DNA of 40,907 nt. Origin: Selenomonadaceae bacterium (GTDB lineage: Bacteria > Bacillota > Negativicutes > Selenomonadales > Selenomonadaceae). The stretch is from assembly GCA_017470715.1 (NCBI GenBank), contig JAFUYE010000052.1, positions 1-40,907 on the forward strand, in the 5' to 3' direction. Positions 1 to 40,907 of this stretch are shown in pieces; within the stretch, counting starts at the first letter, position 1, and the number at the start of each line of letters is the position of its first letter. Under the pieces are notes generated by a model that saw nothing but the letters and a program-made list of their open reading frames with translations, searched no databases and was not told where the DNA came from. The translations under genes were made by a program, and so were the position numbers.

Positions 1-57
1 CGTCCTGTTTCAATTGCGGACGAGGCCGTCATCCGTGACGGCCTCTGATTCCGCTGT
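1..57. repeat. partial copy of the modular intergenic repeat family
   Basis: The window opens inside an intergenic repeat. It has the module TCCTGTTTCAATTGCGGACG, then a short hairpin (CGTCA-TCCG-TGACG, within 28-42) and the end module GGCCTCTGATT. Related copies lie near 19669-19835, 25772-25920, 38151-38336 and, inverted, about 40610-40735. The segment is non-coding and ends about 30 bases before the first gene. What the family does is unknown. Confidence 0.75.
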
Positions 58-89
58 AATTTATCAACAACCACTAAGGAGGTTTCGGC

Positions 90-311
90 ATGAAAAAATT
101 TTTCGCGGCTGTCGGCACGATAATTTTTATGACGGCAACTTTTGCGACGGTGCTTGCGGCGAATTACGTCGGCAACGCGAATTCCAAAAAATTTCACGTC
201 GGAAATTGTTCGTTCGTCGGCAAGATGAATCCAAAAAATCGCGTCGACTTCCAAACTCGTGACGAAGCGATTCAAGCGGGCTATGTTCCCTGCAAGCGTT
301 GCAATCCGTAA
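90..311 (+). CDS. small secreted protein with a C-terminal Cys/His (nuclease-tail-like) domain
   Basis: A 73-residue protein with an N-terminal signal peptide (residues 1 to about 24, ending near VLAANY). The rest is one short domain with the pattern H-x3-C (HVGNC), then NRVDF, then GYVPCKRCNP at the end. This Cys/His arrangement is known from the C-terminal tails of some secreted micrococcal-nuclease-like and ComEC-related proteins, where it probably binds a metal. Here it stands alone without a catalytic domain. The ATG follows AAGGAGG with normal spacing. Function unknown; a metal-binding exported protein is the best inference. Confidence 0.8.
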   Translation: MKKFFAAVGTIIFMTATFATVLAANYVGNANSKKFHVGNCSFVGKMNPKNRVDFQTRDEAIQAGYVPCKRCNP

Positions 312-327
312 CGAAAAAATATTCGCG

Positions 328-364
328 CCTCCGTAAGAAATTTATGATAAAATTTCTGCGGAGG
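328..364 (+). promoter_or_regulatory. hairpin overlapping the LysE-family ribosome binding site
   Basis: A near-perfect inverted repeat: left arm CCTCCGTAAGAAATTT, loop near ATGAT, right arm AAATTTCTGCGGAGG. The right arm contains the GCGGAGG Shine-Dalgarno of the next gene, so the folded RNA would hide it. No T-run follows, so it is not a typical terminator. It could control translation or protect the upstream mRNA end. Confidence 0.6.
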
Positions 365-372
365 TGTTTTTG

Positions 373-999
373 TTGGACTCGGCAACTTTTGTATATTTTT
401 TGACGGCGTCGATTTTGTTGACGTTGGCACCCGGTCCGGACATTTTATATCTGTTGACGAAAAGTTTGGCGGACGGCGCACGGGCAGGAATAATTTTGGC
501 TTGCGGATTGGTGAGCGGAATAATTTTCCACACGACACTTGTCATGGTCGGCGTGGCGGCTCTGATAAAAAATTCGGCGACGGCTCTGTTGTTGCTGAAA
601 ATTTTCGGCGCGGCGTATCTTTTATTTTTGGCGTTCGGTGCGTTCAAATCTGCTCAATCGGGCAAAAAACTTTCGCTTGCGAAGTCTGCAGAAAAATTTT
701 CGTCGACGGCACTTTACAAACGCGGCGTTTTGATGAACGTGCTTAACCCGAAAGTTTTATTGTTTTTCTTGGCGTTCCTGCCGCAGTTCGTCAATCTCAA
801 CGCGGACGGCGCGAGTTTGCAAATTTTATTTTTGGGCGTGACGTTTGCCGTGCAAGCCGTGATAATTTTTTCGGCGGTGGCATTGTTCGCGGGTCGCGTG
901 CGGAAATTAATTCTGCGCAAAAAAAATATCGGGCAAGTTTTGAACTTAGTCGAAGCGGCGGTGCTGACGTTAATCGCGGCGGGTTTGATTTTATTTTGA
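373..999 (+). CDS. LysE/RhtB-family amino-acid exporter
   Basis: About 208 residues with six hydrophobic segments. The N-terminal LTLAPGPD motif and the following glycine-rich helices (GLVSGI) are typical of the LysE/RhtB translocator superfamily, inner-membrane exporters of amino acids or their analogues. Length matches the family. I place the start at TTG 373, eight bases after GCGGAGG; the in-frame GTG at 364 lies inside the Shine-Dalgarno and is unlikely. The substrate cannot be told from sequence. It is followed at once by a binding-protein-like lipoprotein, suggesting co-transcription. The hairpin at 328-364 may control its translation. Confidence 0.88.
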   Translation: MDSATFVYFLTASILLTLAPGPDILYLLTKSLADGARAGIILACGLVSGIIFHTTLVMVGVAALIKNSATALLLLKIFGAAYLLFLAFGAFKSAQSGKKLSLAKSAEKFSSTALYKRGVLMNVLNPKVLLFFLAFLPQFVNLNADGASLQILFLGVTFAVQAVIIFSAVALFAGRVRKLILRKKNIGQVLNLVEAAVLTLIAAGLILF

Positions 1000-1012
1000 T
1001 GAGGTGATTGAC

Positions 1013-1810
1013 TTGAAGAAAATTTTTTTGTTACTGCTGGTGATTTTTGCGGTGAGCGGTTGCGGTTCGTCGAACGGCGATAAACCTGCGCAAACCGTCG
1101 GCATGTTGACGCAACTGAACTCCACGCCCGAACAAGCGGCGAAAATTTCAAACGGCGGCAACATAAACTTTTACGAAAATTTTAACTCGATGCAGATGGC
1201 GTTGCAGTCCGAACAAATTACGGCGGTTCGCACATATCAAAGCGTTGCCAAATATTTGACCGCGAAGAATTCGGATTTAAAAATCAACGACGCGGCAACG
1301 ATTCAACTTGTCGACGATTTTTGTTGCGCCGTGCGTTCCGAAGACGTTGACTTGAAAAAATATTTTGACGCCGCGATTGTCGAAATGAAGTCCGACGGAA
1401 CTCTTGATGCGCTGATTGAAAAATATATCGTCAACGCAAATGAAACGCCCGCCGCAGTCGAAATGCCAAAATTCGACGGAGCGGACACGGTTAAAGTTGC
1501 CGTGACGGGTGACTTGCCGCCGTTGGATTTCGTGAACGCCGACGGAACGCCCGCAGGTTTCAATACGGCTTTGCTTGCCGAAATTTCCAAACGCGCCAAA
1601 ACAAATATCGAACTCGTTCAAGTCGACAGCGGTGCTCGTGCCGCCGCGTTGACTTCGGGACAAGTAGACGTAATTTTTTGGGTTGTCGTGCCTGAAGATG
1701 ATTCGCGCCCGAAAAATATCGACACGCCCGAAGGTGTTACTGTAACTGCGCCGTATTATCGCGACACGGTCGTTGACGTGAACTTGTCGGGCGTCATTTC
1801 GAGTTTGTAA
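1013..1810 (+). CDS. lipoprotein with SBP_bac_3 (amino-acid-binding) lobes in swapped order
   Basis: About 265 residues. It begins with a lipoprotein signal (VSGCGSS, Cys near residue 18). Residues about 28-140 resemble the second lobe and C-terminal helix of family-3 periplasmic binding proteins (SVAKYL, then LKKYFDAAIVEMKSDGTLD). Residues about 160-265 resemble the first lobe (VKVAVTGDLPPLDF, GFNTALLAEI, SGQVDVIF, APYYRDTVV). The normal order is the reverse, so the protein looks circularly permuted. The start is TTG 1013, seven bases after GAGGTG; GTG 1004 is part of that site. No ABC permease or ATPase is adjacent. It may serve the neighbouring LysE exporter or be a binding-only protein. 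Confidence 0.8.
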   Translation: MKKIFLLLLVIFAVSGCGSSNGDKPAQTVGMLTQLNSTPEQAAKISNGGNINFYENFNSMQMALQSEQITAVRTYQSVAKYLTAKNSDLKINDAATIQLVDDFCCAVRSEDVDLKKYFDAAIVEMKSDGTLDALIEKYIVNANETPAAVEMPKFDGADTVKVAVTGDLPPLDFVNADGTPAGFNTALLAEISKRAKTNIELVQVDSGARAAALTSGQVDVIFWVVVPEDDSRPKNIDTPEGVTVTAPYYRDTVVDVNLSGVISSL

Positions 1811-1828
1811 ATTTTTTGAGGTGGTAAC

Positions 1829-1903
1829 GTGACGTTGCATCCAACGGGAGCATACCGCAACGTTGTCGCAACCCGTGATAAAAAAATTTTTCGAGGTGAG
1901 TAA
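1829..1903 (+). CDS. possible 24-residue leader ORF before mutL
   Basis: A GTG-started mini-ORF, five bases after TTTTGAGGTG, whose TAA stop abuts the mutL ATG directly (TAAATG). It begins MTLHPTGAYR. Its first bases belong to the 19-mer AACGTGACGTTGCATCCAA (1826-1844), which recurs at 15719 and 15840 before the heptose kinase gene. It may be a translated insertion remnant that couples translation into mutL. Weak as a protein; strong as a repeat match. Confidence 0.4.
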   Translation: MTLHPTGAYRNVVATRDKKIFRGE

Positions 1904-3757
1904 ATGAACGTCAAACTTTTGGACACGAACACAATAAACAAAATCGCCGCCGGTGAAGTCGTCGAACGTCCCGCCTCCGTCGTAAAAGAACTCGTCGAAA
2001 ATTCAATCGACGCGGGCGCGAAACGTATCGAAATCGAAATTCAAAACGGCGGAAAAGCTTTGATTCGAGTCACCGACGACGGCACGGGCATGAGTCGCGA
2101 AGATGCCGCGCTTGCCGTCCGTCGACACGCCACAAGCAAACTCGTCACCGCTGACGATCTTACGCGAATTTCGACGCTCGGTTTTCGCGGTGAAGCTCTG
2201 CCGACAATCGCCGCCGTGTCGAAATTCACACTGCAGACGCGCCGCGCAAATGACGAACTCGGCACGAAAATTACAATCGACGGCGGGAAAGTTGTCGACA
2301 CGCACGAAATCGGTTGCAAAATCGGCACAAGCGTCGTCGCGGAAGATTTATTTTTCAACACGCCCGCACGCCTGAAATTTTTAAAAGCCACGCCGACCGA
2401 AGCCAATCGGATTCACGAATTTGTTACGAAACTCGCGCTCAGTCGTCCCGAAATTTCGTTCAGATTTTTTAACGGCAATCGCGTCGCACTCGCCACGCCC
2501 GGCAACGGAAAACTTTTCGACGCGCTCACCGCGATTTACGGCACTGAATTGACCGATTCGCTGTTGACGTTCAAAATTGACGCCGACGACTTGAAACTTT
2601 CGGGTTGCGTCACGAAGCCGAACATTTTAAAAAGTTATCGCAGTTGGCAAACGTTTATCGTCAACGGGCGCGTCGTCGAGAGCCGCACAATTTCCAAAGC
2701 CGTCGACGAAGCTTACAAGTCGCTCGTCCCGAAAACGGGATTTCCGCTTGCCGTCGTGAAAATCGACGTGCCAAACAATTCAACCGACGTGAATGTTCAT
2801 CCGCAAAAAATTGAGCTGAAGTTCGAGGACGAAGGAAAAATTTTCAAAGCGGTTTATCGAGCCGTGCGCGAAGCCGTCGAAGACAAACAGTCGATTGACT
2901 TGCAACAGGTTGCCGCGCCGCCCGAAAAGCCGCGATTCGAGCAACCGACTTTGGGCGACGAATTCACGGACGTTACGCCGAAAAAAAATTCGCCGCGCAG
3001 AAAAAATCCGCGTGACGATTTCGATTTGGAAGAAATTTTGACGACGGTTGCCGAATCGAAAAATAATCCGTCGTCACCGCCGAAAGTTCAGCCCGACGAA
3101 AAAATTTTCGTTCCGCCGAAAGTCGAACCTGCAAAAAAAATTTTCGAGCCGGTCAAAAATCACGCGCCCGAAAAAAATTTCGAGGAATTGTTTCCGATTG
3201 GGCAAGTCGCACGCTGTTACATTATCGCGCAGGGCGGCAACGATTTGTACGTCGTCGACCAGCACGCCGCGCACGAACGAATTCTTTTCGACAGGTTGAG
3301 CGGTTACGCCGAAAAAATTCCCGCGCAGGGCTTGTTGATTCATCGCGTCATGAAATTTGACGTTCGCGAATCCGAGCTTATCGAAAAAAATCTTGCCGTC
3401 TTTGAGCAACTGGGCTTCACAATGGAACCGAGCGGCGTCAACGAATTCCGACTTAAAGAAGTTCCGTTGGATGCTGCCGAAACCGACGCGGAAAATTTAT
3501 TGCGGGCGATTATCGCGGAAATTTTTAACGGCGTCAACGAGGCCGACGACATTGCGAAAAAAATTCGTGCGGCAACTTTGGCAACGACGGCTTGCAAGGC
3601 GGCAATCAAAGCGGGACAGGAACTCGACTTGCGGCAGATGAAAATTTTGCTGAACGATTTGTCGAAGACGCCACACCCGCACACTTGCCCGCACGGTCGC
3701 CCGACGATATTAAAATTTACTTCGGGTGACCTCGCCAAAATGTTCAAGCGAACTTAA
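1904..3757 (+). CDS. mutL: DNA mismatch repair protein MutL
   Basis: A 617-residue protein, normal for MutL. The N-terminal GHKL ATPase has ENSIDAGAK (about 34), DDGTGM (about 60) and GFRGEAL (about 91). A low-complexity proline/lysine linker covers about 340-425. The C-terminal dimerisation/endonuclease domain has DQHAAHE near 452 (the usual second Glu of the metal motif is Asp), ACKAAIKAG near 563 and CPHGRP near 595. MutL couples MutS mismatch recognition to strand nicking. mutS and miaA, its usual partners, are absent here. The ATG follows GAGGTGAG and touches the stop of a short leader ORF. Confidence 0.97.
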   Translation: MNVKLLDTNTINKIAAGEVVERPASVVKELVENSIDAGAKRIEIEIQNGGKALIRVTDDGTGMSREDAALAVRRHATSKLVTADDLTRISTLGFRGEALPTIAAVSKFTLQTRRANDELGTKITIDGGKVVDTHEIGCKIGTSVVAEDLFFNTPARLKFLKATPTEANRIHEFVTKLALSRPEISFRFFNGNRVALATPGNGKLFDALTAIYGTELTDSLLTFKIDADDLKLSGCVTKPNILKSYRSWQTFIVNGRVVESRTISKAVDEAYKSLVPKTGFPLAVVKIDVPNNSTDVNVHPQKIELKFEDEGKIFKAVYRAVREAVEDKQSIDLQQVAAPPEKPRFEQPTLGDEFTDVTPKKNSPRRKNPRDDFDLEEILTTVAESKNNPSSPPKVQPDEKIFVPPKVEPAKKIFEPVKNHAPEKNFEELFPIGQVARCYIIAQGGNDLYVVDQHAAHERILFDRLSGYAEKIPAQGLLIHRVMKFDVRESELIEKNLAVFEQLGFTMEPSGVNEFRLKEVPLDAAETDAENLLRAIIAEIFNGVNEADDIAKKIRAATLATTACKAAIKAGQELDLRQMKILLNDLSKTPHPHTCPHGRPTILKFTSGDLAKMFKRT

Positions 3758-3761
3758 AAAC

Positions 3762-3837
3762 TTAAGGGAGAAGAGAAAAGGGAGAAGGGAAAAGTGCCCC
3801 TTGCCCCTTGTCCCTTGTCCCTTGTCCCTTAAAAAAA
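3762..3837. terminator. tandem-repeat hairpin acting as bidirectional terminator
   Basis: GGGAGAAG-type repeats on the left pair with CCCTTGTCCCTTGT repeats on the right, and the hairpin is followed by a run of A (T on the minus strand). It lies between the convergent mutL and lipoprotein genes. The heptamer/octamer repetition links it to the other short tandem repeats of the window. Confidence 0.6.
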
Positions 3838-4479
3838 AGTTATCCAAACAATTTCGGCTTTGTCGACGAGCGCGGGCGTCAATTCGTCCAAGTTCGCAAT
3901 TCCGTCGAAGTGCCACAGATTTTTTTCGTCGCGGTGAAATGCCAGCTTGAACGTCCATTGCCCGACAAACATTCCGCGCAAAGAGTTATCGCCGTGCACG
4001 TCCAAAACAACGGTCGCTTTGTCGCCCTCGAAAATCGTTTCTTTGACGGTGGCGGTCGTCGCGTCACAAATTTTTTGAAACTCGTCGGCAACGTAAGCCG
4101 TCGGATTGTCTTCGGGAACTTCCGGCGCGGGAATTTTGTCGAAGAACGAATCTTTCACGCCGTCAAGAAATTTCAAGTGACGTGCCTTGTGCTCGGCGTT
4201 GTACTCGGTCAAAAATTCCGCGCTGTGCTGAAAATACGGGTCGTCGGGATATTTTTCCTTGTACGCGTCGTAATTTTTGGCAAGCTCAACGGTCGCCGCG
4301 TCGTATGTCTGCGAAAAAAATTTGTCCATGTCGACACGTGCGGAAATTTTTTTCTCGTCACGTTCGGCAAGCGCGATTTTTATTTCGTTGAGCGCGGCTT
4401 CGGGCGAATCATGTCGTCCGCAACCCGTCAAAAGAATTATCACCGACAAAATCAACGGCGCAAAAATTTTCAGTTTCAT
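3829..4479 (-). CDS. lipoprotein of unknown function (DUF2939-like)
   Basis: A 216-residue protein with a lipoprotein signal (LTGCGRH, Cys about 20). The following PEAALNEIKIALAERDEKK and a helical segment with DMDKFF resemble the DUF2939 group of secreted or anchored proteins. The C-terminal half has ATVVLDV and WTFKLAFHRDE, suggesting a beta-sheet domain. No catalytic motif is visible. It lies downstream of metG, separated by a terminator, so it is probably expressed on its own. The start is the ATG after GAGGTGATTACTT. The function is not recognised. Confidence 0.75.
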   Translation of the reverse strand: MKLKIFAPLILSVIILLTGCGRHDSPEAALNEIKIALAERDEKKISARVDMDKFFSQTYDAATVELAKNYDAYKEKYPDDPYFQHSAEFLTEYNAEHKARHLKFLDGVKDSFFDKIPAPEVPEDNPTAYVADEFQKICDATTATVKETIFEGDKATVVLDVHGDNSLRGMFVGQWTFKLAFHRDEKNLWHFDGIANLDELTPALVDKAEIVWITFF

Positions 4480-4543
4480 AAGTAATCACCTCGGAAAATT
4501 TTCCCGTCACGCTACCACACGCGAATTAAAAATTTCTGAACGA

Positions 4544-4575
4544 AAAAATCCCTCGCGAATTTGCGGGGGATTTTG
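4544..4575 (-). terminator. terminator downstream of metG
   Basis: The inverted repeat ATCCCTCGC/GCGGGGGAT with an AT-rich loop is followed on the minus strand by a T-run (GATTTTTTCG). It lies just after the metG stop and before the lipoprotein gene. Confidence 0.75.
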
Positions 4576-4594
4576 TTTGTTTGCACAGGCAAAT

Positions 4595-6115
4595 TTATTT
4601 TTCGACTTCGATTCGCGGGAAAAGTTGTTCGGGCTTGCCGACTTCGTGATTGTCTTCAAGCAGTCCGAAAGTTTCTGCGTCGTCGAGTTTCAATGCCGTC
4701 GAAATTTTCAGTTGGTCAAAAATTTTCTGCGCGGTGACGGGCATGAACGGAGAAATTAAAATCGCAACGATTCGCAACGCCTCGGCAAGATTGTACATGA
4801 CGTTCGCCAGTTGTTGACGTTGAGTTTCGTCTTTGGCAAGTTTCCAAGGCATCGTTTCATCAATGTATTTGTTCGCCCGCCCGATAAATTTCCAAACGAT
4901 TTTGACGGCGTCGGAAAGTTGCACGTTGTCCATAAGTTTTCGATATTCCCGCGTCGTGTCGAGAGCTTCTGCGCGAAAACTTTTGTCGAGTTCGGTCAAA
5001 TCGGTTGCGGGGAGCAAAATTTTCTTTTGGAATTTGCCGATCATGTTCAACGTGCGGTGCAAAAGATTTCCCAAGTCGTTCGCCAAATCCGCGTTGATTC
5101 GCTGAATCAGAGCGTCGCGATTGAAATTGCCGTCGAGTCCCAAAGTTATTTCGCGCAACAAAAAATATCTGATTGCGTCCGCGCCGAATTCTTCAACCAA
5201 CAACACGGGGTCGACGACGTTGCCTTTCGATTTCGACATTTTGTCGCCGTCGGTGACAAGCCAGCCGTGTCCGTAAATTTGTTTCGGCAACGGCAAATTC
5301 GCCGCCATTAACATTGCAGGCCAAATAATCGAGTGGAACCGAACAATTTCCTTGCCGACAAGGTGAATGTCCGCCGGCCAAAATTTTTTCATGTCGGGAT
5401 TGTGAATCAGCGGTGTGATGTAATTGATGACCGCGTCGAACCAAACGTAAATGACGTGTCGCGGGTCGTCGGGCACGGGAATTCCCCAGTCAAACGACGT
5501 GCGCGAAATGCACAGGTCTTCAAGTCCCTGCTTGATGAAATTAATCATTTCGTTGCGGCGCGAAGTCGGCACGATAAATTCCGGATGATCTTCGATATGT
5601 TTCAAAAGCGCGTCGGCATATTTCGACAGCCTGAAGAAATACGCTTCCTCGGAAACTTTTTCAACGGGGCGGTGACAATCGGGACAACAGCCGTGTTCGT
5701 CGAGTTGCAATTCCGTCCAATACGATTCGCAGGGCGTGCAATAAAGTCCGGTGTATTCGCCTTTGTAAATGTCGCCGTTCGCCTGAATGCGTTTAAAAAT
5801 TTCCTGCACAACTTTTTCGTGACGCGGCTCACTCGTGCGAATAAAATCGTCATTCGAGATGTGGAATTGCTCCCAAAGCTTTTGGAAGTTGGCGACAATC
5901 GGGTCGATATATTCAAGCGGAGTTTTTCCCTGAGCCTGCGCGGAACGTTGAATTTTTTGCCCGTGTTCGTCTGAACCCGTCAAGAAAAAAACTTCGTAAC
6001 CCGCAAGCCGTTTGTAGCGGGCGATTGCGTCGGCGATTGTCGTGCAGTAAGCGTGCCCGATGTGCAAATTCGCGCTCGGATAATAAATCGGCGTGGTGAT
6101 GTAAAAAGTTTTCAT
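4595..6115 (-). CDS. metG: methionyl-tRNA synthetase
   Basis: A 506-residue class I aminoacyl-tRNA synthetase charging tRNA-Met. HIGH is at residues 18-21, a Cys4 zinc knuckle (CTPC...CCPDC) near 127-148, and KMSKS near 292-296. The C-terminal anticodon-binding helical bundle is present. The protein ends about there, so it lacks the extra tRNA-binding (EMAP/Arc1p) domain carried by many MetRS of about 650 residues. The ATG is eight bases after AAAGGAGG. rsmI lies upstream in the same direction, with only a repeat hairpin between. No T-box is visible. Confidence 0.97.
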   Translation of the reverse strand: MKTFYITTPIYYPSANLHIGHAYCTTIADAIARYKRLAGYEVFFLTGSDEHGQKIQRSAQAQGKTPLEYIDPIVANFQKLWEQFHISNDDFIRTSEPRHEKVVQEIFKRIQANGDIYKGEYTGLYCTPCESYWTELQLDEHGCCPDCHRPVEKVSEEAYFFRLSKYADALLKHIEDHPEFIVPTSRRNEMINFIKQGLEDLCISRTSFDWGIPVPDDPRHVIYVWFDAVINYITPLIHNPDMKKFWPADIHLVGKEIVRFHSIIWPAMLMAANLPLPKQIYGHGWLVTDGDKMSKSKGNVVDPVLLVEEFGADAIRYFLLREITLGLDGNFNRDALIQRINADLANDLGNLLHRTLNMIGKFQKKILLPATDLTELDKSFRAEALDTTREYRKLMDNVQLSDAVKIVWKFIGRANKYIDETMPWKLAKDETQRQQLANVMYNLAEALRIVAILISPFMPVTAQKIFDQLKISTALKLDDAETFGLLEDNHEVGKPEQLFPRIEVEK

Positions 6116-6130
6116 GTGTCCTCCTTTGCA

Positions 6131-6197
6131 GGAACAAGTAATTAGGAACTAGGAACCAGTAAAGTAGTCCCTAGTTCCTAGTTCCTAGTTCCTAAAA
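6131..6197 (-). repeat. AGGAACT tandem repeat/hairpin between rsmI and metG
   Basis: On the minus strand, AGGAACT is repeated several times and then pairs with AGTTCCT copies around a loop near GGGACTACTTTACTGG. The repeat encodes the last residues and the stop codon of rsmI (6178-6180). There is no T-run, so read-through into metG is possible. Confidence 0.7.
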
Positions 6198-7005
6198 GCT
6201 TGTTATAAATTTCGCGGCGACTGACATTGAAAATTTTTGCCGCCTCGCGCATTGCAGATTTTTTGTCGAGACCTTGAGCCAAAAATTTTTCGACAACGGC
6301 GGGAATATCTTCGTCGGGAATTTCAATCTGCGCGGAAAGTTTTGGACTTTCAACGACGATGACAAATTCACCACGCGGCTCGGAAATTTTTTTTGCAAGT
6401 TCGTCGAGTGTTCCGCGCAAAAATTCTTCGTGAATATTCGTGAGTTCGCGGGCAAGTGTCGCACGTCGATTCCCGAAAATCTCTGCAAGTTCCGTCAAAA
6501 AATTTTTCAGTCGGTGCGGTGCCTCGTAAAAAATTATCGTCGCGTCGACCGTCGAAAGTTTTTGCAGAAATTCGCGGCGATTTTTTTGTGTCTTCGGAGC
6601 AAAACCCGCAAATAAAAATTTCGTCGTGTCCAAGCCCGAACAGATTAACGCGCTCAAAGCGGCGTTGGCACCGGGTATCGGCGAAACTTTTATGCCCGCG
6701 TCGACGGCAAGTTTTACCAAATCCGCGCCGGGGTCACTGATTGCCGGTAAGCCCGCGTCGCTGACAACCGCAACCGATTCGCCCGCTTGAAGTCGTTGCA
6801 AAATTTTTTCGCCGACGGTTGACTTACAATTTTCGTCGAAGCGAATCAACGGCGTGTGAATGTCGAAATGCGTCAAAAGTTTTCGCGTGTGGCGCGTGTC
6901 CTCGGCGGCGATTACGTCGACTTCGCGCAAAATTTTTATCGCCCGAAAAGTCATGTCGTCCAAATTTCCAATCGGCGTCGCGCACAGGTACAAAGTCCCG
7001 CTCAA
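6178..7005 (-). CDS. rsmI: 16S rRNA (cytidine-1402-2'-O)-methyltransferase
   Basis: About 275 residues. The SAM-binding tetrapyrrole-methylase fold has LCATPIGNLDD at the N-terminus, AEDTRHTRKLL, VSDAGLPAISDPG and a central PGANAALSAL. The C-terminal helix-turn-helix (KKSAMREAAKIFNVSRREIYNKL) is typical of RsmI. It 2'-O-methylates C1402 of 16S rRNA in the decoding centre. I choose TTG 7005, eight bases after AAGGGAG; longer upstream starts would add unrelated sequence. Both ends are made of short tandem repeats: the ribosome-binding site lies in a GGGAGAA repeat and the stop in a GGAACTA repeat. Confidence 0.93.
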   Translation of the reverse strand: MSGTLYLCATPIGNLDDMTFRAIKILREVDVIAAEDTRHTRKLLTHFDIHTPLIRFDENCKSTVGEKILQRLQAGESVAVVSDAGLPAISDPGADLVKLAVDAGIKVSPIPGANAALSALICSGLDTTKFLFAGFAPKTQKNRREFLQKLSTVDATIIFYEAPHRLKNFLTELAEIFGNRRATLARELTNIHEEFLRGTLDELAKKISEPRGEFVIVVESPKLSAQIEIPDEDIPAVVEKFLAQGLDKKSAMREAAKIFNVSRREIYNKLLGTRN

Positions 7006-7007
7006 GA

Positions 7008-7038
7008 TAACTTCTCCCTTCTCCCTTGTCCCTATTCC
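7008..7038 (-). repeat. AAGGGAGA tandem repeat supplying the rsmI ribosome binding site
   Basis: On the plus strand it reads CTTCTCCCTTCTCCCTTGTC followed by CCTATTCCCC. On the minus strand the repeated GGGAGAAG is placed exactly as the Shine-Dalgarno of rsmI. The same words occur in the terminator hairpin at 3762-3837. Confidence 0.6.
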
Positions 7039-7102
7039 CCAAAAAATTATAGCACAGTTCGCGGCAATGTGATATAGTTTCCGCCGAAACGGAGGTATTC
7101 TG

Positions 7103-7504
7103 ATGTTTGTGACGACAACTGAGCGCGTGAAATTTTTCGACACGGACACAATGAGCGTGGTTCACCACTCAAATTATATTCGCATGTTCGAGACGGGACG
7201 CGTGGAATTTTTGCGGGCATTGGGCTTGTCGCTGAACGAAATGATGAGCGACGGAATTTTATTCCCGATTGTCGAAGTCAACGCGAAATTTCATGCGCCC
7301 GCGCTGTTCGATGACCTGCTTGAAATAAAAACAATCGCCGTATCGTTGACGAAAGCGAAGATGCAATTCCGTTACGAAATCCGCCGACAGGGTGACGAAA
7401 AAATTTTGGCGGAAGGTTCTTCGACGAACGTTTTCACGCACGACGGAAAAATTTGCCGCCTGCCCGAAAAATTTTTTGAACGTCTTGCGAAGGGTTTACA
7501 ATGA
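7103..7504 (+). CDS. YbgC-like acyl-CoA thioesterase (4HBT hotdog fold)
   Basis: A 133-residue single-domain hotdog thioesterase. The N-terminal FDTDTMSVVHHSNYIRMFE segment carries the family's catalytic Asp region and the helix following it. Length is typical. Family members hydrolyse short acyl-CoA or acyl-ACP thioesters in the cytoplasm. The ATG follows ACGGAGG with good spacing. The stop overlaps the start of the metallophosphatase gene (ATGA), suggesting translational coupling. The exact substrate is not predictable. Confidence 0.9.
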   Translation: MFVTTTERVKFFDTDTMSVVHHSNYIRMFETGRVEFLRALGLSLNEMMSDGILFPIVEVNAKFHAPALFDDLLEIKTIAVSLTKAKMQFRYEIRRQGDEKILAEGSSTNVFTHDGKICRLPEKFFERLAKGLQ

Positions 7505-8736
7505 GTCGGCGACTGTTTCTGAAAATTTTAATCGCGTTGGGACTCGGAAATTTTTTCCCGAAACTTGCGGAAGCGCAGCGGCTTGACGAACTTCACACGC
7601 CTCAAGACGGTTACAAGCCGTTGACGAACGTAAAATTTTTGCGGCAGATTGTCACAAAAGATTCGCGCACGTCACGAATGTTAATGTGGCAAATTGATTC
7701 GCAGGAAAATTTTTCAGTTGAATATAAACTTGTCGGCGAAAATTCCGCACAGTTCGCGACGGTCGAGCAACGCGATTTAATTTGTTCGTGCGCTTTGGAA
7801 AATCTCAAGCCCGAAAGTTTGTACAAGTTCCGAATCATTTCCGACGAGCGGGCGACTTCGTGGCAAGATTTGCGGACGGCGGGCGACGGACAATTTCGCA
7901 TGATAATTTTTGCCGATTCGCAATGTGAACATTATGACGTTTGGCAACGAACGGCGGACACGGCTGACGAAAATTTTCCCGACGCGGAACTTGTGACGAT
8001 AATTGGCGATTTGGTCGACAACGGGCAAGCAGATTATCAGTGGCGGGCGTGGCACCTTGCGGCGACGAAAATTTTTTCCGGCAGAATTTTTGCGCCCGTC
8101 ATGGGGAATCACGAATGTTACGGCGTCGATTGGTTTAACGCGTTGCCGACGGGTTATCTGAATCAATTCACGTTGCCCGACAATGGTGCGAAAAATCTTG
8201 ACGGCTATTTTTATTCGTTCGATTACGGTGCGGCGCATTTTTTTGTTTTGAACACGCAATTTGCCGAGCTGGACAAGTTCAAGCCGAAACTTCGCGACGC
8301 GCAGGAATATTTTCTTCGACGCGATGCCGCAAACGTCAATCGCCCGTGGAAAATCGTTTTCATGCACAAAGATATTTACGACTACGCGCAGGACAAGTTC
8401 AGCGACATTGCCGACGCGTTCACGGATTTATTTGACGAGCTGGAAATTGATTTGGTTTTCACGGGGCATTTGCACACGTACCGAAATCGCGGAAAAATTT
8501 TTGCGCGTCAAAAAAATTTGAACGGCACGACTTACATTTTATGCGGACGTGCGGGCGACCAAAAATATGTTGAGCCGCCTTCGGACATGGACGACGTGAC
8601 TTATCCGAATCTGCGCGAAGAGCCGGAAAGTTTTATCGTGCTTGACGTTGACGCGAACGAAATAAATTTGACGGCTCAAACAGTCGACGGCGAAATTATC
8701 GACAGCTTTACATTGACGAAAGGAACTTTAACATGA
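7501..8736 (+). CDS. Tat-exported purple-acid-phosphatase-like metallophosphoesterase
   Basis: A 411-residue protein. MSRRLFLK at the N-terminus is a twin-arginine motif followed by a hydrophobic stretch and AEA, so export as a folded protein is likely. Residues about 40-125 look like the fibronectin-type domain found before PAP-like catalytic domains. The catalytic part has FADSQ, GDLVDNG, GNHE, an isolated His in MHKD, and GHLHTY, giving the expected two-metal site. The first motif has Gln where many relatives have His. It overlaps both neighbours by ATGA. The substrate is unknown. Confidence 0.88.
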   Translation: MSRRLFLKILIALGLGNFFPKLAEAQRLDELHTPQDGYKPLTNVKFLRQIVTKDSRTSRMLMWQIDSQENFSVEYKLVGENSAQFATVEQRDLICSCALENLKPESLYKFRIISDERATSWQDLRTAGDGQFRMIIFADSQCEHYDVWQRTADTADENFPDAELVTIIGDLVDNGQADYQWRAWHLAATKIFSGRIFAPVMGNHECYGVDWFNALPTGYLNQFTLPDNGAKNLDGYFYSFDYGAAHFFVLNTQFAELDKFKPKLRDAQEYFLRRDAANVNRPWKIVFMHKDIYDYAQDKFSDIADAFTDLFDELEIDLVFTGHLHTYRNRGKIFARQKNLNGTTYILCGRAGDQKYVEPPSDMDDVTYPNLREEPESFIVLDVDANEINLTAQTVDGEIIDSFTLTKGTLT

Positions 8737-9215
8737 ATACTTATAAAAAACGCGGAATAAATTTGCAAACCTGCAAGCGTTGCGGAACGGCATTTTCGCC
8801 GAAATTGAACGTGTGCCCGAATTGCCATTTTAACAGAAAAGATTTTATCCAACGGTTACCGCCGCAGAAACAATGTCATCAGAACAAAGAAAATGTCCGG
8901 CATTCTTCGACACAAAAGCACGAAAGCACCGGAACTTCCGGGCGCGGCACGACCGATGAAGTTATAATGATAAACAAATACATCAGAGTTTCAAAATCCG
9001 GCAAGTATCACGTTTGTACTCGTTGCAATTTGGCGTTCATCAAAGAAATTGACTGTTGCCCGCGTTGCGACGTTACGGACGAAGACAATTATTATAGCGA
9101 AATCGACGCCAATAATTATTACGCGGAAGGCAGCGGACGCGATTGTCACGGCGCGGCTTGCGACATTTGCCCACACTGCCACGGAACCGCCGATTGGTGC
9201 CCGTTACTTGACTAA
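8733..9215 (+). CDS. zinc-ribbon protein of unknown function
   Basis: A 160-residue, cysteine-rich protein. It has two separated zinc-ribbon-like pairs: CKRCG...CPNCH (about 14-32) and CTRCN...CPRCD (about 94-113). A further Cys/His cluster is near the end (CDICPHCH, then WCPLLD). The middle (about 45-75) is a polar low-complexity linker rich in Gln, His, Ser and Thr. There is no signal peptide or membrane segment. The start overlaps the phosphatase stop, and a DUF815 ATPase follows 22 bases later. I do not recognise the family; binding of nucleic acid or of the ATPase is only a guess. Confidence 0.75.
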   Translation: MNTYKKRGINLQTCKRCGTAFSPKLNVCPNCHFNRKDFIQRLPPQKQCHQNKENVRHSSTQKHESTGTSGRGTTDEVIMINKYIRVSKSGKYHVCTRCNLAFIKEIDCCPRCDVTDEDNYYSEIDANNYYAEGSGRDCHGAACDICPHCHGTADWCPLLD

Positions 9216-9237
9216 AATTTTTAGGGAGAATTTTTTT

Positions 9238-10428
9238 ATGAACTTGCAAGAACTGATTGTTTGCCGAAATTTGCTTGACGAAGAAGTTTTCGGCGGACAG
9301 GCGAACGAAAGTCAAATTGCGGCGCGGCTTGTCGAACGGGCGGAAACTCTCGGCTTGAGCGGCAACCTTTATCGCACGTATCTGATTTATTTGCTTGCGC
9401 ACGAACCGAATGTAATTTCAACGTCAATCGAAATGCAGGGCGGCAAAATCGGCAAAAGTCTGCGCGAAATTTTTAAACACGACGTGGAAATTTTGTTGCC
9501 GATACTGCGCGGCGAAGTCACCGGCGAATTAAAAATTTTGAACGACTACAAACCGACCGTCGAAATTCAAAACGAATCACTCAACGAACTGCGGCGGCGT
9601 CTGGAAAATCTCAAGGGCGCGACCGAAATTGCCTACACGTTCATCGAACATTATCGAAAATTCGGCTACGGAGCAATCGCGGCTTATCGGGCGTTTCGTT
9701 GGGACGCGGAGGCGAAAAACATTGTCGGCATCAATCACTTTGAAAAAATTCGCCTTGACGATTTAATTGGTTACGCGCACCAAAAGGAACTTTTGACGGG
9801 CAACACAACGGCTTTTGTCGACGGCAAGCCCGCGAACAATGTTTTGCTTGTCGGTGCACGCGGCACCGGAAAATCTTCGGGCGTTAAAGCTTTGGTCAAC
9901 GAATATTACGCAAAAGGTCTTCGCCTCGTGCAAATTACAAAACCGCAGTTGAAAAATCTGCCCGAAATCATGAAGACGTTACGCCAATTCATGAGCAAGC
10001 GATTTATAATTTTCTTAGACGATTTGTCGTTCGAGGAGTCCGAAGTTGAATATAAACATTTGAAGTCGGCGATTGAAGGCGGCGTCGAGTCCCGTCCCGA
10101 AAATGTTTTGATTTACGCGACGAGCAACCGCCGGCATTTGATTCGCGAAACGTGGCGCGACCGTGGCGACGACCAAGACGAACTTTACCGCGACGACAGC
10201 GCGAACGAAACAATTTCGTTGAGCGACCGTTTCGGCTTGATAATTCACTACACCGCGCCGACGCAAAACGAATATCTGGAAATTATTCGCAGCATGTTAA
10301 AGCGGCAGGGCGTCGAGCTTGACGACGAAAAATTACGGCTTGAAGGTTTGCGCTGGGAAATGTCGCATTCGGGACGCAACGGGCGCACGGCTCAACAATT
10401 CGTCAATCACTTTTTGGGGCAACGGTAA
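9238..10428 (+). CDS. DUF815-family AAA ATPase
   Basis: A 396-residue ATPase. The helical N-terminal part (1 to about 180) is followed by Walker A GARGTGKSS and Walker B FLDDLSFE. A sensor-type YATSNRRHL and the characteristic ETWRDRG...DELYRDD region come next, then LSDRFGL. This pattern is that of DUF815, an uncharacterised P-loop family. The ATG 9238 follows TTAGGGAGAA; an earlier in-frame start would overlap the zinc-ribbon gene in another frame and is rejected. It is the last gene of the four-gene run that begins with the thioesterase and ends at a terminator. Confidence 0.9.
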   Translation: MNLQELIVCRNLLDEEVFGGQANESQIAARLVERAETLGLSGNLYRTYLIYLLAHEPNVISTSIEMQGGKIGKSLREIFKHDVEILLPILRGEVTGELKILNDYKPTVEIQNESLNELRRRLENLKGATEIAYTFIEHYRKFGYGAIAAYRAFRWDAEAKNIVGINHFEKIRLDDLIGYAHQKELLTGNTTAFVDGKPANNVLLVGARGTGKSSGVKALVNEYYAKGLRLVQITKPQLKNLPEIMKTLRQFMSKRFIIFLDDLSFEESEVEYKHLKSAIEGGVESRPENVLIYATSNRRHLIRETWRDRGDDQDELYRDDSANETISLSDRFGLIIHYTAPTQNEYLEIIRSMLKRQGVELDDEKLRLEGLRWEMSHSGRNGRTAQQFVNHFLGQR

Positions 10429-10445
10429 AAATTAAACTCGCAACG

Positions 10446-10480
10446 AAAAAATCCCTCCGACGTTTGCCGAAGGGATTTTG
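10446..10480. terminator. bidirectional terminator between DUF815 gene and yoeB-like toxin
   Basis: The inverted repeat AAATCCCT/AGGGATTT is flanked by A-run and T-rich ends on both strands, exactly between two convergent genes. It fits a shared rho-independent terminator. Confidence 0.8.
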
Positions 10481-10747
10481 TTATTTGTCGCCGTAGTGAG
10501 TCCTGCATTGATAAATTTCAATGATTTCGTTTTCGATTTTGAATATCAAGCGATTTTTTTCGTCGATTCGGACGCTCCACCAGCCGGCTTTGTCGTTGCT
10601 TAACGGTTCGGGCTTGCCAATGCAGTTGTAACCGTTCCTGTCGATGTCTTTGAGCAGATTATTTATCCGATTCAACGTCTTTTTGTCTTGCGTATGCCAG
10701 TACATGTAATCCGACCACGCCGTATCATGCCATAAAAGTTTCATCAT
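10481..10747 (-). CDS. YoeB/Txe-family toxin (mRNA interferase)
   Basis: An 88-residue protein matching YoeB-type toxins: WSDYMYW, then a helix with LNRINNLLKDI, GKPEPL, WWSVRIDEKNRL and the C-terminal CRTHYGDK. The Glu of KPEPL, the Arg of NRL and the His of THYGDK correspond to family catalytic positions. Such toxins cut mRNA at the ribosomal A site. Its start overlaps the antitoxin stop (ATGA), the usual antitoxin-toxin order. The gene looks intact. Confidence 0.92.
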   Translation of the reverse strand: MMKLLWHDTAWSDYMYWHTQDKKTLNRINNLLKDIDRNGYNCIGKPEPLSNDKAGWWSVRIDEKNRLIFKIENEIIEIYQCRTHYGDK

Positions 10748-10980
10748 TCGACCTCAATCAGTTTATGTTCGTGCATATTGCGTCCGTGTTCGGCGTCTTC
10801 GCGAATTTTTCTGAGCAACATTTGATTTTCGTCGCTCCAAAACGGATCGAGTTCCAATTTTCCGCCGTATTTAACGCTGTTCATCAAAATTTTTATGCAA
10901 TCGCCGATGCTCATTCCCGTCGTCTCTTTAAAAGTTTTCAAGTCTTCGTCGCTGAACGTGATGCTTATCGTCTCCGTCAT
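10744..10980 (-). CDS. RelB/DinJ-like antitoxin
   Basis: A 78-residue acidic protein starting MTETISITFSDEDL, followed by a ribbon-helix-helix-like segment (KETTGMSIGDCIKILMN). The C-terminal tail is charged and would bind the toxin. The ATG at 10980 is seven bases after GAGGTG; the in-frame GTG at 10989 sits in the ribosome binding site. It is the first gene of the toxin-antitoxin operon, behind a promoter with an inverted repeat. The assignment as antitoxin rests largely on context. Confidence 0.85.
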   Translation of the reverse strand: MTETISITFSDEDLKTFKETTGMSIGDCIKILMNSVKYGGKLELDPFWSDENQMLLRKIREDAEHGRNMHEHKLIEVE

Positions 10981-10998
10981 TTCAATCACCTCGCGGTT

Positions 10999-11027
10999 AA
11001 TTTAGCGAAAAAATTTTCGCATGTCAA
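10999..11027 (-). promoter_or_regulatory. promoter and putative operator of the toxin-antitoxin operon
   Basis: On the minus strand, -35 TTGACA (11022-11027) and -10 TAAATT (10999-11004) are separated by 17 bases. The spacer holds the inverted repeat GCGAAAA-AA-TTTTCGC (11005-11020, as read on plus). Its position fits binding of the antitoxin for autoregulation. Confidence 0.7.
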
Positions 11028-11071
11028 CGAAGTTACTCACGCACGAAAAAATTTATCGGCGGGCTGATTCG

Positions 11072-11100
11072 TTGAAAAAATTTGCGCTTGGAAATATAAT
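11072..11100 (+). promoter_or_regulatory. promoter of the cobA-hemD/heme operon
   Basis: -35 TTGAAA (11072-11077), a 17-base spacer and -10 TATAAT (11095-11100), about 29 bases before the cobA-hemD ATG. This is a near-consensus sigma-70 promoter and divergent from the toxin-antitoxin promoter. Confidence 0.8.
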
Positions 11101-11128
11101 CACGGCAAAAATTATCGGAGGTCATCAC

Positions 11129-12598
11129 ATGGTTTATCTTGTCGGTGCGGGCGCGGGCGATTTCGGTTTGTTGACGCTCAAAGCGGCTGAACTTTTAAAA
11201 TCGGCGGACGTTGTGATTTACGACAGACTTGCGGACGACGCGATTTTAAATCTGTGCCCGAACGCTGAAAAAATTTATGTCGGAAAATCGGCGGGCAGTC
11301 ACACGCTCAAACAATCCGAAATAAATCAACTGCTTGTCGACACGGCGCGCAAAAATAAAAATGTCGTTCGGCTTAAAGGCGGTGATCCGTTTGTTTTCGG
11401 ACGCGGCGGCGAAGAAGCGATTTCCCTGCGCGAAAATAATTTGCTGTTCGAGATTGTCCCCGGCGTCACAAGTGCCATTGCGGTTCCTGCATACGCGGGA
11501 ATTCCCGTCACACATCGCGGCGTTGCAACGAGTTTCGCGGTCGTCACGGGGCACGAAGACCCAAATAAGCCCGAATCGTCAATCAACTGGTCGAAACTTG
11601 CCACTGCTGTCGACACGCTGATTTTTTTGATGGGCGTCGGAAACTTGCCGCAAATCGTCACGAAGTTAATCGAACACGGCAGAAGTCCCGAAACTCCCGC
11701 CGCGCTGATTCGTTGGGGAACAAAACCGTCGCAAGAAGTTTTCGTGACGACGTTGGCAAAAATTCCCGACGTGAAAATTCAACCGCCCGCGATATTTGTC
11801 GTCGGCGAAGTCGTCAACCTGCGCGAACAGTTGAAATGGTTTGACGCGAAAATTTTATTCGGCAAAAAAATTTTGGTGACGCGTGCCCGTGCTCAGGCGT
11901 CGAAACTTTCAAGCCGACTGAAAAATTTGGGCGCGGAAATTTTCGAGTGCCCGACAATAAAAATCGCCCCGCCGTCAGACGAATTTGCGACATTGGACGA
12001 GGCGATAAAAATTTTGCCCGAATTTGATTGGTTAATCTTCACCAGCGCAAACGGCGTCGAAAAATTTTTTGAGCGGCTGAAAGTTCACGGACTCGACACG
12101 CGGGCATTGGGACGTTGCAAAGTTGCGGCTATCGGTTCGGCGACGGCTGAAAAACTTTCGGGCTTCGGAATTGTCGCGGACATTGTTCCGAAAAATTTTG
12201 TCGCGGAAAGTTTGGCGGACGCCTTGAAAGATTTCGTCGTCGGCAAAAAAGTTTTAATCGCCCGCGCAGAAATTGCCCGTGACGTGTTGCCCGACGCGCT
12301 GAAAAATTTCGGTGCTGATGTCACCGTCGCGCCCGCGTACAAAACGGTTCCCGAAACTCCCGCGCAGATTGATTTTGATTCGATTGACTTGGTGACGTTT
12401 ACAAGTTCATCAACCGTCGAAAATTTCATTGCGGCTCACGGCGTCGATGTGTTGAAAAAAATTCCGTCCGCCGCTATCGGCACGATAACCGCCGGCACGT
12501 TGAAAAAATTCGGCGTCGAAGCGAAAATCATTGCGGAAGAATTTACGATTGACGGGCTTGTTGACGCGATTGAAAAATTTTACCGCCATGACGATTGA
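11129..12598 (+). CDS. cobA-hemD: fused uroporphyrinogen-III C-methyltransferase / uroporphyrinogen-III synthase
   Basis: About 489 residues. Residues 1 to about 240 are the SAM-dependent methyltransferase: VGAGAGDFGLLTLKA (Ala where Pro is usual), GGDPFVFGRGGEE, PGVTSAIAVPAYAGIP. Residues about 250-489 are HemD: ILVTRARAQASKL, then FTSANGVEKFF and TFTSSSTVENF. HemD closes hydroxymethylbilane to uroporphyrinogen III; CobA methylates it towards siroheme or cobalamin. This fusion is common in clostridia and Negativicutes. The ATG 11129 follows CGGAGG; longer starts are rejected. It leads the heme genes, but hemA and hemC are not here. Confidence 0.95.
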   Translation: MVYLVGAGAGDFGLLTLKAAELLKSADVVIYDRLADDAILNLCPNAEKIYVGKSAGSHTLKQSEINQLLVDTARKNKNVVRLKGGDPFVFGRGGEEAISLRENNLLFEIVPGVTSAIAVPAYAGIPVTHRGVATSFAVVTGHEDPNKPESSINWSKLATAVDTLIFLMGVGNLPQIVTKLIEHGRSPETPAALIRWGTKPSQEVFVTTLAKIPDVKIQPPAIFVVGEVVNLREQLKWFDAKILFGKKILVTRARAQASKLSSRLKNLGAEIFECPTIKIAPPSDEFATLDEAIKILPEFDWLIFTSANGVEKFFERLKVHGLDTRALGRCKVAAIGSATAEKLSGFGIVADIVPKNFVAESLADALKDFVVGKKVLIARAEIARDVLPDALKNFGADVTVAPAYKTVPETPAQIDFDSIDLVTFTSSSTVENFIAAHGVDVLKKIPSAAIGTITAGTLKKFGVEAKIIAEEFTIDGLVDAIEKFYRHDD

Positions 12599-13367
12599 AA
12601 TTTTACAGGGAATAATTTTACCGTTCGTCGGAACAACTTTGGGCGCGGCGACTGTCTTCGTTTTGAAAAAGGAATTGTCGCTTAACCTGCGAAAAATTTT
12701 GACGGGCTTCGCGGCGGGCGTGATGGTTTCGGCGTCATTTTTCGGACTGCTTCAACCCGCGCTTGAAAGTTCGATTGATTGGGGAAATTTGTCGTTCGTG
12801 CCTGCAAGCGTCGGATTTTTAATCGGCATGGGATTTTTGCTCGTGCTCGACGAAATTACGCCGCACATGCATTTTGACGAACAATCCGAAGGTTTGCCTT
12901 TAAAATTGTCGCGGACAACGAAATTGATTTTGGCGGTGACATTGCACAATATCCCCGAAGGTATGGCGGTCGGCGTGATTTATGCGGGCTGGCTGACTGA
13001 TACATCGGGCGTGACTTCGGCGAGCGCGTTGGCGTTGTCAATCGGCATTGCGATACAAAATTTCCCCGAAGGCGCGATAGTTTCAATGCCGCTCAGAGCC
13101 GGCGGACTTCCGAAGTTGCAGACTTTTTTCTGGGGCACGGTTTCGGGTGCGGTTGAGCCTGTCGCGGCGTTGATAACAATTTACGCGGCAAGTGCGGTCG
13201 TGCCGATTTTGCCGTATCTGTTGGCGTTTGCGGCAGGCGCAATGATTTATGTCGTCGTCGAAGAATTGATACCCGAAATGTCGGAAGGTCGGCACTCGAA
13301 CGCGGGCACGATAGCTTTTGCATTCGGATTCGTGTTGATGATGATTTTGGACGTTGCATTAGGTTAA
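12588..13367 (+). CDS. ZIP-family divalent metal transporter
   Basis: A 259-residue membrane protein with about eight hydrophobic segments. It has the ZIP signatures HNIPEGMAVG (helix IV) and QNFPEGAIVS (helix V), with EELIPE near the C-terminus. A His-containing cytosolic loop (DEITPHMHFDEQ) lies in between. The ATG at 12588 lies inside the 3' end of cobA-hemD, overlapping by 11 bases. Members import zinc or other divalent ions; zinc supply for the zinc-type HemB encoded next is a plausible link but inferred. Confidence 0.9.
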   Translation: MTIEILQGIILPFVGTTLGAATVFVLKKELSLNLRKILTGFAAGVMVSASFFGLLQPALESSIDWGNLSFVPASVGFLIGMGFLLVLDEITPHMHFDEQSEGLPLKLSRTTKLILAVTLHNIPEGMAVGVIYAGWLTDTSGVTSASALALSIGIAIQNFPEGAIVSMPLRAGGLPKLQTFFWGTVSGAVEPVAALITIYAASAVVPILPYLLAFAAGAMIYVVVEELIPEMSEGRHSNAGTIAFAFGFVLMMILDVALG

Positions 13368-13391
13368 AAAATTTTTACGGAGATGATTCGA

Positions 13392-14354
13392 TTGATTAAG
13401 TTCAGACCGCGCAGGTTGCGGCTCAACGAAAATTTACGCTCGATGGTTCGCGAAACAAATTTGAGCGTCAAAGATTTGATTTATCCGCTGTTCGTCGTGG
13501 CGGGCGAAAACGTTCGCGAAGAAATTCCGTCAATGCCGAATTGCTATCATTTGTCGGTTGATAACGCCGTCGAACTCGCGAAGAAAATTTTAGCGTTGGG
13601 CATTCCCGCCGTCGAAGTTTTCGGTTTGCCCGAATACAAAGACGAAATCGGCTCGTCGGCTTGGGACATGAACAGCCCCGTGCAACGCGCAATCACCGCG
13701 ATAAAAAAAGCCGTGCCCGAATTGGTTATCGTCGGCGACGTGTGCTTGTGCCAATACACTTCGCACGGTCACTGCGGCAAACTTTGCGGGCATTACGTCG
13801 ACAATGACGAGACGTTGAAACTGTTGCAGAAAGTCGCCGTCAGTCAAGCCGAAGCGGGCGCGGATATTATTGCTCCGTCGGACATGATGGACGGACGAAT
13901 TGCCGCCATTCGTGACGCGCTCGACGTGAAAAATTTCGTCAACGTGTCAATCATGAGCTATGCCGTCAAATACGCGTCGGGCTACTATGCTCCGTTCCGT
14001 GACGCTGCCGACTCCGCTCCGCAATTCGGCGACAGGAAACAATATCAAATGGATTGTGCCAACGTTCGCGAAGCTTTAAAAGAAGTTGAACTCGACCTTG
14101 ACGAAGGCGCAGATTTCATCATGATTAAACCCGCGCTTGCCTATCTCGACGTGGTGACGAAAGTTCGCGAAAAAATTAATCGTCCCGTGGCGGTTTACAA
14201 TGTCAGCGGCGAATATGCAATGGTCAAAGCGGCGGCGATTAACGGTTGGATTGACGAACGCCGAATCGTCACCGAAAACTTGACGGCAATGAAACGCGCA
14301 GGTGCGGACATCATCATCACCTATCACGCGATTGACGTTGCAAGTTGGCTTTAA
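13392..14354 (+). CDS. hemB: delta-aminolevulinic acid dehydratase (porphobilinogen synthase)
   Basis: About 320 residues. It condenses two 5-aminolevulinate molecules to porphobilinogen. The cysteine cluster [16 protein letters not shown] marks a zinc-type enzyme. The active-site lysines are in [17 protein letters not shown] and in [12 protein letters not shown] prefer TTG 13392, nine bases after GGAG; ATG 13383 directly abuts that GGAG and would be three codons longer. It lies between the ZIP gene and hemL, 12 bases before hemL. Confidence 0.96.
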
Positions 14355-14366
14355 GGAGGTCTTGAC

Positions 14367-15653
14367 GTGAATTTAACCAAATCTGCCGTTGCGTTCGCCG
14401 AAGCGAAAAAATTTATGCCCGGCGGCGTCAACAGTCCGGTTCGTTCGTATTCAAGCGTTGATTCAAATCCGCCGTTCATTTCGCACGGTAAAGGCTCGCA
14501 CATCTTCGACATTGACGGCAACGAATATATTGACTTCGTCGGCTCGTGGGGTCCGTTGATTTTGGGGCACGCTCACCCGCGAATTGTTTCCGCGCTGAAA
14601 AATGCCGTCGAACGCGGGACAAGTTACGGCGCACCGACTTTGCTTGAAACGCAACTTGCAAAACTCGTGCAAAAAATTTTCCCGTCAATGGAAGTCATGC
14701 GCATGGTGAATTCCGGCACCGAAGCGACAATGAGCGCGTTGAGAGTTGCTCGCGGATTCACCGGACGCGAAAAAATTATCAAATTCGTCGGTTGTTATCA
14801 CGGGCACAGCGATTCACTGCTTGTCAAGGCGGGCAGCGGCGCGGCGACGTTCGGCGAACCGTCAAGCCCGGGTGTCACTCGCGGCACGGCTCAAGACACG
14901 ATAACTTTGCCGTACAACGATTTATCTGCCGTCGAAAAAATTTTTGCTCAATGCGGCGAAGAAATTGCGGCAGTGATTGTCGAACCCGTCGCGGGCAACA
15001 TGGGACTTGTTTTGCCTAAAGAAAATTTCCTGCGCGGACTTCGTGACGTGACGGAAAAATTCGGCGCGTTGTTGATTTTCGATGAAGTCATGTGCGGTTT
15101 TCGAGTTTCGCTCGGCGGCGCACAGGAAAAATATAAAATCACGCCCGACTTGACTTGTCTCGGAAAAATTATCGGCGGCGGACTTCCCTGCGCGGCTTAC
15201 GGCGGTCGCGAAAAAATCATGCGCAACGTTTCGCCCGACGGACGAATTTATCAGGCGGGAACTTTGAGCGGCAACCCGTTGGCAATGACTGCGGGCATTG
15301 AAACTTTGACGATGTTGCTTGAAGAAAATTTGACCGAAAAAATTATCGCGAAGACTTCAAAACTTGTCGACGGTCTGAAATCTGCCGCGAAGTCAGTCGA
15401 CGTAAAAATTCAAACTCCGCAAGCCGGCTCAATGTTCGGAATATTTTTCAGCGAACAACCCGTAACGAACTTTGACGAATCAGCCGCCGCGAATCAAACG
15501 CAGTTCAAAAAATTTTTCGCCGCAATGCTTGAGCAGGGAATTTATCTTGCGCCGTCACAATTTGAAACGCTGTTTATGTCGGCAGTTCACAGCGACGAAG
15601 ACATTTCGCGGACAATCGACGCGGCAGAAAAAGCTTTCGAGGCGTGCTTATGA
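14367..15653 (+). CDS. hemL: glutamate-1-semialdehyde 2,1-aminomutase
   Basis: A 428-residue PLP enzyme making 5-aminolevulinate from glutamate-1-semialdehyde (C5 route). It has [10 protein letters not shown] near the N-terminus, [23 protein letters not shown] for phosphate binding, [10 protein letters not shown], and the PLP lysine in [11 protein letters not shown]. The GTG start follows AAGGAGG. Its TGA overlaps the ATG of a truncated heptose-kinase start (ATGA), suggesting that the kinase once followed hemL by translational coupling. Confidence 0.97.
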
Positions 15654-15826
15654 TTGAGCAGTTAAAAAATTTTGTCGCGAACAAAATCGACGCGTGCAAA
15701 GTTTTGGTTGTCGGCGGCAACGTGACGTTGCATCCAATTTTCGCGCCTAAGTTCCAAACTGTTCAAACGTTATTGCCGCGTGTCCTGCGTTGCGAAAATT
15801 TTTGCGGGAGGTCTGCGAATGATTGA
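15650..15826 (+). pseudogene. truncated first copy of the heptose kinase start, fused to an insertion-like sequence
   Basis: The ATG overlaps the hemL stop. The first 23 codons ([23 protein letters not shown]) match the start of the intact kinase at 16003 at most positions. Homology then stops abruptly at AACGTGACGTTGCATCCAA, and the frame reads NVTLHPIFAPKFQ and ends 95 bases later. This looks like the original, translationally coupled gene start, cut off by an insertion. Confidence 0.7.
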
Positions 15827-15837
15827 CGAACTGAAAA
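15727..15837 (+). repeat. 111-bp direct repeat, copy 1
   Basis: Identical to 15911-16021 except for one base (15740). It starts GTTGCATCCAATT, holds AAACTGTTCAAACGTT, a TTTTTGCGGGAGG ribosome-binding site, and the first codons of the kinase (ATG 15819, MIDELK). Confidence 0.95.
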
Positions 15838-16010
15838 GCAACGTGACGTTGCATCCAATTTGTTTGAGCGTGTTAATCATCCAAACTGTTCCGTCGCTTT
15901 CAAAGCGACCGTTGCATCCAATTATCGCGCCTAAGTTCCAAACTGTTCAAACGTTATTGCCGCGTGTCCTGCGTTGCGAAAATTTTTGCGGGAGGTCTGC
16001 GAATGATTGA
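15819..16010 (+). pseudogene. second truncated heptose kinase start fused to the insertion-like sequence
   Basis: ATG 15819 with the same strong GGGAGG site as the intact gene. It reads MIDELK for six codons and then passes into NVTLHPICLS, again exactly at AACGTGACGTTGCATCCAA. It contains a GTCGCTTTCAAAGCGAC hairpin (15891-15907) and stops just past the true kinase start. It is either an open leader or a decayed gene start. Confidence 0.65.
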
Positions 16011-16021
16011 CGAACTGAAAA
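15911..16021 (+). repeat. 111-bp direct repeat, copy 2
   Basis: Second copy of the repeat at 15727-15837, 184 bases downstream. It provides the ribosome binding site and first codons of the intact kinase at 16003. One base differs (15924). Near-identity suggests a recent duplication. Confidence 0.95.
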
Positions 16022-16971
16022 ATTTTGTTGCCGACGGAATTCCTGCGTGTAAAATTTTGGTTGTCGGCGATGTGATGCTTGACAAATATTATTTCGGCGA
16101 AGTCACGCGCATTTCGCCCGAAGCTCCCGTGCCGATTGCTCACGTGCTTGAAGTTCGCGAAACTCTCGGCGGCGCGGCGAACGTTGCACACAATCTGGCG
16201 TTGCTCGGTTGCCAAACGTCGATTATCGGGCAGGTCGGTCGCGACAATCACGGCGAAATTTTTTTAAGTAAACTGAAATCTCTCGGTGTGAACTTTTCGG
16301 GCATGATTCAAACTTCAAAGCCCACGACGACGAAAATTCGCGTGATAAGCGGACATCAGCAGATGATTCGTCTTGACTTCGAGGACGCAAGCGAACTTGA
16401 CATTTCGGCGACGGACGAACTGTTAAAAAATTTTTCCGCACAACTGCCGAACGTCGACGCGGTGATTATTTCCGATTACGGCAAAGGCGTCTGCACGAAA
16501 AAAATTTGTCGCGAAATTATTTCCGCGTGTCGTGCGCAAAAAAAATCAGTCGTCGTTGACCCGAAGGGCGACAACTGGCAAAAGTATTTCGACGCAAGTT
16601 TTATCACGCCGAACTTAAAGGAATTCAACGCCGTATTGCCGAAAAAAATTCCGAACGTCGACGCCGAAATTGAAAATTCTGCGCGAAAAGTTATCGACGA
16701 ATTCAACCTGCGCGGGCTTGTCGTCACCCGTTCGGCTGAAGGATTAACTTTAGTCGACGGCGAAAAAATTTCACATGTCAAAGCGCGTGCACAGGAAGTT
16801 TTCGACGTTTCGGGCGCGGGCGACACGGTTATTGCAGTTTTCGCGTTGGCGTTGGCGGGCAAAATCGATTCGGAATTTGCGGCGTATCTTGCGAACGTTG
16901 CGGCGGGCGTCGTCGTCGCGAAAGTCGGCACCTACGCAGTTTCCCGCGACGAACTTTTGAACGCGCTGTAA
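16003..16971 (+). CDS. rfaE1: D-glycero-beta-D-manno-heptose-7-phosphate kinase (RfaE1/HldE N-domain type)
   Basis: A 322-residue PfkB-family sugar kinase. GGAANVAHNLALLG near residue 56 and DVSGAGDTV near 268 are the family signatures, the latter with the catalytic Asp. The overall pattern (DVMLDKYYFGEVTRISPEAP) fits RfaE1/HldE, which phosphorylates heptose-7-phosphate on the way to ADP-heptose for LPS core. The nucleotidyltransferase half of HldE is absent, so it must be separate. The ATG 16003 follows GCGGGAGG. Two truncated copies of its start lie upstream. Confidence 0.9.
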   Translation: MIDELKNFVADGIPACKILVVGDVMLDKYYFGEVTRISPEAPVPIAHVLEVRETLGGAANVAHNLALLGCQTSIIGQVGRDNHGEIFLSKLKSLGVNFSGMIQTSKPTTTKIRVISGHQQMIRLDFEDASELDISATDELLKNFSAQLPNVDAVIISDYGKGVCTKKICREIISACRAQKKSVVVDPKGDNWQKYFDASFITPNLKEFNAVLPKKIPNVDAEIENSARKVIDEFNLRGLVVTRSAEGLTLVDGEKISHVKARAQEVFDVSGAGDTVIAVFALALAGKIDSEFAAYLANVAAGVVVAKVGTYAVSRDELLNAL

Positions 16972-16992
16972 AATTTTTTGGAGGTTGTCGAC

Positions 16993-17832
16993 ATGAACCG
17001 TCGAGAATTTTTAAAATTCGCGGCGTTTACTGCGGCGAACTTTATTTTGATTCCCAACAGCCACACATTTGGAAAGGAGCCTGATTCCATGTCAAGTATT
17101 CATATCGGAGCGAAAGTCGGCGAAATTGCCGAACGCGTTTTGTTGCCGGGCGACCCCGTCCGCGCAAAAAACATTGCGGAAAATTTTTTGACGAACGTTC
17201 ATCAATACACTGCCATCAGAAATATTTTCGGCTTCACCGGCACTTACAAAGGAGAAAAAGTTTCCGTGCAGGCGACGGGCATGGGCATTCCGTCGATTTC
17301 GATTTACCTGCATGAACTGATTCACGTTTACGGCGCGAAAAAATTGATTCGTGTCGGCACTTGCGGCGGCATGAACGAAAAACTTCATTTGCGCGACGTT
17401 TTGATTGCTCAAGGTTCGTCGACCGATTCGTCAATCGTCAAACAAACTTTCGGCGACGCGGTGAACTTTTCATTGCTCGCGGACTTCGATTTACTTCGCA
17501 AGGCGGTCAACGTCGCGGAGCGTTTGAAATTGCCCGTGAAAGTCGGCAATGTCATCTGCACGGATTTATTTTATAACGACTACGACGACATTAACGGAAC
17601 TTTTGGCGACGGGAAAAATACTTTCAACGATAAATTGCGTCGTCACGGAATTTTGGCTGTCGAAATGGAGAGCGCGGCACTTTATTTGACGGCGGCGGCG
17701 GAAAATGTTCAAGCGTTGGCAATTTTCACGGTCAGCGACCATCTGTTGACGAAAGAATTTTGCACCGCCGAAGAGCGGCAATCTTCGTTCAACGACATGA
17801 TTAAAATCGCGCTGGAGACAATCATTCAATGA
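16993..17832 (+). CDS. deoD: purine nucleoside phosphorylase (DeoD) with an in-frame Tat-like leader
   Basis: From ATG 16993 the protein has 279 residues. Residues 1-32 start MNRREFLKFAAFTAANFILI, a twin-arginine-type leader. From residue 33 (ATG 17089, MSSIHIGAKVGEIAE) it matches DeoD, with LLPGDPVRAK, GMGIPSISIY, VGTCGGMN and VEMESAALY. DeoD cleaves purine nucleosides with phosphate and is normally cytoplasmic, about 236 residues. ATG 17089 has its own AAGGAG nine bases upstream, so two products are possible: an exported and a cytoplasmic form. The first start follows GGAGG. The stop overlaps the next start (ATGA). Confidence 0.93.
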   Translation: MNRREFLKFAAFTAANFILIPNSHTFGKEPDSMSSIHIGAKVGEIAERVLLPGDPVRAKNIAENFLTNVHQYTAIRNIFGFTGTYKGEKVSVQATGMGIPSISIYLHELIHVYGAKKLIRVGTCGGMNEKLHLRDVLIAQGSSTDSSIVKQTFGDAVNFSLLADFDLLRKAVNVAERLKLPVKVGNVICTDLFYNDYDDINGTFGDGKNTFNDKLRRHGILAVEMESAALYLTAAAENVQALAIFTVSDHLLTKEFCTAEERQSSFNDMIKIALETIIQ

Positions 17833-19118
17833 AAAATTTAGTTCTCGGCGTCGCGAAAGGTTACGATTGGTGCACATTGGAACCGTTCGTTAATTCGTTT
17901 ATAAAAAATTGTCCGAGCGCGGAACTTGTGCTTTTCGTCGACGAAATTTCGTATTTCACTTGCGACAAACTGATTCGCGCCGGAGTCACGCTCAAAAATT
18001 TTCCCTATGAAATTGACGGCATTCCGAACAACACGCGCTGGAAAATTTTCCGCGACTTTCTTGACGTGCACGGCGACAAATATGAACAAATTTTTATCAC
18101 CGACACCCGCGACGTGATTTTTCAAGCCGACATTTTTGAACAGTTCAAAGGCGTTTCAAATTGGCTCGGTTGCGTGACGGAAGCCGACGACATTCGCGGC
18201 AGCAAATTCGGCAACAAAATAAATTATGATTGGCTTGTTTCCGGTTTCGGCAAAATCGAGGCGGACAAACTCGTCGACAAGAAAATCATTTGTTGCGGCA
18301 CGGTTATAGGTTCTGCCAAAGCTGTGAAAATTTTTTGCCGTGAGTTGTGGAAAATTCTTGAGTACAAGACAACGGAAATTTTCGACCAAGCCACGATGAA
18401 TTATCTTGCTTACAACGGTTTGTTGCCGATTGAAAATATTTTCGAGCTTGATATTCAAAGCGGCGCGATTTTCACAAACGGATTGATTGAGGACAACAAA
18501 ACTCGCGGCGAATTTATTTTGCGTGGTGACGGAGGTATTCCGGCTGTCGTTCACCAATACGACCGTCACGAAGATTTAACCGGTTTTGTCGATAAAATTT
18601 ATCGCGACAAAAATTTTTCGTTCAACGAACGTTTCAACGATACGCGTAGCATTTTGGAACAAATTTGTTGTTTGTTGCAGGCCGACAAAATCACCGAGGC
18701 GGTTCAGCGATTTTTAAGGATTTTTTTCGGCACGGTGAATTTAAACACGTTCCCAAGTTTGCTGATTGAGATTTGGAAAATTGCCGTCAAAAAAAATCCG
18801 TCGCGCTCCATTGAAATTCTTGAATTGGCAGTGCAAGATTCGCTTCGTGTCGCCGAAAAATTTTCCAACTTTCAATTAAACAACGTTCATGAGCTTTTGG
18901 TTTATTCGGCGAAAAATCATCACGCCATTAATCCCGAATTCAAAAATGCTTTTGCATACGGCCTTCTGAAATTCGTCGAAAAAAGTTTGGCTACCGGCGA
19001 GTCCACTAAATATGGTTTCAAAGCCATAAAAATGTTTGACGAACTCGAATTGCCGCCCGACAAAAATTTTCAACGTCTGATTGCCGACGCCGAGCGAATT
19101 TTTGGGCGCGACGGTTAA
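17829..19118 (+). CDS. glycosyltransferase-like protein of unknown function
   Basis: A 429-residue cytoplasmic protein. The first half starts MKNLVLGVAKGYDW and has FITDTRDVIFQAD near 95-107, a DxD-like motif as in nucleotide-sugar glycosyltransferases. DQATMNYLAYNGLLP, as in enzymes that recheck a sugar acceptor, follows near 190. The second half (about 270-429) is helical with no recognised motif. No signal peptide or membrane segment is seen. It overlaps deoD by ATGA and lies before ybaK. The function is inferred only from the DxD-like motif. Confidence 0.65.
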   Translation: MKNLVLGVAKGYDWCTLEPFVNSFIKNCPSAELVLFVDEISYFTCDKLIRAGVTLKNFPYEIDGIPNNTRWKIFRDFLDVHGDKYEQIFITDTRDVIFQADIFEQFKGVSNWLGCVTEADDIRGSKFGNKINYDWLVSGFGKIEADKLVDKKIICCGTVIGSAKAVKIFCRELWKILEYKTTEIFDQATMNYLAYNGLLPIENIFELDIQSGAIFTNGLIEDNKTRGEFILRGDGGIPAVVHQYDRHEDLTGFVDKIYRDKNFSFNERFNDTRSILEQICCLLQADKITEAVQRFLRIFFGTVNLNTFPSLLIEIWKIAVKKNPSRSIEILELAVQDSLRVAEKFSNFQLNNVHELLVYSAKNHHAINPEFKNAFAYGLLKFVEKSLATGESTKYGFKAIKMFDELELPPDKNFQRLIADAERIFGRDG

Positions 19119-19130
19119 GGAGGAAATTTT

Positions 19131-19616
19131 TTGTCCAAGAAAATTAAAAAGACCAACGCCGCAAGAATTCTTGACGGGTTGGGCATCGATTACGAAATTA
19201 AAACTTACGAGGTCGACGAAAACGACTTGTCCGCCGTTCACGTCGCGCAGGTTTCGGGCTTGAATATCGAAATGATTTTTAAAACTTTGGTTGCACGCGG
19301 CGACAAAACCGGAATTATCATGGCGGTTATCGGCGGCGGCGATGAACTCGACTTGAAAGCTTTGGCGCGGGCAAGCTCAAATAAATCCGTCGAAATGATT
19401 GCGCTGAAAGAACTTTTGCCGTTGACGGGCTACGTTCGCGGAGGTTGTTCACCTTTGGGCGCGAAAAAAAATTATCCCGTGTTTGTCGACGCACGTGCTT
19501 TGACGTTGGAAAAAATTTCCGTCAGCGCGGGACAACGCGGGATGCAAATTGTTTTGTCGCCGCAAGATTTGGTTCGTGCCGCAAATGCCACGGTTGCCGA
19601 ATTAGTGGTTGTTTAA
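19131..19616 (+). CDS. ybaK: YbaK/EbsC-type aminoacyl-tRNA deacylase
   Basis: A 161-residue protein of the YbaK/ProX editing-domain family. It clears Cys-tRNA(Pro) made in error. KTNAARILDGLGIDY at the start, FKTLVARGDK, ELDLKALARA, GYVRGGCSPLGAKK and DARAL are the family blocks. The start is TTG 19131, about eight bases after AAGGAGG, right behind the glycosyltransferase-like gene. The assignment is solid; the exact tRNA specificity is inferred from the family. Confidence 0.92.
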   Translation: MSKKIKKTNAARILDGLGIDYEIKTYEVDENDLSAVHVAQVSGLNIEMIFKTLVARGDKTGIIMAVIGGGDELDLKALARASSNKSVEMIALKELLPLTGYVRGGCSPLGAKKNYPVFVDARALTLEKISVSAGQRGMQIVLSPQDLVRAANATVAELVVV

Positions 19617-19668
19617 ACCGGCGGTTGACTTCGATTCGGCGCGTTCGTCGAAATTGCGTTTGTTGAAT

Positions 19669-19835
19669 CAACTTTTCTTTGCTTGTCCAAAGAAAAGTTG
19701 CAAAAGAAAAGACCCCTCGCAGGGCGGATACGTTGTCGCAATTCGGAGTAGTCGGCTACGCGTGCCGCTTGTGCCCGCAGGTGAAACGTCCTGTTTCAAC
19801 TGCGGGCGGAGCCGTCATCCGTGACGGCTCCTAAT
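19669..19835. repeat. modular intergenic repeat, copy with intact hairpin
   Basis: Begins with a perfect 12-bp inverted repeat, CAACTTTTCTTT (19669-19680) and AAAGAAAAGTTG (19689-19700). The middle part contains GGCGGATACGTTGTCGCAAT. Then follow TCCTGTTTCAACTGCGGGCG, a CGTCATCCGTGACG hairpin and GGCTCCTAATTTCGCGTTACG. It sits between the convergent ybaK and holA, so the first hairpin could act as a terminator. No gene is seen in 19617-19865. Confidence 0.8.
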
Positions 19836-19865
19836 TTCGCGTTACGAATTTCAAATTACTAATTG

Positions 19866-20864
19866 TCACCGTTGGCAAAGTTTGATTACGATTCGTTCCA
19901 AAACTTCCGCGCCGGCGCGTCCGGTTTTCAACAGAAAGTCAGCATCTGCCAATTCCAAAAAAATTTCTTGCAAAAGTTTCGACGGATAAGTTTCGGCGTT
20001 CGCTCCGAGTTTTTGCGCGATATACGGATTCATTCCGAGCGGTTCGCCCAATTTTCGACCTTTGACGCCGCGTGCCATGAAAAATTTTGCGCGAATCAGT
20101 TGCCGCACGTGACGCACGAGCAAAGTTGTCGCCACAAGAATTTTCGCGGGAACTTTCGCTTGAACTCTAAGCAGGTAAACGGCTTTTTGAATTTTTTTTT
20201 CGTCGACGGCATCCGTGAGCGAAAAATTTGAGACTTCGGGCGGGGAGAGCAAATTTTTTCGCAAATCGGCCGCCGTTATTTCTTTGCCCGCGACGTTGAG
20301 CGCAACCCGTTCAAGTTCGTTATCCAAACTCCACAGCGAAATTTCCGGCAAAATTCCCAGTCGTTCGTTAAAAAATTTCCACGCGTCACCGGTCATGATT
20401 TTGCCGAGCGATTTAAGTTTTGTCTTTAACCAGTCGTCAACTTCCCACGGGCGCAACGAATCCGCTTCAAGCACCGCGCCGACTTGTGAAATAATTTTGT
20501 AAAACCTGCGTCGCTTGTCCGCTGACTTCACGACGAAAATCACGAAATTTTTCGGTTGCATGTCCCGCAAAACTTTTTCAAGACGCGGGGACTTGAATTC
20601 ACTGCCGAAAAAAATTGACGCGTTTTTGACGAGCACGATATTTTTTTCGCTGAAAAACGGCACAGCGTCAATCGTGTTGATAATCTTGGAAATTTCGGGC
20701 TTCGTGTCACAGTCAATCGTCATCACTTCGGTTTTCGGGTCGACGTTGAGCCGATGAAAAATTTTGTCGCGTGCCTTGTCGATGAAATAATTTTCGTCGC
20801 CGCTCAAAAGGCAGACGTGTTTAACTTCGTCGTCAAGCGCGCTCATGAATTCGTTAAATTTCAT
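19866..20864 (-). CDS. holA: DNA polymerase III delta subunit
   Basis: A 332-residue clamp-loader subunit. It starts MKFNEFMSALDDEV, then LLSGDENYFIDKARDKI near residue 20, then the AAA-like region with FSEKNIVLVKNAS and a C-terminal helical collar domain (RQLIRAKFFM...ILERIVIKL). Delta opens the beta sliding clamp. Length is typical. The ATG 20864 lies behind GAGGTGAGG; longer in-frame starts run into alr and are rejected. Only 27 bases separate its start from that of alr, transcribed the other way. Confidence 0.92.
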   Translation of the reverse strand: MKFNEFMSALDDEVKHVCLLSGDENYFIDKARDKIFHRLNVDPKTEVMTIDCDTKPEISKIINTIDAVPFFSEKNIVLVKNASIFFGSEFKSPRLEKVLRDMQPKNFVIFVVKSADKRRRFYKIISQVGAVLEADSLRPWEVDDWLKTKLKSLGKIMTGDAWKFFNERLGILPEISLWSLDNELERVALNVAGKEITAADLRKNLLSPPEVSNFSLTDAVDEKKIQKAVYLLRVQAKVPAKILVATTLLVRHVRQLIRAKFFMARGVKGRKLGEPLGMNPYIAQKLGANAETYPSKLLQEIFLELADADFLLKTGRAGAEVLERIVIKLCQR

Positions 20865-20891
20865 TTCCTCACCTCGAAAGGAGTTTTTTTT

Positions 20892-21998
20892 ATGTTGCTT
20901 CGCGATGTTTGTGCCGAAATTAATCTTGACGCCATTCGACACAATTTTACCGAGATTCGCCGACATCTCAATCCCGCGTCGAAATTATGCTCCGTTGTTA
21001 AGGCAAACGCTTACGGGCACGGTGCGATTGAAGTTGCAAAAGTTGCCGTTGAGTGCGGTGCGAATTTTTTGGCGGTCGCAACTGTCGATGAAGGTTTGGA
21101 ACTTCGCCGCGCAGGTTTCGACGTGCCGATTTTGATTTTGGGATTGGTGCCGCCCGTTGCCGCAGAAATTGTCGTCGAAAATAATTTGACTCAAACGGTT
21201 GCGGATTTTGAACTTGCCGAAAAAATTTCCGCCGCCGCCGTCAAACTCAATCGTTTCGCAAAAGTTCATCTGAAAATTGAAACCGGCATGGGACGTATCG
21301 GAATTGCTCCCGACAATGCGGTTGCCCTTGCGAAAAAAATTTCCGCGTTGCCGAACGTCGAACTTGAAGGCGTGTTTTCGCATTTCGCGGACGCAGATTC
21401 ATCCGACAAAACTTTTACGCGTCAACAGATTGAAATTTTCGCGGACGTTGCGGAAAAAATTCGTTCGGCGGGCGTCGACATAAAAATTCGTCACATTGCC
21501 GAATCAGCCGCGATTTTGGAAATTCCCGAAGCGCATTTCGACATGGTTCGTTCGGGAATTATCAGTTACGGGCTGTATCCGTCGGACGAAGTTCACCGCA
21601 CGATTGAACTTCGTCCCGCAATGAAATTGGTTGCCCGCGTCGCTTACGTGAAAAAAATTTCTGCGGGAACGTCAATCGGTTACGGTCGTGAATTCGTCGC
21701 GAAACGTGATTCGATTATCGCAACGTTGCCGCTCGGTTATGCTGACGGTTACATTCGCGCTTACAAAAATTTTCACGTCGAGATTCGCAAAAAGCTTGCG
21801 CCGATTGCCGGACGCGTCTGCATGGATCAAACGATGATTGACGTGACGGACGTTGACGGCGTCGAAGTCGGCGACGAAGTGATTTTGTTCGGCTCGGATT
21901 TAATTTCGATTGACGACGCCGCGAAACATTTGCGCACGATTAATTACGAAGTCACCTGCCTGATTTCGTCGCGTGTGCCGAGAATTTTTAAAAAATGA
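20892..21998 (+). CDS. alr: alanine racemase
   Basis: A 368-residue fold-type III PLP enzyme making D-alanine for peptidoglycan. The PLP lysine is in VVKANAYGHG near residue 36, and the catalytic Tyr region follows as SIGYGREF near 257. RVCMDQTMIDVT and a C-terminal VTCLISSRVPR are also present. Length is normal. The ATG follows AAAGGAG with an 8-T spacer. The start faces holA with only 27 bases between, so promoters must lie inside the opposing gene. Confidence 0.96.
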   Translation: MLLRDVCAEINLDAIRHNFTEIRRHLNPASKLCSVVKANAYGHGAIEVAKVAVECGANFLAVATVDEGLELRRAGFDVPILILGLVPPVAAEIVVENNLTQTVADFELAEKISAAAVKLNRFAKVHLKIETGMGRIGIAPDNAVALAKKISALPNVELEGVFSHFADADSSDKTFTRQQIEIFADVAEKIRSAGVDIKIRHIAESAAILEIPEAHFDMVRSGIISYGLYPSDEVHRTIELRPAMKLVARVAYVKKISAGTSIGYGREFVAKRDSIIATLPLGYADGYIRAYKNFHVEIRKKLAPIAGRVCMDQTMIDVTDVDGVEVGDEVILFGSDLISIDDAAKHLRTINYEVTCLISSRVPRIFKK

Positions 21999-22011
21999 CG
22001 GTGATTGATTG

Positions 22012-22177
22012 ATGATATTTGAAAAACTTCAAATCGTCGGCAAGGCTTACCCGTTGCGGTGTTGCCCGCTACGGCGATTTTGTTGCGTTTCGGCGCAAAT
22101 GACCTTTTAAATATTGACGTATCGGCACGAACGTTGAATTTGTCGCCGACGCAATTAATTCTGCACACAGGGCTTAA
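22012..22177 (+). pseudogene. collapsed remnant of a PTS sugar transporter (NagE/PtsG-like EIIC with possible EIIB end)
   Basis: The ATG opens MIFEKLQIVGKA. After a one-base frameshift the next frame reads LPVAVLPATAILLRFGAND followed by LLNI. The N-terminus of GlcNAc/glucose EIIC proteins has this pattern (GRALQLPIAVLP...LLRFGQPDLLN). A second frame change gives GTNVEFVADAINSA and then TAA, resembling an EIIB C-terminus. About 1.3 kb between these parts would be missing. The piece lies between alr and the deacetylase. The EIIC match is strong; the EIIB match is tentative. Confidence 0.65.
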
Positions 22178-22950
22178 AATAAGTTCCGCAGTTTGGCGAA
22201 AAATTTTGCTTTGAACAGTCGAAATTTAAATTCGGTCAGCCCGAAACGCGGTTTGCGAATGTGCACGCGATAAAGTTTGTACGGATTTGTTTCGAGCGTG
22301 TTTAAGCCCGCGTCGCCCGTCACCGCCGTCAAATATTGTTCGCGCTTGAGAATTTCGATTATCTCGTCGTTGAACGCGCCGTTCGGGTAAGACAAGCTGT
22401 AAATCGTCGACAGTCCGCTCCATTCCAAAAATCTTTTCGAGTAATGAATTTGTCCGAATTGCGTTTCGGCGTCAAGTGAAGTCAGCGCAAGATGATCCGA
22501 CGTGTGCGAGCCGATTTCGATTCCGCGTTGTTGCATGTCCTTGAGTTGGTCAAGCGACATGTAATTTTTTTTGCCGACTTCGTTTGTGATGACGTAGACA
22601 ACCGCCGTCATTTTGTGCGCTTCCAAAATCGGCAACATCGTCGTGTAATTGTCCGCGTAACCGTCGTCGAACGTCAGCACAATCGGTTTTTCGGGCAATG
22701 TCGCTTTGCCGTGAACTGCGCGCATGAAATCTTGCAACGTTATTGTCGTGTAACCTTCCGACTGCAAAAAATCCAGCTGTGCGGAAAATTCTTTGGGCGG
22801 CACGTTGTAGACTTCATATACCGGATCAAGTTGTTCGTCCGTCACTTGATGATATTCCAAAATCGGGAAGCCTTCGGGTTCGGGCAACATGAAAATTATC
22901 GCGACGAAAATTATCGCCGTCACAAACAATACCGCGCAGATTTTTCGCAA
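22174..22950 (-). CDS. membrane-anchored polysaccharide deacetylase (NodB domain)
   Basis: About 258 residues. One N-terminal hydrophobic segment (about 5-25) anchors it, probably facing outward. The NodB domain carries ILEYHQVTD, TFDDGYADN (metal-binding and catalytic Asp), SHTSDH (metal His) and SYPNGAFND. Such enzymes remove acetyl groups from peptidoglycan or surface polysaccharide. The TTG at 22950 is nine bases after GGAGG; the TTG at 22956 lies within the spacing region. It is adjacent to ccmC in the same direction and ends at the EIIC remnant. Confidence 0.9.
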   Translation of the reverse strand: MRKICAVLFVTAIIFVAIIFMLPEPEGFPILEYHQVTDEQLDPVYEVYNVPPKEFSAQLDFLQSEGYTTITLQDFMRAVHGKATLPEKPIVLTFDDGYADNYTTMLPILEAHKMTAVVYVITNEVGKKNYMSLDQLKDMQQRGIEIGSHTSDHLALTSLDAETQFGQIHYSKRFLEWSGLSTIYSLSYPNGAFNDEIIEILKREQYLTAVTGDAGLNTLETNPYKLYRVHIRKPRFGLTEFKFRLFKAKFFAKLRNLF

Positions 22951-22956
22951 AGTCAA

Positions 22957-23550
22957 TCACCTCCGCATTAATCGCACGAAAATTAAAGTTGCGTCGACGA
23001 CGGCGGCAACGAGCACGATTACAACTTCCGAATCCATTTCGACGCCGGACGAACTGATTGGCGACGGGTGCAACGAAAAATACATGCGCGGAATTACGAA
23101 AACCAAAAACGGCACGGTCAGCACGCTCAACAGCGAATAGACAGCCGAAACTTTTGCGCGAATTTTTTCGTCGGTGATTGCCGCCCGCAACGTCAAATAC
23201 GCGCCGTAAATCAAAATCAGCACGAAAATTGTCGTCTGTCGCGGATCCCAATTCCAATACGCGCCCCAAGTCAACTTGCTGAAAATCGCGCCGCTTATCG
23301 TCGACAGCAACACGAAAACAAATCCCAACTTTGCCGCACGTGCGCTCAATTCGTCGAACGAAAAATTATTTGTCCGCAAAAATTTCGACGCGAAAAATGC
23401 ACTCGAAAAAAATGCAACGACCGAAACCCAAGCCGTCGGCACGTGGAAAAAAATTATTTTCGCGAGTTCGCCCAAACCTTTAATCGGCGGGACAAAAAAA
23501 ATAATTGCCGCGACAATTCCCGTCGTCAGCAGAAAAATAATTTTGTTCAT
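22957..23550 (-). CDS. ccmC: CcmC-like heme exporter / cytochrome c assembly protein
   Basis: A 197-residue protein with about six membrane segments. The WGAYWNWDPRQT stretch is the tryptophan-rich heme-binding motif of the CcmC/CcsA family, and conserved His residues appear in FFHVPTAW and near SLHPSP. CcmC works with CcmAB to present heme to CcmE. The start is the ATG at 23550, behind GAGGAAAAATTTTC. The first 14 codons are repeated 152 bases upstream. Downstream lies the deacetylase gene. Confidence 0.9.
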   Translation of the reverse strand: MNKIIFLLTTGIVAAIIFFVPPIKGLGELAKIIFFHVPTAWVSVVAFFSSAFFASKFLRTNNFSFDELSARAAKLGFVFVLLSTISGAIFSKLTWGAYWNWDPRQTTIFVLILIYGAYLTLRAAITDEKIRAKVSAVYSLLSVLTVPFLVFVIPRMYFSLHPSPISSSGVEMDSEVVIVLVAAVVDATLIFVRLMRR

Positions 23551-23551
23551 G
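23507..23551 (-). repeat. 45-bp direct repeat, ccmC start (gene copy)
   Basis: The first codons of ccmC and a few bases around the ATG, matching 23659-23703 over 45 bases. See the paired copy. Confidence 0.9.
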
Positions 23552-23563
23552 AAAATTTTTCCT

Positions 23564-23703
23564 CATGAATAGTCGAACACATTTAAACGCGGTGACGAGC
23601 TGAAACTGTTGAAACGTTGCGGATTACACCAGCTGTTTGGGCACTTTTTAAAAGTGCCGCCGCGACAATTCCCGTCGTCAGCAGAAAAATAATTTTGTTC
23701 ATG
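23564..23703 (-). pseudogene. duplicated ccmC start with insertion-like sequence
   Basis: From ATG 23703 the first 15 codons (MNKIIFLLTTGIVAA) match ccmC (45-bp identical stretch 23659-23703). Then the frame enters unrelated DNA with a GGCACTTTTAAAAAGTGCC hairpin, and then, read on plus, AAACTGTTGAAACGTT (23603-23618). This last 16-mer matches the insertion upstream of rfaE1 except at one base. A new ribosome-binding site and start of ccmC follow. Confidence 0.7.
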
Positions 23704-23708
23704 ATACC

Positions 23709-24374
23709 TCACAAGTAATCGTACAGAATTGAACTTGCCAAAATCAAAATTGTGTCGAACGCGCCAATCACGACGAGCAAACTTGAATCGACCTGCGCGG
23801 ACGTGAATGAAATTTCCGTCAGCCGAATCGCGGGCAAAAATATCGGCAACGTCACGGGGAACAGCAATATCGCGAACAAGCCGCCTTTGATTTTTGCCGA
23901 AGTCGTCAACGCCGCAGTCAACGTACCCGCCGCCGCAAGCCCGATTAATCCGAATAAAATCGTCGCGAGCAACAGGAAAATTTTTTCGACGTTGACATCG
24001 AACAGCACGCAAAATATCGGCAGGATAAAAATTGTCAACGCCAGCAACGACAGCATCGAAACGAACATTTTGCCGAACAAAATTGCCTGCGCGTCGCCGT
24101 AAAGTTTCAGTGTCGATAAAGTTCCCGCCTGCGCTTCGTCGTCGAAAGTGCCGGAAAGTCCCGCAGTTGCCGCGAAAAATATCACGACCCATAAAATTGC
24201 CGCCAAAAATTTTTCGTCGAGAATCGCGCCGCCCGTCGACAAACTCAAACTTGCCACCGTTGTCAACGCGAACATCATCATTGCCGCGAAAGTTGCCCGT
24301 CGCCGCAAGTTCAACAGAAAATCTTTTCGGACAATCGCAAGCACGCAATCACATCGGGAGCCGAATAATTTCAT
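23709..24374 (-). CDS. ccmB: CcmB-like heme exporter membrane subunit
   Basis: A 221-residue membrane protein with about six hydrophobic helices. The N-terminal IVRKDFLLNLRRR is a typical CcmB start, and the FDDEAQAGTLSTLKLYG region fits the family's cytoplasmic loop. It pairs with CcmA as the ABC heme exporter. The ATG at 24374 overlaps the 3' end of ccmA by 26 bases; longer in-frame starts lie wholly inside ccmA. A duplicated ccmC start separates it from intact ccmC. Confidence 0.9.
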   Translation of the reverse strand: MKLFGSRCDCVLAIVRKDFLLNLRRRATFAAMMMFALTTVASLSLSTGGAILDEKFLAAILWVVIFFAATAGLSGTFDDEAQAGTLSTLKLYGDAQAILFGKMFVSMLSLLALTIFILPIFCVLFDVNVEKIFLLLATILFGLIGLAAAGTLTAALTTSAKIKGGLFAILLFPVTLPIFLPAIRLTEISFTSAQVDSSLLVVIGAFDTILILASSILYDYL

Positions 24375-24942
24375 CGCAAATTTGAGCCTCCGCAACGTCG
24401 TTCGTCGCAAGCAAAATAATTTTTTCGGATTTGGCGGCCTGAATTTCGGCAAAAAAATTTTCGCGCCCCGTGTCGTCGAGATTGGCAGTCGGTTCGTCGA
24501 GTAGCCAAATATCCGCATCGACGGCAAGCAGAATCGCGAATTTCAAACGTTGTCGCATACCGGTTGAAAAATTTTCCGTGCGTTCGTTGCCGAAAGTTTT
24601 CATGTCCAAGCCCGTGCGTCGACCGAGTTCAAAAATTTTTTCGTCGGACAAAATTTTTCCGCGCAGGCGTGCGAAGAACTTCAGATTTTCCACGGCCGTC
24701 AACGCGTCGTAAATTTTCATTTCGGGCGACAGTGCCGCAATCTGCGCGTTGTCGGGGAAATTTACCGTGCCGCTGTCGGGGTGAAGAATTTTTCCCGCAA
24801 GTTTCAATAAAGTTGACTTGCCGGAACCGTTCGCACCCGTGACGCCGAAAATTTTTCTGCAATCGAATTTCAACGTCACGTTGTCGAAAATTTTGCGCTT
24901 GCCGAAACTCAAAGTCACCGCGTCGAAAAAAATTCCCGTCAC
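24349..24942 (-). CDS. ccmA: CcmA-like heme exporter ATP-binding protein
   Basis: A 197-residue ABC ATPase. Walker A is GANGSGKST (about 36), the signature is FSTGMRQRL (about 124), and Walker B is WLLDEPTANLDD (about 145). The small size is usual for CcmA. Energises CcmB for heme delivery in system I cytochrome c maturation. The start overlaps the Crp/Fnr gene stop (ATGA), so the regulator and exporter form one operon. The CcmA assignment rests on the CcmB and CcmC neighbours. Confidence 0.92.
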   Translation of the reverse strand: MTGIFFDAVTLSFGKRKIFDNVTLKFDCRKIFGVTGANGSGKSTLLKLAGKILHPDSGTVNFPDNAQIAALSPEMKIYDALTAVENLKFFARLRGKILSDEKIFELGRRTGLDMKTFGNERTENFSTGMRQRLKFAILLAVDADIWLLDEPTANLDDTGRENFFAEIQAAKSEKIILLATNDVAEAQICDEIIRLPM

Positions 24943-25607
24943 GAAATTTTGTCCTTGTTGAGTTTCATCAAGTGCCCGTCGACTTCAACGAGACCTTGAG
25001 CCTGCATTTGCGAAATTTCCCGCGTCAACGCCGAACGATTGCATTCAAGTTCTTTGGCAAATTGCACGCGACCCGGAACTTTGACCCATTCGGATTCTTG
25101 ACGTTTTTCGTGCTGAATCAAATACAAAATTACTCGTTCGCGCAAAGTTTTCTGCGACAGCAATTCGACTTTTTGCATCATCAAAACATTTTTGCGGCTG
25201 AACGTTTCGAGCAAATTTTTCATAACAACGCCGTGCGTTCTGCCGAGATTCGGACCCGCGATTAAAAGCGAGCGATAAGGTATCCACATCACCGTTGCTT
25301 CAGTCGTGAGCCGCACGCTTGTCGCGATTAAATCTTCGCCGAGAATTGCCGATACCGTCCCGAAAATTGCGCCGCTGTCGATTACGTGCCCGACAGTTTC
25401 GTTGCCGAGCCAATCGAGCGACAAAATTTGCGCTTCGCCCGTGACGAGTATTCCAATGTTTGCGTTGGGCTTATACGCTTCCAAAATTCTTTCGCCGCGA
25501 GGATAAGTTTTAAACGTCGTGCCTGTGAAATTGACAAACTTTTCGATTTCGCTGCGAGACAGTCCCTTGAAGAGCGGCACGTTCAGAATATCTGCAGGTA
25601 TCAACAC
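24939..25607 (-). CDS. Crp/Fnr-family transcriptional regulator
   Basis: A 222-residue regulator. The N-terminal cyclic-nucleotide-like beta barrel (about 10-120) includes GERILEAYKPNANIGILVTG and DSGAIFGTVSAILG. The C-terminal winged helix has VQFAKELECNRSALTREISQMQ as recognition part. No Fnr-type N-terminal Cys cluster is seen, so it is not an iron-sulfur Fnr; the effector is unknown. The start is TTG 25607 behind GGGAGGTGAGC. Because it leads the ccmABC operon, it probably controls it. Confidence 0.92.
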   Translation of the reverse strand: MLIPADILNVPLFKGLSRSEIEKFVNFTGTTFKTYPRGERILEAYKPNANIGILVTGEAQILSLDWLGNETVGHVIDSGAIFGTVSAILGEDLIATSVRLTTEATVMWIPYRSLLIAGPNLGRTHGVVMKNLLETFSRKNVLMMQKVELLSQKTLRERVILYLIQHEKRQESEWVKVPGRVQFAKELECNRSALTREISQMQAQGLVEVDGHLMKLNKDKIS

Positions 25608-25648
25608 CGCTCACCTCCCGTAAATTTTTTTCATTTTAACACGGGCGA

Positions 25649-25677
25649 ATTGTATCACACTGTAAAAAATGTCACAA
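25649..25677 (-). promoter_or_regulatory. promoter of the crp/fnr-ccm operon with a GTGA pair
   Basis: On the minus strand, -35 TTGTGA (25672-25677), a 17-base spacer and -10 TACAAT (25649-25654). GTGA occurs twice (TTGTGACA and GTGTGATAC), resembling Crp-type half sites; this hints at autoregulation but is not a clean palindrome. Confidence 0.6.
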
Positions 25678-25771
25678 CGGCTTAAAAAATTTTCGGCAGG
25701 TTTGGATTTGGGGCTGTTGGTAAATTGTCGAAGTTTATTGCTTCGATTTGTGCAATCGTTAATCTGAGTTT

Positions 25772-25920
25772 TTGAATCAACTTTTCTTTGCTTGCCCAAA
25801 GACCCGCTTTAAAAGCGGGGGAACAGTTAGGTCAGCTCATGCCCGCAAATTTCACATCCTGTTTCAATTGCGGACGAGGCGCAAATGCTTGCCAGCGCGC
25901 ATTTGCCCATTCCGGCCTCA
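25772..25920. repeat. modular intergenic repeat, mosaic copy
   Basis: Begins like the 19669 copy (CAACTTTTCTTTGCTTG), but the right hairpin arm is replaced by another hairpin, CCCGCTTTAAAAGCGGG (25803-25819). Then come CCTGTTTCAATTGCGGACG, a long hairpin GCAAATGCTTGCCAGCGCG with CATTTGC, and CGGCCTC. The hairpin module matches that at 38295, not that at 19815. The stretch 25608-26004 holds this repeat, the regulator's promoter and a terminator, and no gene. Confidence 0.8.
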
Positions 25921-25960
25921 AGTTCGGCGTCAATTAATTTACCAACAGCCCCTGGTTTGC

Positions 25961-25994
25961 ACAAAAAAAAAGCCGCTCAAGTTGCGAGCGACCG
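25961..25994 (-). terminator. terminator of the M48 peptidase gene
   Basis: On the minus strand, GTCGCTCGCAACTTGAGCGGC forms a CGCTC/GAGCG stem followed by nine Ts. It lies about ten bases past the peptidase stop. Confidence 0.85.
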
Positions 25995-26004
25995 AGTTTG
26001 TGAA

Positions 26005-27105
26005 TCACTTCAAGGAATTTAATCTGTCAGCTATAACCTGCGCGTCTTCGTCGCCTTCAAGCGGTGTGACAATTTCCTGATTGCCGAGCATGACAGTTCC
26101 GTTAACAACGGTAGCTTCGTTTTTATTTTGCCCGTCGTGGAAAGCACGCGCCAAATTTCCCATGACGAAATAAGAACGTTCCGCGCCCGACATTGTCGAC
26201 GAGGCAACGGGTTTCATGAAAGTTTTTTTGTTGACGCTGACGACGCCGTTTTTAACTTCTACATGCTTGCCGCTGTACTCGAAAAGTTTTTTAGCTGCGG
26301 CATCGCGACGTTTTGCGCTGTCGGGATGATCACTCGGTTTGAATATTGCAGTCAATCTTGAACGTTCTTTGCCGATTGACAGTTCAACGAACCGTTGCAT
26401 GACCGCCGCCGTCGCTCCAATGTTGTAGGGCGTGTTGACAAGATAATCGATACTTATCAAGTCGGCTTGCGTCTCGAATTTTTTATCTTTGTGAGCGTCC
26501 ATATTATTGAGCGCAACATCCGCAATCAAAGAAGTTATCGCACCCCCGCCGATTGCGGCACCGACCAAACCGGAAGTGATTCTTTGGTTGACTTGCTTTT
26601 CAAGGCTTTTGACACCGTGATTCAGTTGCCCGTGACCCATCTCGTGCCCGACAATGGCGGCAATTTCGTCTTCGCTCGGCAATGCTTTGAACGTCCCGCG
26701 ATTGACCATCATGACGTGCCCCATTGCGCAGGCGGCGTTCAACGCGTCGTTGTCGGCAACAAAATATTTATACGGCTTGTCTTTGATTGACGGGTCGACG
26801 GCCGCAACTCCGCGAGTCAAGTTCGCCATGATTATATCAAGTCGCTCGTTGTATTCGGGCGTCGTGTCAACACCTTGCTTTTCGCGGAAATTTTGATACA
26901 ACGCTTCTTGCCCTTCGGGTGTCTCGTTGAATTTCTTGATGATTTCTTTGACCTGTTTTCTCATTGCCGCACCTTCGGCGAGTGTTGTACCGATACCGAT
27001 TGCCGTGCCGATTAATGACGCTTGAGCGACAGGCGTGCCGAATATAAACGAAACGACCAACGTCGCCGCCGTCACTGCGGACAGAAATTTTTTCTTCAAA
27101 TTCAT
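26005..27105 (-). CDS. M48-family metalloprotease
   Basis: A 366-residue protein. A signal peptide (about 1-29, ending PVAQAS) is followed by a soluble catalytic domain. HEMGHGQLNHG near residue 155 is the zinc HExxH motif with the downstream GxxxH, and the third metal ligand is probably in the ETQAD stretch that follows. Resembles secreted/periplasmic BepA/YcaL-like members involved in envelope quality control. The ATG 27105 follows GGGAGG; a longer frame runs into the 39-bp tandem repeat and is rejected. Confidence 0.92.
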   Translation of the reverse strand: MNLKKKFLSAVTAATLVVSFIFGTPVAQASLIGTAIGIGTTLAEGAAMRKQVKEIIKKFNETPEGQEALYQNFREKQGVDTTPEYNERLDIIMANLTRGVAAVDPSIKDKPYKYFVADNDALNAACAMGHVMMVNRGTFKALPSEDEIAAIVGHEMGHGQLNHGVKSLEKQVNQRITSGLVGAAIGGGAITSLIADVALNNMDAHKDKKFETQADLISIDYLVNTPYNIGATAAVMQRFVELSIGKERSRLTAIFKPSDHPDSAKRRDAAAKKLFEYSGKHVEVKNGVVSVNKKTFMKPVASSTMSGAERSYFVMGNLARAFHDGQNKNEATVVNGTVMLGNQEIVTPLEGDEDAQVIADRLNSLK

Positions 27106-27122
27106 GACGTAAAACCTCCCGC

Positions 27123-27251
27123 AAAATTTTTTCGTCATTATACCAGAAAAATCTTCGCGTAAAAATTTTTTCGTCACCGTACCGGAAAAATCTTCGCGTA
27201 AAAATTTTTTCGTCACTGTACCGGAAAAATCGTCGCGTAAAAATTTTTTCG
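27123..27251. repeat. 39-bp tandem repeat (3.3 copies) carrying the M48 promoter
   Basis: Three complete copies (27123-27161, 27162-27200, 27201-27239) and a partial fourth. On the minus strand, each has TTTTTC, then GGTATAATG in the copy nearest the gene, GGTACGGTG and GGTACAGTG in the others. The first is a good -10 box, the other two degenerate. The unit length is a multiple of three and stays open on the minus strand. Confidence 0.9.
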
Positions 27252-27256
27252 GCGGC

Positions 27257-27285
27257 TTGAAGGTATGAATTTTATCTGGTAATAT
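27257..27285 (+). promoter_or_regulatory. promoter for the two-gene hypothetical operon
   Basis: -35 TTGAAG (27257-27262), 17-base spacer, -10 TAATAT (27280-27285), about 44 bases before ATG 27329. It diverges from the M48 promoter. Confidence 0.65.
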
Positions 27286-27328
27286 ACATACAAAGAATCA
27301 TCCAAAAATTTTGTGGAGGGAATATCTT

Positions 27329-27886
27329 ATGGCATTACGGCAACAGGAAAGCACAGGCTCCGGATCAACCGACATGAAGTTGACAAAGTTTCGCGCAATG
27401 CTTCAGGACATTGACCGCTATCTTTCGGGACGTTCGGGCGGAATTTTCATGTTCAGCGGCACGGGCACGAAGTACAAGGCTTACTACTCGAATCAGCTCA
27501 AGCGTTACAATTCCGACGTTTTTGTTTCGGTCATGGAAGTCAATTTCAATCCCGACAAGTCCAGCCCGCTCGAAATCGTCGAAGAGCAAGGCATCATCAA
27601 TCTCTACCGCGACTTGAAGAACAAACCCGGCGCGAACAAAAGCTTTAACGAATTTTATCGTTTGATTTTCTGGCTCCTGTTCAGCGCGGCGGTCTCGGAC
27701 GAAATTTACAACAACGAACTGCCCAACATTATCGATTTCGCCTATTGCCTCGGCTTTGACGAAGCGTTGACTCGCGATTGGTGCAAGGCGGTCGCTTACG
27801 TTATCGGCGGCAACAAGCTCAGCGAAAAAAGCAAAATCGAATTCGAGACTCGTGAGGCAAAAGCATTCTTCCTGCATCAAAAATGA
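27329..27886 (+). CDS. conserved-looking protein of unknown function
   Basis: A 185-residue soluble protein without signal peptide or membrane segments. The first half contains MKLTKFRAMLQDIDRYLSGR and GIFMFSGTGTKYK, followed by VMEVNFNPD. The second half is mostly helical and aromatic (FNEFYRLIFWLLF, IIDFAYCLGFDEALTRDW). No catalytic motif is seen and I do not recognise the family. The ATG follows GTGGAGGG. A second unknown gene follows nine bases later, and the OmpH cluster lies further on. Confidence 0.8.
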   Translation: MALRQQESTGSGSTDMKLTKFRAMLQDIDRYLSGRSGGIFMFSGTGTKYKAYYSNQLKRYNSDVFVSVMEVNFNPDKSSPLEIVEEQGIINLYRDLKNKPGANKSFNEFYRLIFWLLFSAAVSDEIYNNELPNIIDFAYCLGFDEALTRDWCKAVAYVIGGNKLSEKSKIEFETREAKAFFLHQK

Positions 27887-27895
27887 GGTGAGCTC

Positions 27896-28240
27896 ATGGC
27901 GAAAAATGTTTATCTTGCGTCGGGGTCACTTCAACACAAAACCGTTAACGGCAAGGCGAATCGTCCTTACCCTGCCGCAAACAAACGCAAATCGGGTTTG
28001 AGAATTCCCGACGAAAAACTCGGCGAAGTGGCGAAAATTTTTGCCACAGTTCAAAACGAATTGAGCGTTCTTCACTTTGACGTTAATCAATGCACGCGCC
28101 CGATTTTGACAATCGCCGCCGAAGAAATCGGCAAATTGAACTACGACATGTACGCAAGCACGCGCAACATGTTGCAAATCGTCCGCGAATCGGGCATTCA
28201 AAAAGGCATCGAAAAAATTCTTGAAAAGATGATTTTCTGA
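27896..28240 (+). CDS. small protein of unknown function
   Basis: A 114-residue basic protein (MAKNVYLASGSLQHKTVNG...) with no signal peptide. The N-terminal third is Lys/Arg/Pro-rich (NRPYPAANKRKSGLRIP); the rest is predicted helical (LGEVAKIFATVQNE, MLQIVRESGIQKGIEKILEKM). The ATG follows GAGGTGAGCTC. It is co-oriented with and nine bases behind the preceding gene. Function not recognised. Confidence 0.75.
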   Translation: MAKNVYLASGSLQHKTVNGKANRPYPAANKRKSGLRIPDEKLGEVAKIFATVQNELSVLHFDVNQCTRPILTIAAEEIGKLNYDMYASTRNMLQIVRESGIQKGIEKILEKMIF

Positions 28241-28256
28241 ACCGCGAAATTTCGGT

Positions 28257-28285
28257 TTGCAATGGACAACCGCGTCTGCTATAAT
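28257..28285 (+). promoter_or_regulatory. promoter of the OmpH-like/lpxD cluster
   Basis: -35 TTGCAA (28257-28262), 17-base spacer and -10 TATAAT (28280-28285), about 45 bases ahead of ATG 28330. Confidence 0.8.
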
Positions 28286-28329
28286 CTGCGGCGTTACAAG
28301 GTCAACCGTCTTTAAGGAGAGTATGTGGA

Positions 28330-28797
28330 ATGATAAAATTGGAAAAGAAACAGGTCAGGATTGTCAGCATTTTGATTGCGGTAATTTTCATCGGCAGCGT
28401 TGTCGCGCTCGCTTTGACGCAAACCGGTAACGTTGCGTCTGCGGCAAGTTCGTCGTCGGTCGGCGTCGTCGACATGCAACAAGTTTCAATGGCGCACCCC
28501 GAAGTTCAAAACCTGCAAAGCCAGATGGAAACCACAATCAACGATATCCGCAAGGAGTTCGAAGAAAAATCTGCCGGCATGAACGACCAAGAAAAGGCGG
28601 ATTACTATCTGCAATGCCAAGACCGAATTCGCCAGAAGCAGGAAGAATTGCTCGCGCCGATTGAACAATCCATTCAAACTGCGATTAAAGCCGTTGCCGA
28701 TAAAAAAGGGCTTGCGGTTGTCATCAACAAAGCGGCGGTTGTCTACGGCGGGCAAGACATAACCCAAGACGTTATCGCTCAACTCGGCAAAAAATAA
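28330..28797 (+). CDS. OmpH/Skp-family periplasmic chaperone
   Basis: A 155-residue protein: signal segment (about 10-35), then VGVVDMQQVSMAHPEVQNL, a helical coiled-coil stretch rich in Glu, Gln and Lys, and a C-terminal KKGLAVVINKAAVVYGGQDIT strand region. This is the Skp/OmpH fold that carries unfolded outer-membrane proteins across the periplasm. It is the first of three related genes in a row. The ATG follows AAGGAGAG. A terminator-like hairpin lies just behind. Confidence 0.92.
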   Translation: MIKLEKKQVRIVSILIAVIFIGSVVALALTQTGNVASAASSSSVGVVDMQQVSMAHPEVQNLQSQMETTINDIRKEFEEKSAGMNDQEKADYYLQCQDRIRQKQEELLAPIEQSIQTAIKAVADKKGLAVVINKAAVVYGGQDITQDVIAQLGKK

Positions 28798-28811
28798 TTT
28801 CGGCTATTCAG

Positions 28812-28856
28812 TGGTTAGTGATTAGTGAAAATTTCTAATCGCTAGCCATTTTTTTT
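28812..28856 (+). terminator. terminator/attenuator built from TAGTGAT-type repeats
   Basis: The stem TGGTTAGTGATTAG pairs with CTAATCGCTAGCCA and is followed by eight Ts. It lies between two OmpH-like genes, so it could reduce expression of the downstream genes. Confidence 0.75.
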
Positions 28857-28867
28857 GGGAGGCGGCA

Positions 28868-29941
28868 ATGTCAAACTACCGAGCCTGGACGGCGGCAACA
28901 ATCATTGCGTTAATCGGCGGCGGTCTTTATTTCCACCAAACAACGGAGCCTCCCGCGAAGCCCGTCGAAGAAAAAATCGAACAGCCCGCACCAAAACAAG
29001 CTCAAGGCGTCGGAGTAATCGATCTTGACGAAATTCAAAATTATCACCCCGACGGTCAGCAGCTTGCCGAATTGCAGGCGAAGGAATTGCGGTTGCGTTT
29101 GGAACTCAACGAGGCAATGCGCGTCGTGCAACTGCCGAAACCTGAATCGCCCGCCGTCAACGAAAAAATCTTCGACGAAGCGGCGTGGCAGAAAAATGCG
29201 CAGGCGGTCATGAGTCAACTTGCCGAATTGGAAATGCGTAAAAAGTTAATGGCTGAGGAATATCGCAAGAAAAGTGAACCGCAGTACATTGAACGGCGCA
29301 ACAAAGTTCGCGATGAATTCATGACCGAAAACTTGAACATTCAGCTCAAGTTGCAGAACGCGGACAATTTGCAATTGACGCAGGAACAAATCAACGAATT
29401 ACTCAAACAACTTGAAGATGTCGAATTCAGACGCAACGCCGCGCAGAAAAAATTACTCGACGAGTGGATGGCGGAAATTGAAAAATTCGTAGTGGATTCA
29501 ACGTCTGTGGAAGAACAGCATTTGAAAGCCGAAGCTGACAGATTGCAACGCGAAGTTGACGAACAGTCGCGCAAAAAGCAAAGTGAAGTTGCCGAACGAA
29601 ACCGCCAACAAATGGAGCAGTCAATCCGCGACATTGAAGAGCGGCAATTTCGCAGGCAAGAACTTTTGTCGGCGGTGCAACAAGTCGGCAACGAGCGTGC
29701 GGAACTTGAGCAAAAAATTTTAAATTCAATCGTCGATAAAGCAATGATGTTGGCGTCCGTTCACAAATTGGAATTGCTTTTAGTCAAGCGTGCGCCTTTC
29801 GACGACGAAAAATTTTGGTTGAAACGACCGCGAAAAAATTTTGAACTCAAAGCCCCGGAACACACGGGCGCGGTTGTTTTCCTGACGAAAAAAACGCTTG
29901 ACTTGACGGACGAATTGATAAAAGAAATTAAGCGGCGTTGA
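28868..29941 (+). CDS. large coiled-coil OmpH-like protein, membrane-anchored
   Basis: A 357-residue protein. A hydrophobic segment (about 8-24) and a Pro/Glu-rich linker are followed by VGVIDLDEIQNYHPDGQQL, the same opening as OmpH proteins. A long charged coiled coil rich in Gln, Glu and Arg fills about 70-290. The end has LELLLVKRAP...GAVVFLTKKTLDLTDELIKE, like OmpH C-termini. It is about twice the length of Skp. The ATG follows GGGAGGCGGC. It may be a long periplasmic chaperone or scaffold; I do not know a name for it. Confidence 0.8.
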   Translation: MSNYRAWTAATIIALIGGGLYFHQTTEPPAKPVEEKIEQPAPKQAQGVGVIDLDEIQNYHPDGQQLAELQAKELRLRLELNEAMRVVQLPKPESPAVNEKIFDEAAWQKNAQAVMSQLAELEMRKKLMAEEYRKKSEPQYIERRNKVRDEFMTENLNIQLKLQNADNLQLTQEQINELLKQLEDVEFRRNAAQKKLLDEWMAEIEKFVVDSTSVEEQHLKAEADRLQREVDEQSRKKQSEVAERNRQQMEQSIRDIEERQFRRQELLSAVQQVGNERAELEQKILNSIVDKAMMLASVHKLELLLVKRAPFDDEKFWLKRPRKNFELKAPEHTGAVVFLTKKTLDLTDELIKEIKRR

Positions 29942-29944
29942 AAA

Positions 29945-29972
29945 TGCAATTAGGAATTAGGAATTAGGAATT
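29945..29972 (+). repeat. AATTAGG tandem repeat
   Basis: AATTAGG is repeated three times (GCAATTAGGAATTAGG onwards) just after the large OmpH-like gene. Related words (ATTACGCATT) appear before the next gene. There is no T-run. It belongs to the short tandem repeats seen through the window. Confidence 0.7.
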
Positions 29973-30043
29973 ATGAATGCTTAATTAATAATCACCGTCG
30001 GCATTTCGCGTTACGCATTGATTTTGAGGAGAAGTGTTGGACA

Positions 30044-30475
30044 ATGAATTTGATAAAAAAGTTGGCGGCGACGGCTCTGTTGAGTGCCTCTTTGCTGATT
30101 ATGGGTTGCGGCAACGGACAAATCGCCTCCGTTGACGTGAGCAAAATCATGGAAGAAGCCCCACGCGTGAAAACTTTGATGACCGAGGCGGAAACCAAAG
30201 CCAAAGAAATCCAGGACAATTTCGAGAAAGAATATGCCAACAAGCCCGGCTTGACCGAAGAAGACGTTGCCAAAGCACAGTTGGAACTTCAACGCAAACT
30301 TGAAGGCATCAACCGCGCTTACACGTCACAAATTAAAAATCGGCTCGACGTTGTACTCGAAGAAATTGCCCGTGAAAAAAATATTGACGTTGTCATCAGC
30401 AATTCCGCGCAGGACAAAATGATTTTCCACGGCGCGATTGACGTTACCGACGAAGTCATCAAGAAGATGCAATAA
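30044..30475 (+). CDS. OmpH-like lipoprotein
   Basis: A 143-residue protein with a lipobox (LIMGCGNG, Cys about 22). [19 protein letters not shown] follows, then a coiled-coil stretch and a [13 protein letters not shown]...[11 protein letters not shown] ending typical of OmpH/Skp-family proteins. Lipidation would hold it in a membrane. It is the third OmpH-like gene in a row and is followed by lpxD 13 bases later, so chaperone supply and lipid A synthesis are probably co-expressed. Confidence 0.88.
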
Positions 30476-30488
30476 GCAGGCGACAATC

Positions 30489-31505
30489 ATGGAAAAATTT
30501 TTATACGAAGTTGCACAGCTGGTTGACGGTGAACTTTTGGGCGACGGAGCAACGAAAGTCAGCGGTCTGTCGAATATCAAACTTGCACAAGCGGGCGATT
30601 TAATTTTTGCGGTGCCGCCGCATTTGGACGAGGCAAAAAATTCGCGGGCGACTGCAGTTTTGATTCCGCGTGACGTTGAAGATTTTCCGAAACCTGCCGT
30701 TAAAGTCGACGATCCGCGTGCGGCTTTCGCGAAGTTGCTGGAAATGTTCACGCCGAAACTTGAAATTCCCGTCGGCATAAATTCCAAAGCGCATATCGGC
30801 AAAAATGTAACGCTCGCCGAAAACGTGACGATTATGCCTTTTGCCGTTGTCGACGACGGAGCACAAATTGACGCGGGCGCGATAATTTATCCGCACGTTT
30901 ACATTGGACAACAGGCGAAAATCGGCGCGGACACCGTGATTTATTCAAGCGTCACCGTTCGCGAATTTTGCACAATCGGCAAGCGTTGTGTCGTTCACAG
31001 CTCAGCGGTTATCGGCGCGGACGGATTCGGATTCACAACATCAAAAGGCGTTCACACGAAAATTCCGCAGGTCGGCAACGTCATTGTCGAAGACGACGTG
31101 GAAATCGGCGCGCATGTCGGCATTGACCGGGCAGCAATGGGCTCGACGATTATCGGGCACGGCACGAAAATTGACAATCTCGTCCACATTGCTCACAACT
31201 GCCGAATCGGTGCGAACTGTTTGATTGTTGCGCAGACCGGAATCAGCGGCTCGACGATTGTCGGCGACAACGTGACTTTCGGCGGGCAAGTCGGCACGGT
31301 CGGGCATATCGAAATCGGCGGCAATTCGGTTTACGCGGCACGGTCGGGCATTTCAAAAAATATGCCACCGAATTTTTTCGGCGCGGGCTTCCCTATACAA
31401 TCTCACGGCGATTGGCTTAAACTGCAAGCGTCGCTGAAAAAAATTCCGGAACTGCTCGAAAAAGTTCGCAGGCTTGAACATGAACTTGAGACGCTAAAAC
31501 ATTGA
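30489..31505 (+). CDS. lpxD: UDP-3-O-(3-hydroxyacyl)glucosamine N-acyltransferase
   Basis: A 338-residue protein. The N-terminal domain (to about 100) precedes a left-handed beta-helix of hexapeptide repeats (IGKNVT, IGADTV, IGANCL). The catalytic His is in NLVHIAHNC near 236. A short C-terminal helix ([15 protein letters not shown]) ends it. LpxD adds the N-linked acyl chain in lipid A synthesis, direct evidence for an LPS-bearing organism. The ATG 30489 has a weak ribosome-binding site, suggesting coupling to the preceding gene. Confidence 0.96.
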
Positions 31506-31510
31506 AAAAA

Positions 31511-31547
31511 ATTTCCCCGACGTTCAAAACGTTGGGGATTTTTTTAT
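31511..31547 (+). terminator. terminator after lpxD
   Basis: The stem CCCCGACGTT/AACGTTGGGG with a CAA loop is followed by seven Ts. It ends the OmpH-lpxD cluster. Confidence 0.9.
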
Positions 31548-31549
31548 GC

Positions 31550-31614
31550 AATGCATAATTCGTAATTGTGACGGCGGTGGCTTCCATTACGCATTTCGCA
31601 TTACGCATTGCAGT
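31550..31614. repeat. AT-rich short repeats (ATTACGCAT type)
   Basis: Words such as GCAATGCATAATTCG and CATTACGCATTTCGCATTAC repeat in the gap between the convergent lpxD and mnmE. The same words appear at 30000-30020 and 38336-38356. Confidence 0.6.
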
Positions 31615-32985
31615 TCACTTGCCGACACAGAACTTTGAAAAAATTTCGTTAAGCACGTCTTCGGTCACGGACTCGCCCGTCAATTCGCTCAAACATTCAA
31701 GAGCGGCACGCAAGTCAATCGACACAAAATCAAGCCCGATATTCAGCCGAATCGTTTTTTGAGCTTCGCGCAGATGATTGACGGCACGACGAAGTAAATC
31801 GGCTTCGCGTTCGTCGCGGACAAAACTCATCTCGAAATCGATTTTGCCGACGCGTTCGGAAATTGTTTTTAACATTTCGTCGACACCGCTTCCGCTGTGC
31901 AGAGAAATTTTTATCACCTGCGCGGCGGGAATTTTTTTTGCAAGCACTTCAACAGTCGTGACTTCAGGCAAGTCGGTTTTCGTGAGCAAAACCATCGCGT
32001 TACGGTCGGGCAGAAGTTTAAAAATTTCTGCGTCCTCGTCGTCAAGCGGTCGCGAAGAATCAAACAGCGCAAGAATCAATTCGGCACGTTGCGCGCAGGT
32101 TTTTGCACGTTCAATGCCGATTTTTTCGACTGCGTCAGATGAATTGCGAATGCCCGCCGTGTCGACAATTTTCAGCGGAATTCCGTCGACGTTTACGAAT
32201 TCTTCAATTTGGTCGCGGGTCGTGCCGGGAATTTCGGTAACGATTGCGCGTTCGGTCTTCGCGAAAAAATTCAGCAGGCTGGACTTGCCGACGTTAGGTT
32301 TGCCGATAATTGCAGTCTCCAAACCTTCGCGAAGAATTTTTCCCGCCGATTGATTTTTCAACAGTGCGTCAAGATTTTCAACCTGCGCGGAAATATTTTT
32401 GTCGACTTCGGCAATCGTCACGTCGTCCAAATCGTCTTCGGGGAAATCGATTATCGCTTCAATGTGCGCGACGGAATTCAAAATTGCTTGCCGAATTTCG
32501 CGTATCGTTTGTGACGTGCGTCCCGCCAGCTGATTTTGTGCGACAGTCAAAGCGACTGAAGTTTTCGCTTGAATTACGTCCAAAACTGCCTGCGCTTGCG
32601 TCAAATCGATTCGTCCGTTGAGAAATGCTCGCTTGGTAAATTCGCCGCGCTGTGCAGGACGTGCGCCCGCCTCGAAGGTCAACTTTAAAACTTCGCGCAG
32701 GACGACTGAGCCGCCGTGACATTGCAATTCAACGACGTTTTCACGCGTGTAAGACTTCGGTTCGCGCATTACCAAAGCAATCGCTTCGTCGACGATTTTG
32801 CCCGAAAAATTTTTCACGTGCCCGAAAAAAATTTCTCGTTCGCTCGCAGAAGTCAACGACTTTTTGTTGAGCGCGAAAAAAATTTTGTCGGCAATGTCAA
32901 TCGCTCGTTCGCCGCTCAGTCGCACAATTCCGACGCCCGCATTGCCCGCCGAAGTCGCAATCGCAGAAATCGTTTCGTCAATCAA
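31615..32985 (-). CDS. mnmE: tRNA modification GTPase MnmE (TrmE)
   Basis: A 456-residue protein. The N-terminal tetrahydrofolate-binding domain contains the RGEFTKRAFLNGRIDLTQA stretch near 118. The GTPase insert has P-loop GKPNVGKSSLLN near 227, a G2/G3 region with TTRDQIEE and DTAGIR, and TKTD. The protein ends in FCVGK, the conserved C-x-G-K catalytic tail. With MnmG it modifies the tRNA wobble uridine; mnmG is not in the window. The TTG start follows GGAGGCGATAAT. It converges with lpxD. Confidence 0.97.
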   Translation of the reverse strand: MIDETISAIATSAGNAGVGIVRLSGERAIDIADKIFFALNKKSLTSASEREIFFGHVKNFSGKIVDEAIALVMREPKSYTRENVVELQCHGGSVVLREVLKLTFEAGARPAQRGEFTKRAFLNGRIDLTQAQAVLDVIQAKTSVALTVAQNQLAGRTSQTIREIRQAILNSVAHIEAIIDFPEDDLDDVTIAEVDKNISAQVENLDALLKNQSAGKILREGLETAIIGKPNVGKSSLLNFFAKTERAIVTEIPGTTRDQIEEFVNVDGIPLKIVDTAGIRNSSDAVEKIGIERAKTCAQRAELILALFDSSRPLDDEDAEIFKLLPDRNAMVLLTKTDLPEVTTVEVLAKKIPAAQVIKISLHSGSGVDEMLKTISERVGKIDFEMSFVRDEREADLLRRAVNHLREAQKTIRLNIGLDFVSIDLRAALECLSELTGESVTEDVLNEIFSKFCVGK

Positions 32986-33032
32986 ATTATCGCCTCCGTT
33001 AAAAAAATCCCGCCGGCGTGGACGGGGAAATT

Positions 33033-33302
33033 TTATTTATATGCGTCGTTCCTTTTATCAACGTCGACAACCAAAATAACAACTTTGTCGTCATGAATTT
33101 CGGAGATTATCCGATAGTCACCGACACGATAACGCCAACGCCCCTTTAAGTTTCCTTTCAAAGCTTTTCCGTGCAAACGAGGGTTTTCGCAACCTTCAAG
33201 ATTTTTATTTATCTAATCGAGAATTCTTGTACGAATCGAGTTGTCGAGCTTGTCAATAATTTTTTGAGCATCGGGCGTGTAGTCAACGTGAAAACTTTTC
33301 AT
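33033..33302 (-). pseudogene. RelE/ParE-family toxin with an internal stop codon
   Basis: From ATG 33302 one frame reads MKSFHVDYTPDAQKIIDKL and continues to codon 29, then hits TAG at 33213-33215. It resumes in the same frame as INKNLEGCENPRLHGKALKG and RWRYRVGDYRIISEI, ending VDVDKRNDAYK at TAA. These are RelE-type toxin blocks at full length (89 codons). A single base change would restore it (TGG, Trp, is a plausible ancestor). The start overlaps the antitoxin stop (ATGA). It is very likely inactive unless the stop is suppressed. Confidence 0.85.
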
Positions 33303-33523
33303 GCCATGCCCAGCTTTTTCAAAAGTTCTTCGTGAGTACAAGTCACAGGATTTTTCTTGTATTCAGCGATGGCTTTTTCATAAGCCGCCAAGTCCGCATC
33401 GTCATTAAAAATCATTTCAAGTATCGCTTGACGTGCAATTTCAGAAATGTCCATTTTCGTCTGCTTCATATAGTCTTCAACAATCGCCATGTCGGCATCG
33501 TCGAAGGTAACTTCAAAAGTCAA
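33299..33523 (-). CDS. antitoxin (ribbon-helix-helix/RelB-like) of a broken toxin pair
   Basis: A 74-residue acidic protein: MTFEVTFDDADMAIVEDYM, then the helical KMDISEIARQAILEMI, then a Lys/Glu-rich tail. This fits RelB/RHH antitoxins. The TTG start follows AAGGAGAG. It precedes the mutated RelE-type toxin by overlap and lies between jag and mnmE, which are often adjacent in other Firmicutes. It seems intact although its toxin is not. Confidence 0.8.
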   Translation of the reverse strand: MTFEVTFDDADMAIVEDYMKQTKMDISEIARQAILEMIFNDDADLAAYEKAIAEYKKNPVTCTHEELLKKLGMA

Positions 33524-33550
33524 TTCAATCGCTCTCCTTCCGACGAAATT

Positions 33551-34390
33551 TCAGCGTTTGCCGCGTTTTGTCGGGGTGATAATTACGTAGCGATATGGTT
33601 CGGTGCCCGCGCTGTGTGTTTCGACACGGTCATTGTCCTGCAAGGTCATGTGAATAACTTTGCGTTCGTGTCGATTCATCGGCTCAAGTCGCACGTCACG
33701 GCGGGATTTAATTGCACGATCCGCCATGTTCTGCGCAAGTTTTTCGAGAGCTTCCGAACGACGGTCGCGATAACCTTCAACGTCAAGCGTGAAATGAATT
33801 TTTTCGTCGGAGTCACGACGATTCGCCGCCAAATTCAGCAGATATTGCAACGAGTCCAAAGCTTGCCCGTGTCGCCCGATTAAAACGCCCAAACCTTTGC
33901 CGCGCAGGTCGAAAAGATAGCCGTCGTCGGTTTCGTTCACGTCGATTTCAAGGTTGAGATTCATTGCTTTGAAAACGTCGTGCAGGAAAATTTTCGCCTT
34001 GTCGAGAGCTTCAACGTCGGAATTTTCATCGGCGGGCGAAGGTGCCAAAATCGGTTCGATAATTTCTTCAACGGGCGCAGTTTCTTCGACGACGGAAGAT
34101 TTTTCGTCAACGGAAGATTTTTCAACGACCGGCGCAATTTCTTCAACACCGGCAGAATTTTCCGCAACAGGTAATTTTTTTTCGACGGGCTCAGATTTTT
34201 CGACGGCAACAGTTTCTTTCAGTGTGGCGCGAATTTTTGCGGGAGTTTCGCCGAGCCAACCGAACAATCTTTTCGCGGGTCGTTCCAAAACTTCAACGTC
34301 GATTTTGTCGGCATCAACGCCGAGTTCATCAACCGCCGCTTGAATTGCCTCTTCGACGGTCTTGCCGGTTTTTTCAATCACAATCGCCAT
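33551..34390 (-). CDS. jag: RNA-binding protein Jag/KhpB
   Basis: A 279-residue protein. The Jag-N domain (MAIVIEKTGKTVEEAI, about 1-55) has the KRLFGWLGETPAKI block. A linker (about 60-120) is low-complexity, repeating Val, Glu, Lys and Ser-rich units (EKSSVDEKSSVVEE). The KH domain has LGVLIGRHGQALDSLQYL near 175. The R3H domain has EPMNRHERKVIHMTL near 240. KhpB binds many RNAs and affects cell elongation. It directly follows yidC (stop and start adjacent). Confidence 0.95.
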   Translation of the reverse strand: MAIVIEKTGKTVEEAIQAAVDELGVDADKIDVEVLERPAKRLFGWLGETPAKIRATLKETVAVEKSEPVEKKLPVAENSAGVEEIAPVVEKSSVDEKSSVVEETAPVEEIIEPILAPSPADENSDVEALDKAKIFLHDVFKAMNLNLEIDVNETDDGYLFDLRGKGLGVLIGRHGQALDSLQYLLNLAANRRDSDEKIHFTLDVEGYRDRRSEALEKLAQNMADRAIKSRRDVRLEPMNRHERKVIHMTLQDNDRVETHSAGTEPYRYVIITPTKRGKR

Positions 34391-35080
34391 TTAAGCAGCC
34401 TCCTTGTCGGACGGATTGTCAAACTTGTTAATCCACAGCTGTTGCACGATTTGCACAACATTCATCGTCACCCAGTAGAGCACGAGTCCCGAAGGGAAAT
34501 TCAAACTTATCCAACCGATAAAAATCGGCATAATGTACGTAATTATTTTCATCTGCTGATTTTGTTGATTGGAATTGCCCGACTGCATTGTCAGCGAAGT
34601 CAAATAAGTTGTCGCAGCGGACAAAAACGGCAGTGCATAAATCGGGTCGGTTTCGGACAAGCTGGGCAACCACAGGAACGACGGTGCCGCGCCGCCGTAA
34701 TCGAAACTGTAAAGCGTGTAATACATGCCCATCAAAATCGGCATTTGAATCAACATCGGCAGGCAGCCCGACATTGGGTTTGCGCCTTCTTTTTGGTAAA
34801 GCTCCATCATTTTTTGTTGCATGACTTGCGGATTGTTTTTGTACTTCTCCTGGATTTTCTGCAGTTGCGGCTGGATACGCTGCATTGCCTTCATTGATTG
34901 GAGTTGTTTTTTCGTCAGCGGGTAGACCAAAAATTTTATCAGCACGGTCAGCAAAATTATCGCCAAACCGTAGCTTGGCACGCCGAGTATTTCCGTCAAC
35001 GAATAAAGCGCAGTCAAAACCGCGCTCATTACGTGTTCTATCGGTGAGAAAAGATCTCCGAAAAGTCCGGGTTCTTCCAC
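34391..35080 (-). CDS. yidC: membrane protein insertase YidC (short form)
   Basis: A 229-residue protein with about five membrane segments. It lacks the large periplasmic domain of proteobacterial YidC and no lipobox is seen. TKKQLQSMKAMQRIQPQLQ is the conserved cytoplasmic block, followed by GCLPMLIQMPILMGMYYTL and a final SGLVLYWVTMNVVQIVQQ. It inserts proteins into the inner membrane. It lies between yidD and jag in the usual order. Confidence 0.95.
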   Translation of the reverse strand: MEEPGLFGDLFSPIEHVMSAVLTALYSLTEILGVPSYGLAIILLTVLIKFLVYPLTKKQLQSMKAMQRIQPQLQKIQEKYKNNPQVMQQKMMELYQKEGANPMSGCLPMLIQMPILMGMYYTLYSFDYGGAAPSFLWLPSLSETDPIYALPFLSAATTYLTSLTMQSGNSNQQNQQMKIITYIMPIFIGWISLNFPSGLVLYWVTMNVVQIVQQLWINKFDNPSDKEAA

Positions 35081-35130
35081 TACATCACTTCCTTTAAATA
35101 AGCAGTGTCATTCCAAATTTCAAATTGCTT

Positions 35131-35340
35131 TTACGGGACGGGGTCATAGCCGCCTTTGCAAAACGGATTGCAACGCAGGATTCGCCACAGAGTCAAAAGA
35201 CTTCCGCGAGCCCAGCCGTATTTTTTCAGCGCGTCGACGGCGTAATTTGAACACGTCGGCGCGAAACGGCAACACGGGGCTTTGAGCGGCGACAACCAAC
35301 GTTGATAAAATTTTATAAGTGCTATTAAAAAGTTTGTCAT
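35131..35340 (-). CDS. yidD: membrane protein insertion efficiency factor YidD
   Basis: A 69-residue protein. [52 protein letters not shown] are the family hallmarks, including the conserved Cys residues. It assists YidC-dependent insertion. Its start overlaps the rnpA stop by 4 bases. Confidence 0.95.
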
Positions 35341-35696
35341 TGCGAATTGTCAGCTTTGAAAATTTTGGCGCGCTTGCACAAGTCGACAAAAGCTTTTTCG
35401 GCGTCTTTGAATTTGGCTTTGACCAAAAATTTTCGCCCGACAAGAATCATTGCGCAATCGCGACGAAGAAAATTTTTGTTGAGTCGATACGCCTCGCGCA
35501 TGAGACGTTTTACGCGGTTGCGAACGACAGCCCCGCCGAGTTTTTTGCCCGCCGCGAAGCCGACTTTGCCGTTAAATTTTTCGTCATGAACGACGAGCAA
35601 AACCAACGCATGATTGGCAAAAGATTTTCCGCGATTGTGCACCGCGTTGAAATCATGCTTGCCGCGAAAAATTTCGCTCTTGTTGAGTTCAAACAA
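35337..35696 (-). CDS. rnpA: ribonuclease P protein component
   Basis: About 119 residues. The start [19 protein letters not shown] and the RNR block ([16 protein letters not shown]) near 54 are diagnostic for RnpA, which helps the RNase P RNA mature tRNA 5' ends. I choose TTG 35696, six bases after GGAGG. A longer in-frame extension overlaps rpmH in another frame and is rejected. Basic, as expected. Confidence 0.93.
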
Positions 35697-35761
35697 ATTA
35701 ATCCTCCGTTCGTCTGCAACGCGAAAAAAAAGGCCACTTCGATTAGTGACCTGCCGCACGC

Positions 35762-35896
35762 TCAAGCCGTAAGCACTTTTCTGCCGCGTTGACGACGTCT
35801 TTTGATGACGAGTCGACCGCCTTTGGTTTTCATGCGTTCGCGAAAGCCGTGCGTTTTCTTGCGCCAATGTGTGTTGGGTTGAAAAGTTCTCTTCAA
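35762..35896 (-). CDS. rpmH: ribosomal protein L34
   Basis: A 44-residue basic protein, [18 protein letters not shown] at the start and [19 protein letters not shown] at the end, unmistakably L34. The TTG start follows AAGGAGG. It heads the rpmH-rnpA-yidD-yidC-jag cluster. dnaA, which usually diverges from rpmH, is not adjacent. Confidence 0.97.
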
Positions 35897-35941
35897 GGTT
35901 CGCCACCTCCTTACAAAAAAAATTCGGCGATAACCGCGTAG

Positions 35942-35970
35942 ATTATAGACGAGCGAAAAATTACTGTCAA
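35942..35970 (-). promoter_or_regulatory. consensus promoter of the rpmH cluster
   Basis: On the minus strand, -35 TTGACA (35965-35970), a 17-base spacer and -10 TATAAT (35942-35947). Both hexamers are perfect sigma-70 matches, as suits a highly expressed ribosomal gene. The 35897-36174 gap shows no other gene and no clear DnaA box. Confidence 0.9.
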
Positions 35971-36174
35971 CCAAAATTTTTGGATGCGTGGAAACCATTG
36001 CGTTTTCGGCGGCGTTCGTGACGGGCTTTTTAAATTCGGCAATTCGTCGCCTAAAAATTTTTGCAGGCGGCAGGATTTTCTTTTCGGACATTGAACAGGG
36101 AATTTACATATTCGGCACGTACCCGAAAAATTTTTGGTGTTCGTAATTTTTCACCTCAAGAGGAGGCTGTTGTT

Positions 36175-36954
36175 TTGGAAAAATCTACTATCATTGGCTT
36201 GGTAGGCGGCTTCATTTCAATTTTTGTCGGCATGGTTATCAAGGGCGCGCCAATCAGTTCGTTGAACAATCCGGCGGCGTTTTTGATTATCGTCGGCGGA
36301 ACGATAGCTTGTCTGTTTAATGCCTTTACAATGGAGCAAATGTCGAAGTTCCCAAAACTATTCGGTTTGCTGATGAAAGCTCCCGCTGAACAAAGCAAGG
36401 GCGATCTCGTCAAAACTTTTATCGAGTTGTCGCAGATTGCGCGTCGCGAAGGAATTCTGGCACTTGAAAGCCGCGTCGACAGCATTGAAGATCCGTTTTT
36501 CCGCAACGGCTTGAGCATGGTCATTGACGGTATGGATCCGGAATTTGTCGGCGACGTTTTGGATGCTGAACTTGCCGTTATGGAGGCTCGTCATGCCGAA
36601 ATGCGTTCGATTTTTTCGCAGGCAGGCACTTACGCTCCTACACTCGGCGTTCTGGGCGCGGTTGTCGGTCTTATCGCGGCACTCGGTAACTTGAACGACA
36701 TCGACAAACTCGGTCACTCAATCGCGGCGGCGTTCGTCGCAACAATCCTCGGTATTTTTACAGGTTACGTTCTGTGGCTTCCGTTCGCCAACAAACTTAA
36801 AATTAAATCCGAAAACGAAGTTAGCCATAAACGCATGATTATGGAAGGCATTCTTTCGTTGCAGGCGGGCGATTCCCCCACGCAGATTGAAGCGAAGTTG
36901 ATGATTTACATTCCGCAAAGTGAGCGCGAAGGTTTGAGCAGCAAGGAGGAATAA
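36175..36954 (+). CDS. motA: flagellar motor stator protein MotA
   Basis: About 259 residues with four membrane segments. IIGLVGGFISIFVGMVIKG at the start, the cytoplasmic loop with AEMRSIFSQAG, and the third/fourth helices (TYAPTLGVLGAVVGLIAAL) are as in MotA/PomA. It forms the stator channel with MotB. The TTG 36175 is eight bases after AGGAGG. motB follows three bases later. No other flagellar genes are in the window. Confidence 0.93.
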   Translation: MEKSTIIGLVGGFISIFVGMVIKGAPISSLNNPAAFLIIVGGTIACLFNAFTMEQMSKFPKLFGLLMKAPAEQSKGDLVKTFIELSQIARREGILALESRVDSIEDPFFRNGLSMVIDGMDPEFVGDVLDAELAVMEARHAEMRSIFSQAGTYAPTLGVLGAVVGLIAALGNLNDIDKLGHSIAAAFVATILGIFTGYVLWLPFANKLKIKSENEVSHKRMIMEGILSLQAGDSPTQIEAKLMIYIPQSEREGLSSKEE

Positions 36955-36957
36955 TCT

Positions 36958-37752
36958 TTGGCGAAAAAGAAACGTGGCAAGAAACACGAAGAAGAAGCCA
37001 GCGAGGCTTGGTTGCTCCCGTATTCCGATTTGATGACGCTGTTACTTGCGTTGTTTATCTGCCTGTTCGCAATTTCGCAGACCGACCAAACGAAACTTCA
37101 GCAAATGGCGCAGGCATTCACGGCGGCATTTAACATGGGCGGTCCGTCATTTTTCAATCAGGCGGGACCCAACGCAAGTATGCAACGCGAAATTATGAGC
37201 ACCGAAGATCAAGGCAACGCGGCTTACATCGAAGAAAATCGAACGCTGGAACAGTTGCAACGACAGCTTGACGAATACATTGAGCAAAATAATTTGCAAG
37301 ATCAATTATCGACGCAACTGGAAGAAGAAGGCTTGATGATTCGCATTAAGGAACGTGCGCTGTTTCCGTCGGGCTCGGCTGAACTCGTCGCAGAATCTCA
37401 ACGTATCGGTCCGATTGTCGCGGGATTATTGGCGGCGGTTCCCGAACGTGTTTTGATTTCCGGACACACGGACACCGACCCGATAAGCACCGCGCAATTT
37501 CCGTCGAACTGGGAATTGAGTTCAGTGCGTGCAATGACGTTCATGAAATATTTGCTGTCGATTAATCCGAATTTGAATCCGGCAAGATTTTCAGCTATCG
37601 GTTACGGCGAATATCGACCGATTGCACCCAACGATACCGCAGAGAACAAGCAACAGAATCGTCGCGTCGAAATTCTGATTGCGCGCAGTTTGTCTTTCAA
37701 CCCGAACGAAGGTTATCGCGGTCCCAGTGATACCGATTTGGTCACGAAATGA
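36958..37752 (+). CDS. motB: flagellar motor stator protein MotB
   Basis: A 264-residue protein. A basic start (MAKKKRGKKHEEE) precedes a single membrane segment with WLLPYSDLMTLLLALFICL, where the Asp of YSD is the proton-binding residue. A coiled-coil linker (NRTLEQLQRQLDEYIEQN) leads to a C-terminal OmpA-like peptidoglycan-binding domain (SGHTDTDPI, SSVRAMTFMKYLL, NRRVEIL). The TTG start follows AAGGAGG. The stop overlaps the acpS ATG. Confidence 0.93.
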   Translation: MAKKKRGKKHEEEASEAWLLPYSDLMTLLLALFICLFAISQTDQTKLQQMAQAFTAAFNMGGPSFFNQAGPNASMQREIMSTEDQGNAAYIEENRTLEQLQRQLDEYIEQNNLQDQLSTQLEEEGLMIRIKERALFPSGSAELVAESQRIGPIVAGLLAAVPERVLISGHTDTDPISTAQFPSNWELSSVRAMTFMKYLLSINPNLNPARFSAIGYGEYRPIAPNDTAENKQQNRRVEILIARSLSFNPNEGYRGPSDTDLVTK

Positions 37753-38114
37753 TTTTGGGGCTCGGCACGGACATTATCGAAATTGAACGCGTGAAAAATG
37801 CGCTTCGTCGAGAAAATTTCAAGGCTTTTGTATTTACACAACCGGAACAAGCTTATTGCGAAAGTCGCGGAAAAAATTCCGCTGCCTCCTATGCCGCTAG
37901 ATTTGCCGCCAAGGAGGCTTTTTTTAAGGCGTTGGGCACGGGCATTTTCACGCGACCTGCGGACGTTGAAGTTGTTCGCGACGAACGTGGACATCCCGAA
38001 ATTTTTTTGCACGGGCGGGCGAAAACTTTTGCCGAATCCTGTGGCGTCACGAAAATTTCTGTAAGCTTGAGCCACTCGCGGGAATTTGCGACGGCGGTTT
38101 GTGTGTTGGAATAA
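37749..38114 (+). CDS. acpS: holo-[acyl-carrier-protein] synthase
   Basis: A 121-residue phosphopantetheinyl transferase that activates acyl carrier protein. GLGTDIIEIERVKNAL at the start and FAAKEAFFKALGTG near 52 hold the metal-binding Asp and Glu; SVSLSHSREFA is the C-terminal block. Overlaps motB by four bases. A repeat-filled gap separates it from nnr. Confidence 0.94.
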   Translation: MILGLGTDIIEIERVKNALRRENFKAFVFTQPEQAYCESRGKNSAASYAARFAAKEAFFKALGTGIFTRPADVEVVRDERGHPEIFLHGRAKTFAESCGVTKISVSLSHSREFATAVCVLE

Positions 38115-38150
38115 ATTTCGGCGTGTCATTTCGATTCGAATTTTTGTATG

Positions 38151-38336
38151 TTACTTTCTTTTGACAGCAAAAGAAAGTAACCAAAGAAAACTGCGCCTGC
38201 GCGGCGGGCGATACAGTGCGTTATCACGTTGAACCGGCGTGTGAGTCACCCTTTTTGGCCGCAGTATTCGCATCACGCGAATAACGCGGCTGAGGCGCAA
38301 ATGCTTGCCAGCGCGCATTTGCCCATGTCGGCCTCT
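38151..38336. repeat. modular intergenic repeat, longest copy
   Basis: Starts with the perfect hairpin TTACTTTCTTTT-GACAGC-AAAAGAAAGTAA (38151-38180). Then come CTGCGCCTGCGCGGCGGGCG, ATACAGTGCGTTATCACG, GGCGTGTGAG, CGCATCACGCGAA, the hairpin GCAAATGCTTGCCAGCGCG with CATTTGC, and GGCCTCTGATT. Parts recur, inverted, at 40610-40735. The first hairpin may end acpS transcription. 38115-38377 holds no gene. Confidence 0.8.
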
Positions 38337-38377
38337 GATTTCGCATTACGCATTGAATTTTTACGGAGGATTTTTAT

Positions 38378-39934
38378 ATGAAAGTTGCATTGGCCAAAGA
38401 AATGCACGAAATTGACAGCATGGCGATTGAGGATTACGGTTTGCCCGAATTGTCGCTCATGGAAAGTGCGGGTCATCGTGTTTTCGAGGCGGTTAAAAAT
38501 ATTTTGGGCACCGTCGACAAAAAAAGCGTCTGCATTTTGGCAGGTTCAGGCAACAACGGCGGCGACGCTTTGACTGCGGCAAGGTATCTGTCGAACGCGG
38601 GCGCACGCGTCAAAATTTTTCTGATTGGCGACAGAGATCACCGCACGGCGTCTGTCAACGTGCAAATGCGAATTTTGCGCGCCATGAACGTCGAACTTCA
38701 GCAACTTGACAGCGACAGAGCCTGGGAACGTTTGCAAGTCACGCTGAGATTTTCGGATGCTGTCGTCGACGGAATTTTGGGCACCGGCTTTAACGGGCAA
38801 CTTCGTCCTGCGGCACTTCGCTTGATTCGTTTGGTCAACACAACCAATAAAGTTATCGTCGCGATTGACGTGCCGTCGGGCGTGGATTCGGACACGGGTG
38901 CGGTCGGCGAAGCGGCAATTAAAGCACAAGTCACCGTTGCGCTCGGTCTGCCGAAAATCGCGCATTTCCTTTGCCCCGGTGCAAGTCACGTCGGAAAATT
39001 AATTGTCGAGGACATCGGAATTCCCGCGAAACTTTTGACGGACGAAATTCACCAAACTTTGATGGACGACGAACTTGCGTTGACGTTTATGCCTGCGCGC
39101 CCGAAAGATTCGCACAAAGGCACTTGCGGAAAAATTTTGGTTGTCGCCGGTTCACGCGGTATGACGGGTGCGGCGTCACTTGCGGCAATGAGCGCGTTGA
39201 AAGTCGGTGCGGGACTCGTCACGTTGACTGCGCCCGAAAGTCTCAATTCGATTTACGAAGTCAAATTAACCGAAGTGATGACGGCACCGCTCGACGAAGT
39301 CAAGCCCGGCATAATCGGCGGCGACAAAGCCGTAACGAAAATTCTTGACTTGGCGGAGAATTTTGACGCGATACTTTTGGGCTGCGGTTTGGGACGTGAA
39401 CGCGAAACTTCGGAGCTGGTGAAAAAAATCGTCACGACGGTCGACAAGCCGCTTGTGTTGGATGCGGACGCGATTTATCCTTTCAACGGGCACGCGGAAG
39501 ATTTAAAGTCCTGCAAACAAATTCCGATACTCACGCCGCATTTGGGCGAACTTTCCGCGCTGCTCAATATTCCCGTCGAAAAACTTCGTCCCGCGCTCGT
39601 TCCGGAAGTTCGCCGCGCCGCGCAGGCTTTTCGTGCAATTATTGTTGCCAAATGCGAAACGACGGTCGTCGGCTACCCGAACGGAGAAATTTTTATTTCG
39701 CCGCTCGGAAATAGCTCAATGGCAACTGCGGGTTGCGGTGACGTTTTGGCGGGCACGATTGTCGGCTTGATGAAACAGACGGCTTTTGCACCGTTGGCGG
39801 GCGTTTGGATCCACGGCACGGCGGGAAATTTCGCCGAACGTGAATACGCCGAAGGTTTGACCGCCGGCAACGTTATGGAAAATCTTCCGAACGCGATAAA
39901 AAAACTTCGCGAAATCGGCTACCAAAAATCTTGA
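38378..39934 (+). CDS. nnr: bifunctional NAD(P)HX epimerase/dehydratase
   Basis: A 518-residue fusion. The N-terminal YjeF_N epimerase (to about 215) has MESAGHRVFEAV, GSGNNGGDALTAARYL and DGILGTGFNG. The C-terminal dehydratase (about 230-518) has AGSRGMTGAASLAAMSALKVGAGL, VLDADAIYPF and TAGCGDVLAGTI. Together they repair hydrated NADH and NADPH. The ATG follows ACGGAGG. A terminator follows. Confidence 0.95.
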   Translation: MKVALAKEMHEIDSMAIEDYGLPELSLMESAGHRVFEAVKNILGTVDKKSVCILAGSGNNGGDALTAARYLSNAGARVKIFLIGDRDHRTASVNVQMRILRAMNVELQQLDSDRAWERLQVTLRFSDAVVDGILGTGFNGQLRPAALRLIRLVNTTNKVIVAIDVPSGVDSDTGAVGEAAIKAQVTVALGLPKIAHFLCPGASHVGKLIVEDIGIPAKLLTDEIHQTLMDDELALTFMPARPKDSHKGTCGKILVVAGSRGMTGAASLAAMSALKVGAGLVTLTAPESLNSIYEVKLTEVMTAPLDEVKPGIIGGDKAVTKILDLAENFDAILLGCGLGRERETSELVKKIVTTVDKPLVLDADAIYPFNGHAEDLKSCKQIPILTPHLGELSALLNIPVEKLRPALVPEVRRAAQAFRAIIVAKCETTVVGYPNGEIFISPLGNSSMATAGCGDVLAGTIVGLMKQTAFAPLAGVWIHGTAGNFAEREYAEGLTAGNVMENLPNAIKKLREIGYQKS

Positions 39935-39948
39935 CACGAACAAAAAAT

Positions 39949-39984
39949 CAACGCGACGCTTAAGACGAGTGCCGCGTTTTTTTC
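39949..39984 (+). terminator. terminator after nnr
   Basis: The stem AACGCG/CGCGTT, with partial pairing of GACGC and GAGTGCC inside, is followed by seven Ts. Confidence 0.75.
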
Positions 39985-40048
39985 ATGAGCAAAAGAAATT
40001 CCCCGTCAAACACGAATAAATTCCGCCTGAAACAATAATGAATGCCCG

Positions 40049-40077
40049 TTGCTTACTTGCGGGCTGACTGTTACAAT
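40049..40077 (+). promoter_or_regulatory. promoter of the HPr-like gene
   Basis: -35 TTGCTT (40049-40054), a 17-base spacer and -10 TACAAT (40072-40077), leaving a leader of about 60 bases before ATG 40142. Confidence 0.6.
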
Positions 40078-40141
40078 ACACTCAGCGACAGGGAAGTCGC
40101 GAGACAACAAGATTTAACGGATTCTCAGGGAGGTTTTAACC

Positions 40142-40486
40142 ATGACCATGAAACTTGCTTACAAGACTTCAAAAAGTAAAAATCGCAAAACCGTTGCGCT
40201 GAAAACTCAAGCGGTACAAAACGAAGTTTCCTTCATCCTCGTTTCAAAAGGCATTATCGGTTTCCGCGAAAGCGCACGTTTGATAAAAATCGCCGAAGAT
40301 ACAGACTGCACGATAACAATCGCGTCCGGAAAAAAAATTGGCACGACGAAAAGCATTCTCTCGATGGTCAATTTGGAAATCATGCCCGGCAAAAGCTTGG
40401 TGCTCAACATCAAAGGCGAGCGCAACGACGAAGCTTTTCGCGAGGCCTCCAAAGTCATCAGCGGCGAAACTGATTCAAACATCTGA
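40142..40486 (+). CDS. HPr-like protein lacking the phosphorylatable histidine (Crh-like)
   Basis: A 114-residue protein; residues about 25-110 fit the HPr fold. The GLHARP motif, holding the EI-phosphorylated His15, is replaced by GIIGFRE, so the His is Ile. The regulatory Ser46 region is kept as TKSILSMVNLEI, and GKSLVLNIKGERNDEAF matches the final strand and helix. A basic extension (about 25 residues) precedes the domain. The pattern is as in Bacillus Crh, which also lacks His15 and works in catabolite repression. The ATG follows GGGAGG. Confidence 0.75.
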   Translation: MTMKLAYKTSKSKNRKTVALKTQAVQNEVSFILVSKGIIGFRESARLIKIAEDTDCTITIASGKKIGTTKSILSMVNLEIMPGKSLVLNIKGERNDEAFREASKVISGETDSNI

Positions 40487-40542
40487 TTGAAACGTCTGAC
40501 TCGATACTTGACGAAAACACCCCACCCGCTCATAAAACCAAA

Positions 40543-40579
40543 AAAAATCCCCGACTTCAAACGAGTTGGGGATTTTTGA
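40543..40579 (+). terminator. terminator after the HPr-like gene
   Basis: The stem AATCCCCGACT/AGTTGGGGATT with a loop near TCAAACG is followed by five Ts. Confidence 0.9.
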
Positions 40580-40609
40580 TTGCCGAAAAATTTTTCGTCG
40601 AACTTGAGG

Positions 40610-40735
40610 TCGCACAGGATGTGCGGTCGCCCGTGGTATTTCACGTGATGCGAAATTTGCGGGCAAGCGTATTTCTCACACGCTGACTTATGTGATAACG
40701 CACTGTGTCGCCCGCCGCGTAGGCGCGATTTTCTT
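40610..40735. repeat. modular intergenic repeat, inverted and incomplete
   Basis: Read on the minus strand it has GCGCCTACGCGGCGGGCG, ACACAGTGCGTTATCAC, GGCGTGTGAG-like and CGCATCACGTGAA words, in the same order as the copy at 38187-38281. The leading AAAGAAAGTAA hairpin is missing where the IS30-type transposase end begins. Confidence 0.7.
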
Positions 40736-40753
40736 TCATCGCTGTTTGAATTG

Positions 40754-40907
40754 TCAAACGAAGTGTAACGGGGAAGAAAACCACACTTCCCACGGTGAGT
40801 TGTAATCCAAACATTTTCGCGGTCTCCTGTTTAATTGCTCAATCACTGTCTGCAAATCCGTTTCGCTCAGCTCGTTGAAGTCAAAGCCCTTCGGAAAATA
40901 TTCGCGC
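40754..40907 (-). mobile_element. IS30-family transposase, C-terminal part, cut by the window edge
   Basis: On the minus strand, from the right edge to TGA (40754-40756), one frame reads REYFPKGFDF, then LSETDLQTVIEQLNRRPRKC and LDYNSPWEVW. The block YFPKG...LNNRPRKCLGYKTPYEVF is the IS30-family transposase C-terminus, including the final catalytic-domain helix. The rest of the element lies beyond the window. Sequence past the stop (TTTGACAATTCAAACAGC, minus strand) may include the terminal inverted repeat. Confidence 0.8.

Follow-up and report, generated by a model that had tools for sequence, protein, structure and literature searches.

The window analysed here, a stretch of 40,907 nt, belongs to a ruminant Quinella-type MAG and carries a hemL-like gene for a class III aminotransferase (14367..15653, plus strand; PF00202, E=7e-84) followed by three starts of an rfaE1-like gene. 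The stop codon of the hemL-like gene overlaps the first of these ATGs (ATGA, start at 15650), which is followed by 23 codons before an insert breaks the frame; the second, at 15819, is followed by six codons, and the third, at 16003, opens an intact kinase gene of 322 aa (16003..16971, plus strand; PfkB family, PF00294, E=9.1e-47). The domain matches give families, and the narrower names hemL and rfaE1, which come from an earlier sequence-only reading and from our own recognition, are presumably apt. That reading had described the same three starts and the change of both truncated ones into one common sequence. Both indeed switch at GCAACGTGACGTTGCATCCAATTT, at 15717 and 15838, and the block that they share is longer than the 19-mer quoted at the time.

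The first start is broken after codon 23 by a full 64-nt element, E1 (15717..15780, plus strand), which is composed of GCAACG-TGA-CGTTGC, ATCCAA, a variable body and a closing CCGCG and is matched by our covariance model of the element, R2 (G000:C17:15717-15780, E=3.1e-15; G000 is the window's own genome). The 78 nt directly before it (15639..15716, plus strand) are a truncated upstream copy of the rfaE1 start, identical to 15992-16069 at 58 of 78 positions, and form the target copy paired with E1. The second start is broken after codon 6 by a 72-nt insert, E2 (15838..15909, plus strand), lying between the two copies of a 112-bp target duplication. The first copy (15726..15837, plus strand) takes in most of E1, the ribosome-binding site (RBS), the ATG and six codons, and the second (15910..16021, plus strand) is continuous with the intact kinase gene. 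The two copies differ only at 15740, so that the single mismatch previously reported for this repeat stands and its length of 111 bp becomes 112. E2 has a type A hairpin end at its left junction and an inverted type B hairpin at its right end (15893..15909, minus strand; GTCGCTT-TGA-AAGCGAC, then GGAACAG). As had been claimed, the inserts keep the truncated frames open, for 58 codons and a stop in the first case (15650..15826, plus strand) and for 63 codons and a stop in the second (15819..16010, plus strand). Since the broken frames end at a TGA that overlaps the following ATG (AATGATTGA), at 15819 and 16003 respectively, translational coupling could, to judge from the sequence, be retained.

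The proposal of a small dispersed element came with the suggestion to search the genome for the 19-mer, and this search returned 30 exact copies in the window's own genome and none of the reversed control. A further occurrence of the 19-mer in the window, at 1826 (shuffles expect 0.01 at up to three mismatches), is part of another type A copy (1824..1883, plus strand), bordered by the end of one gene and by a mutL-like gene with its start at 1904. A short repeat flanks this copy (1809-1823 and 1884-1898, 14 of 15 positions identical), which alone scores no higher than a shuffled control. The insert had been thought of as an insertion sequence; it is not one, since it encodes nothing and consists of a 21-nt hairpin core and a variable body. 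The 43 aligned copies on which R2 was built are 62-67 nt long and share the core, followed by a CGCG block, a middle that varies and the CCGCG end. The family as a whole comprises short non-coding inserts of about 40-115 nt between target copies, with 64 nt typical of a full type A element. One end is fixed, being the hairpin GCAACG-TGA-CGTTGC-ATCC or one of a related class, and the other is loose. Type A copies have no terminal inverted repeats (the 43-sequence alignment starts with GCAACGTG and ends in CCGCG, with no inverted match), and the composite insert E2, with hairpins of different types at its two ends, is an exception. None of the copies read formed a longer element with the same ends, and two small searches of Rfam gave no match above the gathering score.

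With the window's own genome counted apart, the 21-mer is present in 15 of 36 congeners; neither the 23 genomes from the class's other families nor the 397 further genomes taken from the phylum contain it. R2 matches 25 of the 41 genus genomes, all of them draft MAGs of 59-100% completeness, in a patchy manner (16 have no match), with 67 matches in the window's own genome, 84 in G022, 51 in G027, 49 in G024 and at least 129 in G010. At L032, L142 and L468 (around 17600) the element stands next to a repeated GACAGGCTGAG, and the surrounding sequences there look TPP riboswitch-like.

We gathered 150 distinct type A copies and dropped three with too little flank. A flanking direct duplication scoring at least 30 was found for 71 of the remaining 147 copies (array copies are counted separately, and the events are not all independent); among controls, this score was reached by 4 of 297 mismatched flank pairs and by 4 of 140 places chosen at random. 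Of the 71 duplications, 57 have a left copy that exactly abuts the hairpin's first base. The 44 duplications around single inserts are 18-158 bp long and 83-100% identical, and their inserts measure 40-142 nt (the longest contain array units). As its last base the target has G in 32 of these cases, A in 9, T in 2 and C in 1. A strong duplication is lacking in 76 of the 147 copies; among copies without one, 17 of 81 show at least 10 anchored matches versus 8 of 340 controls.

The duplicated targets include gene starts, gene 3' ends, terminator-like hairpins and non-coding DNA. The gene-context classes, derived from simple ORFs, are crude, with overlapping frames on both strands and several labels per site, and are used solely for the claim that 3' ends are targets too. 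Four hairpins adjoin a tRNA at zero distance, three of them at the 3' end, where they directly follow the CCA (tRNA-Pro at L035, tRNA-Arg at L352 and tRNA-Met at L353), and one at the 5' end of a tRNA-Leu (L130). The earlier idea that the element inserts near gene starts is thus right for rfaE1 and for a cytochrome c assembly gene in the window and too narrow in general, given the gene 3' ends, terminators and tRNA ends. The cytochrome c assembly gene (22957-23550, minus strand; PF01578, E=5e-26) has at its start a 46-bp target copy (23507..23552, minus strand), followed in the upstream direction by a 106-nt insert with the type C hairpin head GGCACTTT-TAA-AAAGTGCC-CAAACAG (23553..23658, minus strand) and by an upstream copy of the gene start (23659..23704, minus strand) that is identical to the first at 46 of 46 positions. 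The suggestion that the element leaves a new RBS and start behind is correct in that both follow the element; they belong to the copied target (a 112-bp copy of 99% identity in the case of E2 and a 78-nt copy of 74% in that of E1) and not to the element itself.

A scan for copy-insert-copy structures that was blind to the hairpin sequence covered 396 kb of G010 and 431 kb of the window's own genome and found 40 and 46 such structures, respectively; those without a terminal hairpin include coding repeats. A perfect terminal hairpin of at least 6 bp was present in 18 of the 40 and 11 of the 46, against 73 of 8000 (0.9%) and 59 of 9200 (0.6%) random stretches. The inserts have four classes of head with a common body: class A, GCAACG-TGA-CGTTGC-ATCC; class B, NNCGCTT-TRR-AAGCGNN-GGAACAG; class C, for example GGTTACTTT-TRR-AAAGTAACC-AAACAG; and class D, CAAGCG-TGA-CGCTTG-ACCC. 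The stems show compensatory changes. When type B sites were anchored on CTT-TNN-AAG and the linker only, the outer stem was fully paired in 45 of 48, in four kinds, with 0.19 expected (the copies are related and do not amount to 45 independent tests), and the type A outer stem is fully paired in 49 of 91. Type B loops read TAA in 30 cases, TAG in 11 and TGA in 4, and among 57 triloop hairpins of the G010 stretches whose stem is at least 7 long, about 45 have a TAA, TAG or TGA loop. Across the stretches L452-L491 of G010 and the window's own genome, the triloops of long hairpins are nearly always one of these three, with no TGG. Elsewhere in the window, at about 25803-25826, a type B hairpin and linker (CCCGCTTTAAAAGCGGGGGAACAG) stand right after CAAAGA, and in G010 this very head recurs after CTACTTTCTTT...AAAGA, as if within a longer repeat. 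The window also has a 51-nt direct repeat at 27123-27200 (score 39) whose 27-nt spacer lacks a hairpin; it may be a coding repeat.

Near-identical donors for the 106-nt and 72-nt inserts of the window were sought in the draft genome, and none was found. The best other match to the 106-nt insert covers 43 of its 106 nt at 91%, one match spans positions 4-106 at 70%, and the best for E2 covers 39 of 72 nt at 92%. In nine insertions that are recent and extend 39-43 nt past the core, the nearest other copy available scores only 0.58-0.79. These weak matches of the body might mean that donors are missing, that the body changes fast or is made anew, or that gene conversion homogenises the target copies while the body drifts. 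By eye, the body of E2 had suggested the reverse complement of the adjacent target, an idea that we rejected on 137 copies, in which bodies paired with their own targets scored 15.24 and permuted pairs 14.85 (z 1.4).

The hairpin also occurs beyond Quinella. The exact 21-mer is present in 13 stretches of viral contigs (reversed control 0), and a compensated form, GCAGCGTGACGCTGCAYCCAA, in 15 such stretches and, in four copies, in one of the 397 other genomes of the phylum, a Bacillota genome. Allowing any two bases on each side of the stem added four stretches, one of them compensated and three not. Seven of the 26 distinct viral contexts directly follow a TAA or TGA (reading frames were not considered), none of the 26 has an abutting duplication, and the type B pattern was absent from the viral contigs. 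The 21-mer and its compensated form lie in phage contigs at L175-L187 and L338-L350, in some cases in frame within terminase genes. In one terminase family of 41 loci, from which L231 was excluded as it did not fit the reading pattern, the hairpin is in frame in two of 40 readable relatives, the query being one, and is lacking in the other 38, two of which have a different extra loop at that place. Named phages gave five weak matches (E 0.7), all to another part of the query; with the 21-mers they gave only partial matches of 16-21 nt, and named plasmids gave none. The hairpins of phages and of the other Bacillota genome might share ancestry with the Quinella element, or might have only the hairpin in common with it.

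If the hemL-rfaE1 arrangement served rfaE1 as a stable leader or regulatory array, as its open frames and their stops overlapping the next ATG might suggest, it should recur in relatives. A scan of genome contigs with the kinase as query yielded 34 loci, from Selenomonadaceae, Selenomonadales and Quinella MAGs, many from ruminants, of which the 32 with a readable start were counted (the start is missing from L090 and L093). The 19-mer lies upstream of rfaE1 in none of these 32 congeneric loci, within the upstream 420 nt or the part present, and in 23 of them the hemL gene and the rfaE1 ATG overlap directly, the frame being open for 70 codons or more ahead of the ATG. The sequence-only reading had named a leader conserved in all close relatives as what would speak against an insertion, and had asked whether relatives lack the insert; they do, and we consider a leader very improbable. 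The other nine loci differ: L082, L061 and L064 carry inserts or repeats, and the rest have other upstream sequence. By eye, L082 has a related insert upstream of rfaE1, with its core partly lost and the start duplicated, and at L061 and L064 different short repeats (AGCTTTAAG-like and CTAGCAACTAG-like) lie between hemL and rfaE1. Clean empty sites exist for the element elsewhere, too. The insert at 1826 is missing from G016 and G021, which have 15 nt where the window has 99, and an array of two copies in the window's own genome (G000:C82), of the form target-element-target-element-target, corresponds to a single plain target in G016. The array of G010 in that same gene has a different hairpin. 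At the same gene end (L423, L424 and L426), G016 is clean, G015 has a copy in reverse orientation and G010 has an array of its own. An artefact of draft MAG assembly, to which the several copies at contig ends (for example C104:50, C132:9 and C154:38) might point, is hardly credible, because the architecture recurs in 15 separately assembled congeners and empty and filled sites alternate among genomes.

The triplicated start is therefore best read as two successive nested insertions rather than as a conserved leader, and with dispersal, the fixed hairpin junction, duplications, nesting and empty sites demonstrated, these insertions are very probably the work of a hairpin-headed element family that duplicates its targets. 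E1 would have inserted first, after codon 23, leaving a copy of the gene start on either side; E2 would later have entered the second start after codon 6, duplicating 112 bp that included most of E1. The last copy would still encode the entire kinase because the duplicated stretch contains the RBS and the start, and the two broken starts would persist as open frames ending on the next ATG. The upstream E1 target copy is only 76% and 73% identical to the two nearest congeners, to which the intact start is 90% identical. Since this copy is an outlier to the closest relatives and the E1 target copies are only 74% identical to each other, recombination or fast change must be invoked besides insertion.

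With regard to mechanism, the fixed hairpin end would be joined directly after a purine of the target and the loose end to a point tens of bases further upstream, which would duplicate the intervening stretch. We infer that this duplication might arise via staggered nicks and gap repair or via template switching, and that long duplications may be common partly by selection for insertions that leave the gene whole. Three enzyme families were considered as mobilisers, and none of them tracks copy number among the draft genomes. DDE_Tnp_1 occurs in 21 of the 41 genus genomes, the copy-rich G010 alone having 21 matches, and the direct repeats of IS1549 and IS1634 are given as 8-514 bp in the relevant passages of PMC2266710, both of which would suit mobilisation of an ordinary MITE in trans, by a transposase of the DDE or Y1 type, such as an IS1634-like one that makes long, variable duplications. 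However, DDE_Tnp_1 is absent from the drafts of G000, G014, G021, G022 and G027, which have 26-84 model matches, Y1_Tnp occurs in 6 of 41 genomes and among element bearers only in G014, as a fragment, and type A copies lack terminal inverted repeats, so that this explanation appears rather unlikely. Target-primed retroposition leaves insertions with one end precise and the other loose and with duplications of variable length, all of which the Quinella copies show, including ends that are loose or truncated. This would be a bacterial counterpart of SINE movement, in which an RNA with the complement of the hairpin at its 3' end would be copied at a nick, and a second nick would set the variable duplication. 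RVT_1 is found in 13 of the 41 draft genomes (for example twice in G000, once in G022, and in G033 and G036) but not in ten others of 59-100% completeness with at least 26 model matches each (G016, G010, G005, G020, G021, G024, G027, G030, G014 and G063), and we regard retroposition as distinctly unlikely. Insertion might also need no enzyme if replication forks switched template at the hairpin onto existing copies and then back to the target, with selection fixing the products. The loose distal end, the tandem arrays and composite inserts such as E2, in which a type A head is fused to an inverted type B end, are consistent with such switching, but 57 of the 71 duplications meet the hairpin precisely at its first base, and none of the inserts checked is a near-copy of another locus from end to end, which together leave it a rather low probability.

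If insertion by a target-duplicating element is the right reading, Quinella genomes hold dozens to more than 100 non-destructive insertions each, unlike any named element in the searches made, and these insertions spare the targeted gene because each tends to rebuild its target beside itself. Together with the empty sites of sister species, they would provide a large set of natural replicates for studying how long, variable duplications are made, a question open since IS1549 and IS1634, and gene-start calls in Quinella MAGs will be wrong where starts are duplicated. It is possible, if somewhat doubtful, that the family represents a categorically new kind of bacterial insertion, marked by hairpin ends whose triloop is a stop codon, by bodies that vary from nearly every independent insertion to the next, by duplications reaching about 160 bp and by machinery outside the three enzyme families tested. 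Phage contigs and one other Bacillota genome contain this hairpin in two compensated forms, and it often stands immediately behind a stop codon or the CCA end of a tRNA.

A literature search on the hairpin sequence and related terms, which covered open-licence papers only and is weak evidence of absence, returned no description of the element, and a word search of the Quinella genome paper (PMC9585023) found no mention of transposons, insertion sequences, mobile elements or phage. The closest precedent is IS1549 and IS1634, of the IS1634 family, for which the relevant passages of the report (PMC2266710) propose no mechanistic model. According to those passages they, too, make long direct repeats of variable length upon insertion, but they are transposase-coding insertion sequences of 1.5-2 kb, whereas the Quinella element is about 40-115 nt long, non-coding and headed by a hairpin. 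DDE_Tnp_1, moreover, is absent from several copy-rich Quinella genomes. REP sequences and their RAYTs are similar in that they are short hairpin-based repeats whose structure is maintained by compensation (PMC2817692). In contrast to that system, the element-bearing Quinella genomes lack a Y1 transposase, save for the fragment in G014. REPs are not known for producing target duplications. MITEs and small interspersed repeats such as RUP, BOX and RU are likewise short, non-coding, dispersed and sometimes located within genes. A typical MITE target duplication is a few bp, and the Quinella element differs in that type A has no terminal inverted repeats and its duplications run from 18 to 158 bp, with no short fixed length. 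Finally, the Rickettsia palindromic elements are short palindromic repeats within open reading frames, but there the insertion is merely in frame, whereas in Quinella the target is usually duplicated and the gene restored beside the insert.
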